A stretch of DNA of 64,000 nucleotides from an uncultured Paracoccus sp. GTDB lineage: Bacteria; Pseudomonadota; Alphaproteobacteria; Rhodobacterales; Rhodobacteraceae. The notes beneath the pieces are model-generated. The model saw nothing but the letters and a program-made list of their open reading frames with translations, was not told the origin of the DNA and searched no databases. The position numbers and the translations under genes are program-made. Location: positions 1 to 64,000 of the forward strand of contig NZ_CANMEH010000011.1 in assembly GCF_947496875.1 (NCBI RefSeq), given 5' to 3'. The first letter of the stretch is position 1. Each line of letters begins with the position of its first letter. Below are positions 1 to 64,000 of the stretch, in pieces.

Positions 1-70
1 ACATAACCCTCGAAAACAACGGAAAAATCCGGCCGCAGCCGGATGGAGAGAACGCTTTCGCGAGGGCAAG

Positions 71-160
71 TGGCGGACGGTGAGGGATTCGAACCCTCGA
101 GACGGTTCCCCGCCTACACACTTTCCAGGCGTGCGCCTTCGACCACTCGGCCAACCGTCC
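71..160 (-). tRNA. tRNA-Ser(GGA), encoded CCA
   Basis: Reverse complement reads GGACGGTTGGCCGAGTGGTCGAAGGC...CTGGAAA...GGTTCGAATCCCTCACCGTCCGCCA: long variable arm, GGA anticodon, T-loop and CCA end. Confidence 0.95.
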
Positions 161-199
161 CTGCCCGGCGATGTAGCCGGCAGATCGGTTGCGTGCAAG

Positions 200-811
200 T
201 CAGAGCTTGGAAATCTTCGACTGCAGGTCGGCAAGCTGGCGGCGGATTGCCTCCATGTCGTCGGGCGCGTCCTTTCGGGCGGCCGTGTCGGCGTCCGCGC
301 CGTCGGGTTCGGTGCCGCTCGACCCCGCGGGCAGCGTCCAGCCGCCCATCATGGCGCGCAGGAACAGCTTCTGCTGCCGCTGCAGGGCTTCGAACCCCGG
401 CATCGCCGCCATCGGCGACTTGAGCTGCGTCATCTGCTCCATCATCTTGGACTGGCCTTCCCGCAGCATCTCGAAGCTCGCAGCTAGGAATTGCGGCACA
501 ACCGACTGCGCTTGGGTGGTATAGCTGCGCACCAGATCGGTCAGCACGTCCAAGGGCAGCACGTTCTCGCCCCGGCTTTCGTGCTCGGCGATGATCTGGA
601 GCAGGTATTGCCGCGTCAGGTCGTCGCCGGACTTCAGGTCGATGATCCGCACCTCGCGCCCGGAACGGATGATCCGCGCGATCTCGTCCAGCGTCACGTA
701 ATCCGACGTCTCGGTGTTGTAGAGCCGCCGGCTGGCATAGCGCTTGATCGTCAGGGGCTCGGCGGGCGCGGTGCCCGGCTGCCGGGCTGCGGTCGAATGG
801 TCATTCTGCAT
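200..811 (-). CDS. phaR: Polyhydroxyalkanoate synthesis repressor PhaR
   Basis: N-terminal IKRYASRRLYNTETSDYVTLDEIARIIRSGREVRIIDLKSGDDLTRQYLLQII is the PhaR DNA-binding/PHB accumulation domain; next to phaP and phaC. Confidence 0.95.
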   Translation of the reverse strand: MQNDHSTAARQPGTAPAEPLTIKRYASRRLYNTETSDYVTLDEIARIIRSGREVRIIDLKSGDDLTRQYLLQIIAEHESRGENVLPLDVLTDLVRSYTTQAQSVVPQFLAASFEMLREGQSKMMEQMTQLKSPMAAMPGFEALQRQQKLFLRAMMGGWTLPAGSSGTEPDGADADTAARKDAPDDMEAIRRQLADLQSKISKL

Positions 812-891
812 GTGCGAATGATGGGAGCGCCCTCGGCGGATTGCAAAGGGAAAATGTCTGGCGCGCGCCGGCGTCAGGCGCGCTGAACGCG

Positions 892-924
892 AAAAAAGGG
901 GACGGCCAGTGGGCCGCCCCCTTC
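892..924 (-). terminator. Rho-independent terminator of phaP
   Basis: On the minus strand, a GC-rich hairpin (GGGGGCGGCCC...GGCCGTCCCC) followed by TTTTTT, just downstream of the phaP stop. Confidence 0.7.
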
Positions 925-961
925 AACTCAGGCCACAGCGACTGCTGCAGCGCAGCTGCGA

Positions 962-1441
962 TCAGCCCTTGTTTTCGGTCGAGCCGGTGGTTCCACCAAA
1001 GTTGGTGCTGGCCGTGCGGGCGGCGCTCTGCACGTCGCGGGTCACGTTCTGGGCAACACGCTGGGCGTCCGACGCCGCGTCCTTGCCGGCGTTCAGCATC
1101 AGGTCGACGGTTTCCATCTGAACCTTCTTGGCCACTTCGGCATACGCCGCCATGTGCTGCGAAGCGATCTCGGTGGCGGCGGTGGCGAAGTCGCTCATCG
1201 CCTTGGCGTATTCGGCCGGCTGCTCACGCGCGGCGGACAGCTCGCCCAGACGAGCGATCGCGTCGCGGGCCCACTGGGCCGAGATCTCGGTCGAACGCTC
1301 GGCGGCTTCCAGCGCGACACGGCTCATCTTTTCGCCAAGCGCGGTCTGGGTCTTAAACGCCTCGGTCATCGACGAGTTGTCGATCGGCAGATTGGACATC
1401 ATGTCCTGGAAGTTCTTGGTGAAGTCGGGGGTCTTTGCCAT
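962..1441 (-). CDS. phaP: Phasin family protein
   Basis: 159-aa protein MAKTPDFTKNFQDMMSNLPIDNSSMTEAFKTQTALGEKMSRVALEAAERSTEISAQW, phasin-like; between phaR and phaC. Confidence 0.9.
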   Translation of the reverse strand: MAKTPDFTKNFQDMMSNLPIDNSSMTEAFKTQTALGEKMSRVALEAAERSTEISAQWARDAIARLGELSAAREQPAEYAKAMSDFATAATEIASQHMAAYAEVAKKVQMETVDLMLNAGKDAASDAQRVAQNVTRDVQSAARTASTNFGGTTGSTENKG

Positions 1442-1506
1442 TTCGATGCTCCTGCATATCCGTCAGTGGTCCGGGCGACCAGTTCGGTCACCAGTCGATA
1501 TACTTG

Positions 1507-1517
1507 CTGCGGTGCAG
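1507..1517. promoter_or_regulatory. Putative PhaR operator CTGC-GGT-GCAG in the phaP promoter
   Basis: Perfect CTGCN3GCAG. On the minus strand it lies in the 17-nt spacer between TTGAAA (1520-1525) and TATATC (1497-1502). Confidence 0.75.
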
Positions 1518-1535
1518 CATTTCAACCTTTTTTTG

Positions 1536-1546
1536 CTGCACCGCAG
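1536..1546. promoter_or_regulatory. Second putative PhaR operator CTGC-ACC-GCAG upstream of phaP
   Basis: Second perfect CTGCN3GCAG match, 29 bp from the first, in the phaC-phaP intergenic region. Confidence 0.65.
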
Positions 1547-1550
1547 CATT

Positions 1551-4334
1551 TCAGGCCAGTTCCCGCACATAGCTGCCGGGCGCTGCCTCGATCACCTGCG
1601 ACGGATGGCGCGCTGCCACCATGTCGCCGGATTGCCTTGCCAGCCACGCTTCCCACACCGGCCACCAGCTGCCCTTGTGGAACGCGGCCTTGGCCTTCCA
1701 GTCCTCGGGCGTGTCGATGTCGTCGTCGGCACTTCCGATGTAGTGGCCGTATTTCTCGCGGCCCGGCGGATTGACGATCCCCGCGATGTGGCCCGATTCG
1801 GACAGCAGGAACGTCTTGTCATGCGATCCCATCATCGACACGCCCCGCCAGCTGTCGACCCAGGGCGCGATGTGATCGCCCTCGCACGCGACCGCGCACA
1901 CCGGGACCGTCACCTCTGACAGCCGGACCTTGTGCCCCAGAACCTCGAAGCCTTCGGTGGCGAGCTTGTTCTCCTGGCAGACGCCGCGCAGATAATCCGT
2001 GACCATCCGCGCCGGCAGGTTGGTGCCATCGCCGTTCCAGTAGAGCAGGTCGAAGGCCGGCGGCGAGTCCCCCATCATGTAGTGGCGGACCGCCGGTCCC
2101 CAGACCAGGTCGTTGGCGCGCAGAAAGCTGAAGGTGCGCTGCATGATGCGCGACGCGAGATAGCCGGCGCGCTGGACCTCCTCCTCGATGCCGCTGAGAA
2201 AGTCGTCCTGCAGATAGGTCGTGAACTCCCCCATTTCGGAGAAATCCGTCAGTGTGGTGAAGAAGGACGCGGACCGCACCTGATCGTCGCCCCGCTGGGC
2301 AAGCAGACCGAGCGTCATCGACAGCGTGGTCCCGGCGATGCAGTAGCCGACGGCATTCAATTGCGGCTGCTCGGTCAGGTCGCGGATCTTCTGGAACGCC
2401 GACAGATAGGCGGCAACATAGTCCTCCATCCCGACATTCGCATGTTCCCGCGTGGGATTCTTCCACGACACGACGAAAAGCGTGTACCCCTTGTCGACAA
2501 GCCAGCGGATCAGGCTGTTCTGCGGCTTGAGGTCAAGGATGTAGAACTTGTTGATCCACGGCGGCAGGATCACCAGCGGAACGGCGTGGACCTGTTCCGT
2601 CGTCGGTGAGTACTGGATCAGCTCGAACAGGTCTTCGCGGTGGACCACGGCTCCCGGGGTGGCGCCGATGTTCTGGCCCACGGCGAAGGCGTCACGGTCG
2701 GACAGCGACACGACCAGTTCGCCGCCGCCATGCTCGATGTCGGCGACCAGGTTTTCCAGTCCCCGCACCAGGCTTTCGCCTTCGGTCTCGATCGCCCGGG
2801 CCAGCGCGTCCGGGTTCGTGGCCAGGAAGTTGGTCGGCGCCATCATGTCGATCATCTGCCGCGTAAAGAACTCGATGCGGCGGCGCTCGACCGCGTCCTC
2901 GATGGGCAGATCGGCCGCGGCACGCCGCAGGGCTTCGGCGTTGATCCGGTACTGCTCGCGCACATAGGCGAAGAATGGATTGGTCCGCCACAAGGGGTTG
3001 CTGAACCGCTTGTCGCTTTCGTCGTCCTTCCTGACCGCCGGCGCCGCGATGCCGCGCTGCATGAACGCCGATTGCGTGTCCGCAAGGTTCCGCAGCGTGT
3101 CGCCCCAGTAGCGGACCTGGTGCTCGATCAGCCGCGCGGGCTGCTGCGTCGCCAGCCGCATCCAGCCGGTCGCCGCCGCGGCGTAGAAGTCCGTCCCCGG
3201 CCCCTCTATCCCTTGAACGTGCAAGGGACGGCGGGCCAGGGCCTGCATCAGCCGCTGGCTCAGTTCCTCGATACGCTGGATGTTCTCGGCTATACGGCCG
3301 GGCAGCGGCACATCGCCGGCCGCCTCGCCTGTCGCACCGCTCTGCCCACCATCCGGCACAGCCTGGCCCGAGGAACCGGTCGACCCCACGCCAGCGGTCC
3401 TGGTCATGTCGTCCGAAGCGGGTGCGTCCGTTTGTGAAGCAGGTTCCGGGCCGGGACGGCTGCCCCCACCGTCTACTTGCCCGTCATGTCCCTCCGGACC
3501 CATGTCCCCGGACGCAGGCGCATCGGCTTCCGAGGCGCGGCCACCATCGTCTTCGCTGCCGTCGCCCTCGCCTGCGGCATCCATCGCCTGTGCGGCCTGG
3601 TTGATTGCCCCGGATGCGGGCGCGTCGGCTTCCGATACATGCTCGTCGCCGCTGGAAAGAGGCGTGCTCATGCCAAGGCGCCCGCCATTCTCGGCGGCAT
3701 GTACCATGTCGTCGGATGCAGGCGCGTCGGCCTCCGAGGCGTGACCATCATCGGCTCCCTCGCCGGCGTTGTCGCCCGTAGCACCCGCTCCTTGGGGGGC
3801 CTGCTGCATTGCGTGGGATGCCGGCGCGTCGGCTTCCGACACGTGCTCGTCACCGCTCGTCAGAGGAGTGCTTGTCTCACCGCGCCCGCCGTTCTCGGCG
3901 ACATGCACCATGTCCTCCGATGCCGGTGCGTCGGCCTCCGACACGTGATCTTTCTGATCCATCGCAACCTCGCTGGACTCCGTGACGGCGCCCTTCTTTC
4001 GGTGTGTCATCCGGCGTGTTCCGGTACGCAGGTCTGACCGATCGGGCGTCCTGGCACGGGCCGGAACGGTCGGACGGGTGGCAGGTTCGCGGCGCGGCTG
4101 CGACGGCTTGGCTGGCCGTGACGCACCGTTCTGATCAGCGTTCGCAGCACCCGCGCCAGACGTGCTGTCCTGTGCTGCGTCTGCCGGGCGACCGCGATCC
4201 ACCGAGCCGGAAGAGGCCTCCGCCGGACTACCCGCACCCGATGATTTCTTTGGATTTCCAGCCTTGGACCGCCCCCGCCGTCCCGCGCCAGCCTTCGGTT
4301 CGTCGTTGCCGTCCGAATCCCGTCCGCTTGCCAT
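1551..4334 (-). CDS. phaC: Class I poly(3-hydroxyalkanoate) synthase with a repetitive N-terminal extension
   Basis: C-terminal ~600 aa typical of PhaC, including the lipase-like box GYCIAG and 'PPWINKFYILDLKPQNSLIRWLVDKGYTLFVVSWKNP'. The exact start is uncertain (alternative in-frame Met at MTHRKK and MDQKDH). Confidence 0.93.
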   Translation of the reverse strand: MASGRDSDGNDEPKAGAGRRGRSKAGNPKKSSGAGSPAEASSGSVDRGRPADAAQDSTSGAGAANADQNGASRPAKPSQPRREPATRPTVPARARTPDRSDLRTGTRRMTHRKKGAVTESSEVAMDQKDHVSEADAPASEDMVHVAENGGRGETSTPLTSGDEHVSEADAPASHAMQQAPQGAGATGDNAGEGADDGHASEADAPASDDMVHAAENGGRLGMSTPLSSGDEHVSEADAPASGAINQAAQAMDAAGEGDGSEDDGGRASEADAPASGDMGPEGHDGQVDGGGSRPGPEPASQTDAPASDDMTRTAGVGSTGSSGQAVPDGGQSGATGEAAGDVPLPGRIAENIQRIEELSQRLMQALARRPLHVQGIEGPGTDFYAAAATGWMRLATQQPARLIEHQVRYWGDTLRNLADTQSAFMQRGIAAPAVRKDDESDKRFSNPLWRTNPFFAYVREQYRINAEALRRAAADLPIEDAVERRRIEFFTRQMIDMMAPTNFLATNPDALARAIETEGESLVRGLENLVADIEHGGGELVVSLSDRDAFAVGQNIGATPGAVVHREDLFELIQYSPTTEQVHAVPLVILPPWINKFYILDLKPQNSLIRWLVDKGYTLFVVSWKNPTREHANVGMEDYVAAYLSAFQKIRDLTEQPQLNAVGYCIAGTTLSMTLGLLAQRGDDQVRSASFFTTLTDFSEMGEFTTYLQDDFLSGIEEEVQRAGYLASRIMQRTFSFLRANDLVWGPAVRHYMMGDSPPAFDLLYWNGDGTNLPARMVTDYLRGVCQENKLATEGFEVLGHKVRLSEVTVPVCAVACEGDHIAPWVDSWRGVSMMGSHDKTFLLSESGHIAGIVNPPGREKYGHYIGSADDDIDTPEDWKAKAAFHKGSWWPVWEAWLARQSGDMVAARHPSQVIEAAPGSYVRELA
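3405..3950 (-). repeat. Degenerate tandem repeats encoding (H/R)(V/A)SEADAPAS units in the PhaC N-terminal extension
   Basis: Five copies of SEADAPAS plus a diverged SQTDAPAS in the translation, several embedded in a longer duplicated unit (DMVHxAENGGR...STPLxSGDEHVSEADAPAS). Confidence 0.85.
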
Positions 4335-4435
4335 TACGTCGCATTCTCCCGCTACCCTGCCCTTCTTAGCAGATTGACATGCGCGGACGAGAGCGTAAAG
4401 GCACGGTTACACGCAAACAAGCACTGGGGGCTTAG

Positions 4436-5791
4436 ATGGCTTACAAGGGCCTGCGAGGCATCGTGTCGTATGATGCGATGGAAACGATGCGCAACACCAA
4501 CGAATGGTTGGGCGCCTCGGCGCGGGCGTTGGCGTCCTATCCCATCTTTGCCATGATCCCTCATCCCGCATTCAAGATGATGAGCGCCTGGGGACGGGTG
4601 ACGGAACGCAGCTTCGCGCGGATGGTCATCAAGCCGGACTGGGAAATTCCGCCGATCCCCGGTGCCGAAGGCCAGGACCACCTGGTCTATGTCGAGAGCG
4701 AACTGAAGAAGCCGTTCGGGAGCCTGCTCCGGTTCCGCGTCGCGCGGCGCGAACCGATGGAACGCCGGGTGCTGCTGGTTGCCCCGATGTCGGGCCACTA
4801 TGCCACGCTGCTGCGGTCCACCGTGACCTCGCTGCTGCCCGATTGTGACGTGTGGGTCACCGACTGGCACAACGCCCGCGACATCCCGGTGAGCGAGGGC
4901 AAGTTCGACGTCGAGGACTATACCGCCTATCTGGTCGACTTCATCAAGCATCTCGGGCCGAACCTGAACGTCATCGCCGTCTGCCAGCCCGCCCCGCTGG
5001 CACTGGCGGCAACGGCCGTTCTGGCTGAAACCGATCCGGCCGCCCAGCCCCGCACCCTGACGCTGATCGGCGGTCCGATCGATCCGGACGCGGCCGCAAC
5101 CGAGGTCACCGACTTCGGCAATCGGGTCACGATGGGCGAACTGGACGCCTTCATGATCCAGCAGGTCGGGTTCAAGTATCGCGGCGCGGGGCGGATGGTC
5201 TATCCCGGGCTGGCGCAGTTGGGCTCGTTCATCGCGATGAACTCGGAGACGCACAGCAAGGCCTTCATCGAGAAGATCCTCGCCGAGGCGCGCGGCCAGG
5301 CATCGGAAGGTGACAAGCACAACACCTTCTATGACGAATACCTGGCGGTCATGGACATGACGGCCGAATTCTACCTGTCGACCGTCGAACGCATCTTCAA
5401 GAACCTTGAGATCGCGCAGAACCGGTTCACCGTGAATGGCCAGCTCGCCGATATCGGCAAGATCAAGGACGTTGCGGTCATGACGGTCGAGGGCGGGAAC
5501 GACGACATCTCGGCCCCCGGTCAGTGCGTCGCCGCACTGCAGCTGTGCAGTGGCGTCCCCGAGTCCAGGAAGGCCGAGCACCTGGAACCGAACGCGGGAC
5601 ACTACGGAATCTTCGCGGGCAAGAGCTGGCGGCTCAACATCCGGCCCTTGGTCCTCGACTTCATCGACGAACATTCGGCCAGCGCGCCGCAACCCGACGA
5701 ACCGCCGCGGCGCAAGCGTCAGCGTGGCGGCCAGGTCGTCGGCGATACCCGCCGCGGCGGACCGGCGGACGACCGCAAGATCGCGGTCTGA
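4436..5791 (+). CDS. phaZ: Intracellular polyhydroxyalkanoate depolymerase
   Basis: 451 aa; MAYKGLRGIVSYDAMETMRNTNEWLGASARALASYPIFAMIPHP and the VCQPAP active-site Cys motif; divergent from phaC. Confidence 0.93.
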   Translation: MAYKGLRGIVSYDAMETMRNTNEWLGASARALASYPIFAMIPHPAFKMMSAWGRVTERSFARMVIKPDWEIPPIPGAEGQDHLVYVESELKKPFGSLLRFRVARREPMERRVLLVAPMSGHYATLLRSTVTSLLPDCDVWVTDWHNARDIPVSEGKFDVEDYTAYLVDFIKHLGPNLNVIAVCQPAPLALAATAVLAETDPAAQPRTLTLIGGPIDPDAAATEVTDFGNRVTMGELDAFMIQQVGFKYRGAGRMVYPGLAQLGSFIAMNSETHSKAFIEKILAEARGQASEGDKHNTFYDEYLAVMDMTAEFYLSTVERIFKNLEIAQNRFTVNGQLADIGKIKDVAVMTVEGGNDDISAPGQCVAALQLCSGVPESRKAEHLEPNAGHYGIFAGKSWRLNIRPLVLDFIDEHSASAPQPDEPPRRKRQRGGQVVGDTRRGGPADDRKIAV

Positions 5792-5879
5792 CCACACTTA
5801 TGCTTTCCCCGTCCGGGTTTCCGTGGAACCCGGGCGGCGGCCGGCCGTTGGATGGCGACCCTGCGGTGGAGAGAGTGTG

Positions 5880-6350
5880 ATGGCGGACAAGGCGACATTC
5901 TGGGAACGGCTGAAGGACGTGAACGCCGGCATGCTGGGGTGCGCACCCCACTGGAAGTTGGCGCCGATGTCCCATTACGCGGACCCGGACGCATCGGCCC
6001 TGTGGTTCATCACGGCCGACGGCACCGAGTGGGTGCAGGCGGTGTCGGCAGGCCCGCAGAAGGCGGTTCACTGCGTCTCGTCAGCGGGCCAACATCTTTA
6101 TGCCCGGATCGAGGGCGAGCTGTCGCTGTCGAACGATCGCCAGAAGCTCGACGAGATCTGGAACGCCGTTGCCTCGAGCTGGTTCGAGGACGGCAAGCGC
6201 GACGAGGACGTGCGCCTGCTCAAACTGTCGATGACCGGCGCCGAGGTCTGGGCCACCACAGGATCGGCAGGTTTCCTGTACGAGATCGCCAAGGCCAAGC
6301 TGACCGGCGCCAAGCCTGACATGGGCGAGCACTTCGTGCTGGCGTTCTAG
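5880..6350 (+). CDS. Pyridoxamine 5'-phosphate oxidase-like / general stress protein family
   Basis: 156 aa from ATG 5880: MADKATFWERLKDVNAGMLGCAPHWKLAPMSHYADPDASALWFITADGTEW resembles the split-barrel stress-protein family. Confidence 0.7.
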   Translation: MADKATFWERLKDVNAGMLGCAPHWKLAPMSHYADPDASALWFITADGTEWVQAVSAGPQKAVHCVSSAGQHLYARIEGELSLSNDRQKLDEIWNAVASSWFEDGKRDEDVRLLKLSMTGAEVWATTGSAGFLYEIAKAKLTGAKPDMGEHFVLAF

Positions 6351-6426
6351 TCCTTCTCGCCTGCCGGTCGACGGCGGGCGTCACACGCTTGCAAGGCGGT
6401 CCGGGTCCGGGCATAAGCCGCTTCGC

Positions 6427-6502
6427 GGGCGGTTAGCTCAGTTGGTAGAGCGTTTCGTTTACACCGAAAATGTCGGGGGTTCGAGCCCCTCACCGCCCAC
6501 CA
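6427..6502 (+). tRNA. tRNA-Val(TAC), encoded CCA
   Basis: GGGCGGTTAGCTCAGTTGGTAGAGCG...TTTACAC...GGGGGTTCGAGCCCCTCACCGCCCACCA cloverleaf. Confidence 0.95.
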
Positions 6503-6532
6503 TCCGCACCTTCTGCCTGCGTCACTTCAGGC

Positions 6533-7186
6533 TCAGCGTTCCCCGAGGGTCTTGCGGGCCGTGGCGATCAGCCGCCATAGTTCCGCACGGGTCTGCCGGC
6601 CGAACAGCGCCTCGTCCCCGGCGATGAAGGTCGGCGTCCCGATCAGCCCCATATGGTCCGCAAGGTCGAGTGAGGTCGTCAGATGATCTTTGACCCACTG
6701 CGCGTTCATGTCGGTCCGCAGCCGGGTCTCGTCCAGGCCGATCTTGCGCGCGGTGGCGATCACCGAAGCTTCCTCGGCGCGCCCCCGGATGCTCATCAGC
6801 GACCGGTGGAACGGCCAGTACTTTCCCTGCTCCAGTGACGCGAGCGATGCCTTGGCGGCAAAGACCGACCCTACGCCGAACACCGGCAGTTCGCGGAACA
6901 CGACGCGCAGGTTCGGGTCCTCGCCGATCAGCGCCTCGACCTCGGCCGACATCGGCCGGCAATGCGGGCAGTTGTAGTCGAAGAATTCGGTCAGCGTGAC
7001 GTCGCCCCTGGGATTGCCGAGCACCGGCGCCTGCGGATCGCGCTCCAGCGCCTTGCGCAGCTCCGTGGGCATCGGATTGCTGCTCGGGGCGGCGGCGGCG
7101 GGACTAAGCCCCAGCACGGAGCCGCCCACGAGCGCGGCGGCACCGGACAGCGTCTGGCGACGCGTCAGACATGGAACAGGGGGCAT
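6533..7186 (-). CDS. DsbA-family thioredoxin-fold thiol oxidoreductase
   Basis: Export signal with twin-arginine TRRQTLSGAAALVGG; FDYNCPHCR active site CPHC. Start taken as MPPVPCLTRR. Confidence 0.85.
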   Translation of the reverse strand: MPPVPCLTRRQTLSGAAALVGGSVLGLSPAAAAPSSNPMPTELRKALERDPQAPVLGNPRGDVTLTEFFDYNCPHCRPMSAEVEALIGEDPNLRVVFRELPVFGVGSVFAAKASLASLEQGKYWPFHRSLMSIRGRAEEASVIATARKIGLDETRLRTDMNAQWVKDHLTTSLDLADHMGLIGTPTFIAGDEALFGRQTRAELWRLIATARKTLGER

Positions 7187-7490
7187 GCGCTTATTTCTCT
7201 CTGGATATGGATGACCGTTGCGTGCAGCATGCCCCAGACCGCCGGTCAGCGACACGTCCGGCTGATCACCATGAGTCGCAAAGCCGTGAGTTAGCCGCTT
7301 CCAGGTTTGCCCGCCCAGCGAGTGATGACTTCCTTACCTATCTCGCCCGACGGGAAATTTGGCGAAATATCGCCGCTTTGCGCCGTTTCGGAGCGCGTCT
7401 TTGTTGAGGATCGGCAACCGAGGACCCAGAATATTGCCGTGGGTTCGTGACTGACGTATGGCGTCCCATTCCTCGTATCGGGTGTAAATC

Positions 7491-9056
7491 GTGAAGCGTC
7501 GCGTTTTCGTTGGCTCGCTGGCCGCCGCTGCAATCGGCACGACCGCGCTTCGCCCCGGCGTGCTCGGCGCCCAGTCGGTGGCCCCCCCGGCGGATCAGCC
7601 CGCACCGGATCTTCCGCTCCCTGGGTTCGGGTTCGACACGGTCGTCGGCTTCGCCCGCGAGTTGGCGCAGCAGGAACATGTTCCGCTGACATCGACGCTG
7701 GACGTGCCGTTCAAGGACCTGGGCTATGATGCCTATCGGGGCATCCGGTTCCGGCGCGAGGCTGACCCGTGGCAGGACCTGCCCGGCTGGGGTCTGGACC
7801 TGCTGCCGCCCGGAATGCTCTACACTGATCCGGTGCGGATCAGCCTAGTCGACCAAGGGGTGGTTCGCCCCCTGCCGTTCGACCCGTCCGTGCTTACCTA
7901 CGACGCGAACGCCTTTCCCGCCGACGCGGCGCAACAGCCTCCAGGTGACATGGGCTGGTCCGGCTTTCGCCTGCGGACGGTGCTGAACCGCCCCGGCACC
8001 CTGGACGAACTGGCCGTGTTTCAGGGGGCGAGCTATTTCCGGGCGCTGGGACGGGGCAATCGCTACGGGCTGTCGGCGCGCGGTCTGGCGCTGGGGACCG
8101 GGACGGCCGAGGGCGAGGAGTTCCCCCGCTTTCGCGAGTTCTGGATCCACACCCCCGACCCGACGGCGGGCACCGTGACCGTTCACGCGCTGCTGGACAG
8201 CCCCTCGGTCGCCGGTGCGTTCGAATACGTGATCGCACCCGGCGACGATACCGTATTTGCGTGCCGGACCGCGCTGTTCCCGCGCCGGGACCTGGCAGAC
8301 GTGGGCGTCGCTCCGCTTACCTCGATGTTCTGGTTCGGGCCGGCTGACGATGCCGCCCAGGACGATTATCGACCTGCGGTGCATGACAGCGACGGGCTGC
8401 AGATGATCACCGGTGCGGGTCAGCGGCTTTGGCGGGTCCTCAACAACCCCCCTACCCTTCAGATCTCGTCCTTCATCGATTCCGACCCGCGCGCCTTCGG
8501 TCTGATGCAGCGCGGCCGTGACTTCCGGATCTATCAGGATGCCGAGGCCGCCTATCAGCTGCGCCCCTCGGCCTGGGTCACCCCACGCGGAAGCTGGGGC
8601 GACGGATCCGTCACGCTGGTCGAGATTCCGGTGGAGAGCGAATTCCACGACAACATCGTGGCGTTCTGGACCCCCGCGCAGCCACTGCTGGCCGGCGAAC
8701 AGGCCAGCTTCGACTATGACATCCGCTTCGGCTTCTCGCCGGCGGATGCAGGTCCGTTTGCGCAGGTCCGGCAGACGATGGTTGGCCGGGCCGTGAACAC
8801 CAAGGGCGCCCACACCTTCGTCGTCGATTTCGACGCCGCCGCGTTCGACTCGGAGACCGAGCCGCAGCCCGTCGTCACGGCCAGCGAAGGCCGGATCGAG
8901 CATCCCTATCTGATCCGGCTTTCGGCCGAGCGGCTGATCCGGCTGGCGTTCGAGTTCCTGCCCGACGGGGCAGAACTTGCCGATCTCACCGCGCGGCTCG
9001 ACGGTCCCGACGGGCCGCATTCCGAGACCTGGATGTTCCGCTGGGTCAGGGACTGA
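7491..9056 (+). CDS. Glucan biosynthesis protein OpgG/OpgD family (periplasmic)
   Basis: 521 aa; twin-arginine-like signal MKRRVFVGSLAAAAIG, then FGFDTVVGFARELAQQ...LDVPFKDLGYDAYRGIRFR, characteristic of MdoG/MdoD; followed by opgH. Confidence 0.9.
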   Translation: MKRRVFVGSLAAAAIGTTALRPGVLGAQSVAPPADQPAPDLPLPGFGFDTVVGFARELAQQEHVPLTSTLDVPFKDLGYDAYRGIRFRREADPWQDLPGWGLDLLPPGMLYTDPVRISLVDQGVVRPLPFDPSVLTYDANAFPADAAQQPPGDMGWSGFRLRTVLNRPGTLDELAVFQGASYFRALGRGNRYGLSARGLALGTGTAEGEEFPRFREFWIHTPDPTAGTVTVHALLDSPSVAGAFEYVIAPGDDTVFACRTALFPRRDLADVGVAPLTSMFWFGPADDAAQDDYRPAVHDSDGLQMITGAGQRLWRVLNNPPTLQISSFIDSDPRAFGLMQRGRDFRIYQDAEAAYQLRPSAWVTPRGSWGDGSVTLVEIPVESEFHDNIVAFWTPAQPLLAGEQASFDYDIRFGFSPADAGPFAQVRQTMVGRAVNTKGAHTFVVDFDAAAFDSETEPQPVVTASEGRIEHPYLIRLSAERLIRLAFEFLPDGAELADLTARLDGPDGPHSETWMFRWVRD

Positions 9057-9059
9057 TCC

Positions 9060-11162
9060 GTGGAGACACTGCCACCTCTGGACCGCCTGGAGCCACATCC
9101 GGTTCTGGAACACGCCGGCCCCCTGCCCCCCGAAGCGCCTGTGGCGATGCCGGAGCAGGATTTCCGGGCCGCCCCGCCACCCGGTCCAGCCCGGCAGCGC
9201 CCGGACCGCCGGACGATCATGGCGCGGCTGATCGCGTTCGGCGGTGCCGCGGCGATCACGATTGCCGGGTTCTGGCACATGCTGCAGGCGCTCGGCACGA
9301 CCCAGCCGCTGCAATACGTGCTGCTGGTGCTCTTCACGCTGACCTTCGGCTGGATCGGCTTCAGCTTTTCGTCGATGCTCGCGGGCCTGCTGGTGCGTCC
9401 GCCCGTCACGCCCGCGGGTCCGGGCTGCGCGCGCATCGCGATCGTCATGCCGGTGTACCACGAGGATCCCCGCACCAGCCTGTCGTTCCTGGCAGCTCTG
9501 GCCCAGGACATCGCGGCCGACGGGCTGGCGGACCGGACCGAGATCTTCGTTCTCTCCGACAGCCGTGATCCCGCCTATTTCGTGCCCGAGACGCTGGCCG
9601 TGGCGGCCCTGCGCGAAATCTGCCCGATTCCGGTCTGGTATCGCCGCCGCGACGACAATGTGGGGCGCAAGGCCGGCAACATCGCCGAATTCGTCCGGCG
9701 CTGGGGCGGGCGCTACGACCAGATGGTCGTGCTGGATGCCGACAGCGTCGTGTCCGGGCGGGTGGTGGCCGAGATGAGCGCGCGCATGTCCGCCGACCCT
9801 GCGCTGGCGCTGATCCAGACGATCCCCATCCTCGTGGGCGGGCAAACGATCTATTCGCGGGTGATCCAGTTCGCCGGGCGTGTCTATGGCCCGCCGATTG
9901 CACGGGGCGTCGCCGCGTGGTCGGGGGACAACGGCAATTTCTGGGGCCACAACGCGATGATCCGGGTGCAGGCCTTTGCCGAAACCTGCGGCCTGCCGGA
10001 ACTGCCGGGACAGCCTCCCTTTGGTGGCACCATCATGTCGCATGACTTCGTCGAGGCGGCGCTGCTGCGGCGCGCCGGCTGGAAGGTGCGGCTGGACTGG
10101 GACCTGCGGGCCAGCTATGAGGGCAGCCCACCCACGCTGCTGGACATGGCCGTCCGGGAACGCCGCTGGGCGCAGGGGAATCTGCAGCATCTGCGGCTGA
10201 TCGGCGCGCGCGGCTTTACCTGGATCAGCCGGGCGCATTTCGTGATCGGGGTGATGGGCTTCGTGATGAGCCCGATCTGGCTGGCGATGATCGTCGTCGG
10301 GCTGGTCCTTACCGCCAACACCATCCTGTCCACGCCGCAGTATTTTCCGCAGAGCTACCAGCTGTTTCCCGACTGGCCGACCTTTGACCCGGCGCGGATG
10401 AAATGGCTGTTCGCCGCGGCCATGGCGCTGCTGTTGCTGCCCAAGTTCGTTGCCGTGGCGCGGGCCTGGCGCCGGCCGCTGGCAGCTGCATCGGGGGGAC
10501 GGCGCCGCCTCTTTGCCAGCGCCCTGTTCGAGATCGTCATGTCGGCCCTGATCGCGCCGGTGCAGATGCTGATCCAGACGCGGCAGATCCTGGACATCCT
10601 GCTGGGCAGGTCATCGGGATGGGACAGTCAGGTGCGCAAGGGCTCGATGCCGCCCTGGCCGATCGTCCTGCGGCGTCACTGGAATCATGTCGGATGGGGG
10701 CTGCTGATCGCGGTCCTGATCGTCTACCTGTCGCCCGGCCAGCTGGTCTGGCTGTCGCCGATCCTGATCGGCCTGATCCTCGCCCCCGCCGTGTCGCGGT
10801 GGAGCGCGTCGGCCGTGCTGGGTCGTTGGACGCGCATGGCCGGGCTGCTGGTCACGCCCGAGGAACGGCATCCGCCCGCTATCATGACGGCGTCGGTCGG
10901 TCACGCGCGGCGGCTGCGCACACCGCCCGATGTCCTGACCCGGCTCGGCTGGGACGGCCGCCTCCGCTCGCGCTACCTGCAGCTGCTGCCCGATCCCGTG
11001 GCCCGTCCAGCCGCCGAGCGGCTGCCTGCGATCGCCGCGGACGCCAAGATTCGAAGCGCCGCCAGCCAGCGCGAGGCGCTGTCCTTCCTGGAGGCGAGCG
11101 AACGGGCGGCGCTGTTTTCCCAGGCCGATCTGCTGACCTGCTGGTCCGCGCTGCCACGATGA
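9060..11162 (+). CDS. opgH: Glucans biosynthesis glucosyltransferase OpgH
   Basis: GTG start, 700 aa; IAIVMPVYHEDPRTSLSFLAAL, VLDADSVVSG and ERRWAQGNLQH (QxxRW-like) GT2 motifs with multiple TM segments. Confidence 0.93.
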   Translation: METLPPLDRLEPHPVLEHAGPLPPEAPVAMPEQDFRAAPPPGPARQRPDRRTIMARLIAFGGAAAITIAGFWHMLQALGTTQPLQYVLLVLFTLTFGWIGFSFSSMLAGLLVRPPVTPAGPGCARIAIVMPVYHEDPRTSLSFLAALAQDIAADGLADRTEIFVLSDSRDPAYFVPETLAVAALREICPIPVWYRRRDDNVGRKAGNIAEFVRRWGGRYDQMVVLDADSVVSGRVVAEMSARMSADPALALIQTIPILVGGQTIYSRVIQFAGRVYGPPIARGVAAWSGDNGNFWGHNAMIRVQAFAETCGLPELPGQPPFGGTIMSHDFVEAALLRRAGWKVRLDWDLRASYEGSPPTLLDMAVRERRWAQGNLQHLRLIGARGFTWISRAHFVIGVMGFVMSPIWLAMIVVGLVLTANTILSTPQYFPQSYQLFPDWPTFDPARMKWLFAAAMALLLLPKFVAVARAWRRPLAAASGGRRRLFASALFEIVMSALIAPVQMLIQTRQILDILLGRSSGWDSQVRKGSMPPWPIVLRRHWNHVGWGLLIAVLIVYLSPGQLVWLSPILIGLILAPAVSRWSASAVLGRWTRMAGLLVTPEERHPPAIMTASVGHARRLRTPPDVLTRLGWDGRLRSRYLQLLPDPVARPAAERLPAIAADAKIRSAASQREALSFLEASERAALFSQADLLTCWSALPR

Positions 11163-12289
11163 ACCGCATCCTGGCCCTAGACATGCTGCGCGGCTACGCG
11201 CTGATCAGCATCATGCTGAACCACATGCCTGCCGGGGTGCTGCGCGAGGTCACGCTGGCGAATTTTGCGATCTTCGACGCGGCGGAGCTGTTCGTCCTGC
11301 TGTCGGGATTCCTGGTTGGACTGGTCTGGCGCAAGGTCCAGGCCATCGAGGGGATGCGGGCCGCGCAGAGGCGGTTTGCCCGCCGCACCGTGCAGGTCTG
11401 GCTGGCCCTGGTGATCGGCGGCGTCCTGGTGGCGCTGCTGTCTCGGCTGCTCTTCGGCATGGGGTTGCACCACACCGCGGTGTGGTCGGAATACGCCGCG
11501 TGGATCACCCGCGATCCTTTGGGCTATGTGGGTGCCATTGCCCTGATGTGGCTGCAGCCGAACCTCGTGGACGTACTGGCGCTGTATGTGCTGCTGCTCG
11601 CCGCGGCCCCGCTGGCCGTTCCGGCCCTGCTGCGCTGGCCGGTGCCGTTTGCGGCCGCGTCCGCCGGGGTGTGGCTGCTCGGCGGGCCGCTGAACGACCT
11701 GCTGCCCAACCACCGGTCGGACGGGGGAATGCTGTTCAACCCCTTCGGGTGGCAGATGCTGTTCTTCGCGGGTGTCGCGATCGGGCTGTTCCGGCAGGCA
11801 ATCCTCGCGTGGCTCAGCCGCTGGTCGCGGCTGGTGACGATGATTGCCACAGCGGTGGCGCTGTACAGTGCCGGCATGGTCCTGCTGTGGCGCTTCGGAC
11901 CGGATGCCAAGCGGATTGCCGATCTGATGTGGCACGCGGTGGGCCAGGTCGACAAATGGTCGCTGGACGGGATGCGCTTTGTGGCGGTGCTCGCCTGGGC
12001 GTGGCTGGTGTCGGTGCCGCTGAGCGGGCCGCTCGGGCGTCTTGCGGCCATCGCCCCAGGGCGCGCCATGGCAACGATCGGGCGGGGCGGGCTGGTGTCG
12101 TTCGTCGCCTGCGTTCTGCTGTCGCTGCTGGGCGATGCGCTGGCGACAAATCCCGCCGGAAGCAGCGTGCCGCGCCGGCTGGCAGTCGATCTGTGGACCA
12201 TCGGCGCGCTGTGGCTGGTTGCCGAACTCTGGCTGAACCGGGCTCTGTATCTGGGCCGGCGACAGCCCCGCCTGCACCCGGCCGAGTAG
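11159..12289 (+). CDS. opgC: OpgC-type membrane protein (periplasmic glucan modification)
   Basis: MNRILALDMLRGYALISIMLNHMPAGVLREVTLANFAIFDAAELFVLLSGFLVGLVW, OpgC/acyltransferase-3-like polytopic protein; ATGA overlap with opgH. Confidence 0.88.
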   Translation: MNRILALDMLRGYALISIMLNHMPAGVLREVTLANFAIFDAAELFVLLSGFLVGLVWRKVQAIEGMRAAQRRFARRTVQVWLALVIGGVLVALLSRLLFGMGLHHTAVWSEYAAWITRDPLGYVGAIALMWLQPNLVDVLALYVLLLAAAPLAVPALLRWPVPFAAASAGVWLLGGPLNDLLPNHRSDGGMLFNPFGWQMLFFAGVAIGLFRQAILAWLSRWSRLVTMIATAVALYSAGMVLLWRFGPDAKRIADLMWHAVGQVDKWSLDGMRFVAVLAWAWLVSVPLSGPLGRLAAIAPGRAMATIGRGGLVSFVACVLLSLLGDALATNPAGSSVPRRLAVDLWTIGALWLVAELWLNRALYLGRRQPRLHPAE

Positions 12290-12403
12290 GCGTTCCGGGC
12301 GGCGCCCCCGTCCAATTCTCTTGTGCACGGGTCCGCCATCGGCCACGATCCGCTGGTCGGAAGGAGCCGGCAAGGTGTCCGCGACGCAAGGGAGGAAAGA
12401 TCG

Positions 12404-13384
12404 ATGAAAGCAATGATGACCGCCGTACTGGCGATGGGCCTGGCGGTCCCCGCCACGGCCGAGACGTTGAAGGCAAGCCACCAGTTCCCCGGCGGCAAGG
12501 GCGATGCGCGCGACGAGATGGTGCAGATGATCGCGCGCGAGGTTGCCGCCGCCGATGTCGATCTGGAGATCCGGGTCTATCCCGGAGAGTCGCTCTACAA
12601 GGCCAAGGAGCAGTGGGGCGCGCTGGAAAAGGGCCAGCTGGATATCACCAGCTTTCCGCTGGACTACGCCTCGGGCCGGGTCCCGCAATTCTCGATCACG
12701 CTGATGCCGGGCCTGGTGCGCAACCACGAACGGGCGGCGCGGCTGAACGACTCCCCGTTCATGGAGGAGATGTACGAGTTGATCGAAGCGAACGGCGCGA
12801 TGGTGCTGGCCGATGCCTGGCTGGCCGGCGGCTTTGTCAGCAAGAAGAACTGCATCACCGGCCCGGACAGCATCAAGGGACAGGTCAGCCGCGCCGCCGG
12901 ACCGGCGTTCGAACAGATGCTGGTCGGCGCCGGGGCCTCGATCAGTTCGATGCCGTCGTCGGAAATCTACACCGGCATGCAGACCGGGGTGCTGGACGGG
13001 GCCTCGACCTCATCGGGGTCGCTGGTCAGCTATCGCCTGCAGGAACAGGCCAAATGCGTGACCATCCCGGGCGAGAACGCGCTGTGGTTCATGTACGAGC
13101 CGGTGCTGATCTCCAAGGGGACCTGGGAAAAGCTCAGCCCCGAACAGCAGCAGGCGCTGACCGAAGCGGGACAGAAGGCGGAAGACTGGTTCGCCGAGCA
13201 GGCCCCCAAGCTGGACGCCGAGATGGAGCAGGTGTTCAAGGATGCCGGCGTCGAGATCGCCTCGATGTCCCCCGAAGACTACGAGGCCTGGATGAAGATC
13301 GCCGAGGAAACGACCTTCGCCAATTTCGCCAAGGACGTCGAAGGCGGTCAGGAACTGCTGGACGCGGCACGCGCGGTCGAGTGA
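12404..13384 (+). CDS. TRAP transporter solute-binding protein (DctP family), probably for malonate
   Basis: Signal peptide MKAMMTAVLAMGLAVPATAETLKASHQFPGGKGDARDEMVQ; followed by DctQ and DctM homologues. Confidence 0.9.
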   Translation: MKAMMTAVLAMGLAVPATAETLKASHQFPGGKGDARDEMVQMIAREVAAADVDLEIRVYPGESLYKAKEQWGALEKGQLDITSFPLDYASGRVPQFSITLMPGLVRNHERAARLNDSPFMEEMYELIEANGAMVLADAWLAGGFVSKKNCITGPDSIKGQVSRAAGPAFEQMLVGAGASISSMPSSEIYTGMQTGVLDGASTSSGSLVSYRLQEQAKCVTIPGENALWFMYEPVLISKGTWEKLSPEQQQALTEAGQKAEDWFAEQAPKLDAEMEQVFKDAGVEIASMSPEDYEAWMKIAEETTFANFAKDVEGGQELLDAARAVE

Positions 13385-13392
13385 TCCGAACA

Positions 13393-13417
13393 GGGCGGCC
13401 GGTTCGTGCGGCCGCCC
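13393..13417 (+). other. Intercistronic hairpin between TRAP binding protein and small permease
   Basis: GGGCGGCC-(ggttcgtgc)-GGCCGCCC perfect 8-bp inverted repeat. Confidence 0.6.
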
Positions 13418-13441
13418 ATCCGGTCTGACCAGGGGGGGTCG

Positions 13442-14026
13442 ATGTACGTCTTTGCCCACGCCGTCGCGGCGCTGTCGCGACTCTGCGGTGCGCTGGCGAT
13501 GGTTCTGCTGGCGTCGGCCGTGCTGGTCGTCAGCCAGATGGTGGTGATCCGCTATTTCCTGAACGCCTCGACCGTCTGGCAGACCGAGTACGTCATCTAC
13601 GCCGCGACCGCCGCCACCATGCTGGGGGCGCCGTACGTCGCGCTGCTGGGGGGTCATGTGGGCGTCGATGTCGTCACCGAGCGCATGGGGCGCGGCGGGC
13701 GGACCGTCAGCCGGATCATCGCGGCGCTGGCCTCGATGGTGTTCATCGCAGCGGTGTTCTGGTCCGGCGCACTGTTCCTGTGGGAGACGATCGAAAACGG
13801 CTGGACGACCGACACGGTTTGGAAACTGCCGCTGTGGATCCCGTTCTGGCCGGTGCCGTTCGGGTTCGGCGTGCTGCTGCTGCAATACGTGGTCGAGATC
13901 ATGGCGGCCCTGAACCCCGACCTCGACGACCGGCTGCGCGCCGACATCGCGGGGCTGCATCCGGGCGAGGTCGGCGCCGAAGCGCTGCTGTCAATGCCTG
14001 ACGACCTGCCGCGAAAGGGACACTGA
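13442..14026 (+). CDS. TRAP transporter small permease (DctQ family)
   Basis: 4-TM protein MYVFAHAVAALSRLCGALAMVLLASAVLVVSQMVVIRYFLNASTVWQTEYVIY. Confidence 0.88.
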   Translation: MYVFAHAVAALSRLCGALAMVLLASAVLVVSQMVVIRYFLNASTVWQTEYVIYAATAATMLGAPYVALLGGHVGVDVVTERMGRGGRTVSRIIAALASMVFIAAVFWSGALFLWETIENGWTTDTVWKLPLWIPFWPVPFGFGVLLLQYVVEIMAALNPDLDDRLRADIAGLHPGEVGAEALLSMPDDLPRKGH

Positions 14027-14027
14027 G

Positions 14028-15344
14028 ATGTCGGTGATGATGTCGGGCCTGATGGTGCTTGCCGCGCTGCTGATCCTGCTGGCGGTCGGCACGCCCGTGG
14101 GATTCACCCTGGGCGCCATCGCGGTCGGCGCACTGGTGCTGACCGACGGGTTCGACGCGGTCGAAGGCGTGGCGGAGACGTTCTTTGCCGGGCTCGCGAA
14201 CTTTGGCATGGTGTCGGTGCCGATGTTCATCCTGATGGGGGCCGCGGTCGCGTCGTCGCCGGCCGGAAAGGACCTGTACGAGGCGCTGGACCGCTGGCTG
14301 TATCGCGTTCCGGGCGGGATGGTGCTGTCCAACATCGGGGCCTGTGCGCTGTTCGCGGCGCTGTCCGGATCGTCGCCCGCGACCTGCGCCGCCATCGGCA
14401 AGATGGGTATCCCCGAGATGACCAACCGCGGCTATCCCAACACCCTCGCCGCCGGATCGATCGCCGCGGGCGGGACGCTGGGGATCCTGATCCCGCCGTC
14501 GGTCACCATGATCGTTTACGGGATTGCCACCGAGACCTCGATCGGGCGGCTGTTCCTGGCTGGAATGATCCCCGGCCTCATGCTGACCGTGATGTTCATG
14601 GCCTGGGCGCTGTTCGATTGCTGGCGGCGCGGGCTGGGACTGGCGGATCTCACCCGCCGGTACAGCCTGCGCGAACGGATGCAGGCCCTGCCCCGGGTTT
14701 TGCCGTTTCTTCTCATCGTCGCGCTGATCCTCTTCGTTCTCTATGGCGGCGTCGCCACCCCGTCCGAGGCGGCGGGCGCCGGGGCGCTGATCTGCCTGGC
14801 GCTGGCGATCGTCATCTACCGGATGTGGCGGGTCCGGCCGATCGTCGACATCTTCCGCGACACGATCCGTGAAAGCGTGATGATCATGGTCATCATCGGG
14901 GCCGCCGAGCTGTTCAGCTTTGCCCTGTCGTCGATGTTCATCACCCAGTCCATCGCGGACTGGATCGCCGGGCTGGACGTGAACCGCTGGGTGCTGCTGG
15001 CCATCATCAACGTCTTTCTGCTGGTCGCCGGGTTCTTCCTGCCGCCGGTGGCAATCATCCTGATGACCGCGCCGGTGCTGATCCCGCTGCTTTCCAGCCA
15101 AGGGTTCGACCCCTACTGGTTCGCGGTCATCCTGACGATCAACATGGAAATCGGGCTGATCACCCCGCCGGTCGGCCTGAACCTGTATGTCATCAACAGC
15201 ATCGCCCCGCAGATCACGCTCCGCGAGGTGCTGGTGGGCTCCCTGCCCTTCGTCATGCTGATGATCCTGGCGATCGTGATCCTGTCGATCTTTCCGCAGA
15301 TCGTGACGGTGCTGCCCGATCTGGTCATGGGGCCGGCCGCATGA
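14028..15344 (+). CDS. TRAP transporter large permease (DctM family)
   Basis: 438 aa; IPPSVTMIVYGIATETSIGRLFLAGMIPG and GLITPPVGLNLYVI motifs. Confidence 0.95.
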   Translation: MSVMMSGLMVLAALLILLAVGTPVGFTLGAIAVGALVLTDGFDAVEGVAETFFAGLANFGMVSVPMFILMGAAVASSPAGKDLYEALDRWLYRVPGGMVLSNIGACALFAALSGSSPATCAAIGKMGIPEMTNRGYPNTLAAGSIAAGGTLGILIPPSVTMIVYGIATETSIGRLFLAGMIPGLMLTVMFMAWALFDCWRRGLGLADLTRRYSLRERMQALPRVLPFLLIVALILFVLYGGVATPSEAAGAGALICLALAIVIYRMWRVRPIVDIFRDTIRESVMIMVIIGAAELFSFALSSMFITQSIADWIAGLDVNRWVLLAIINVFLLVAGFFLPPVAIILMTAPVLIPLLSSQGFDPYWFAVILTINMEIGLITPPVGLNLYVINSIAPQITLREVLVGSLPFVMLMILAIVILSIFPQIVTVLPDLVMGPAA

Positions 15345-16654
15345 TCGGGGAAGTCATCCGCCCGGCCCGGCTGTACGACCGGCTGTCCTCTCTGGTGGAC
15401 CTGTCCGCCCGGGTGATCCGCCGGCCCGGCCGCAGCACCGCCGAGGATCCGCGCGGCGCGCTGGAAACCGCTTTGCGTGCCCTGCCCTCGATGCGGTCCG
15501 AGACACGGGCGCTGGCCACGGCGACGCAGATCCTGACCGGGTACGACACGCTCGACGCGGACGGGCGACTGTGGTTCTTTCGCCTGCTGCGGGACGGGTT
15601 CGACCCCGATCCGGAGGCGCTGGCCGCGGCCGCCCGCGAATATGCCGACACGCGCGATCATGCGTCGCTGCAGCGGCTGACCACGCTGGCCGAACCGCCG
15701 CGCCAGGAAGTGCTGCGCCGCCTGAATGCCGTCGCCGGGGGCACCGCACAACTGGTCGCGATGCGGGCCGACCTGCTGGCGCTGCGCGACACCGGCGAGG
15801 ATTTCGCCCGGCTGGACGCCGATCTGCGCCACCTGCTGCGCAGTTGGTTTAACCGCGGTTTCCTGATGCTGGTGCGGATCGACTGGACCAGTCCGGCCAG
15901 CCTGCTGGAAAAGCTGATCCAGTACGAAGCCGTCCACGAAATCCAGGGCTTTGCCGACCTGCGCCGCCGCGTCCTGCCACCGGATCGGCGCTGCTACGCG
16001 TATCTGCATCCCGCCATGCCGGACGATCCGCTGATATTCGTGGAGATCGCGCTGATGCGCGGCCTGCCGAACTCGATCCAGGCGATCACCGCCGTCGACC
16101 GGCCGCACCTGGCCGCGACCCTGGCCGACACGGCCGCGTTCTATTCCATCTCGAACTGCCAGGAGGGGCTGGCCGGGATCAGCTTCGGCAATCTGCTGAT
16201 CAAGAACGTGGTCGCCGAACTGCAGCGCGAACTGCCGAACCTGACCCGCTTTGTCACGCTGTCTCCGATGCCGGGGCTGCGCCGCTGGCTGGAGGAACAG
16301 GCCGCCGGAAACCGGCAGGCCGCCGAGGTGCTGGACCGGCGCAACCACCCCGCCCTGCCCGGGTTGGCAGCGCATTACCTGCTGAAGGCCCGGGATCGCG
16401 CCGGCCGGCCGCGTGACCCGGTCGCGCGATTCCACCTGGGGAACGGCGCCGAGGCCCATCGCGTCATCCCCGACGCGGACCGGTCGGACCGCGGCATCGC
16501 CCAGTCGCTGGGCATGATGGTGAACTATCTGTACGACCTGCCGCGCATCGATGCGCGGCACGACGCATTCACCGAAAAAGGCATCGTGGCAGCGCCGGGT
16601 GCCTTGGCCGAACTGGCCCGCAGCGCCGCCCAGCCGGAAGGAGAGCCGAGATGA
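15341..16654 (+). CDS. Malonyl-CoA decarboxylase
   Basis: 437 aa; MQAITAVDRPHLAATLADTAAFYSISNCQEGLAGISFGNLLIKNVVAELQRELPNLTRFVTLSPMPGLRRWL is characteristic of MCD. Confidence 0.93.
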   Translation: MIGEVIRPARLYDRLSSLVDLSARVIRRPGRSTAEDPRGALETALRALPSMRSETRALATATQILTGYDTLDADGRLWFFRLLRDGFDPDPEALAAAAREYADTRDHASLQRLTTLAEPPRQEVLRRLNAVAGGTAQLVAMRADLLALRDTGEDFARLDADLRHLLRSWFNRGFLMLVRIDWTSPASLLEKLIQYEAVHEIQGFADLRRRVLPPDRRCYAYLHPAMPDDPLIFVEIALMRGLPNSIQAITAVDRPHLAATLADTAAFYSISNCQEGLAGISFGNLLIKNVVAELQRELPNLTRFVTLSPMPGLRRWLEEQAAGNRQAAEVLDRRNHPALPGLAAHYLLKARDRAGRPRDPVARFHLGNGAEAHRVIPDADRSDRGIAQSLGMMVNYLYDLPRIDARHDAFTEKGIVAAPGALAELARSAAQPEGEPR

Positions 16655-18156
16655 CCAACCATCTGTACGAGGCGCTGATGGGCCAGCGGTCCGGCGACCA
16701 GCGTCCCTTGCTGATCCTGGCCGATGGCGGGACGATCAGCTACGCGCAGATGCACGAACGGTCCGGCCAGATCGCGAACCTGCTGAGCGGTTCGGGCGTG
16801 CAGCCCGGCGACCGCGTCGCGGTGCAGGTCGAAAAATCTCCCGAGGCCCTTGCCCTCTACTTGGCAACGCTGCGGGCCGGCGCGATCTTTCTGCCGCTGA
16901 ACACTGCCTATACCGGGGCAGAGGTCGGGTATTTCATCAGCGACGCGGAACCGGCGCTGATGGTCTGCGATCCGAGGCGGGAGGAGGAGATGCGCGCGAT
17001 CGGCGGGACTGCCCGACTGCTGACCCTCGACGGGGCGGGACGCGGAACACTTGCCCACGGCGCGGACCAGCAGCCCGCCGCGCAGCAGCCGGTCGCACGC
17101 GACGCCGGGGACCTTGCCGCCATTCTCTACACCTCGGGCACCACGGGACGGTCCAAGGGGGCGATGCTGTCGCATGACAACCTTCTGTCGAACGCCCGGA
17201 CGCTGCAGGATTACTGGCGGGTCACGGCCGACGACGTGTTGCTGCACGCCCTGCCGATCTTTCACACGCACGGGCTGTTCGTCGCGTCGAACACGCTGAT
17301 GCTGGCGGGCGGGTCGATGATCTGGCTGCCCCGGTTCGATGCCGCGCAGGTCGTCGGCCTGCTGCCGCGCGCCACGATGATGATGGGTGTCCCGACCTTC
17401 TATACCCGCCTGCTGGACCGCGACGATTTCACCCGCGAGACCGCCGCTGGCATGCGGGTGTTCATTTCCGGATCCGCCCCGCTGCTGGCCGAGACGCACC
17501 GTGCGTTCGAGGCGCGCACCGGGCATCGCATCCTGGAACGCTACGGGATGACCGAAACCAACATGAACACCTCGAACCCGTACGAGGGCGAGCGCCGCGC
17601 CGGCACGGTCGGGTTTCCGCTGCCCGGGGTCGAGTTGCGGATCATGGGCGACAAGGGCGAGCTGGCGGACGGCGAGATCGGGATGATCGAGGTGCGCGGC
17701 CCGAACGTCTTTCAGGGCTACTGGCGCATGCCCGAGAAGACGGCGGAGGAGCTGCGTCCGGACGGCTGGTTCATCACCGGCGACCTGGGGATGCGCGATG
17801 CCGACGGCTATGTCACCATCGTCGGGCGGGGCAAGGATCTGGTCATCTCGGGCGGGTTCAACGTCTACCCGAAAGAGGTTGAGTTGCTGATCGACGACCT
17901 GCCGGGGGTGCTGGAAAGCGCCGTGATCGGCGTGCCCCATCCCGATTTCGGCGAAGCCGTCGTGGCGGTGATCGCGCGCCAGCCCGGGGCCGACCCGAAC
18001 CCGACCTCGATCACCGCAGCACTGTCCGATCGGCTTGCGAAGTTCAAGCAGCCGAAACATGTGGTGGTCATCGACGCACTGCCCCGCAACACCATGGGCA
18101 AGGTGCAGAAGGCCGCGCTGCGCGCCGAATACCAGCACCTGTTCACCGGCGCCTGA
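16651..18156 (+). CDS. matB: Malonyl-CoA synthetase (MatB-type AMP-binding enzyme)
   Basis: 501 aa adenylate-forming enzyme: LYTSGTTGRSKGAMLSHDNL, ERYGMTETNMNTSNPYEGERRAGTVG; ATGA overlap with malonyl-CoA decarboxylase. Confidence 0.92.
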   Translation: MTNHLYEALMGQRSGDQRPLLILADGGTISYAQMHERSGQIANLLSGSGVQPGDRVAVQVEKSPEALALYLATLRAGAIFLPLNTAYTGAEVGYFISDAEPALMVCDPRREEEMRAIGGTARLLTLDGAGRGTLAHGADQQPAAQQPVARDAGDLAAILYTSGTTGRSKGAMLSHDNLLSNARTLQDYWRVTADDVLLHALPIFHTHGLFVASNTLMLAGGSMIWLPRFDAAQVVGLLPRATMMMGVPTFYTRLLDRDDFTRETAAGMRVFISGSAPLLAETHRAFEARTGHRILERYGMTETNMNTSNPYEGERRAGTVGFPLPGVELRIMGDKGELADGEIGMIEVRGPNVFQGYWRMPEKTAEELRPDGWFITGDLGMRDADGYVTIVGRGKDLVISGGFNVYPKEVELLIDDLPGVLESAVIGVPHPDFGEAVVAVIARQPGADPNPTSITAALSDRLAKFKQPKHVVVIDALPRNTMGKVQKAALRAEYQHLFTGA

Positions 18157-18195
18157 GCGGCGGCTGCCCTGCAGCACCGGGCTGCAGTCAGGTTC

Positions 18196-19146
18196 TCACC
18201 GGCAGGCGGACAGGGCGGTGCCGATCGAGCGGATCAGGGCAGGATAGAACCCCGGCCCGGGCGGGATGCCGGAGCCCAGCGGATCGATGACCGCGGTCTT
18301 GACCTCCATGCCCTCGAACACCGTGGCTAGCAGGTCCGGATCGAATTGCGGCTCGCTCAGCGCGCAGGTGACCTGCAGCGCCGCAACCCTGTCCTTCAGC
18401 GCGACGATGCGGCCGGGCCCGGGGGCCGAGGCATCGCCGAGGGTGATCGCGCCCGCCGCCGGCAGATCGAAGTGCCGCTCCAGGTACTGGAACGCGTCGT
18501 GGAACACGATATAGCGCAGGTCCGACAGTGGCTGCAGTTGCGCGCGGACCTCGGCCGCCGCGGCCTGGACCTCGGCGATGCCGTCGGCAGCGTTGGCGCC
18601 GTAGGTCTGCGCGTTCTCCGGGTCGATGCGTGACAGTTCGGCCGCAATGGCTGTCATCCATGCCGCACCATTGTCGGGGTCGAGCCAGGCATGCGGGTCG
18701 ATGCCCGTATGATCATGGCCCTGTTCCGCACCGTCCTGATCCCCCGACGGGGTCTCGGCCCCATGATCATGCGCATCGAAAGTGACGCCTTCGCGCAGTG
18801 GCAGCGTCGTGGTGCCGCCGACAGCCAGCAATTCGATGCGCCGCGCATCGGGGGCAAGGGTCTCGACCGATTTCATCAGCCAGGGGGTCAGTTCAGGTCC
18901 CACGAAGAACACCACCTGCGCGTCCGACAGCGCCGAGGCGTGGGACGGGCGCAGCGCATAGCCGTGCGGCGAGGCGCCGGGGTCGACCAGCAATGTGGGC
19001 GTGCCCAGCCCCTGCATCACCCGCGCCACCAGGCCCTGAACGGGCGCGATGTCCGTCACCACGCCGGGCACAGCCGCAGCGACTGGCGCAGTTGGGAGCA
19101 GGGCAAGCAGCGAAAGCAGGCTGGCAGTCAGGCAAGGGCGTGACAC
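18196..19146 (-). CDS. znuA: Zinc ABC transporter substrate-binding protein
   Basis: Translation contains a signal peptide, VFFVGPELTPWLMKSVETLAPDARRIEL and a His/Asp-rich loop DAHDHGAETPSGDQDGAEQGHDHTGIDPHAWLDP; divergent from zur-znuCB. GTG start inferred. Confidence 0.92.
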   Translation of the reverse strand: MSRPCLTASLLSLLALLPTAPVAAAVPGVVTDIAPVQGLVARVMQGLGTPTLLVDPGASPHGYALRPSHASALSDAQVVFFVGPELTPWLMKSVETLAPDARRIELLAVGGTTTLPLREGVTFDAHDHGAETPSGDQDGAEQGHDHTGIDPHAWLDPDNGAAWMTAIAAELSRIDPENAQTYGANAADGIAEVQAAAAEVRAQLQPLSDLRYIVFHDAFQYLERHFDLPAAGAITLGDASAPGPGRIVALKDRVAALQVTCALSEPQFDPDLLATVFEGMEVKTAVIDPLGSGIPPGPGFYPALIRSIGTALSACR

Positions 19147-19176
19147 GGGGACACCTCGGCTGTAATCTCCGCGACC

Positions 19177-19194
19177 GATACTGTATAACATATC
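19177..19194. promoter_or_regulatory. Putative Zur box GATACTGTATAACATATC
   Basis: AT-rich near-palindrome (GATATGTTATACAGTATC on the other strand) in the znuA/zur divergent intergenic region; resembles the GTTATANTATAAC core of Zur sites. Confidence 0.75.
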
Positions 19195-19209
19195 GTCCGT
19201 CGAGCGGAG

Positions 19210-19680
19210 ATGCCGATGCATGACCACGATCTTTGCATTGCCGAGGCAATGGCCCGCGCCCAGCGACGCTGCCGCGCCGACGGCTTGCACCTCACGCCCG
19301 TGCGCCGGCGCGTGCTGGAGATCCTGCTGGAGGAACACCGCGCCATGGGCGCCTACGAGATCCTGGACCGGCTGCGGGCCGAGGGGCTGGGCAGCCAGCC
19401 GCCGGTCGCCTACCGGGCGCTGGACTTCCTGATGAAGCACGGCTTCGTGCACCGGATCGAGACGCTGAACGCCTTTGTCGCCTGCACCGAGCGACCCGGC
19501 TCGGCGGACAGCCACGTCCCCGGTTTCCTGATCTGCCGCACCTGCCGGAGGGTGATCGAGACCTGCGTCGACACCGGCGGCGGGCGGCTGGAAACGGCCG
19601 CCGCCGGTGCCGGGTTCGCGATCGAACACGCCATCCGCGAGGCTGCGGGCCGGTGCGCCGATTGCCGGAGTGCGGCATGA
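19210..19680 (+). CDS. zur: Fur-family zinc uptake regulator
   Basis: LTPVRRRVLEILLEEHRAMGAYEILDRL...PPVAYRALDFLMKHGFVHRIETLNAFVAC; CRTC and CADC Zn ligands; next to znu genes. Confidence 0.92.
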   Translation: MPMHDHDLCIAEAMARAQRRCRADGLHLTPVRRRVLEILLEEHRAMGAYEILDRLRAEGLGSQPPVAYRALDFLMKHGFVHRIETLNAFVACTERPGSADSHVPGFLICRTCRRVIETCVDTGGGRLETAAAGAGFAIEHAIREAAGRCADCRSAA

Positions 19681-20468
19681 GAGCGTCCGCCAACGCGCCG
19701 CCGCTGGTGGAACTGGTCGGGGTGTCCGTCGATCTCGACGGTCAGCCCGTGCTGGACCGGGTCGACCTGACCGTCCGCCGCGGCCAGATCGTCACCATCG
19801 TCGGCCCGAACGGGTCGGGCAAGTCGACGCTGGTTCGCGCGATCATCGGCGCCGTTGCGCCCACGGCCGGGACGCTGCGCCGAGGGCCCGGTCTGACGAT
19901 CGGCTATGTTCCCCAGCGGCTTGCGATCGACCCGTCCATGCCGATGACCGTCGCACGCTTCATGAACCTGCCCAGGCGGCGGCCGGGGGCAGAGATCGCC
20001 GCCGCCCTGCACGACGCCGGGTTGCCGGACGTCGGCCGGCGCCAGATCACCGACCTGTCCGGGGGCCAGTTGCAGCGGGTCCTGCTGGCCCGGGCGCTGC
20101 TGGACGGGCCGGACCTGCTGATCCTTGACGAAGCGACGGCCGGGCTGGACCAGCCCGGCATCGCCGCGTTCTACGCCCGCATCGAGCAGGTCCGCGCCGA
20201 CCAGGGTTGTGCCGTTCTGATGGTCAGCCACGACCTGCAGATCGTCATGCGCGCCTCCGACCACGTCGTCTGCCTGAACGGCCATGTCTGCTGCGAGGGC
20301 GCCCCCGAAATCGTCAGTTCGCTGCCGGGATATCGCCGCCTGTTCGGGGACGGGCAGGCCGACACGCTGGCGGTCTATCGCCATCACCACACCCACAGCC
20401 ACGACCACCCGGATCCGGACCCCGCGACACGCTCCGCGGCGCCTCCTGCCAGGGACGACGCGGCCTGA
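19677..20468 (+). CDS. znuC: Zinc ABC transporter ATP-binding protein
   Basis: Walker A GPNGSGKSTL, signature LSGGQLQR, Walker B LLILDEAT; His-rich C-terminus HHHTHSHDHPD. Confidence 0.93.
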   Translation: MRASANAPPLVELVGVSVDLDGQPVLDRVDLTVRRGQIVTIVGPNGSGKSTLVRAIIGAVAPTAGTLRRGPGLTIGYVPQRLAIDPSMPMTVARFMNLPRRRPGAEIAAALHDAGLPDVGRRQITDLSGGQLQRVLLARALLDGPDLLILDEATAGLDQPGIAAFYARIEQVRADQGCAVLMVSHDLQIVMRASDHVVCLNGHVCCEGAPEIVSSLPGYRRLFGDGQADTLAVYRHHHTHSHDHPDPDPATRSAAPPARDDAA

Positions 20469-21271
20469 TGCCGGCAGACTTCATGATCCGTGCCGCCTTG
20501 GCCGGGATCGGACTGGCGCTGGCCTGTGCGCCGCTGGGCTGCTTCGTGGTCTGGCGGCGCATGGCCTATTACGGGGATGCCACCGCGCATGCGGCGCTGC
20601 TGGGGGTCGCGCTGTCGCTGGCCTTCGCTCTGCCGCTCTATCCGGCGGTGATCGCCGTGGCGCTGGTGGTCGCGGGGCTCGTCACCGGGCTCTCGGGCCG
20701 GCACCACGCCACCGACACCCTGCTGGGCGTTCTGGCGCATGGCACCCTGGCCGCAGGGCTCGTGGCCGTGTCGTTCGTGCAGGGCGTGCGGGCGGATCTG
20801 ATGGCCTATCTGTTCGGCGATATCCTTGCGGTGACGCGGGGCGACCTGCTGACGATCTGGCTGGGCACCGGTGCCGTCCTGGCGCTCCTTGCCTGGCGCT
20901 GGTCGGGGCTGCTGATGGCCACCGTGTCGCCGGAAATGGCGGTCGCGGCGGGGATCCGCCCGCGGCTGGAACAATGGGCGTTGAACATCGCCCTGGCGCT
21001 GGTCGTCGCCGCCGGTATCCGGATCGTCGGGGCACTGCTGATCAGCGCCATGCTGATCATTCCGGCCGCCGCCGCCCGGCCGCTGGCCCGCACACCCGAG
21101 GGGATGGCGCTGGCGACCGGGGTGCTGGGCACGGTCGGGGTCTTCGGCGGCCTGACCGCAGCATGGCACGCCGACACGCCGACAGGCCCCACGATCGTCT
21201 GCGCCGTTGCCATTCTGTTCGTGCTGAGCGTGCTGGCCTCCAGCCTGCGGTCCGCGCGACAGCGGCGTTGA
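20468..21271 (+). CDS. znuB: Zinc ABC transporter permease
   Basis: ABC-3 family polytopic protein, PLGCFVVWRRMAYYGDATAHAALLGVALSLAF. Confidence 0.93.
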   Translation: MPADFMIRAALAGIGLALACAPLGCFVVWRRMAYYGDATAHAALLGVALSLAFALPLYPAVIAVALVVAGLVTGLSGRHHATDTLLGVLAHGTLAAGLVAVSFVQGVRADLMAYLFGDILAVTRGDLLTIWLGTGAVLALLAWRWSGLLMATVSPEMAVAAGIRPRLEQWALNIALALVVAAGIRIVGALLISAMLIIPAAAARPLARTPEGMALATGVLGTVGVFGGLTAAWHADTPTGPTIVCAVAILFVLSVLASSLRSARQRR

Positions 21272-21746
21272 TCCTCTGCCTGCAGCCTTGTTGCAGCACG
21301 AACTTGCTCATAACAAAGATCAAGCTGCTTTGAAGAAGTTGCGCGGCTAACGAGCGTTTTGCGGTCCGCATCGTACGGACACCTGGAGCGTGGAGCGGGA
21401 TGAGCAGGATCGTGGCTGGTTCGGATGTCTGCGATCCCGCGCTGCCGCCGCGCACCTCTCATCACGCTCAGCAGCTCGGAGCGGCGTCGCGCGGGGCCGA
21501 CCTGTGCTGGACTGTCCGCCTCGCCGGCGATCACTTGGTCGGCGGCCGACAGGACATCCGCCCCGGAACCGGCCTGCTCGGCCCTGACCATCTCTACCAT
21601 CATTCTGTCCCGCAGCTGATCGAACCCCATCGCGTCCAGCCCCCCCGGGCGATGCTTCAGTCGCACTGGACCTGGACCCACTCGGATCGCCGACTGGCGG
21701 CCCTGACTGACAAGGCACGCGGCGGCTGTGCCGGAAAGGTATCCGC

Positions 21747-24104
21747 ATGACCATCGACATCCTGCCGGTACGTGCCCGGCCCGTTGCGTCCGTCCCCGTT
21801 GCGTCCGTTCCGGCGCCGCTGATCTGTTTCTCGCATCTGCGCTGGGACTTCGTCCTGCAGCGGCCGCAGCATCTGATGGACCGCTTTGCCGCGGATCGCC
21901 GGGTGCTGTTCTGGGAGGAGATGATCCCGGTCGATCACCATCTGCCCTATCTGGAATTCCACGCCTTCCCCCGGACCACCGTGCAGGCGATCCGGCCCCG
22001 GGTGCCGCGGCATTTCTCGCCGGAGGAGACGCTCTGGGCGCTGTCCGGGCTGCTCGACCAGATGCTGCGGCTGACCGGGATCGAGAAGCCGGTAATGTGG
22101 TTCTACACGCCGCAGATGTGGCCCTTTGCCCGGCATGTGGATGCCAGCGCCATCGTTTACGACTGCATGGACGAGCTGGCGCAGTTCCGCTTTGCCCCGC
22201 CCGACCTGCGCCAGAACGAGGCGGATCTGATGGCGGCGGCGGATGTCGTGTTCACCGGCGGCTACAGCCTGTTCGAGGCCAGGCGCCTGCAGCACGACAA
22301 CATCCACCCGTTCCCGTCCAGCGTCGAGGCGGGCCATTTCGCCGCCGCGCGCACGGCGCTGCCCGCGCCCGGCGACCAGGCGGGGATCCCGCATCCGCGC
22401 CTGGGCTATTACGGCGTCATCGACGAGCGGCTGGACCTGCAGCTGATCCGCGACACCGCCGCGGCCCGCCCCGACTGGCAGATCGTCATGGTCGGGCCGG
22501 TCGCCAAGATCGCGCCGGGCGACCTGCCGCAGGCGCCGAACATCCACTGGCTGGGGCAAAAGACCTATGCCGAGCTGCCGGCCTATCTGGCCGGCTGGGA
22601 CGCGGCGCTGATGCCGTTCGCGATCAACGAGGCCACCCGCTTCATCAGCCCGACCAAGACCCCGGAATACCTGGCCGGCGGCCGGCCGGTCGTGTCGACC
22701 CCGATCCGCGACGTCATCCGCCATTACGGCGACCTCGACGCGGTGCAGATCGCGGGCGACACCGCCGGCTTCATCGCCGCCTGCGGGGGGGCGCTGGACA
22801 TGGCCCGCGCGCCCGGCGCCTGGCGGGACCAGGCGGACCGGATGCTCGCGACGCTCAGCTGGGACGCCACCTTCCGGCAGATGGACGGGCTGGTGGCCGA
22901 GGCGGTGGAGGCGCGGGCCACCCGGCGCGGGCCGGACCGGTTCCCGGCGCCGGGCATCCGCCGCGGCGGGTCGCGCCCCTACGACGTGGTCGTGGCCGGG
23001 GCGGGGTTCGCCGGCGCGGTGCTGGCCGAGCGGCTGGCCGAGGCGTCGAACCGCCGCGTCCTTGTCGTGGACAAGCGCGGCCATGTCGCCGGCAATGCCT
23101 ATGACCACCACGACAAGGCCGGGATCCTGGTGCACCGCTACGGGCCGCACATCTTCCACACCAACAGCGACGACGTGGTCGACTACCTGTCCCGCTTCAC
23201 CGCGTGGCGGCCCTATGAGCACCGGGTGCTGGCGCAGGTCGGCGACCGGCGGGTGCCGATGCCGATCAACCGCACCACGGTGAACGCGCTCTACGGGCTG
23301 GAGCTGACCACCGAGGCCGAGGTCGCGGCCTTCCTGGCGGCGCAGGCCGAACCGGTGGCCGACATCCGCAACAGCCGCGACGTGGTGGTGAACGCCGTGG
23401 GCCGGCGGCTCTACGAGACGTTCTTCCAGGGCTACACCCGCAAGCAGTGGGGGCTGGACCCGTCGCAGCTGGACAAGTCGGTGACCGCCCGCGTGCCGAC
23501 CCGGACCAGTGCCGACGACCGCTACTTCACCGACAGCTTCCAGGCGATGCCGCGCGACGGCTTCACCCGGATGTTCGAGCGGATGCTGGACCACCCGCGC
23601 ATCGACCTGGCGCTGGGGCAGGATTACCATGACCTGCCGGACCGCGACCTGGCCCCGCTGACGATCTACACCGGCCCGATCGACGCCTTCTTCGGGCACC
23701 GCTTCGGGCACCTGCCCTATCGCAGCCTGCAGTTCCGCCACGAGACGCTGAACCAGCGCCGCCTGCAGGAGGTCGCCGTCGTCAACTACCCGGCCGAGGA
23801 CGTGCACTGGACCCGGGTCACCGAGTACAAGCACCTGACCGGTCAGGTGCACCGCAAGACCTCGGTCACCTACGAATACCCGTCCGACCGCGGCGATCCC
23901 TACTACCCGATCCCGCGCCCGGAAAACCAGGCGCTGTTCAAGCGCTACGAGGCGCTGGCGCTGGAGCGCCCGGACGTGATCTTCGCCGGCCGGCTGGGCA
24001 GCTATCGCTACTACAACATGGACCAGGTGGTCGGACAGGCGCTGTCTATCCACCGCCGCCTCGACGCCCGCCTCGCCACCCCGACCATGGTCGCCGGAGA
24101 GTAA
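21747..24104 (+). CDS. Fusion protein: glycosyltransferase + UDP-galactopyranose mutase
   Basis: N-terminal GT-B-like domain (LICFSHLRWDFVLQRPQHLMDRFA...PTKTPEYLAGGRPVVSTPI), then a complete Glf domain (YDVVVAGAGFAGAVLAERLAE...VVDKRGHVAGNAYDHHDKAGILVHRYGPHIFHTN...QGYTRKQWGLDPSQLDKSV), uninterrupted 785-aa ORF. Confidence 0.92.
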   Translation: MTIDILPVRARPVASVPVASVPAPLICFSHLRWDFVLQRPQHLMDRFAADRRVLFWEEMIPVDHHLPYLEFHAFPRTTVQAIRPRVPRHFSPEETLWALSGLLDQMLRLTGIEKPVMWFYTPQMWPFARHVDASAIVYDCMDELAQFRFAPPDLRQNEADLMAAADVVFTGGYSLFEARRLQHDNIHPFPSSVEAGHFAAARTALPAPGDQAGIPHPRLGYYGVIDERLDLQLIRDTAAARPDWQIVMVGPVAKIAPGDLPQAPNIHWLGQKTYAELPAYLAGWDAALMPFAINEATRFISPTKTPEYLAGGRPVVSTPIRDVIRHYGDLDAVQIAGDTAGFIAACGGALDMARAPGAWRDQADRMLATLSWDATFRQMDGLVAEAVEARATRRGPDRFPAPGIRRGGSRPYDVVVAGAGFAGAVLAERLAEASNRRVLVVDKRGHVAGNAYDHHDKAGILVHRYGPHIFHTNSDDVVDYLSRFTAWRPYEHRVLAQVGDRRVPMPINRTTVNALYGLELTTEAEVAAFLAAQAEPVADIRNSRDVVVNAVGRRLYETFFQGYTRKQWGLDPSQLDKSVTARVPTRTSADDRYFTDSFQAMPRDGFTRMFERMLDHPRIDLALGQDYHDLPDRDLAPLTIYTGPIDAFFGHRFGHLPYRSLQFRHETLNQRRLQEVAVVNYPAEDVHWTRVTEYKHLTGQVHRKTSVTYEYPSDRGDPYYPIPRPENQALFKRYEALALERPDVIFAGRLGSYRYYNMDQVVGQALSIHRRLDARLATPTMVAGE

Positions 24105-24108
24105 GACC

Positions 24109-26196
24109 GTGGGATTTACTGCGGTCCTTGCGACCGACAGCCCCGAGCCCTCGGGGGTCGGTCGCCACATGCTGACGCTGGCCGCGGCGCTGGAAACCGC
24201 GCTGCCATCCGGCTGGCAGGTGCGGCTGCTGTTTCCCGACCATCCGGCCGGCAGGAGCCTTGTGACCGAGGCCCGGCAGCGCGGGCTGGCTGCTTGTGCG
24301 GTGCCGCGGGACGGCTGGCCTGCCGCCCTGCGAAAGGCCGATCTGGTGCATGTCCATGCCGGCATCGGGTGGGAGGGCCATGGCCTGGTCGCGGCCGCGC
24401 GGGCGGGCGGCGCACGGGTGATCCGCACCGAACATCTGCCCTGGCTGATCACCTGCCCGGCCCAGCGTGCGGAATACGCGGCCATGGCGGCGGGGGTCGA
24501 CGCGGTGATCGCCGTCAGCCGGGCCGCCGCGAACAGTTGGCGCGCGGCGCTGGCGGATCTGCCGCCGCCCCGCCCCCCCGTCGTCTGCATCCCGAACGGC
24601 GTGGCCGCCGTGCCGCGCCCTCGACAGCCGACCGGGCGGCCGACCATTCTGTGCGTGGCCCGGTTCACGCCGCAAAAGAACCATGCGGTGCTGATCGGGG
24701 CGATGGCGCGGCTGGCCCGCAGCCATCCCGACGCGCGCCTGCAGCTGGTCGGCACCGGCCCCGGCGAGGCCGCGATCCGGGCGCGGATCGACCGTCTTGG
24801 CCTGCGCAACGTCGATCTGCTGGGGCACCGCGACGACGTGCCCGACTTGATGGCCGCAGCCGATCTGCTGGTGCTGCCCTCGGCGTTCGAGGGGCTTCCG
24901 CTGGTCGTGCTCGAGGCGATGGCGGCGGGACTGCCGGTGGTTGCCACCCGGATCGGCGGAGTCGTCGAGGCGCTGGGGCCGGACCATCCGTGGCTGGTGC
25001 CGCCGGGCGACAGGCTCGCGCTGGCGTCGGCGATGGCGGATGCCCTGGACGACCGCGCGTCCCGCACCCGCACGGCAGCCGCGCAGCGGGCGAGATTCGA
25101 CGATCATTACACCGCAACCCGCATGGGCAACGACACCGCCCGGCTTTATACCGCCGTGCTGAGCGGCAGGACCGGGGACTTCAGAATGAGCAAGACGAGG
25201 TTGGGCTTCATCGGCGCGGGTGGGATCGCACACCGTCATTTCGGCGTCCTCGAGCACATGGAGGACGTGCAGATCGTCGGGATAGCCGACCCCGACACGA
25301 CCCGCGCGGACGAGGCTGCCCGGCGTCTCGGCGCCCGCAGCTTTCCCGATCACGAGGAGATGCTCGCCGCACTGGACCTGGATGCGGTCTATATCTGCGT
25401 CCCACCCTTCGCGCATGGCGCCGCGGAGCGGGCCTGCATCGCCCGCGGCCTGCCGTTCTTCGTCGAAAAGCCGCTGTCGCTGGACCTGTCGCTGGCCGAA
25501 GAGATCGCGGCCGAGGTCGACCGGACCGGCCTGATCACCGCCGTCGGCTATCACTGGCGCTATCTCGACACCGTGGACGAGGCGCGGGCGATCCTGGCCG
25601 ACAACCCGGCCCAGCTGATGACCGGCTACTGGCTGGATCAGACTCCGCCGCCGCAATGGTGGTGGCGCGAGGACGGGTCGGGCGGTCAGATCGTCGAACA
25701 GGCGACACACATCATCGATCTCGCCCGGTTCCTGGCGGGCGATGTAACTGAGGTGTTCGGCCTGGCCAGCCGCCGCGATCGCGCCGATTTCTCGGGGCTT
25801 ACGGTTCCGACCGCCACGACGGCCACGCTGCGCTTTGAGTCGGGCACCATCGCCAACCTCGCCGCGACCTGCCTGCTGCGCTGGAGCCACCGTGTCGGGC
25901 TGCATGTCTTTGCGGACGCGCTGGCCATGGAGATCACCGACCATGATCTCATGGTCGACGTGGGCCGCGGCCGGCCGGTACGTCACGCCGAAGGCGATCC
26001 GGTCTGGCGCGAGGACCGCGACTTCATCGATGCAGTGCAGGGCCATGACAACCGGATCCGCTGCCCCTACGCCGAGGCGCTGGAAACCCACCGCGTGGCG
26101 CTCGCCGTATCGCGGTCCGCGGCCACCGGCGCTCTTGTGACGATGGAGGTGCTGCGGTCGAACCCGCAGCCGTTTTTTCGTCAAGCCACTGCGTAG
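24109..26196 (+). CDS. Fusion protein: GT4-family glycosyltransferase + Gfo/Idh/MocA oxidoreductase
   Basis: N-term: RFTPQKNHAVLIGAMARL, EGLPLVVLEAM (EX7E). C-term: LGFIGAGGIAHRHFGVLEHMEDVQIVGIADPD, FVEKPLSLDL. One ORF, GTG start; an internal ATG at 25186 could start a separate oxidoreductase. Confidence 0.85.
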   Translation: MGFTAVLATDSPEPSGVGRHMLTLAAALETALPSGWQVRLLFPDHPAGRSLVTEARQRGLAACAVPRDGWPAALRKADLVHVHAGIGWEGHGLVAAARAGGARVIRTEHLPWLITCPAQRAEYAAMAAGVDAVIAVSRAAANSWRAALADLPPPRPPVVCIPNGVAAVPRPRQPTGRPTILCVARFTPQKNHAVLIGAMARLARSHPDARLQLVGTGPGEAAIRARIDRLGLRNVDLLGHRDDVPDLMAAADLLVLPSAFEGLPLVVLEAMAAGLPVVATRIGGVVEALGPDHPWLVPPGDRLALASAMADALDDRASRTRTAAAQRARFDDHYTATRMGNDTARLYTAVLSGRTGDFRMSKTRLGFIGAGGIAHRHFGVLEHMEDVQIVGIADPDTTRADEAARRLGARSFPDHEEMLAALDLDAVYICVPPFAHGAAERACIARGLPFFVEKPLSLDLSLAEEIAAEVDRTGLITAVGYHWRYLDTVDEARAILADNPAQLMTGYWLDQTPPPQWWWREDGSGGQIVEQATHIIDLARFLAGDVTEVFGLASRRDRADFSGLTVPTATTATLRFESGTIANLAATCLLRWSHRVGLHVFADALAMEITDHDLMVDVGRGRPVRHAEGDPVWREDRDFIDAVQGHDNRIRCPYAEALETHRVALAVSRSAATGALVTMEVLRSNPQPFFRQATA

Positions 26197-26206
26197 GGTA
26201 CCCGCC

Positions 26207-27307
26207 ATGCCGCACGAGCACCGCCGGGTCCGCAGCCTGGGCATCGAGCTTCCGAACGAGCCCTATTTCTTCGACTATGACGAGGGACCGGCGGGCGACG
26301 GCCAGGTCCGGCTGGACCTGATGTACACCGGCCTGTCGGCCGGCACCGAGCTGACCTTCATGAAGGGGACGAACCCCTATCTGCACAGCCGCTGGGACGA
26401 TCAGGCGGGCGTGTTCATCCCAGGCGACCCGTCGGCACGCTATCCGGTCAACTTCATGGGCTACATGGAGGTCGGGCGTGTCATCGATTCACGCACGCAC
26501 GGGTTCGCCCGGGGCGACGTGGTGGCCACGACATTCGGCCACAAGACCGGGCACACGGCGAACCCGGACCACGACCTGCTGCTGAGGATGCCCGAGTCGA
26601 TCGACCCGATGCTGGGAATCTTTGCGGCGCAGATGGGGCCGATCGCCGCGAACGGCATCCTGCACGCCGACGCCGAGCAGTTCGGTGCCGCGGTCCCGCA
26701 TCTGGGCGCGGGGGTCGAGGGCCGGCCAGTGCTGGTCTGGGGCGGTGGCACAGTCGGGCTGTTCTGCGCGCTGTTTGCGCGTCAGGGCGGCGCCTCCGAG
26801 ATCGTCGTCGTCGATCCGTCGCCGTGGCGGCAGGATCTGGCCCGTCGGATGGGATTCGATGCGATGGGCGAGGATGAGGCGTGGCGGTATGCCAAGGCGC
26901 GCTGGCATCACAAGGCAGGCGGCCGGGGCGCCGAGTTCGTGTTCCAGACACGCGCCCGATCGGACAGTCTGAACCTGGCGCTGCGCGCCCTGCGGCCGCA
27001 GGGGACGGTGATCGATCTGGCGTTCTACCAGGGCGGCATGGAGGGCAGCCGGCTGGGCGAGGAGTTCCACCACAACGGCCTGTCGATCCGCTGCGCGCAG
27101 ATCAGCCGGATGCCGCGGCGGCTTGCTCATGACTGGGATCAGCGCCGCCTGGCGCACGAAACGCTGGACCTGCTGGCGACCGAGGGCGACCTGATCCGCC
27201 GCGAGATGATCACCCATGTCGTTCCCTTCCACGAGGCGCCCGGCTTTCTGCGCCATCTGGTCCAGGACCGGCCTGAATTCCTGCAGATCGTCTTTGCGCA
27301 TGACTGA
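26207..27307 (+). CDS. MDR-family (zinc-type alcohol dehydrogenase-like) oxidoreductase
   Basis: VLVWGGGTVGLFCALFARQGGASEIVVVDPSPWRQDLARRMGFDA Rossmann fold with an MDR-like N-terminal domain. Confidence 0.85.
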   Translation: MPHEHRRVRSLGIELPNEPYFFDYDEGPAGDGQVRLDLMYTGLSAGTELTFMKGTNPYLHSRWDDQAGVFIPGDPSARYPVNFMGYMEVGRVIDSRTHGFARGDVVATTFGHKTGHTANPDHDLLLRMPESIDPMLGIFAAQMGPIAANGILHADAEQFGAAVPHLGAGVEGRPVLVWGGGTVGLFCALFARQGGASEIVVVDPSPWRQDLARRMGFDAMGEDEAWRYAKARWHHKAGGRGAEFVFQTRARSDSLNLALRALRPQGTVIDLAFYQGGMEGSRLGEEFHHNGLSIRCAQISRMPRRLAHDWDQRRLAHETLDLLATEGDLIRREMITHVVPFHEAPGFLRHLVQDRPEFLQIVFAHD

Positions 27308-29693
27308 CCGGTTCGACTCCGAGGACGAGGCCGTGGCGTTGACCGTCACCCCCTTGGCATCCGACGACCAGCCGCCCCACCACGGCGCCACCGGACCAAG
27401 CCAGCGCGAACTGGACGACCGGGCCGCGGCGGCCGCGCTGGCCTCGGGGCATTTTCCCGAACCCCATCCTGACGCGGGCAAGATCCGCATCCTGTGGGTG
27501 TTCGCCTGGCTGGTAGTCGGGGGCGAGGAGACCGAGGTGCGGCTGCTCGCCCGGACGCTCGACCGGTCGAAATACCGCATCGAGGTGCTGCCCTGCTTCC
27601 GCAAGGACGGGATGCCCGACCAGAGCCACGAGCAACTGCGCGCCCTGGGGGTCCGGGTCGACACGACCGCCTACGGGCTGAGTTTCGAGGACACGGTCGA
27701 TTACCTGCGGCGCCGGCTGAATGGCGCCGACATCGTCATCTCGTCCCAGGACGTGGCCGACATCTATCCGGCACTCGAACGGCTGGCGTTACGGCCGCCG
27801 CTGATCGAGCATGGCGGTCTGGTTCGCGAGGCCCTGTCCGGTCCCAAGCATTTCACCGCCCGCTATGTCGGGGTGTGCCGGTCCATCCGCGAAGCGGCTG
27901 CCTCAAAGCTGCCCGACCGGCCGCAGCACGCCGTCGAGATCCCCTCGATGGTCGACCTGGACGAGTTCGATCCGGCGGCGCGCCTCCCCACCCGCGCCGC
28001 GCTGGGGATCGGCGACGACGACGTGCTGGTTGGCTGGGTCGGGCGGCTTGACCGCAAGAAGCGGGTCGAGGATTTCATCCGCGCGGCCGCCCGGGTGGTC
28101 ACCGAGGAACCGGCCGCCCGGTTCGTCGTGGTCGGCGGCCCCGACGCCTTCATGCCCGAGTATCAGGGCGATCTGCACCGGCTGGCCGCCGAGCTGGGCC
28201 TGGGATCGCGCCTGATCTTCACCGGCGACCGCGGCGACGTCCCGGCGCTACTGTCCGCGATGGACGTGTTCTGCTGGCTCAGCCGCGACGAGGGCATGCC
28301 GCATGTCATCGCCGAGGCGGGTGCCGCCGGCCTGCCCGTGATCGCCACCCCGGACAATGGCGCGCAGCAGCAGATCCGGCACGGGGAGAGCGGGCTGTTC
28401 GTCCCGCACGAGGATCCCGACGCCGTCGCCGCCGCGATCCTGCGGCTGATCCGGGACAAGGACCTGCGCCGGCAACTTGGCACGGCGCTGCGCCGGCACG
28501 TCCGCGACAGCTATTCGGCCCAGGTGGTGGTGCCCCAGTGGGAACGGCTGATTGCCGATGTGCTGGCCGAGCGCCCGACCGCGCCGCCGCCGCAGACCTT
28601 TGCCAGCCCCGTGCTGGGCGGCTGGGAAAGCTCGACCCACCGGCTCCACCATGGACGGCGCCTGGATCTGCTGGCCGCGACGGGCCACGATTACCACGCG
28701 GCCGAGGACTACCGGCAGCTCGAACGGCTGGGCATCCGCACCTGTCGCGACGGCGTGCGCTGGCACCTGGTCGAGACCTCGCCGGGCCGCTACGATTTCT
28801 CGACCGTCACACCCATGGTCGAGGCGGCGCGGGACACCGGCACCCAGGTCATCTGGGACCTGCTGCATTACGGCTGGCCCGACGACATCGACATCTGGTC
28901 GCCCGCCTTCGTGAACCGCTTCGCAGCCTTTGCCCGTGGGGTGGGCCAGCATGTGCGCGATCTGACCGGCACGGTGCCGTTCTGGTGTCCGGTGAACGAG
29001 ATCAGCTTCTTCGCCTGGGCGGGGGGCGACGCGCGCTACCTGAACCCGTTCGCCGCCGGCCGTGGCTACGAGCTGAAGGTCCAGCTGGCGCGCGCCTATC
29101 TCGCCGCCGCTGCCGAGCTGCGCGACGTCGATCCCCGTGCACGGCTGGTGATGGCCGAGCCGCTGATCGCGATCCACCACGCCGACTGGACCGGGCGCCC
29201 GCTGTGGGAGGCGCAGGGCTGGCACGACGCACAGTTCCAGGCGTTCGACCTAGTGTCGGGCCGTATCTGGCCGCAGATCGGCGGCGAGCCGGGCTTTCTG
29301 GACCTCGTGGGACTCAACTACTACTTCAACAATCAGTGGATCCACGGTGGCCGGCCTGTCGACGTCGACGACGTCATCTACCGCCCCCTGTCCGACCTGC
29401 TGGTCGAGGTTGCCGCCCGCTATGACCGGCCGCTGCTGATCGCCGAGACCGGGACCGAGGGCGACAGGCGCGCCGCGTGGTTCCGCTACGTGGCGGCCGA
29501 GGCCGAGCGGGCGCGGGTCCGGGGCGCGCGGGTCGAAGGCATATGCCTCTATCCGATCGCCAATCATCCCGGTTGGGACGACGACCGGCTGTGCCCGAAC
29601 GGCCTGCTGGGGCACCAGCCCCAGCCCGGCGGCCGCGAGGTTCACCTGCCCCTGGCACAGGAGCTTCGCCGGCATCAGCGGCAGCGCCGCTGA
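27300..29693 (+). CDS. Fusion protein: GT4-family glycosyltransferase + clan GH-A (GH1-like) glycoside hydrolase
   Basis: N-term: ILWVFAWLVVGGEETEVRLLARTL, DEGMPHVIAEAGAAGLPVIATP. C-term: TRLCRDGVRWHLVE-like region, CPVNEISFF (acid/base NE) and LLIAETGTEG (nucleophile E). Start inferred at ATG 27300. Confidence 0.85.
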   Translation: MTDRFDSEDEAVALTVTPLASDDQPPHHGATGPSQRELDDRAAAAALASGHFPEPHPDAGKIRILWVFAWLVVGGEETEVRLLARTLDRSKYRIEVLPCFRKDGMPDQSHEQLRALGVRVDTTAYGLSFEDTVDYLRRRLNGADIVISSQDVADIYPALERLALRPPLIEHGGLVREALSGPKHFTARYVGVCRSIREAAASKLPDRPQHAVEIPSMVDLDEFDPAARLPTRAALGIGDDDVLVGWVGRLDRKKRVEDFIRAAARVVTEEPAARFVVVGGPDAFMPEYQGDLHRLAAELGLGSRLIFTGDRGDVPALLSAMDVFCWLSRDEGMPHVIAEAGAAGLPVIATPDNGAQQQIRHGESGLFVPHEDPDAVAAAILRLIRDKDLRRQLGTALRRHVRDSYSAQVVVPQWERLIADVLAERPTAPPPQTFASPVLGGWESSTHRLHHGRRLDLLAATGHDYHAAEDYRQLERLGIRTCRDGVRWHLVETSPGRYDFSTVTPMVEAARDTGTQVIWDLLHYGWPDDIDIWSPAFVNRFAAFARGVGQHVRDLTGTVPFWCPVNEISFFAWAGGDARYLNPFAAGRGYELKVQLARAYLAAAAELRDVDPRARLVMAEPLIAIHHADWTGRPLWEAQGWHDAQFQAFDLVSGRIWPQIGGEPGFLDLVGLNYYFNNQWIHGGRPVDVDDVIYRPLSDLLVEVAARYDRPLLIAETGTEGDRRAAWFRYVAAEAERARVRGARVEGICLYPIANHPGWDDDRLCPNGLLGHQPQPGGREVHLPLAQELRRHQRQRR

Positions 29694-29749
29694 TCGCCCT
29701 CGGTCGTTGTGCGACGTCGTTGTGGATGGCGCCGGATCCGCCCGCGGCG

Positions 29750-30442
29750 TCAGCCGAGCGAGTAGCCGGTGCCCCGGACCGTCCGCACCGGGTTCGCCCC
29801 GCCATGCGCCATCAACGCCTTGCGCAGCCGGCCGACATGGACGTCGATGGTGCGCATGTCGACATAGATATCGCGCCCCCAGACCCGGTCCAGCAGCTGT
29901 TCGCGGGTCCAGACCCGGCCGGGCCGTTCCATCAGGGTGGACAGCAACCGGAATTCGGTCGGGCCCAGATGCACCTGCTGGCCGCCCCGGAACACGCGAT
30001 GCTCGCCCGCGTCCAGGAGGATGTCCTGAAACGACAGCCGCTCGCCCATGGTCGCCGGACGGGTGCGGCGCAGCTGCGTGCGCAGGCGCGCCATCAGTTC
30101 GACGACCGAATAGGGCTTGATCACATAGTCGTCTGCGCCGGTTTCCAGCCCGCGAACCCGATCGGATTCCTCGGACCGCGCCGACAGCATGATGATCGGG
30201 ATCTGCCGCGTCTGGGGGTCGGCCTTGACCCGCCGGCAGATCTCGATCCCGGACACGTTCGGCAGCATCCAGTCCAGCACGATCAGGTCGGGGTTCTCCT
30301 CCTGCACCAGCATCAGCGCCTCGTCGCCGGTCTCGGCCATGACGACCTGGAAACCCTCGGCCTCGAGATTGTATTTCAGGACCTCGCTCTGGGCGCTTTC
30401 ATCCTCGACCACCAGGACGCAGGGTTGGTGCTGGCCGGTCAT
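29750..30442 (-). CDS. phoB: Phosphate regulon response regulator PhoB
   Basis: Receiver domain (VLVVEDESAQSEVLKYNLEAEGF, DLIVLDWMLP) + OmpR-type wHTH; in the pst-phoU cluster. Confidence 0.93.
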   Translation of the reverse strand: MTGQHQPCVLVVEDESAQSEVLKYNLEAEGFQVVMAETGDEALMLVQEENPDLIVLDWMLPNVSGIEICRRVKADPQTRQIPIIMLSARSEESDRVRGLETGADDYVIKPYSVVELMARLRTQLRRTRPATMGERLSFQDILLDAGEHRVFRGGQQVHLGPTEFRLLSTLMERPGRVWTREQLLDRVWGRDIYVDMRTIDVHVGRLRKALMAHGGANPVRTVRGTGYSLG

Positions 30443-31164
30443 GCTTGGTCGCCTTCGCCCAATCCGATCTGGCTGACACTGTCCCGCTTGGGCCGGGATT
30501 CCTCGGGCAGTTCGCCGGACACCAGATAGATGACCTGCTCGGCGATCGAGGTGGCGTGATCGCCCATGCGCTCGATGTTCTTGGCAATGAAGTGCAGGTG
30601 CATGCAGGCAGTGATGTTGCGCGGATCCTCCATCATGTGGGTCAGGAACTCGCGGAACAGCGCGTTGTACATCTGGTCGACCTCCAGATCGCGCTGACGC
30701 ACATCGGCGGCCAGCGCGGCGTCCCGGTGGACATAGCTGTCGAGCGCATCCTTCAGCATCTGGTCGACCGTGCCGGCCATCCGCCGCAGCGCCATGCCGG
30801 CGCCCTCGATCACCGGCATCTGCGCCAGGACGTTGCTGCGCTTGGCCATGTTCTTCGCGTAGTCCCCCACCCGTTCGAGGCTGGCCGCGATCTTGATGAC
30901 CGACAGCACCAGCCGCAGATCGGTGGCGGTGGGTGAGCGCAGGGCGATCAGGCGCGCGGCCTCCTCGTTCACCTGCGCTTCCAGTGCGTCGATGGCGCGG
31001 TCGCGGCGACGCACCTCCTCGGCCAGCTCGTCATCCCGGGTTTCCAGGGCCGTGCCCGCGTCGGTGATCGCCGCCTCGACCAGGCCGCCCATCTTGACGA
31101 CCAGCGCCTGCACCGTCTCCAGGTCACGATCGAAGGCAGAAAGAATGTGTCGTCCGCGGTTCAT
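30439..31164 (-). CDS. phoU: Phosphate signalling protein PhoU
   Basis: HILSAFDRDLETVQALVVKMGGLVEAAI...NITACMHLHFIAKNIERMGDHATSIAEQVIYLVSG. Confidence 0.95.
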   Translation of the reverse strand: MNRGRHILSAFDRDLETVQALVVKMGGLVEAAITDAGTALETRDDELAEEVRRRDRAIDALEAQVNEEAARLIALRSPTATDLRLVLSVIKIAASLERVGDYAKNMAKRSNVLAQMPVIEGAGMALRRMAGTVDQMLKDALDSYVHRDAALAADVRQRDLEVDQMYNALFREFLTHMMEDPRNITACMHLHFIAKNIERMGDHATSIAEQVIYLVSGELPEESRPKRDSVSQIGLGEGDQA

Positions 31165-31195
31165 GGTGTTCCTTCCTTGCCGGGCTGCCGTGGCG

Positions 31196-31999
31196 TCAGC
31201 CGATCCGGCCGCTGATATAGCTTTCCGTCCGCGGGTCCTTCGGACGGGTGAAGATGTCGTCGGTGTCGCCGAACTCGACCAGGTTCCCCAAGTGGAAGAA
31301 CGCGGTCTTCTGGCTGACCCGCGCGGCCTGCTGCATGGAATGGGTGACGATCACCACGGAAAATTCCTGCCGCAGGGCATCGATCAGTTCCTCGACCTGC
31401 GCGGTGGCGATCGGGTCGAGCGCCGAGCACGGCTCGTCCATCAGCAGGACCTCGGGCTGGGTGGCAACCGCGCGGGCGATGCACAGCCGCTGCTGCTGTC
31501 CGCCGGACAGGCTGGTGCCCGGTTCCTGCAGGCGGTCCCTGACCTCGTCCCACAGCGCCGCATCGCGCAGCGCCCGCTCGACCACTGCGTCGGTTTCGGC
31601 CTTGTCGCGCACCAGACCGTGGATCCGCGGACCGTAGGCCACATTGTCATAGATCGACTTCGGAAACGGGTTCGGCTTCTGGAACACCATTCCGACACGG
31701 GCGCGCAGCTGCACGGGATCAAGGTCGCGGGCATAGATGTCCTGCCCGTCCAGCGTGATCAGCCCGCTGACGCGGGAACTGTCGATCGTGTCGTTCATCC
31801 GGTTGATGCAGCGCAGGAAGGTCGACTTGCCGCAGCCCGAGGGCCCGATGAAGGCCGTCACGGTGCGGTCGAGGATGTCGACGCTGACATCCCGGATCGC
31901 CTGCTTGTCGCCGTAGAAGACATTGACGTCCCTGGCCTCGACCTTGATCTGTTCGCCGGCGCCCACCTCGGCTTCCGTGCGGGTCATCACGTTCATCAT
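31196..31999 (-). CDS. pstB: Phosphate ABC transporter ATP-binding protein
   Basis: [65 protein letters not shown]. Confidence 0.96.
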
Positions 32000-32015
32000 G
32001 CTGTCTCCTATCGCG

Positions 32016-33314
32016 TCACCAGCGCCGCTCGAAGCGGTTGCGCAGGAAGATGGCCAGGGCGTTCATCATCACGAGGAACCCCAGCAGCACCAGGATCGCC
32101 GCCGATGTGCGCGAGGTAAAGCCCCGCTCGGGACTGTCGGCCCAGATGAAGATCTGGGTCGGCAGCGCCGTGGAGGCATCGAACGGCGTGGCGGGGGTGC
32201 TGGTGACGAATGCGTTCATGCCGATCAGCAGCAGCGGCGCGGTTTCACCCAGTGCCTGCGCCAGGCCGATGATGGTCCCCGTGAGGATGCCCGGCATCGC
32301 CAGCGGCAGGACATGGCCGAAGACCACCTGCTGTTTCGACGCCCCGACCCCCAGCGCCGCCTCGCGGATCGACGGCGGCACCGCCTTCAGCGCGTTGCGC
32401 GCCGCGATGATGATGGTGGGCAGCGTCATCAGCGCCAGGGTCAGGCCGCCCACGAAGGGCGCCCCGCGCGGCATCCCGAACCAGCCCAGGAACACCGCAA
32501 GCGCCAGCAGGCCGAACACGATCGAGGGCACCGCGGCGAGGTTGTTGATGTTGACCTCGATGACGTCGGACAGGCGGTTCCGGGGCGCGAATTCCTCGAG
32601 ATAGATGGCCGCGCCGATCCCCAGGGGAAAGCTGATCAGGAAGCAGATCAGCAGCGCGTAGGCCGATCCCACGATCGCGCCCTTGAGGCCGGCGAGTTCG
32701 GGAAACCGCGAATCGTTCGCCGTCACCAGGGCCCAGTTCAGCGGCTTGCTGATCAGGCCCTGCTCCTCCAGCGCCCGGAAATTCGCGATCTCGACATCGG
32801 ACAGGCGCCGCGTCTCTGCGGCGGACGTCGTGTCCACCTGACCCTTGGCCAGCTGGTCGTAGGGGTCGGACACAGGAACTCGGATCCGCACCTCGTTCCC
32901 GATCAGCCCGGGGTCGGCCACGACCTTGTCGCGCACCACGAACTGCGCCTGGTTGGACAGGATCTTGGAGAGCGCTCGTTGTTCCGTGGTGTCCGCCTCG
33001 GGGAACGTCTCGGACATGGCGGCCGCAATGACCCGGCGATAATTGCCCTTGGCCGGATCGGCCGGATCCACGTGCTCGGCCGCCACCGGAACGTTTAGCG
33101 TGATGTGGGTCTGGCGGAACGCCAGCGAGCCTTGCGAGATCAGCGTCCACAGCAGGATGCCCAGCATCAGGAACGCCAGGAGGATCGCCCCCAGCCCGAC
33201 GACGCGCAGCACCGTCTCGGACCGGCGGCGTCGGGCGACGTTGGCGCGGGCGCGTGGGCTGGCCCAGTCATGGCCACGGGACTGCAGGTCGGCGGGAAGG
33301 TCGGTCTGGGTCAT
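32016..33314 (-). CDS. pstA: Phosphate ABC transporter permease PstA
   Basis: Permease with [48 protein letters not shown]; between pstC and pstB. Confidence 0.93.
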
Positions 33315-33323
33315 GGGTCCGCC

Positions 33324-34700
33324 TCAGTCGTAGAGTTCGCGGTATTTGCGGACGATCCGCAGCGCGAGGATGTTGATGGCGAGGGTGACGAGGAACAGCA
33401 TCAGCCCCAGGGCAAATGCCGCCAGCGTCTTGGGACTGTCGAACTCGGTATCGCCGACCAGCAGGGTGACGATCTGGACCGTGATCGTCGTCACGCTGTC
33501 CAGCGGGTTGATGGTCATGCTGGCCATCAGGCCCGCGGCCATGACGACGATCATCGTTTCCCCTATCGCGCGGCTGACAGCCAGCAACACGCCCCCCGCG
33601 ATGCCGGGAATGGCGGCGGGGAACAGGACCTTCGTCACGGTTTCCGACCGTGTCGCGCCCAGCGCAAGGCTGCCGTCGCGAAGGCTGCGGGGAACGGCAG
33701 CCAGCGCATCGTCGGCGAAGGACGAAATGAACGGGATCAGCATGATCGCCATCACCCCGCCCGCCGCCAGGGCGGTATTGGGCGCAACCGGAATCCCCAG
33801 GGCGGCGCCGGCCGCCCGCAGCGCCGGCGCGACGGTGAGGATCGCGAAGAAGCCGTAGACCACGGTCGGGATGCCGGCCAGGATCTCGAGGATCGGCTTT
33901 GCCACCGCCCTGAACCGGGTGCTGGCAAACTCGTTCAGATAGATCGCGCTCATCAGCCCGATGGGCACGGAAATGGTGATCGCAACCACGGTGATGACCA
34001 GCGTGCCCAGCAGGACGGGAATCCAGCCGAACGCGCCCTCGGCCGCAACCTGGTCGGCACGGATCGGCATCTGCGGCTCCCACCGGGTGCCGAACAGGAA
34101 CTCGGTCACCGGCACCATGCTGAAGAAACGCAGCGATTCGAAGACCAGCGACAGGACGATCCCCACCGTGACGAAGATCGCCACGACCGCACAGGACAGC
34201 ATCAGCCCCAGTACGATCCGCTCGACGCCCTGGCGGGCCCGGAACTCGGCCGATACCCGCGACCGCGAAAACACCAGCGCCGCAGCCATCAGGCCGGTCA
34301 GCACGGTCAGCAGCAGCCAGCCGGCGCGGCCTTGCAGGCTGTTCATCCGCTCGGCCGCCTCCAGCTTCCACGGGTCGGGGGTGCCGAACACGCGTCCGCC
34401 GGCAATCGACCGGATCTCAGCCTGAATCAGCTGAACGGCGCCGGAATCCAGCCCCTCCAGCGTGCCTGCGGGCAGCCCGTTCATGACCATGCGCTCAATG
34501 ACAACCGGCTGCAGGACGAGCCACAGCAGGATCAGCAGCAGCGCCGGGACCATGATCAGCAGCAGCGAATACAGCCCGTGGAAGCCCGCCAGCGAATGCA
34601 GGCGGGTTCCGCCGGACCGGATCGCCAGTGCGGCCTGCCGATTCACGAGATATCCCGTGATCGACGCAAGAAACAGCATCAGAAAGGCTATGGCGATCAT
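33324..34700 (-). CDS. pstC: Phosphate ABC transporter permease PstC
   Basis: RDGSLALGATRSETVTKVLFPAAIPGIAGGVLLAVSRAIGETMIVVMAAG; operon context. Confidence 0.93.
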   Translation of the reverse strand: MIAIAFLMLFLASITGYLVNRQAALAIRSGGTRLHSLAGFHGLYSLLLIMVPALLLILLWLVLQPVVIERMVMNGLPAGTLEGLDSGAVQLIQAEIRSIAGGRVFGTPDPWKLEAAERMNSLQGRAGWLLLTVLTGLMAAALVFSRSRVSAEFRARQGVERIVLGLMLSCAVVAIFVTVGIVLSLVFESLRFFSMVPVTEFLFGTRWEPQMPIRADQVAAEGAFGWIPVLLGTLVITVVAITISVPIGLMSAIYLNEFASTRFRAVAKPILEILAGIPTVVYGFFAILTVAPALRAAGAALGIPVAPNTALAAGGVMAIMLIPFISSFADDALAAVPRSLRDGSLALGATRSETVTKVLFPAAIPGIAGGVLLAVSRAIGETMIVVMAAGLMASMTINPLDSVTTITVQIVTLLVGDTEFDSPKTLAAFALGLMLFLVTLAINILALRIVRKYRELYD

Positions 34701-34773
34701 CGAAGCAGCTTCCGTGTCGGGTCCGAACGGGATGTGGGCCGCCCCGCCCGGACGGGACGGGGCGGGCCGGAGG

Positions 34774-35820
34774 TCACTCGGTAATCTCTACCGGGGTGGC
34801 GGACTGGATGTCGTCCTGCAGCTTGGTGCGCTCGTCGTCGCCCAGCGCCACGAGGCCACGTTCCGCCAGATAGCCGTCGCTGGCCAGCGCGTCTTCGGCG
34901 ACATAGGCGTTCACGAACTCGTCGAGATTCGGGATCACCCCCCGATGCGCGTTCTTGACGTAGAAATACAGCGGCCGCGACAACGGATAGGACCCGTCGG
35001 CAATGGTCTCGGTCTGCGGCTCGACGCCGTCGATCTTGACGCCCTTCAGCTTGTCCATGTTCTCGAACAGGAACGAGTAGCCAAAGATGCCCAGCGCGTT
35101 CGGGTCCGATTCCAGCCGCTGCACGATCAGGTTGTCGTTCTCGCCGGCTTCGATGAAGGGCCCGTCCGTGCGCATCCGCGAACAGTTCTCGGCCACCCAA
35201 TCCTCGTTGCCGGATTCTTCGGCGATCGTCGCGATCTCGTCGATCTGCTCGCAGCCGGCATGCATCGCCAGCTCCACAAAAGCGTCGCGGGTGCCCGAGG
35301 TGGGCGGCGGGCCCAGCACGATGATCTCGGTGTCGGGCAGCGACGGATCGATATCCGACCACTTCGTATGGGGATTCGGCACCATCTGACCGTCAACCGG
35401 AACCTCGGCCGCCAGTGCCTGGAAGATCTGCGCCAGCGTCAGATTCCAGTCGGTCTCGTTCGCGCGCGAACCGGCGATCGACAGCCCGTCATAGCCGATC
35501 AGCGCTTCGGACACGTCCGTCACGCCGTTCTGCTGGCAAAGGTCGTACTCGGATTTCTTCATCCGACGCGACGCGCCGGTCAGGTCCGGGTGCTGTTCGC
35601 CGATGCCGCCGCAGAAGATCTGCATGCCGCCGCCGGTGCCGGTGGATTCGACGATGGGGGCCGGTGCCCCGGTCTGGTTGGAAAACTCCTCGGCCACCGC
35701 CTGGGTATAGGGGAACACGGTCGACGAACCGACGATGCGGATCTGGTCGCGGGCGGCCGCCGCGGTCGCGGACAGCGCGACGACCGCCAGCGCGGAAACG
35801 GTGATCTTCATCCTGGTCAT
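34774..35820 (-). CDS. pstS: Phosphate ABC transporter substrate-binding protein
   Basis: Signal peptide MTRMKITVSALAVVALSATAAAA; RIVGSSTVFPYTQAVAEEFSNQTGAPAPIVESTGTGGGMQIFC; start chosen at MTRMK. Confidence 0.93.
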   Translation of the reverse strand: MTRMKITVSALAVVALSATAAAARDQIRIVGSSTVFPYTQAVAEEFSNQTGAPAPIVESTGTGGGMQIFCGGIGEQHPDLTGASRRMKKSEYDLCQQNGVTDVSEALIGYDGLSIAGSRANETDWNLTLAQIFQALAAEVPVDGQMVPNPHTKWSDIDPSLPDTEIIVLGPPPTSGTRDAFVELAMHAGCEQIDEIATIAEESGNEDWVAENCSRMRTDGPFIEAGENDNLIVQRLESDPNALGIFGYSFLFENMDKLKGVKIDGVEPQTETIADGSYPLSRPLYFYVKNAHRGVIPNLDEFVNAYVAEDALASDGYLAERGLVALGDDERTKLQDDIQSATPVEITE

Positions 35821-35874
35821 GGCAGGCTCCTGCATTGAAAGGGTCTCGTCCCTGCGCCCTCCTAGCGGGTGCAT

Positions 35875-35903
35875 ATGTCAGTTCCGTGACGATTTCGTCA
35901 CAT
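35875..35903 (-). promoter_or_regulatory. Putative tandem Pho box upstream of pstS
   Basis: Minus strand: ATGTGAC-GAAA-TCGTCAC-GGAA-CTGACAT, 7-nt units with 11-bp periodicity as in CTGTCATN4CTGTCAT; 54 bp upstream of the chosen pstS ATG. Confidence 0.75.
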
Positions 35904-35963
35904 TCGAGCGGTCGCTGCGGGCGGTGCCCCCTTTGGTCGGCGTGACACTGCGCCGCGTCCGGC

Positions 35964-35997
35964 CAGCTTGCCGCCACCCGCATCTGCGGGCAAGCTG
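35964..35997. other. Strong inverted repeat in the pstS/devB divergent intergenic region
   Basis: CAGCTTG-ccgcca-CCCGCA-TC-TGCGGG-CAAGCTG: two nested perfect stems (7 bp + 6 bp) with a 6-nt bulge. Confidence 0.6.
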
Positions 35998-36148
35998 CTC
36001 TCGCCCCCCGGGAACGACCGGATCCGCAAGCTTGTCCATAGGATGCGTGCGACGGCAGAAATGTGCTGCACCACCGCACCGTCGGTGCGGCGACATGGCG
36101 GGCGCCCACGGCAGTGATCGTCCGGTGGGCTGAAGGGACGAGGCGACG

Positions 36149-37441
36149 ATGAGCGATACCCCTGACCTGCCCCTGCGCGTCACCCGTACCCCGGAACCGG
36201 TGCCGCCGTCCGCCGGGGGACGACGCGCGCCGCGGCGCTGGCGCTGGCTGATGCTGCTGCCGCTGGTGCCGGTGCCGGTGCTGCTGCTGAGCGGGGCCGT
36301 GATCGGGATGTATTTCCAGCCCCCGGGACTGCGGCTGGTGTTTGACCGTACCGGGCTGATTCCTGGCGCGGGGTCCAGCGCACCGATCGCCCTGCCGCCC
36401 GAGATAGATCTGCCGCCGGCGGTCGTCGAGACCATCGTTCCAACCGACGTCATGGGCCTGGCCCGTCTGATCCCGCGCGGCGACGTGATCACGGTGGCGC
36501 CGCCCTATGGCGCGGGGGATGCCCGGATCGCGACGCTGCCGGTGGCCGAGGGGGATCGCGTCGACCAGGGCCAGATCATTGCCACGCTTGACAACCGGCC
36601 CTTCCTTGAAAGCGCGCTTCTGACTGCCCGGGCCGAGGTCGCGGTGCGAGAGGCCGCACTGGTCCAGACACGCGCGGGTGTCGCGGCGTCGCGTGACGAG
36701 GCGCAGGCGGCGCTGGACCAGGCACGCGCCGCCGCAGTCGAGGCGCAGGCGGAGTTCGACCGGACCCGGGCCCTGTCCCAGCGGGGGGTCGCGACCCAGG
36801 CCGCCCTGGACGTGGCCGAGGCGAACCGCAGTCAGGCCACCCTTGCGGTCGCCAAGGCCGAGGCCACCCTGAACCGCTTTGCCGCGGGCGACGCCGAAAC
36901 CCAGCCGGACGTTATCGTCGCCAGCCGCAACCTGGATGCAGCCCGTGCGGCGCTGACCCGGGCCGAGGCCGATCTGGCCCGGGCCGAGGTGCGTGCCCCG
37001 ATCGCGGGGACCATCCTGTCGGTGGATACGCGGCCCGGCGAACGCCCGCCCGCGGCCGGCATTCTGACGATGGGCGATACCGGTCAGATGATGGCCGAGG
37101 TCGAGGTCTATCAGGACCGGATCGCCCGCGTCGCCCCGGGGCAGCCGGTCGAGCTGCTGGCGATGGCGATCGGCCAGACGCTGCACGGCCGGGTGTCACG
37201 GATCGGCCTGACCGTGGGCCGGCAGGGGCTGCTGCCCGACGACATCGCCGCCAACACGGATGCCCGCGTCGTCGAGGTCGAGGTGGAACTCGACCCCGAA
37301 AGCAGCGCCGTCGCCGCCCGCTATACTCATCTGGAGGTCGTGGCGCGCATCCAGACGGCGGCAGCCGGTTTCGGGGCCATGGGTGAGAATGCCAGCGACC
37401 CGCAGGCCGTGTCGCCCGTGCGGATGCCGGCGGACAGATGA
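36149..37441 (+). CDS. HlyD/DevB-family membrane fusion (periplasmic adaptor) protein
   Basis: Single N-terminal TM; VAEGDRVDQGQIIATLDNRP; coiled-coil; RAEVRAPIAGTILSVDTRPGE; followed by DevC- and DevA-like genes. Confidence 0.88.
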   Translation: MSDTPDLPLRVTRTPEPVPPSAGGRRAPRRWRWLMLLPLVPVPVLLLSGAVIGMYFQPPGLRLVFDRTGLIPGAGSSAPIALPPEIDLPPAVVETIVPTDVMGLARLIPRGDVITVAPPYGAGDARIATLPVAEGDRVDQGQIIATLDNRPFLESALLTARAEVAVREAALVQTRAGVAASRDEAQAALDQARAAAVEAQAEFDRTRALSQRGVATQAALDVAEANRSQATLAVAKAEATLNRFAAGDAETQPDVIVASRNLDAARAALTRAEADLARAEVRAPIAGTILSVDTRPGERPPAAGILTMGDTGQMMAEVEVYQDRIARVAPGQPVELLAMAIGQTLHGRVSRIGLTVGRQGLLPDDIAANTDARVVEVEVELDPESSAVAARYTHLEVVARIQTAAAGFGAMGENASDPQAVSPVRMPADR

Positions 37442-38610
37442 CCTGGCTGCTGACCCGGCTGTTCGGACGGCTGCCGATCGGATGGCTGCAACTGACCCAT
37501 AACCGGGCCAGGCTGATCGCCGCGCTTGCCGGTGTCGCGTTCGCCAACGTGCTGGTCTTTGTCCAGCTGGCGATCATGGGGTCGATGTCGATCGCGACCG
37601 GGCAGCCCTATGGGTTCTTTGATGCGCGGGTCATGATCTCGGCCTCCGATGCAGAATCGCTGACCGACGGCAGCAACGTGGCGCGTCAGTGGCTGTTCCA
37701 GGCGCTGGCCCACCCCGCTGTGACCGACGGCATGCCGCTGTTCGTGGGCAATGTCACGATCCAGCGCGGCGGCAGCACCATGTCGCTGACCACCTTCGGC
37801 GTGGACCCGACCCGACCCGGCTTTCTGTCCACGTCGGTGAGGCCTGCCGCCGAGCTGCTCGCGCTGCCCGATTCCGGTATCCTCGACGGCCGGACCCGGG
37901 GCTTGGGGGCCGACGAGGCCGCGACCATCGGGCCGTCCTCGCCGGCGAGCTTCGAGATCCGGGGCCGCACGCTGACCATCTATGACACGTTCGTGGGTGG
38001 CGGCGGCTTCGGGGTGGACGGGTTCCTGATCGTGTCGGACCAGACCTTCATGAAACTGGTCCAGGGACGCCAGAGCGCGGCGCCCGACCACGTGCTGCTG
38101 TCGCTCGCCCCCGGCGCCGACCCGGCTACCGTGGCGGCCGATCTGCAGCGGATGATCTCGGATCAGTCCCTGCGGATCAGACCCTATGACCAGGCCCGCG
38201 CCGAGGACATCGCCTATCAGCAGACGCGGCGTCCCACCGGGGTGATCTTCGGCTTCGGCGTCGTGATCGGCATCCTGGTGGGGCTGGTCATCGTCTATCA
38301 GGTCCTGTCGACCGACGTCGCCGATCACATCCGGGAATACGCGACATTCAAGGCGATGGGGTACCGCCAGCGCTTCCTGCTGGGGATCGTGCTGGAAGAG
38401 GCGCTGATCCTTGCCGCGATGGGGGCGGTGCCGGGCTATCTGGTCGCGCGGGTTCTGATCGGCGCGATGCGCAAGGTCACCAACCTGCCGCTGGAGCTTA
38501 GCCTCCAGACCGGGCTCGGCGTCTTTGTCGGCACGGTGCTGGCCTGCGCGCTGTCGGGGGCGCTGGCAACCCGACGGCTGGCTTCGGCCGACCCGGCCGA
38601 GCTGTTCTGA
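37438..38610 (+). CDS. DevC-family (FtsX-type) ABC exporter permease
   Basis: 390 aa; IGWLQLTHNRARLIAALAGVAFANVLVFVQLAIMGS ... EYATFKAMGYRQRFLLGIVLEEALILAAMG. Confidence 0.9.
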   Translation: MTWLLTRLFGRLPIGWLQLTHNRARLIAALAGVAFANVLVFVQLAIMGSMSIATGQPYGFFDARVMISASDAESLTDGSNVARQWLFQALAHPAVTDGMPLFVGNVTIQRGGSTMSLTTFGVDPTRPGFLSTSVRPAAELLALPDSGILDGRTRGLGADEAATIGPSSPASFEIRGRTLTIYDTFVGGGGFGVDGFLIVSDQTFMKLVQGRQSAAPDHVLLSLAPGADPATVAADLQRMISDQSLRIRPYDQARAEDIAYQQTRRPTGVIFGFGVVIGILVGLVIVYQVLSTDVADHIREYATFKAMGYRQRFLLGIVLEEALILAAMGAVPGYLVARVLIGAMRKVTNLPLELSLQTGLGVFVGTVLACALSGALATRRLASADPAELF

Positions 38611-39323
38611 TGGCAGAGGCGCCCGTGCCCCCGCCGATCGAGACCAGCGGCCTCAACCACTGGTTCGGCCATGGCGAGGCGAGGAAGCAGGCGATCTTCG
38701 ACGTCAGCCTGACGGTGGCTCGGGGCAGCCTGACGGTGCTGATGGGCCCGTCGGGGTCGGGCAAGACGACCCTGCTGACCCTGATGGGCTGTCTGCGCGA
38801 TGTGCAGGACGGATCGATCCGCCTGCTGGGCCAGGAACTGGCGGATGCCAGTGAACGCCGGCTCGTGGCACTGCGGCGCCGGCTGGGCTTCATCTTCCAG
38901 GCCCACAACCTGCATGAAAGCCTGACCGCGCGGCAGAACGTGCTGATGGGATTGCAGGTCAAGGGGGGCCGTGTGCATGCCGGGGATCGCGACGCCGCGG
39001 CCGCACATGTGCTGGGCCTGCTGGGTCTCGGCGAGCGGATGGATTACCTGCCCGCCAACCTGTCGGGCGGGCAGAAACAGCGCGTCGCCATCGCCCGCGC
39101 GCTGGTCGGCGACCCGGAGGTGGTGTTTGCCGACGAACCGACGGCGGCCCTGGACCGCGACAGCGGCATGAACGTCGTCGAACTGCTCAAGCGGATGGGC
39201 AAGGCGCGGGGCACGACCACGGTGATGGTGACCCACGACAATCGCATCCTCGGGCTGGCCGACCGGATCCTGACGATGGAGGACGGGCGGATCGTCGAGG
39301 ACAGCGTCCGTCCGCATCGCTGA
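38610..39323 (+). CDS. DevA/LolD-type ABC exporter ATP-binding protein
   Basis: MGPSGSGKTTLLTLMGCLRDVQDGSI, LSGGQKQRVAIARALVGDPEVVFADEPTAALD. Confidence 0.92.
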   Translation: MAEAPVPPPIETSGLNHWFGHGEARKQAIFDVSLTVARGSLTVLMGPSGSGKTTLLTLMGCLRDVQDGSIRLLGQELADASERRLVALRRRLGFIFQAHNLHESLTARQNVLMGLQVKGGRVHAGDRDAAAAHVLGLLGLGERMDYLPANLSGGQKQRVAIARALVGDPEVVFADEPTAALDRDSGMNVVELLKRMGKARGTTTVMVTHDNRILGLADRILTMEDGRIVEDSVRPHR

Positions 39324-39344
39324 CGTTCCGTCAGGCAGGATCTA

Positions 39345-40343
39345 TCACAGCAGCCCTTCGGCCTGGAACAGCGCCCGGACGTCGCGCTCCGGGCGCGCGC
39401 CGACATGGCTGATCACCTCGGCCGCGGCGATGCAGCCCATGCGGCCCGCGACCTCCAAGGGCCGTCCGGTCACGAGACCGAAGATCAGCCCGGCTGCGAA
39501 CTGGTCGCCGGCGCCGGTCGCATCGACCGGCCTGATCCGGTGAACCGGCACGGTCACGCGCTCGCCGTCGCGGATCAGGATCGCGTCCTCGCCCGACCGG
39601 GTGCAGATGACCGTTCCGCAATCCGCCGCCGCCAGCGACAGCGCCGCCTGAAGGTCATCGACTTGGTACAGCGATTGCCATTCGTGGACATTGCCGATCA
39701 CGTAATCCATCGGCCCCGCCACCAGCTGGCGGAAATCGTCGCGGTGGCGGTCGACGCAGAACGGATCGCTGAGGGCGATTCCGGCCTGCCCGCCCGCGTC
39801 CCGGCAGGCGGCGGCAGCCTTGCGGAACGCGGCCTTGCCGCCGTCCTTGTCGAACAGATATCCCTCGAGGAACAGCCACGGTCCCTGTGCGAACAGGCCG
39901 CTGTCCACATCCGTTTCGTCCAGTTCGGCGGAAATGCCCAGATAGGTGTTCATCGACCGTTCGCCGTCCGGGGTCACGTAGATGATCGACCGCGATGTCG
40001 GCTGGCCTGCGTCACCCACCGGAGGCGTCACGAACTCGGTTCCATCCGCCGCCATCTCGTGGGCATAGGCATGGCCAAGGTCGTCGGCGGCCACGCGACC
40101 GATGAACGCCGTCGTGAGGCCCAGCCGCCCGAGACCGGCCAGCGTGTTCGCGACCGATCCGCCAGGCACCAGCCTCGCGCTGTGATGACCGGCCCCCTGC
40201 TCAGCCATCAGCGCCTCGGCACGGTCGCGGTCGATCAGCTGCATGATCCCCTTGTGGACGCCCAGGCGGGCCAGCACCTCGTCCGGAACGGGGGCGATCA
40301 CGTCCATGATCGCGTTGCCGACGCCAATCACCTGATGGCCCAT
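39345..40343 (-). CDS. PfkB-family carbohydrate/adenosine kinase
   Basis: VPGGSVANTLAGLGRLGLTTAFIGRVAADDLG and DATGAGDQFAAGLIFGL PfkB signatures. Confidence 0.9.
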   Translation of the reverse strand: MGHQVIGVGNAIMDVIAPVPDEVLARLGVHKGIMQLIDRDRAEALMAEQGAGHHSARLVPGGSVANTLAGLGRLGLTTAFIGRVAADDLGHAYAHEMAADGTEFVTPPVGDAGQPTSRSIIYVTPDGERSMNTYLGISAELDETDVDSGLFAQGPWLFLEGYLFDKDGGKAAFRKAAAACRDAGGQAGIALSDPFCVDRHRDDFRQLVAGPMDYVIGNVHEWQSLYQVDDLQAALSLAAADCGTVICTRSGEDAILIRDGERVTVPVHRIRPVDATGAGDQFAAGLIFGLVTGRPLEVAGRMGCIAAAEVISHVGARPERDVRALFQAEGLL

Positions 40344-40425
40344 AATCCCTCCGTCTCCTGCTGGTGCCGCTCGTCAATGGCTTCTGACCGCGGCGACGGC
40401 AAGGTCCCAAAGTCGGGGCAGGTGA

Positions 40426-41208
40426 TCAGGGGTCGGTCGTCTTCGGCTCGAACGGACAGAGGTCGCGGATCGGGCAGATCGGACAGCGCGGCCGTCGCGC
40501 CTGGCAGATGTAGCGCCCGTGCAGGATCAGCCAGTGATGGGCATTGCGCTGGAACTCGGCGGGCACGTTGTCCTCGATCGCGCGTTCGACCTCGGCTTCG
40601 TCGCGGCCCGGGGCCAGCCGGGTGCGGTTGCCGACGCGGAAGATATGCGTGTCGACCGCCTGCGCCGGCAGGCCCCAGATGCAGTTCAACACCACGTTCG
40701 CGGTCTTGCGCCCGACCCCCGGCAACGACATCAGGGCGGCGCGCGACGACGGCACCTGCCCGTCATGCTCATCCACCAGCCGCTGTGACAGCGCCACCAC
40801 GTTCCTGGCCTTCTGCCGGAACAGGCCGATCGTCTTGATGTGTTCGGTGACCCCTTCGACGCCCAGCTCGACCATCGACTGTGGCGTCGGCGCGGCGGCG
40901 AACAGGTCCGGGGTTGCCTTGTTCACACCCGCGTCGGTAGCCTGCGCCGACAGCGCGACGGCCACCAGCAGCGTGAACGGATCCTGGTAGACGAGCTCGG
41001 TCACGGGATCAGGGTCGGCATCGCGCAGCCGGGAAAATGCCGCCATTTGCGCGTGATACGGCAGGGCGGCAGGCAAGCGGCCCTTGCTGCCGGCCGAGCC
41101 GCCGGTGCGACGACTGCGGCGCGCCGGCGGCTCGCCCTCACCAGCCGCGCGCGTCGGCGCGCGATTCTCGGCGGGGCCGGACGATCCGCTCCCCGGGATC
41201 TTGGACAT
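40426..41208 (-). CDS. nth: Endonuclease III
   Basis: ALSAQATDAGVNKATPDLF, LPGVGRKTANVVLNCIWGLPAQAVDTHIFRV, C-X6-C-X2-C-X5-C FeS loop. Confidence 0.95.
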   Translation of the reverse strand: MSKIPGSGSSGPAENRAPTRAAGEGEPPARRSRRTGGSAGSKGRLPAALPYHAQMAAFSRLRDADPDPVTELVYQDPFTLLVAVALSAQATDAGVNKATPDLFAAAPTPQSMVELGVEGVTEHIKTIGLFRQKARNVVALSQRLVDEHDGQVPSSRAALMSLPGVGRKTANVVLNCIWGLPAQAVDTHIFRVGNRTRLAPGRDEAEVERAIEDNVPAEFQRNAHHWLILHGRYICQARRPRCPICPIRDLCPFEPKTTDP

Positions 41209-41410
41209 GGGCTTCCCCCGAGGTTATGACATGAGGCGCGGGCCGAGCGATCGCGCCCATCGCCCTATTGTGACGCATTGTCAACGTATTCCGCCCCATT
41301 CACCTGCAGCTGCACGCAACCAAGCGGCCCCGGGATGGTTGAGTAGCCGAAGGGACGCGGTCCCTCCCACACCGCCGCCAGCCTGTGCGGCCCAGATAAG
41401 GATCTTTCCC

Positions 41411-42070
41411 ATGAAGACACGGATCACGCTGCTGCTTGCCGGTATCGGCCTGATGGCGCTTGGCGCCTGCACGGAAACCGCCATGCAGCCGTCCGAGATG
41501 TCGCGCACCCAGCAGGGGGCGCTTGCCGGCGCCGCGGCGGGCGCGATCTACGGCGCCGTCCGTGATGACGACAGCAGCGATCGCGGCAAGGACGTGGTCA
41601 AGGGCGCGATCGCCGGCGGCATCGCAGGCGGCGCCGTCGGTGCCGTCCTGGACGCCCAGGCGCGCGCGCTGCAGGCGCAGGTCACCACGCCCGGGGTGCA
41701 GGTGGTCAACACCGGCAGCAGCCTGAACGTCATCCTGCCCGAAGGCGTGCTGTTCGCCGTCGACAGCGCCGCGGTGTCGGGTCCCGCCCAGGCCGACCTG
41801 TATGCCGTCGCGCGCAACCTGCAGCAATATCCGAACTCGACCGTGCAGGTCGTCGGCCACACCGATGACACCGGCTCTGCCGCCTACAACCAGACGCTGT
41901 CGCAGCAGCGCGCCCGGTCGGTCGCCAACATCCTGGCCGCCGGCGGCGTGTCGCCCACGCGGATCGTCGCGGTCGGCCGGGGCGAGGCGCAGCCGATCGC
42001 CTCGAACAGCACCGCAGCCGGTCGCGCCCAGAACCGCAGGGTCGAGATCATCATCCTGCCCAACGGCTGA
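41411..42070 (+). CDS. OmpA-family lipoprotein with glycine-zipper segment (YiaD-like)
   Basis: Lipobox LMALGAC; glycine-rich GALAGAAAGAIYGAV; C-terminal NSTVQVVGHTDDTGSAAYNQTLSQQRARSVANIL. Confidence 0.92.
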   Translation: MKTRITLLLAGIGLMALGACTETAMQPSEMSRTQQGALAGAAAGAIYGAVRDDDSSDRGKDVVKGAIAGGIAGGAVGAVLDAQARALQAQVTTPGVQVVNTGSSLNVILPEGVLFAVDSAAVSGPAQADLYAVARNLQQYPNSTVQVVGHTDDTGSAAYNQTLSQQRARSVANILAAGGVSPTRIVAVGRGEAQPIASNSTAAGRAQNRRVEIIILPNG

Positions 42071-42092
42071 GGCGGCTCCGATCAACCACACA

Positions 42093-42118
42093 GGGCCGGG
42101 GCATGCCCCGGCCCTTTT
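42093..42118 (+). terminator. Rho-independent terminator of the OmpA-like gene
   Basis: GGGCCGGGGCATGCCCCGGCCC followed by TTTT. Confidence 0.8.
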
Positions 42119-42141
42119 CATGCGCCGATTGGCGATGGATG

Positions 42142-42171
42142 AAAAAAGCACCCGGTCATCACCGGGCGCTT
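42142..42171 (-). terminator. Rho-independent terminator of the F0 operon
   Basis: Minus strand AAGCGCCCGGTGATGACCGGGTGCTTTTTT. Confidence 0.8.
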
Positions 42172-42212
42172 GTCAGACGATCACTGCAGCGTACCCTGCG
42201 GATCGCACCGGT

Positions 42213-42770
42213 TCAGTTGAGGTGGCGCGCCACGTCGTCGATCGCCCGATCGATCCCGGCCCGCCGGTCGGACTCGGAAGTCTGGCGCATCAAGACATCG
42301 GTCGCGGCAGCGACGGCGACCTGAACGGCGCGATTGCGGACGGCCCGGATCGCATCCGCCTCGGCCGATGCGATCTGATCCTCGGCCGCCTTCAGACGCC
42401 GCTTGATCGACTGTTCCAGATCTGCCTTTGCCTTTTCGGCCTGCGCCAGCGCCTCGCGCTTGGCGTTGGCGACGATCTCGTCCGCCTGGCCCTTGACCTC
42501 GCGCTGACGACGCTCATAGCCGGCATAGATTTCCTGCGCCTCATCGCGCAGGCGCCGCGCCTCGGCCAGATCCGCCCGGATGCCCTCGGCGCGCCGGTCC
42601 AGCAGCTTGCCGATCAACGCCGGCACCCGGTAATACAGCAGGATCCCGACAAAGACGAGGAACGCCACCAGCACGATGAAGTCCGTGTTGCGCAGCGAGA
42701 AGAACGGCCCCGTCGCCGCGAAGGCGGGGGATCCCGCCACGACAAGAGCTGCGGTCAGGCGGGCGATCAT
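42213..42770 (-). CDS. atpF: F0F1 ATP synthase subunit b
   Basis: N-terminal [66 protein letters not shown]. Confidence 0.93.
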
Positions 42771-43624
42771 TGGACGGCTCCCTTCATGCGGGCTTCGACG
42801 GCGGCGTCGATCGCGGCCGGGTCGGGCTGCGCGCCAAAGGTGCGGACCAGTTCGGCGGCGACATCGCGTGCCACGCTGCGCGCGTCCTCGACGGCGCTTG
42901 CGCGAATTTCGCCGATCCGCCGCTCGGACTCGACCGTCCGCGCCGAAATCTCGGCGTCCGCACGGGCAATCGCGGCGTCCAGTTCACCCTGGATTTCGGC
43001 CCGGTTGGCGGCCACGATCTTCTGGGCCTCGGTCCGCGCTTCGGACAGCGCCTTGTCATAGGCGGCCTCGGCGTCCTTGGCCTTCTGCTTGAAGTCCTCG
43101 GCGGCCATCAGGTCGTTGGTCATCAGACCCTGGCGGTCCGCGAGGATGCGGCCGATCCGGGGCAGCGCCACCCGCGACAGGGCGAAGTAGATCACCGCAA
43201 GTGCGACCAGCAGCCAGAAGATCTGGTTGCCGAAGGTCGAGAAATCGAGTTGTGGCATGCCCGCCGACGCGGCCGCGTCATGCGCCCCGGCAGCAGTGGC
43301 GGCGGTCCCGTCGGCGACCACGGCATGGGTTCCGTCGGTGGCGACCGGAGCATGGCCGAGCCCGGGCTCGGCGACGGGTGCGGCGTGTTCCGCGCCAGTG
43401 GCGTTCGGAACGACAATCGCGTCCGTCGCGACGGTCGCGGGCTCACCCGTTCCAGCAGTCACGGCAGGTTCGGGGACCACGACGATGGTGTCCGTCCCTG
43501 CCTGCGCTGGCACCACAACGGCTTCAGCCTGCTCGCTGGACAGGGGCACCGTGGTCGCCGTGCCTGTCCCCGAGGGTGTGGATTGGATCGCGACAGGCGC
43601 GGTCTGCTGCAAAAGCGTGATCAT
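42767..43624 (-). CDS. F0F1 ATP synthase subunit b' with ~120-aa N-terminal extension
   Basis: Core [60 protein letters not shown]; the ORF extends upstream to ATG 43624, preceded by an AGGGA RBS-like sequence. Confidence 0.9.
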
Positions 43625-43706
43625 GTGCTGTCCCTGGCGTACGGTTGGCGATCGGGTGAGGGGTCAATTGACGCCCCCACCCAAAAGCAAGGAGTGGCCG
43701 TCAGGA

Positions 43707-43961
43707 TCAGGCAGCGAACAGCAGCAGCAGCGCGACGAGGAACGAGAAGATCCCGAGCGCTTCGGCAAAGGCCATGCCGATGAACAGCGTCGCGGTCTGC
43801 GATGCGGCCGCCGACGGATTGCGCAGGGCGCCCGACAGGTAGTTGCCGGCAACGTTGCCCACCCCCATCGCGGCACCGGCCATGCCGATGCAGGCCAGAC
43901 CCGCGCCGATGTACTTGCCCCAGTCGGCGGTGGCGACGGCGGTGACGACTTCGTTTTCCAT
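43707..43961 (-). CDS. atpE: F0F1 ATP synthase subunit c
   Basis: Within ORF 43707-44147 the frame contains [84 protein letters not shown]. Confidence 0.95.
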
Positions 43962-44011
43962 GCGAAAGAACTCCTTGGGTGTATGGAAAGGGTGGTGAGG
44001 GGCCTGACCGG

Positions 44012-44809
44012 TCAGTGCACCGGATGCAGCGCGTCCTTCAGATAGACGCAGGTCAGGATGGTGAAGACATAGGCCTGGATCACGGCGACCAGCACCTCCA
44101 GCCCGTACATGCCGACGATCGCCAGGATCGACACCGGGGCGATCCACAGGATCGCGGCAAAGGCCGCGAACACCTTGATGACGGCGTGGCCGGCCATGAT
44201 GTTGCCTGCAAGTCGGATGGAATGGCTGACCGGACGCACGAAGTAGGAGATCAGCTCGATCACCGCCAGCACCGGTCGCAACGCCAGCGGCGCGGACTTG
44301 ACCCAGAACAGCTCCAGGAAATGCGATCCGTTCAGGACGAAGCCGAGGATCGTCACGCCCAGGAACACCGCAAGCGCCAGCACGGCGGTCACGGCGATGT
44401 GCGACGTGGTCGAGAACGAGGTCGGGATCAACCCCAGGATGTTCGCGAACAGGATGAAGCAGAACAGGGTGAAGACATAGGGGAAGTATTTCAGCCCGTC
44501 CTTGCCCGCCACGTCCTCGACCATCTTGTGGACCATGCCATAGGCCAGTTCGGCCATGGACTGGACACGCGACGGGATCAGCGCACGCCCCCGGGTGCCC
44601 AGGACGAACAATCCGATGATCGCCAGGACAGACAGCGCCAGCCAGAGCGTCACGTTGGTGGGTTCGAACCAGCGGACGCAGCCGTCGGTCAGCCCGGCGG
44701 CCGGGTTGCAGCTGCCCGGCTCGATGTCGCGGAACAGCGGCCTGACGATGAACTGGTCCATCGGGTGGAACACCAGGCCCGTTTCTTCGCCGCTCGCTTC
44801 AGTCGCCAC
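44012..44809 (-). CDS. atpB: F0F1 ATP synthase subunit a
   Basis: [33 protein letters not shown] and [24 protein letters not shown]. Confidence 0.96.
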
Positions 44810-45212
44810 GCTCTGTCCCCTTCGTCGTCCCCGGCGCTGCCGGATGTTGCCCTGCCGGATCGTCCGGCCCCTGTTCCGGTGCGGCCCCGTCGTGCCCCGG
44901 TGCCGCCATCTCTGCGGCGGTCCGGAGCATCGTCTTCACCCCGGCGGCAAAGCCCAGCAGGATGAAGATCACCAGCAGGATCGGCGTGGTGCCGAACAGC
45001 CGGTCGAGTCCGTATCCGACGCCGAAGCCGATGCCCAACCCGGCCACCAGTTCGACCACCATCCGCCAGGCCTGGTTGGCCTGATGGAACTTGTCTGCCC
45101 CCGGCGTTGCCTGCCGGCCATCGCCACGGGCGCGGCTCAGCTTGTCTTCCAGCGCACGCAGCCGTTCAGCGTCGCGGCGCCGGTCGGCGTCATGCTGGCT
45201 GTCCTGCGCCAA
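44799..45212 (-). CDS. atpI: ATP synthase protein I
   Basis: Two TM segments; [48 protein letters not shown], upstream of atpB. Confidence 0.9.
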
Positions 45213-45380
45213 GGAGGCATCCCCGTTCGGTTGCGGTGCTGATAGGGTCTGGTGGAAGCCGAGTCAACCTGAGCAGACAGGGTGATAACATGGCCGCAAG
45301 TGGTTGATTCTAGGATATAGACCGGCTCTGATCCGTCCGGAGGGGTCGGGGGGCTCGTCCGCACCGCGCCGTTCGTCACA

Positions 45381-45398
45381 TTCAACGCAAAGGTTGAA
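45381..45398. promoter_or_regulatory. Inverted repeat TTCAAC-N6-GTTGAA, putative ArsR-family operator
   Basis: Perfect 6-bp arms ending 5 bp before the predicted TTG start of the ArsR-type gene. Confidence 0.65.
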
Positions 45399-45403
45399 CA
45401 TTC

Positions 45404-45763
45404 TTGCCCGCCAATCCGGATCCTCCCGCGACGCTCGATGCCGTCTTTGCCGCCCTGGCCGATCCGACCCGGCGCGCCATTCTGACGATGCTGCTGGAAG
45501 ACGACATGGCGGTGACCGACGTGGCGGCACCGTTCGGGATCAGCCTTGCGGCGATATCAAAGCACCTTGCCACTTTGGCCGCGGCAGGGCTGATCCGTCA
45601 GGAACGCCGGGGTCGGATCACGTGGTGCAAGCTGGATCCCGACGGGATGCGGCACGCGTCGATCTGGATGCGCGGCTTCGGCCAGATCGATCCGGTCGAT
45701 CTCGACGATTTCGAGCGGTTCCTGCGCGCGGAGTTGCCGGGGAACTGGACAGACCAGAGCTGA
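45404..45763 (+). CDS. ArsR-family wHTH transcriptional regulator
   Basis: ALADPTRRAILTMLLEDDMAVTDVAAPFGISLAAISKHLATLAAAGLIRQERRGRITWCKLDP. Confidence 0.92.
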   Translation: MPANPDPPATLDAVFAALADPTRRAILTMLLEDDMAVTDVAAPFGISLAAISKHLATLAAAGLIRQERRGRITWCKLDPDGMRHASIWMRGFGQIDPVDLDDFERFLRAELPGNWTDQS

Positions 45764-45855
45764 CGCATGCCGGCGAACCACCCCCACCCGGCCTTCTGCG
45801 ACGCGATTCGGAACACCGATTGGCCGCAGGCCCGGGCGGAGGAGGCCGTCAGAGG

Positions 45856-46005
45856 TCAGGCCGCGACGCCGTAGGTGATCGGTTCAGCCACGGCAGCCGG
45901 TGCCTTGTACTCGTAATAGTCGTACATCTGGGTCAGCACGGCGATGCCGGCAGCGGCAATCGGATTCTGCGGCAGGTTGGCCGGGCGGATGGTGATCGTG
46001 TTCAT
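45856..46005 (-). CDS. 49-aa orphan small protein, candidate PhaR-regulon member
   Basis: MNTITIRPANLPQNPIAAAGIAVLTQMYDYYEYKAPAAVAEPITYGVAA; GGAG Shine-Dalgarno 7 nt before the ATG; phaP-like promoter upstream. Confidence 0.7.
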   Translation of the reverse strand: MNTITIRPANLPQNPIAAAGIAVLTQMYDYYEYKAPAAVAEPITYGVAA

Positions 46006-46046
46006 CGTTCGTCTCCATTCATCCCTCCCTGCCCCATCATCTAATG

Positions 46047-46057
46047 CTGCATTGCAG
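46047..46057. promoter_or_regulatory. Putative PhaR operator CTGC-ATT-GCAG upstream of the 49-aa ORF
   Basis: Perfect CTGCN3GCAG, followed 2 nt later by TTTCAA (minus-strand TTGAAA -35) as at the phaP promoter. Confidence 0.65.
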
Positions 46058-46114
46058 CGTTTCAAATGCACCTGACCCGACGTCAGATTGCGATTCGGCC
46101 GCATGACAATGGGA

Positions 46115-46140
46115 AAGGGCCGCCCATCCGGACGGCCCTT
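46115..46140 (-). terminator. Terminator downstream of sdhB
   Basis: AAGGGCCGCCCATCCGGACGGCCCTT near-perfect inverted repeat; minus strand ends in CCCTTT. Confidence 0.65.
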
Positions 46141-46161
46141 CTCCGGTGCGGTGAGGCGATC

Positions 46162-46941
46162 TCAGACGACGCGGTCCACCATCATGTGCTTGATGGCCCC
46201 GATCGCCTTGGCGGGGTTGAGCCCCTTTGGGCAGGTGTTCGTGCAGTTCATGATCGTGTGGCAGCGGTACAGTTTGAACGGATCCTCCAGCTGGTCCAGC
46301 CGCTCGCCCGTTGCCTCGTCGCGGGAATCGATGATCCACCGATAGGCGTGCAGCAGCGCCGCCGGGCCTAGGTACTTGTCGCCATTCCACCAGTAGGACG
46401 GGCAGGACGTCGAACAGCACGCGCAAAGGATGCATTCGTACAGCCCGTCCAGCTTCTTGCGGTCCTCGATCGACTGGCGCCATTCCTTCGGCGGGGTCGG
46501 CGTCTCGGTGATCAGATAGGGATTCACGCTCGCATGCTGGGCGTAGAAATGCGTCAGGTCCGGCACGAGGTCCTTGACCACCGGCATGTGCGGCAGCGGA
46601 TAGATGTTGATGTCACCCGCGACCTCGTCGATCCCGTAGATGCAGGCGAGATGATTGCCGCCATCGATCACCATCGCGCAGGACCCGCAGATCCCCTCGC
46701 GGCAGGACCTGCGGAAGGTCAGGGTCGGATCGATCTCGTTCTTGATCTTGTTCAGCGCGTCGAGAACCATCGGACCGCATTTGTCCAGGTCGATCCAGTA
46801 GGTGTCCAGCCGCGGGTTCAGCCCGCTTTCCGGATCATAGCGATAGATGTTGAACCGCTTCAGGCGGTTCGCCCCTTCGGGCTTGGGCCAGGTCTTGCCC
46901 ACGGTGATGCGGCTGTTCTTGGGAAGCGTAAACTGGACCAT
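46162..46941 (-). CDS. sdhB: Succinate dehydrogenase iron-sulfur subunit
   Basis: [12 protein letters not shown] and [34 protein letters not shown] FeS motifs. Confidence 0.97.
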
Positions 46942-47025
46942 GATCCTGTCCTTCGGTCTGCAGGGTCCCGGCTGCGGGTCCGGGATCGGCCAAGACCGGC
47001 GCCAAGGCGCCGATCGGATGTGATT

Positions 47026-47325
47026 TCAGCCGCGCCATCCGGGCTGCTCGGCCAGCGGCCGGGTGGGCATCTCACCGGATCGCCGCAACACGCAGCGGTC
47101 GAACACCTCGGCGGGATCGCGGCCCATGACGTAATCACCTGACAATTCGACCGCAACGCCGCCCGAGGGACGCACGGAATGTCCGTCGCTGCCGATCCCC
47201 ACCGCGATGTGGGTCCGGGGTCCGGCCGCCAGCCGCGCGTCGTCAAGGCAACTGCGCTCTGCCTGGGCGACCGACACCGGACCGCAGGCGGCGAGCCCCG
47301 TCAGCACCGGCAGGGCCACCCCCAT
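47026..47325 (-). CDS. Small putative lipoprotein between sdhA and sdhB
   Basis: MGVALPVLTGLAACGPVSVAQAERSCLDDARLAAGPRTHIAVGIGSDGHSVRPSGGVAVELSGDYV; lipobox LAAC. Confidence 0.65.
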   Translation of the reverse strand: MGVALPVLTGLAACGPVSVAQAERSCLDDARLAAGPRTHIAVGIGSDGHSVRPSGGVAVELSGDYVMGRDPAEVFDRCVLRRSGEMPTRPLAEQPGWRG

Positions 47326-47342
47326 CACCCGGAGGTTCGGTA

Positions 47343-47714
47343 TCAGGCGACGGCGATCCGCGAGATGCACTGGCTTGCCCCCGGGCGCTGGACGATCGCG
47401 GCCACGGCGTCGGCAGCGGCCGAACTCCCCGACAGAGTCGCCAGGTCGGCGATTTCCGCCATCGTCGCGTTGTTCATCACGCAGGCGGTGTAGGGCGCAA
47501 CGTCGCGACCGGGCAGGCGCTTGGCCATCTCGATATTCACGACCTGGGCCGCGGCCGACCGCTGGGCCGACCCGACGTCCGGGGCAGGCGCCGGCGTCGG
47601 GTCGATGATAACGGGGGCGCTGGGGCCCGGTATGGTCATGCCCGGCGGAATAGTCGCCACGCAACCGGACAGGAGCAGGGCGGCAGCAGCCGCGGCGGGG
47701 AAAATCAGACGCAT
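47343..47714 (-). CDS. Small putative lipoprotein between sdhA and sdhB
   Basis: [38 protein letters not shown], lipobox LSGC; 123 aa; directly follows sdhA. Confidence 0.75.
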   Translation of the reverse strand: MRLIFPAAAAAALLLSGCVATIPPGMTIPGPSAPVIIDPTPAPAPDVGSAQRSAAAQVVNIEMAKRLPGRDVAPYTACVMNNATMAEIADLATLSGSSAAADAVAAIVQRPGASQCISRIAVA

Positions 47715-49525
47715 CAGTAAACCCTTTTCTTGGGAGCAATCTTGCCAAGGTCGATCCCGCCGTCCTCGGCCGGTGTCAGCGGCTCCAGATGTACGGGGCG
47801 GTATGCCAGTTTGACGTCATTTCCTTCGACCCATGCAAGAGAATGCTTGCGCCAGTTTGCATCATCCCGATCGGGATAATCCTCATGCGCGTGCGCGCCC
47901 CGCGATTCCTTGCGCGCCTCGGCGGCGACGATCGTGGCCAGGGCGTTCGGCATCAGGTTGGTCAGTTCCAGCGTCTCGACCAGATCCGTGTTCCAGATCA
48001 TCGTGCGGTCGGTGACGTGCAGATCGGCCATCCGGCCCGCGATCTCGGTCATCTTGTCGACGCCCTCGGCCAGCGTCTTGTCGGTGCGGAACACCGCCGC
48101 GTCCGACTGCATCGCGCGCTGCATGTCGGTGCGCAGCTGCGCCGTCGGCGTCGATCCGTTCGCGTGGCGCAGCGCGTCGAACCGTGACAGGGCACGGTCG
48201 ACCTCGGCGGTGTTGGTGCCGGGGATGCTGCCTTGACGGTCGATCACCTGGCCGGCCCGAATGGCCGCCGCGCGGCCGAACACCACCAGGTCGATCAGGC
48301 TGTTCGATCCCAGACGGTTCGCCCCGTGCACCGACGCGCAGCCGGCCTCGCCGACGGCCATCAGACCCGGAAAGATCCGGTCCGGATCGTCGGGCGACGG
48401 CGCCAGGACCTCGCCCCAGAAATTGGTCGGGATCCCGCCCATGTTGTAATGGACCGTCGGCAGCACCGGGATCGGTTCGCGGGTCAGGTCGACCCCGGCG
48501 AAGATCCGGGCCGATTCGGAGATGCCGGGAAGGCGTTCGGCCAGCGTCTCGGGCGGCAGATGCGACAGGTGCAGGAAGATGTGGTCGTTGTCGGGCCCCA
48601 CGCCCCGCCCCTCGCGGATTTCCAGCGTCATGCAGCGGCTCACCACATCGCGGGACGCCAGATCCTTGTAGGTCGGGGCATAGCGTTCCATGAACCGCTC
48701 GCCCTCGGAATTGGTGAGATACCCGCCCTCGCCGCGCGCTCCCTCGGTGATCAGGCAGCCGGAACCGTAGATCCCCGTGGGGTGGAACTGCACGAATTCC
48801 ATGTCCTGCAAGGCTAGGCCGGCGCGGGCCACCATGCCGCCGCCGTCGCCGGTGCAGCTGTGGGCCGACGTGGCGCTGAAATAGGCGCGGCCATAACCGC
48901 CGGTCGCCAGCACCACCATCTTGGCGTTGAAGACGTGGATCGTGCCGTCGTCGAACTTCCAGCAGACGACCCCGGTGCAGGCCCCGTCGGTGATGATCAG
49001 GTCCAGCGCGAAATACTCGATGAAGAACTCGGCCTTTTCCTTCAGCGACTGGCCGTAGAGCGTGTGCAGGATCGCGTGGCCGGTCCGGTCGGCAGCGGCA
49101 CAGGTGCGCTGCACGGGCGGGCCCTCGCCGTACTCGGTCGTGTGGCCGCCGAACGGGCGCTGATAGATCTTGCCCGCCTCGGTCCGGCTGAAGGGGACGC
49201 CGTAATGTTCCAGTTCGTAGACCGCCTTGGGCGCCTCGCGGGCCAGATACTCCATCGCATCCGTGTCGCCCAGCCAGTCCGATCCCTTGACCGTGTCGTA
49301 CATGTGCCACTGCCAGCTGTCCGGCCCCATGTTGCCGAGGCTGGCGGCAATCCCGCCCTGGGCCGCGACGGTGTGCGACCGGGTCGGGAACAGCTTGGTC
49401 ACGCAGGCGGTACGCAGCCCCTGTTCGGCCATGCCCAGGGTCGCGCGCAGCCCGGCACCGCCGGCACCGACGACCACCACGTCGTAATCATGCGTTTCAT
49501 AGGGATAGGCGGCAGATGCGGACAT
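47714..49525 (-). CDS. sdhA: Succinate dehydrogenase flavoprotein subunit
   Basis: [53 protein letters not shown]; 603 aa. Confidence 0.97.
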
Positions 49526-49536
49526 GGGACGGCCTC

Positions 49537-49932
49537 TCAGACGATGACGGCGCTCAGCGCCATGCGCGCCAGCGCGTAGACGGCTGCGGCAATGACCGCC
49601 CAGCCGAACATTTCCGAAAAGATGATCGCGACCTTGCGCTCGGTGTGATCCAGATAGTCGTCGATCATGATCCGGGTGCCCTTCACGAAATGGTACATCC
49701 CCACGATCAGGAAAAGCGCGGTGACGATGGCCGGATAGGGCTGGCTGAAATAGACCAGAACACCCTCGCGCGGCAGCCCGATGGCGCGCCCGATGACCAG
49801 CAGAAAGGCCGGGGTCAGCACCACCAGCGCGACCGAGGTGACGGTCATGGTCCAGTGATGCTGGGTTCCGGTGGACGGTCCGGCGGCACCCAGCCCCATG
49901 GCGGCCTTGCGCGGCGTGATATAGCGCATCAT
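49537..49932 (-). CDS. sdhD: Succinate dehydrogenase membrane anchor subunit
   Basis: 131-aa, three TM segments; between sdhC and sdhA. Confidence 0.92.
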
Positions 49933-49943
49933 ACCCTCCGATC

Positions 49944-50336
49944 TCAGGCGAAGAAGAACAGGATCAGGGTCAGCACGGTCATGATGACCGATCCCCAGAT
50001 GATCGCCCAGCTGGTCTTCTGCCCCGCATCGATTTCCAGCATGTGCCCGGCGTCATAGAAGAAATGCCGGATGCCGGCCAGAAAGTGGAACCACAGCGAC
50101 CACAGCGACCCGGCCAGCACCAGGAAACCGAACCATGACCGCAGCACCCAGTCGGCAGTGGCGAAGGCCCGGTCACCGGCCACGGCCGCAACAAGCCACC
50201 AGACCAGCAGCAGGATCCCCGCGACCATCGCATGACCGGTCGCGCGGTTCATGATCGACGTCACGGCAGAGATCGGCAGCCGGTAGACCTGCAGATGCGG
50301 GGACAGCGGCCGGTTGCCGCGGGGAATGTCACCCAT
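49944..50336 (-). CDS. sdhC: Succinate dehydrogenase cytochrome b556 subunit
   Basis: [29 protein letters not shown] and [15 protein letters not shown] motifs. Confidence 0.95.
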
Positions 50337-50472
50337 GGGACGCTCCTGTCATTGGCGCCCGGCCGACAGCGGGCGCGGGCGGACTGAGGTTGCGGTGTCT
50401 GTATCGGATTTATGCCGGGTGTCACGGCCGGGCGCCAGACGAAAGGCGGAAACTGCCCGAAACGGAGGAAAT

Positions 50473-50566
50473 GCGATCACAAGGAGGACGCTTGTGATCA
50501 CGCCCAGATGCGAGTGCCTATACTCCGAGCCACGCGTTCCCCGCTCGCTGGAGTGGTTGTGATCAC
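50473..50566. promoter_or_regulatory. GATC-centred palindrome array (TTGTGATCAC x2 plus a GCGATCACAA variant) upstream of sdhC
   Basis: GCGATCACAA (50473-50482), TTGTGATCAC (50492-50501), TTGTGATCAC (50557-50566); the first two centres are 21 bp apart. Confidence 0.6.
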
Positions 50567-50572
50567 GCGGTG

Positions 50573-51457
50573 CTACTCTCTCCACGCCTCGACGGCGATG
50601 CCTCTGTGGTCCGAGCCAAGCCGCGGCCGCATCCTCGCCTCGCCATGCCATCCCTCGGGAACCAGCACGTGGTCGATCGCGATCGGATACACCGACAGCA
50701 GCATGAAGCTGGGGCGGACGGGGCCGACGCGCCGGGTTCCGGTTGCCTCCTGGATCGCACGTGCCGCGTGCCCCCACGGCACCATGTTGAAGTCACCCCC
50801 CAGCACCACTGGCTGCGGCAACGCCTTCAGCTGCGGCAGCAGATCGGGGACCTGGGCGCCCTGCCCGAACGGCCAGGGCCAGTGCATGTGCAGCGCGGCG
50901 GCCGTCAGGTCGCCGCCCGGCGCGCTGACCCGGACCGCGGTGAGGCCCCGATGATCGGGGCAGACGGGTGGCTCGGCAAACGGCCAGCGCGACAGGACGG
51001 CCACGCTGATGATCGCGTTGGCCACGCAGACCAGCTGGTAGGGATGACTGGACGACAGCGCCTGCGGCAGCGACCGGTTCTGGGCGCTGACCTCCTGCAG
51101 CATCACCAGATCGGCGTCGCTGGTGCGGATGTCCGCGGCAAAACGGCTTGTATCTGCAACGTCATAACGCAGGTTCTTCTGGTAGATTCGGATCGGAGCC
51201 CCTCGATCAGGCCCTTGTTCCGACGCCAGCAGCGACTGACCCATCGACAGCAGGGCCGCGGCGGACAGCGTCACGGCGCCCAGCCGCGATAACCCGCGCA
51301 GGCCCAGTGCCGCGAGCAGCAGGGCCCCTGCCCAGATTGGGCGAAACACGGCCAGGGAGTCGCCCAGCGGATGGACCGGTCCGGCGTAGCTGAGTGCGAG
51401 GGCGGCCAGACAGACCGCCGCGACCACCCTGGGCAGGCTTGAAAAAGATCGCATCAC
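50573..51457 (-). CDS. Endonuclease/exonuclease/phosphatase-family protein with N-terminal TM segments
   Basis: IRIYQKNLRYD...LVMLQEVSAQNRSLPQAL...VVLGGDFNMVPWGHAAR...IDHVLVPEGW...LGSDHRGI motifs of the EEP fold. Confidence 0.88.
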   Translation of the reverse strand: MMRSFSSLPRVVAAVCLAALALSYAGPVHPLGDSLAVFRPIWAGALLLAALGLRGLSRLGAVTLSAAALLSMGQSLLASEQGPDRGAPIRIYQKNLRYDVADTSRFAADIRTSDADLVMLQEVSAQNRSLPQALSSSHPYQLVCVANAIISVAVLSRWPFAEPPVCPDHRGLTAVRVSAPGGDLTAAALHMHWPWPFGQGAQVPDLLPQLKALPQPVVLGGDFNMVPWGHAARAIQEATGTRRVGPVRPSFMLLSVYPIAIDHVLVPEGWHGEARMRPRLGSDHRGIAVEAWRE

Positions 51458-51466
51458 GACTGCAGC

Positions 51467-52510
51467 TCAGACCGGCATCAGGGCCCAGTAGTCCAGATCC
51501 AGCAGCACATGCGGCGCGTAGCGTCCGTCCTCGCCGCGCCAGGCGCTGTCGCAGGCGGGACCCTTGTGGGCGACCGTCCGCAGCCGGATGGCACCCACGC
51601 CCGGGGCAGATGTCGCGGCCTTGTCCAGCACCTCGGACCAGGCGCGCACCGTGTCGCCGGCAAAGCACGGATTCGCGTGGGCGCCACCGTTCAGCGCCAC
51701 CATCATCTGCGCGTTGGCCAAGCCGTTGAACGACAGCGCCCGCGCCAGGCTGATGACGTGGCCGCCATAGATCAACCGGCGCCCGTCGTCGCGGAAGGTT
51801 GCGTCAAAATGGACCTTGGCCGTGTTCTGCCACAGCCGGGTTGCCAGCATGTGCTCGGCCTCTTCGACGGTCACGCCATCGGCATGGTCGATGATCTCGC
51901 CCACGGCGTAATCGCCCCAGCGGTGCGGCTCTCCGGCCAGGTCGAAGTCGTAGTTCCGGAAATCCAGCCCCTCGGGGACGACCAGATCCGCGGCCGGGAC
52001 GACCTTGGCCAGTTCCGGCACGACCTCCTGCGGCGCCGGCGCGTCGCGGTCGCGCTTGCGCACCATCACCCAGCGGACATAGTCCAGCACCACGGTGCCG
52101 GCCTGGTTCAGCCCACGGGTCCGGACATAGACGTTGCCGGACGTGCCGTTCGAATTCTGCTTAACCCCGATCACCTCGGATTCGGACCGGATGGTGTCAC
52201 CAGGCCACACCGGCGCCAGCCAGCGGCCCTGCGCATAGCCCAGATTGGCCACGGCGTTCAGCGACACGTCGGGCACCGTCTTGCCGAACACCGTGTGGAA
52301 GGCGATCAGCTCGTCGAGCGGCGCGGCGCGCAGCCCGCAGGCCCGGGCGAATTCGTCGCTGGAGCTGATCGCGTGGCGGGCCGGGTACAGCGCGTGGTAC
52401 AGTGCCCGTTCGCCGCCAGACAGCGTGCGCGGCACGGCGTGGCGGATGACCTGCCCGACGCGGTAATCCTCGAAAAAGCGTCCGGGGTTGGTCTTGCCAG
52501 TCATGCTCAT
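51467..52510 (-). CDS. MaoC-family hydratase, mesaconyl-CoA hydratase-like
   Basis: GRFFEDYRVGQVIRHAVPRTLSGGERALYHALYPARHAISSSDEFARACGL with duplicated MaoC hot-dog domains, 347 aa; operon with a malyl-CoA lyase/thioesterase-like gene. Confidence 0.85.
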   Translation of the reverse strand: MSMTGKTNPGRFFEDYRVGQVIRHAVPRTLSGGERALYHALYPARHAISSSDEFARACGLRAAPLDELIAFHTVFGKTVPDVSLNAVANLGYAQGRWLAPVWPGDTIRSESEVIGVKQNSNGTSGNVYVRTRGLNQAGTVVLDYVRWVMVRKRDRDAPAPQEVVPELAKVVPAADLVVPEGLDFRNYDFDLAGEPHRWGDYAVGEIIDHADGVTVEEAEHMLATRLWQNTAKVHFDATFRDDGRRLIYGGHVISLARALSFNGLANAQMMVALNGGAHANPCFAGDTVRAWSEVLDKAATSAPGVGAIRLRTVAHKGPACDSAWRGEDGRYAPHVLLDLDYWALMPV

Positions 52511-52713
52511 TGCTCGCTCAGCTTCATGTCCGCGGCGTAGGGCGCGGCGATCTCCTTGGTGACCGCCTGGGCGCAGCGCATCACCCCGCGGCCCGCGTCA
52601 AAGGCCATGGTCGGCGCGCCGTGCAGCACCCAGCCACGCGACAGCGCCAGGCTGATCTTGTGGCAGAACGCCGATGTGTCGTCGTCGGTCAGCAGCCGAT
52701 AGATCACCGGCAT
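52507..52713 (-). CDS. DUF1737-like small protein
   Basis: 68 aa MPVIYRLLTDDDTSAFCHKISLALSRGWVLHGAPTMAFDAGRGVMRCAQAVTKE. Confidence 0.75.
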   Translation of the reverse strand: MPVIYRLLTDDDTSAFCHKISLALSRGWVLHGAPTMAFDAGRGVMRCAQAVTKEIAAPYAADMKLSEQ

Positions 52714-52714
52714 C

Positions 52715-53263
52715 TCACGCTCCGAACGGGTTGGGGCCGACCCAGCCGTGGATCAGCCCGACCACCAGATAGACCACCAGGGCGGACAGCGCGGTCGTCC
52801 ACTCCTTGCGGACGGGGATCGGATGCGCCGGCTGCGTCCACCCGGTCGTGCGGTTGATCACCACGATCTCGACCAGCGCCCAGAGCAGCAGCCCCCCGAA
52901 CAGGACGAATGACGGCAGGTCGCCATTGGTCAGCAGATGCGCGCCGGCCCACAGCGAGAAGCCGATCAGCTGCGGATGGCGCAGCCGCACGCCCAGCCGC
53001 GACTTGGCCCCGGACGCCGCAAACAGGTAGAACGCGACCAGCACCAGAAGGTTGTTGATCCCCTTCAGCATCGGCGTCGCGGCCCACCAGATCGTCTGGT
53101 CCGCCGCGCGGTAGCCGATCACCATCAGCAGGATCGAAAGGATCAGGGCGGCGGCGACGGCGCCCTTTCCGGACGCGCCCATGCTCGCCCGTGCGGACGG
53201 CGCCACGCGCTTGAACAGATGCGCCGCCCACCACAAAGCGACGCCAAGGATCAGCAAGGCCAT
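52715..53263 (-). CDS. NnrU-family membrane protein
   Basis: MALLILGVALWWAAHLFKRVAPSARASMG...LVLVAFYLFAASGAKSRLGVRLRHPQLIGFSLWAGAHLLTNGDLPSFVLFGGLLLWAL. Confidence 0.88.
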   Translation of the reverse strand: MALLILGVALWWAAHLFKRVAPSARASMGASGKGAVAAALILSILLMVIGYRAADQTIWWAATPMLKGINNLLVLVAFYLFAASGAKSRLGVRLRHPQLIGFSLWAGAHLLTNGDLPSFVLFGGLLLWALVEIVVINRTTGWTQPAHPIPVRKEWTTALSALVVYLVVGLIHGWVGPNPFGA

Positions 53264-53336
53264 GACATGTTCCCTTCTCTGCCCCGGCCGGGCCGGTCGG
53301 GGCCACGGCGGCTCCGGTCCGCCCGGTTACACCGGT

Positions 53337-54188
53337 TCACGTCCCCTGCGCCATGGCCGCGATGGCGTCGGCGCGCGCCAGCGTGGTGCGGGCGGTTTCC
53401 ACATGCAGGTTCTCGACGATGCGACCATCGACGACCGCCACCCCCTTGCCCTGCGCCATCACCTCGTCGAACGCCTCGATCTGGCGCCGCGCCAGCGCGA
53501 CCTCGTCCGTGGACGGGGCGAAGCTGCTGTTCGCGACCTCGAGCTGCGCGGGGTGGATCAGCGTCTTGCCATCGAAACCCATGTCGCGGCCCTGTTCGCA
53601 TTCGGCGCGCAGACCCTGATCATCCTTGAAGGCGTTGTAGACGCCGTCCACGATGATCCGGCCGTGCGCCTTGGCGGCCAGCAGGCACAGGCCCAGGCCG
53701 GTCTGCATCGGCAGCCGGTCGGGGCGGTGGCGGCTGCCCAGTTCGCGGGCCAGGTCGTTCGTGCCCATCACCATGCCCTGCAGCCGCGGATGTCCCGCGA
53801 TCGCGGCGGCGTTCAGCATGCCCGCCGCGGTTTCAAGCATCGCCCACAGCGGCGTGTCCGGCACGATCGCGGCGACGGCATCCAGATCGGCGGGTGCGTT
53901 CACCTTGGGGATCAGCACGGCATCGGCCCCCGTCGCAAAGGCCGCCGCGTCGTCGCGCCCCCATTCGGTGTCCAGCCCGTTGATCCGCACGATGCGCGTG
54001 CGCTGCCCGTAATCCGCCTGCAACGCCTCGCGCAGCGCCGCGCGCGCGGTCGCCTTTTCACCCGGCGCGACCGCATCCTCGAGGTCGAAGATGATGGCAT
54101 CCGCCGGCAGGTTGCGGGCCTTCTCCATCGCGCGGACATTGGCGGCCGGCAGGTACAGGACGGAACGGAACGGGCGGGACAGGCTCAT
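53337..54188 (-). CDS. HpcH/HpaI-family CoA-ester lyase (malyl-CoA thioesterase / malyl-CoA lyase-like)
   Basis: RSVLYLPAANVRAMEKARNLPADAIIFDLEDAVAPGEKATAR, VMGTNDLARELG, GFDGKTLIHPAQLEVAN CitE-like motifs. Confidence 0.88.
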   Translation of the reverse strand: MSLSRPFRSVLYLPAANVRAMEKARNLPADAIIFDLEDAVAPGEKATARAALREALQADYGQRTRIVRINGLDTEWGRDDAAAFATGADAVLIPKVNAPADLDAVAAIVPDTPLWAMLETAAGMLNAAAIAGHPRLQGMVMGTNDLARELGSRHRPDRLPMQTGLGLCLLAAKAHGRIIVDGVYNAFKDDQGLRAECEQGRDMGFDGKTLIHPAQLEVANSSFAPSTDEVALARRQIEAFDEVMAQGKGVAVVDGRIVENLHVETARTTLARADAIAAMAQGT

Positions 54189-54370
54189 CAAGCATCCTTC
54201 GCGGCAGAAAACGTCCCGCATCACTCGCCGAAATCCGGCCGGTGGGCAACCCTGCGGCCCGGCAGTCACGCAACAAATGTTTAGGGATGCAACGACGCCG
54301 GTCGACTCTTGTTTGGTAGCGATCCCGCATCTGCGGGGCCGATCCTGCAACACAGCGAAAGGACAGCATC

Positions 54371-54886
54371 ATGGCGCAGTCGCAAAAGGGACTGGAAGAC
54401 CTGCTCGAGCACGGTCTCAAGGACATGTATTACGCCGAGAACGCGATTTTGAAGGCGCTGCCCAAGATGATCGAGGGCGCCACCGACAAAGAGCTGCGCA
54501 ACGGCCTGGAAAAGCACCGTGAGCAGACCGAAGGTCAGATCAGGGACCTGGAGAAGTGCTTCAAGGCCATGGACAAGAAGGCCGAAGGCGAGAAGTGCGA
54601 GGCCATCGAGGGTATCCTGAAGGAGGGCGATTCCCTGCTGAAGGATTTCGGCGGCACCCCGGCCGGTGACGCGGCCATCATCTTTTCCTCGCAGGCCGTC
54701 GAGCATTACGAGATCGCCCGTTATGGCAGCCTGCGCACCTATGCCGACCTGCTGGGGATGGATGACGTGTCCGACCTGCTGAACGGGATCCTGGAACAGG
54801 AAATCGCCGCCGACGAGATCCTGTCCGAACTGGCAGAGGACCACGTCAACGAGGACGCCCTTGCCGACGACGACGAAGACGCCTGA
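54371..54886 (+). CDS. DUF892/YciE-type ferritin-like protein
   Basis: GLEDLLEHGLKDMYYAENAILKALPKMIEGATDKELRNGLEKHREQTEGQIRDLEKCF...AVEHYEIARYGSLRTYADLLG. Confidence 0.9.
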   Translation: MAQSQKGLEDLLEHGLKDMYYAENAILKALPKMIEGATDKELRNGLEKHREQTEGQIRDLEKCFKAMDKKAEGEKCEAIEGILKEGDSLLKDFGGTPAGDAAIIFSSQAVEHYEIARYGSLRTYADLLGMDDVSDLLNGILEQEIAADEILSELAEDHVNEDALADDDEDA

Positions 54887-54938
54887 TCGGCACGCGCGTC
54901 GTCGGCCGTGCGGCCGGGATGCCCTGACCGGACCCGTG

Positions 54939-54964
54939 ATGACCCGCCCTTCCCGGCGGGTCAT
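54939..54964 (+). terminator. Hairpin terminator after the DUF892 gene
   Basis: ATGACCCGCC-cttccc-GGCGGGTCAT, perfect 10-bp stem. Confidence 0.6.
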
Positions 54965-55042
54965 CTGCGTTTCGGACGACTGGCTCGGCGTCCTGCGGCC
55001 CGCGGTGGCATCCGCCTTGCGCGGCGAGGGGCAAAGGACTAA

Positions 55043-56041
<999 letters not shown>

Positions 56042-56062
56042 TCCGCTCGGAAGTTTGAAGAT

Positions 56063-56090
56063 CGGGCGTCTCGCGAGGGGCGCCCGTTTC
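56063..56090 (+). terminator. Hairpin terminator after mdh
   Basis: CGGGCGTCTCGCGAGGGGCGCCCG followed by TTTC. Confidence 0.6.
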
Positions 56091-56120
56091 CGTTTGCGAG
56101 CCTGAGTCGCACCTCAGCAT

Positions 56121-56170
56121 ACGATCGCACACAACGGATGTGATCACGGCGACGCGACGTGTGATCACAA
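56121..56170. promoter_or_regulatory. GATC-centred palindrome array (TGTGATCACG, TGTGATCACA) upstream of sucC
   Basis: TGTGATCACG at 56139-56148 and TGTGATCACA at 56161-56170, centres 22 bp apart, plus a degenerate ACGATCGCAC at 56121. Confidence 0.6.
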
Positions 56171-56273
56171 ACAACGGTTATTGATCCTGCGGATCCCGCC
56201 GCTCCCCAGACCCGGTTTGCTTTGCCGCGATTTTGTGCGATGCGGTGCCAGGTTTTTCCAGCGAGGGTCCGCG

Positions 56274-57467
<1,194 letters not shown>

Positions 57468-57527
57468 TCGGGACGGCGGGGCCGGTCGCCCCGCCCTGCC
57501 ATCCACCAAATTCAAGGAAAGCCACAC

Positions 57528-58412
57528 ATGGCCATTCTCGTCGACAAGACCACCAAGGTGATCTGCCAGGGCATCACCGGCAGCCAAGGCACCTTCCACA
57601 CCGAACAGGCGATCGCCTATGGCACGCAGATGGTCGGCGGGGTCACCCCGGGCAAGGGGGGCACCACGCACCTGGACCTGCCAGTGTTCGACTCGGTCCA
57701 CGAAGCGGTCGAGCGGACCGGCGCCGATGCCTCGGTGATCTATGTCCCGCCGCCGTTTGCGGCCGATTCCATCCTCGAGGCCATCGACGCGCAGATCCCG
57801 CTGATCGTCTGCATCACCGAAGGCATTCCGGTGCTGGACATGATGCGGGTGAAACGGGCGCTGCAGGGCTCGAATTCGCGCCTGATCGGGCCGAACTGCC
57901 CCGGCATCATGACGCCGGACGAATGCAAGATCGGGATCATGCCGGGATCAATCTTCAAGCGCGGCTCGGTGGGTGTGGTGTCGCGGTCCGGCACCCTGAC
58001 CTACGAGGCGGTCAAGCAGACCTCGGATGTCGGGCTGGGCCAGTCGTCGGCCGTCGGCATCGGCGGCGACCCGATCAAGGGCATGGAACATATCGACGTG
58101 CTGGAGATGTTCCTGGCCGACCCGGAAACCCAGTCGATCGTCATGATCGGCGAGATCGGCGGCTCTGCCGAAGAGGACGCGGCGCAGTTCCTGGCCGACG
58201 AGAAGAAGGCCGGCCGCTGGAAGCCGACAGCCGGGTTCATCGCCGGCCGCACCGCACCGCCCGGTCGCCGCATGGGCCATGCGGGCGCGATCGTGTCGGG
58301 GGGCAAGGGCGACGCCGAGTCCAAGATCGCCGCCATGAAGGAAGCCGGAATCGTGGTCGCCGACAGCCCCGCGAAGCTGGGCGAGGCGGTGCTGCAGGCG
58401 ATCGGCCGGTAA
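57528..58412 (+). CDS. sucD: Succinyl-CoA synthetase alpha subunit
   Basis: [68 protein letters not shown]. Confidence 0.97.
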
Positions 58413-58526
58413 GACACTTGGAACACACGCGGCGCCGGCCTAGGCTGGGGCTGCGTCGTCGCGCAGACGGTGCGCCGCGATCGGGCGGGGCGCCGGTTTT
58501 ACAGACAACCGGGTCAGGTGAACGCC

Positions 58527-61499
58527 ATGAACGACCAATCCGCCAATGACGCCTTCCGCGACAGTTCGTTCCTGCAGGGGGCCAATGCCACCTATGTCGA
58601 ACAGCTGTACGGGCAGTGGGCCAACGACCCGTCCGCGGTGGATGCGGCCTGGGACGCGTTCTTCCGCGAGCTTGGTGACGACCAGTCCTCGGTGACCCGT
58701 GGCGCCCAGGGGGCCAGCTGGGCCCGCGGCGACTGGCCGCCGATGCCGTCCGACGAGACGACCGCGGCGCTGACCGGCGAATGGCCGATGGCGTCGCGGG
58801 CCGAGGCCAAGGAGGCGCTGCGCAAGATCGCCGACAAGGCCGAAGAAAGGGGCGTGACCGCGACCGAGGACCAGCTGCACCGCGCGGTGCTGGACAGTGT
58901 CCGGGCGCTGATGCTGATCCGCGCCTATCGCATCCGCGGCCACCTGCACGCCGATCTCGATCCGCTGGGGATGCGCGAGATGCCGCCCCTGGGCGAACTG
59001 GATCCGGAGACCTACGGCTTTACCGCGTCCGACATGGACCGGCCGATCTTCATCGACAACGTGCTGGGCCTGCAGGTCGCGTCGATGCGCCAGATCGTCG
59101 AGCTGATGAAGCGCACCTATTGCGGCACCTTCGCGCTGCAGTTCATGCATATCAGCGACCCCGAACAGGCCGCCTGGCTGAAGGAGCGGATCGAAGGCTA
59201 CGGCAAGGAGATCGCCTTTACCCAGGAGGGCCGCAAGGCCATCCTGAAGAAGCTGGTCGAGGCCGAGGGCTTCGAGAAGTTCCTGCACGTCAAGTACATG
59301 GGGACGAAGCGGTTCGGCTTGGACGGCGGCGAGGCGCTGATCCCCGCCATGGAACAGATCATCAAGCGCGGCGGCGCGCTGGGGGCGCGCGAGATCGTCA
59401 TCGGCATGCCGCATCGCGGCCGGCTGTCGGTCCTGGCGAACGTGCTGGAAAAGCCTTACCGCGCCATCTTCCACGAATTCCAAGGCGGCAGCTACAAGCC
59501 CGAGGACGTCGACGGATCCGGTGACGTCAAGTATCATCTGGGCGCCTCGTCGGACCGCAGCTTCGACGACAACACCGTCCATCTGTCGCTGACCGCCAAC
59601 CCCAGCCATCTGGAGGCGGTCAACCCGGTGGTACTGGGCAAGGTCCGCGCCAAGCAGGACCAGCATTCCGATACCGCGGACCGCACCACGGTGATCCCGA
59701 TCCTGCTGCACGGCGATGCGGCCTTTGCCGGTCAGGGCGTCGTGGCCGAATGTCTGCAGCTGTCGGGGATCCGCGGCCACCGCACCGGCGGGACGATCCA
59801 CATCATCGTCAACAACCAGATCGGCTTTACCACCGCGCCGCATTTCAGCCGCACTTCGCCCTATCCCACCGACATCGCGCTGATGGTCGAGGCACCGATC
59901 TTCCACGTGAACGGCGACGATCCCGAGGCGGTCGTCCACGCCGCCAAGGTCGCCACCGAGTTCCGGCAGAAATTCCACAAGGACGTCGTGATCGACGTGT
60001 TCTGCTATCGCCGCTTCGGTCACAACGAAGGCGACGAGCCGATGTTCACGAACCCGGCGATGTACAAGCAGATCCGCGGGCACAAGACCACCCTGCAGCT
60101 CTACACCGACCGGCTGGTCCGCGACGGCCTGATCCCCGAAGGCGAGATCGAGGACATGAAGGCCGCGTTCCAGGCGCATCTGAACGAAGAATTCGAGATC
60201 GGAAAGAATTTCCGGCCTAACAAGGCCGACTGGTTGGACGGCAAGTGGTCTGGCCTGTCCGCCCAGGGTGGCGAGTACACCGCCGGTCAGACCGGCATCC
60301 CGCCCGAGACCATGGCCCAGATCGGTGCCGCCCTGACCCGCGCGCCGGACAACCACAGCATCCACAAGACGGTGCTTCGCCTGCTGGATGCCAAGGCCAA
60401 GATGTTCGAGACCGGCCAGGGCTTCGACTGGGCCACCGGCGAGGCGCTGGCCTTCGGCTCGCTGCTGGCCGAGGGGCACCGGGTCAGGCTGTCGGGGCAG
60501 GATTCTGCTCGTGGCACGTTCAGCCAGCGCCATTCCGCCATCATCGACCAGGTGAGCGAGGACCGGCACTATCCGCTGAACCATATCCGCGAAGGTCAGG
60601 CCCGCTACGAGGTCATCGACTCGATGCTGTCGGAATATGCAGTGCTGGGGTTCGAGTACGGCTATTCGCTCGCGGAACCCAACGCTCTTACCCTGTGGGA
60701 GGCGCAGTTCGGCGATTTCGCCAACGGCGCCCAGATCATGTTCGACCAGTTCATCTCGTCCGGCGAGAAAAAATGGCTGCGGATGTCGGGACTTGTGGTG
60801 CTGATGCCGCACGGCTTCGAGGGCCAGGGCCCCGAGCATTCATCCGCCCGGCTGGAACGCTGGCTGCAGATGTCGGCCGAGGACAACTGGATCGTTGCCA
60901 ATCTCACCACGCCGGCCAACTACTTCCACATTCTTCGCCGGCAACTGCATCGCAAGTTCCGCAAGCCGCTGATGCTGATGACGCCGAAATCGCTGCTGCG
61001 GCATCCGATGGCGGTCAGCTCGGCCGACGAATTCCAGACCGGCAGCACGTTCCACCGGGTCCTGTGCGACGACGCGGATCGCGGCAAGGTAGATTTCCGG
61101 CTGGCCCCCGACGACAAGGTCAGGCGCGTCGTGATCTGCTCCGGCAAGGTCTATTACGACCTGATGGCGGCCCGCGACGAGGCGGGGCTGGAAGACGTCT
61201 ACCTGCTGCGGCTGGAACAGTTCTATCCGTTCCCGAACCACTCGCTGTCCAAGGAACTCGAACGCTTCCGCGACGCCGACGTGGTCTGGTGCCAGGAGGA
61301 GCCCAAGAACCAGGGCGGCTGGACATTCGTCGAGCCGAACATCGAATGGGTTCTGGACCGGATCGGGGCGCGCTGCAAACGTGCGATCTATGCAGGGCGC
61401 CACGCCGCCGCGTCGGTCGCGACCGGTCTCGCATCGCGACACAAGGCTGAACAAGAGGCGCTGGTGAACGCCGCGCTGGGACTGGAGAAGCAAGCATGA
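58527..61499 (+). CDS. sucA: 2-oxoglutarate dehydrogenase E1 component
   Basis: [31 protein letters not shown] ... [27 protein letters not shown]; 990 aa from ATG 58527. Confidence 0.97.
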
Positions 61500-63223
61500 C
61501 CACCGAAGTCCGCGTGCCCGCCCTGGGCGAAAGCGTCACCGAAGCCACCGTCGCCACCTGGTTCAAGAAGCCGGGGGACAGCGTCGCCGTCGACGAGATG
61601 CTGTGCGAACTGGAAACCGACAAGGTGACGGTCGAGGTTCCGTCGCCGGTCGCCGGCGTTCTGCAGGAAATCGTGGCCGCCGAAGGCGAGACCGTAAGCC
61701 CGAACGGCCTGCTGGCACAGATCGGCGAAGCAGGCGCGGGATCGTCGGATGCGGGATCCGCGGCTGCCGACGCGGGCGCCGGGTCGCGCGCTGCTGCACC
61801 GGCAGCCTCGCGCAGTGCCGACGCCGACCAGTCCGGCGGTACGCCGGACAGCCCCGCCCAGGGCGACGCAGACGCGACGCCGGGCGGGCGGTCGGTGGAC
61901 GTGATGGTGCCCGCCCTCGGCGAAAGCGTCACCGAAGCGACGGTCGCGACCTGGTTCAAGCAGGTCGGTGACACTGTCCAGCAGGACGAGATGCTGTGCG
62001 AACTGGAAACCGACAAGGTGTCGGTGGAGGTGCCGGCGCCGGCCAGCGGAACCCTGTCCGAGATCCTCGCGCCCGAGGGCAGCACCGTCGATGCGAAGGC
62101 CCGGCTGGCGGTGATCAGCGAAGGCAGCGGCGCCGCCGCGGGACCAGGCGCCTCGGGCGGCGGCGCATCCTATGGGCAGGGCGCCCAGGGCGGCGACCCC
62201 GACGCGCCGGTCGGACCCGCCTCGGGGGGCGAGGACGGCGTAACCGCGGGGGATGTCGGCTCGCCCGGCGCCGGACCGGAACAGATGCAGCCGCGCGAGG
62301 ATGTCGAGGATGCCCCGTCGGCGAAAAAGGCCATGGCGGAACGTGGACTGTCACGCGACGACGTGCAGGGCTCGGGGCGCGACGGCAGGGTGATGAAGGA
62401 AGACGTTGCTCGTGCCGGATCCGGTGCCGGCAAGGCGGCGTCAACGGCTGCCGCGTCGGCCAGGTCGCAATCCGCCCCTGCCCCGGCCCAGACGCCGCGT
62501 TCGCCCGTGCGCCCCGCCGATGCCCGGCGCGAAGAGCGGGTGCGGATGACGCGGTTGCGCCAGACCATCGCCCGGCGGCTGAAGGATGCGCAGAACACCG
62601 CCGCGATGCTGACCACCTATAACGAGGTGGACATGTCGGCGATCATGGACCTGCGCAACAGCTACAAGGACGCATTCGAGAAGAAGCACAAGATCAAGCT
62701 GGGCTTCATGTCCTTCTTCGTGAAGGCGTGCTGCCACGCGCTGAAGGAAGTGCCCGAGGTCAATGCCGAGATCGACGGCCAGGACGTGGTCTACAAGAAC
62801 TTCGTCCACATGGGCGTGGCGGTCGGCACCCCGCAGGGTCTGGTCGTGCCGATCGTGCGCGACGCGGATCAGAAGTCATTCGCGGACATCGAGCAGGAGA
62901 TCTCGGATCTCGGCGCGCGCGCCCGCGACGGCAAGCTGGCGATGGCCGACATGCAGGGCGGCACCTTCACCATCTCGAACGGGGGGGTCTATGGCTCGCT
63001 GATGTCCTCGCCGATCCTGAACCCGCCGCAATCCGGTATCCTGGGCATGCACAAGATCCAGGAACGGCCGATGGTGGTGAAGGGCGAGATCGTGATCCGG
63101 CCGATGATGTATCTGGCGCTGAGCTACGACCACCGGATCGTCGACGGCAAGGGCGCGGTGACCTTCCTCGTCCGGGTCAAGGACGCGCTGGAGGATCCGC
63201 GCCGGCTTCTCATGGACCTCTGA
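61496..63223 (+). CDS. sucB: 2-oxoglutarate dehydrogenase E2 (dihydrolipoyl succinyltransferase) with two lipoyl domains
   Basis: Two ELETDKV lipoyl domains, peripheral-subunit-binding domain, C-terminal catalytic domain [33 protein letters not shown]. Confidence 0.96.
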
Positions 63224-63278
63224 TCGCGGGACGGGCGTTGCCCGACATCGCCCGTCCGCATCGTCGAAAGGAACAGCC

Positions 63279-63539
63279 ATGACGACCCAGCTTCTCGCCC
63301 GCTACGACATCGGTGACTTCGCGCAGTGGAAACGCGCCTTTGATGCCGATGCCGAGGATCGCGGCAACAACAGCCTGTCCGTGCTGCAGATCTGGCGCGA
63401 GGGGGCGACCCGCGCCTGGGTCCTGTACCAGGTGGCGGATCCGAAGCGCGCCCGGCAGTACCTGGACGGCGCGGCCGGCGTCTTCGACAGCCAGGCGGGC
63501 GTGACCGGCCATGAATACCACATGCTGGAAACTGCATGA
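63279..63539 (+). CDS. Conserved hypothetical small protein
   Basis: 86 aa MTTQLLARYDIGDFAQWKRAFDADAEDRGNNSLSVLQIWREG...; between sucB and a MAPEG gene, ATGA overlap with the latter. Confidence 0.75.
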   Translation: MTTQLLARYDIGDFAQWKRAFDADAEDRGNNSLSVLQIWREGATRAWVLYQVADPKRARQYLDGAAGVFDSQAGVTGHEYHMLETA

Positions 63540-63937
63540 GCGTGGCGCCCACCGCCGAACTGGCGGCGCTTGGGCTGGCGGCCATCCTGCAGGCGGGCCA
63601 GATCGCGCTGGCCGGCTGGTCCATGAACCGCGACGTGGGGCCGCGCTGGAATGCCGGGCCACGCGACAGCGAACCGGAGCTGTCGCCGCTGACCGGCCGC
63701 CTGCGGCGCGCGGTCGCCAACCATTTCGAGGCGCTGGCGTTCTTTACCATCGCCGTGGTGATGGTGCAGTTGACCGGATCGAACGGCACGCTGACTGCGA
63801 TCTGCGCCTGGATCTACCTGCTGGCCCGCATGGTCTATGTGCCGGCCTATGCCTTCGGCTGGTCGCCGGGACGGTCGATCGTCTTCGGGGTCGGATTCGT
63901 CGCGACCATGGTGATGATCGTGGCCGGCCTGTTCTGA
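63536..63937 (+). CDS. MAPEG-family membrane protein
   Basis: 133 aa; SPLTGRLRRAVANHFEALAFFTIAVVMVQLTGSNGTLTAICAWIYLLARMVYVPAYAFGW. Confidence 0.88.
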   Translation: MSVAPTAELAALGLAAILQAGQIALAGWSMNRDVGPRWNAGPRDSEPELSPLTGRLRRAVANHFEALAFFTIAVVMVQLTGSNGTLTAICAWIYLLARMVYVPAYAFGWSPGRSIVFGVGFVATMVMIVAGLF

Positions 63938-64000
63938 CCCCAGCCGCTCTTGCCATCCCGCGGAGTCGGGCGTGGGACGAACGCATCGTCTCGGCCGCCG

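Follow-up and report, generated by a model that had tools for sequence, protein, structure and literature searches.

The window, by which we mean the whole 64,000-nt stretch of DNA that was analysed, carries a short ORF on the minus strand directly after the succinate dehydrogenase gene sdhB. The features of this locus are as follows.

45856 to 46005, minus strand: small-protein ORF of 49 aa, MNTITIRPANLPQNPIAAAGIAVLTQMYDYYEYKAPAAVAEPITYGVAA including the stop codon (ORF list; homologs; dN/dS 0.13-0.42 in most close pairs)
46013 to 46016, minus strand: Shine-Dalgarno sequence GGAG, 7 nt before the ATG (direct sequence reading)
46036 to 46044, minus strand: -10 region TTAGATGAT (promoter search, and alignment with TTATCT/TTATAT of relatives)
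46047 to 46057, no strand assigned: PhaR-type palindrome CTGC-AAT-GCAG (CTGCATTGCAG on the plus strand); position kept in relatives; phaP-site matrix score 26.6
46060 to 46065, minus strand: -35 element TTGAAA, 2 nt from the palindrome (direct reading and promoter search)
46114 to 46141, minus strand: GC-rich 12-bp hairpin between the promoter and sdhB (-30.4 kcal/mol, z -2.65)
46162 to 46941, minus strand: sdhB, succinate dehydrogenase iron-sulfur subunit, the conserved upstream neighbour (ORF and synteny)

On the minus strand the signals were arranged in the order TTGAAA-CG-CTGCAATGCAG-CATTAGATGATGG, GGAG and the 49-aa ORF. A sigma-70-like match, TTGAAA-18-GATGAT, was found where 0.1 were expected; the -10 hexamer is uncertain and could be GATGAT or, by alignment with relatives, TTAGAT. 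A preliminary description of this DNA had placed a palindrome 2 nt from a minus-strand TTGAAA both here and at phaP, and its sequence, coordinates and promoter geometry were reproduced, as was the GGAG that it assigned to the ORF. The small ORF is the sole evident target of the palindrome because the upstream gene, sdhB, runs in the same direction. The hairpin lacked a good T run and the intrinsic-terminator search made no call at 46114-46141. It is possible that this hairpin is the end of the sdh transcript, and its location between sdhB and the promoter fits a separate transcript for the small ORF.

The same window contains the phaP and phaR genes, which serve as the reference for PhaR-type sites.

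200 to 811, minus strand: phaR regulator gene, encoding the proposed repressor
945 to 955, no strand assigned: PhaR-type site CTGCAGCGCAG between phaP and phaR
962 to 1441, minus strand: phaP phasin gene (product of 159 aa)
1507 to 1517, no strand assigned: PhaR-type site CTGCGGTGCAG of the phaP promoter, in the spacer position
1536 to 1546, no strand assigned: second PhaR-type site CTGCACCGCAG of the phaP promoter

The phaP promoters of relatives followed a T-GCTGC-RNY-GCAG rule, with the 3' site within the -35/-10 spacer. This rule is also seen in the DNase I-based footprint consensus of Bradyrhizobium PhaR, TGCRNYGCASMA (PMC6201568), and the site of R. sphaeroides PhaR is CTGCNNNGCAG (PMC12542648). 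In the window, phaC lies inside a 927-aa ORF (1551-4334, minus strand) with a long N-terminal SEADAPAS-type repeat region, an unusual length for a class I PHA synthase.

The sequence TGCTGCNNTGCAGCNTTTCAA occurred exactly twice in the 3.95-Mb genome, at 1505-1525 (phaP) and at 46045-46065, and TTGNANNGCTGCNNNGCAGC, with zero mismatches allowed, was found genome-wide only at the phaP and small-ORF promoters. The promoter had been described as phaP-like, and the combination of -35 element and perfect palindrome is indeed confined to these two places. Seven CTGCN3GCAG palindromes were present in the window against 2.55 expected. All four non-coding copies (945 at phaR, 1507 and 1536 at phaP, and 46047) had N3 = R-N-Y, and none of the three coding copies did. 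With a scoring matrix built from the phaP sites of relatives, the phaP site scored 33.0 and the small-ORF site 26.6; in a sample of about 20 further distinct perfect palindromes from the genome, none exceeded 18.5. The top-scoring of these (CGATGCTGCACTGCAGTAACA; L105, G000 C1:192049) lies inside a long ORF and is possibly a further PhaR target. A relaxed PhaR-type match, CTGCGATGCGG at 43797-43807 in the ATP synthase gene region, is likely to be due to chance. In the small-ORF promoter of the window the proximal site was perfect and the distal site degraded.

A single-sequence search of 36 congeners returned three remote relatives of the small protein, each encoded immediately 3' of sdhB. Such searches, with few or no relatives, agreed with the orphan status given to the ORF in the preliminary description, and an alignment-based search overturned it. 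A profile search with a loose cut-off gave matches in 103 of 121 Paracoccus genomes. Reading of the loci identified 51 genomes with an ORF of 38-64 aa shortly 3' of sdhB on the same strand, and about 37 further genomes had the family at another location, where the inspected loci lie after tyrS. A large Paracoccus group (L018, L036, L065, L066 and similar) carries the family directly 3' of tyrS and not of sdhB. Named hosts include Paracoccus denitrificans, versutus, thiocyanatus, aminovorans, kondratievae and yeei. Outside Paracoccus, a match at E 0.05 was obtained in 43 of 296 other sampled Rhodobacteraceae genera, and inspection of the DNA that follows sdhB, carried out independently of small-ORF matches, found a small ORF in 13 of 77 other genera. 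In some genomes the family member precedes an nfu-like gene; in L165, L174 and L180 (other genera) the small ORF near an nfu/NifU-like gene has a first YY motif and a C-terminal ALxQMYGYY. A class-wide search at E 0.001 found no member beyond Rhodobacteraceae, with so few genomes per group and so strict a cut-off that absence is unproven. No account of the small protein was found in open-access papers, which does not disprove that one exists elsewhere, and a paper on P. denitrificans sRNAs mentioned none of the sdh terms sought. Judged by sequence comparison, the ORF belongs to a family of predicted proteins of 38-64 aa without a name, mostly sdhB-linked, present throughout Paracoccus and sporadic in other Rhodobacteraceae. 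The earlier proposal had been made dependent on conservation of the ORF in relatives, and homologs do occur throughout the genus.

The PhaR-type site is conserved together with the ORF. CTGCN3GC[AG]GC was present in 40 of the 51 sdhB-linked Paracoccus loci against 0.26 expected, and was followed by a -10-like stretch in 33 of them against 0.0 expected; these and the following site counts are not independent, as the sampled genomes share ancestry. With the relaxed pattern CYGC-N3-GCRG, 79 sites were found in 45 of the 51 intergenic regions, a density of 10.65/kb compared with 0.21/kb in the flanks. N3 was R-N-Y in 70 of these 79 sites and in 6 of 22 controls. In 45 of 51 cases (3.6 expected), the top phaP-matrix match of the locus was located upstream of the ORF at a distance of no more than 140 nt. 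At least two sites were present in 32 sdhB-linked loci, mostly 20-23 nt apart, so that the spacing in many promoters is about two helical turns. P. denitrificans has the pair CCGCGTCGCAG and CTGCGGTGCGG, after which comes CGTTATCT. Most Paracoccus small-ORF sites had the relaxed form CTGCN3GCGG, whereas all extracted phaP sites had GCAG; the GCGG form may have a lower affinity for PhaR. Selection for binding is indicated most strongly by the free variation of N3 inside the RNY rule, and CYGC-RNY-GCRG is proposed as the relaxed PhaR consensus of Paracoccus. Membership of the PhaR regulon, as proposed in the preliminary description, is thus strongly supported by phylogenetic footprinting, with the site kept in 45 of 51 sdhB-linked loci.

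Among tyrS-linked copies, CTGCN3GC[AG]G was found in about half, several of which have two sites with a spacing of about 31 nt, and perfect paired sites recur at non-sdhB locations in part of this set. No site was recognisable in many copies from other genera or in about half of those linked to tyrS. In part of the tyrS-linked group, a possible terminator stem of tyrS (CCGCCCTGAC...GTCAGGGCGG) occupies the place that a PhaR-type site takes in others. Outside Paracoccus (L177, L181, L188, L240, L245 and L295), a GCAT/CATGGC element often lies a few nt past the palindrome.

The homologs have a common core, A-L-x-V-L-x-Q-M-[YF]-x-Y-[YF]. The family is under purifying selection in most close pairs; dN/dS exceeded 1 in some more distant pairs, for which the alignment is poor. 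A C-terminal -AA was present in 102 of 119 homologs, whereas only 4 of the window's 81 long ORFs ended in this way. AlphaFold2 gave a single 14-residue helix (residues 15-28) and left the rest of the chain unstructured; the model is uncertain, with a pTM of 0.33, and is not the long amphipathic helical protein seen in phasins. Searches of Pfam and NCBIfam gave no match, phasin profiles included, and the PDB gave nothing useful. Some homologs from other genera contain two YY motifs, which suggests a short binding motif. ssrA-like degrons are C-terminal ClpXP signals. The near-invariant -AA end resembles such signals and would suit rapid turnover by ClpXP.

PhaR is the main PHB-storage sensor in alphaproteobacteria. 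It is encoded in the genome that holds the small ORF (phaR, 200-811), in 117 of 121 Paracoccus genomes and in 288 of 298 across Rhodobacteraceae, and is absent from none of the 44 genera with the small ORF. As its presence is near universal, it cannot discriminate. Genomes without PhaR are few and incomplete; one (G064) has lost the site and another (G084) retains it. We consider it very probable that the small-protein gene has its own promoter and is a direct target of PhaR, derepressed alongside phaP upon PHB accumulation. PhaR would sit on CTGCAATGCAG in the -35/-10 spacer and bar RNA polymerase, an analogy with phaP that the site position supports. When PHB builds up, the granules would titrate PhaR away and the small gene and phaP would be derepressed together. 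A weaker GCGG site in most species might make derepression earlier or leakier than that of phaP.

As a guess at the most likely mode of action, the product would bind a partner or surface during PHB storage; candidates are the granule, the enzymes of PHA and an enzyme of metabolism. Tentatively, and with somewhat less than even confidence, we suggest that the product is a signal or adaptor with a short lifetime, linking PHB storage with central metabolism or the assembly of granules via its aromatic QMYxYY motif, in an undescribed Rhodobacteraceae family controlled by PhaR at more than one genomic location. A function at the granule is one of several options; the sequence does not itself indicate binding to granules. 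That the product is a minor phasin-like helper, coating or organising PHB granules, is possible though doubtful: it would share the predicted control of phaP and has a short helix with an aromatic motif, but it resembles neither phasins nor any Pfam or NCBIfam family, and its 49 aa and single short helix fall far short of the size of the 159-aa PhaP encoded in the window. Tuning of succinate dehydrogenase or the TCA cycle by PHB status seems unlikely. The position after sdhB is conserved; in Bradyrhizobium PhaR has an effect on sdhB, and in S. meliloti it shows weak binding at the sdhC promoter (PMC10888616, PMC12542648), but elsewhere the family also follows tyrS or precedes an nfu-like gene. 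The sdhB link is frequent and not universal; therefore a direct role in succinate dehydrogenase is possible and not favoured.

Control of the small gene by a regulator other than PhaR with a similar CTGC-N3-GCAG palindrome is improbable. The usual form at the small ORF, CTGCN3GCGG, does differ from the GCAG of phaP, but the RNY preference of N3, the spacer position and the best phaP-matrix match are common to both promoters, and the PhaR site lists of S. meliloti contain CYGC/GCRG variants (PMC12542648). It is highly improbable that the transcript is a small RNA with an incidental ORF; PhaR is known to repress the sRNA MmgR of S. meliloti (PMC12542648), but the conservation is at the protein level with varied codons and low dN/dS in most close pairs, and no Rfam covariance model matched the locus. 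A random palindrome beside a spurious ORF is scarcely credible and was refuted computationally, for despite about 90 perfect CTGCN3GCAGC per strand in the genome, the site is conserved far beyond expectation (above all the 40 and 45 of 51 loci given above) and sampled genomic palindromes score far lower on the phaP matrix.

To our knowledge, the known PhaR targets of Paracoccus comprise little beyond phaP and phaR. With direct control by PhaR as the preferred reading, the known regulon probably gains a predicted target, the gene of an undescribed small-protein family. A conserved small protein under the switch of phaP would be a new, testable player in bioplastic storage, and it occurs in P. 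denitrificans, a model organism. The CYGC-RNY-GCRG consensus can be used to seek further PhaR targets in Paracoccus.

Among known systems, MmgR of S. meliloti is a PhaR-repressed sRNA (PMC12542648). It resembles the small ORF in being a small transcript under PhaR control, which is predicted for the small ORF, and differs in that MmgR is non-coding whereas the small ORF shows coding conservation and has no Rfam match. SMc02051 and SMc03998 of S. meliloti are, like the product of the small ORF, small proteins without assigned function and with PhaR-type sites (PMC12542648). They belong to another bacterial family and have no known sequence relation to the small ORF; a strong rise on phaR deletion was measured there (PMC12542648), whereas regulation is predicted here. 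Compared with the Paracoccus/Rhodobacter phaP promoter, the small-ORF sites are often GCGG and not always GCAG as in the extracted phaP sites, their pairs are 20-23 nt apart whereas most phaP pairs are spaced by about 28-31 nt, and the copy in the window has one clear site. The likeness lies in the CTGC-RNY-GCAG palindrome placed between TTGAAA and the -10 region, and in the use of two sites.
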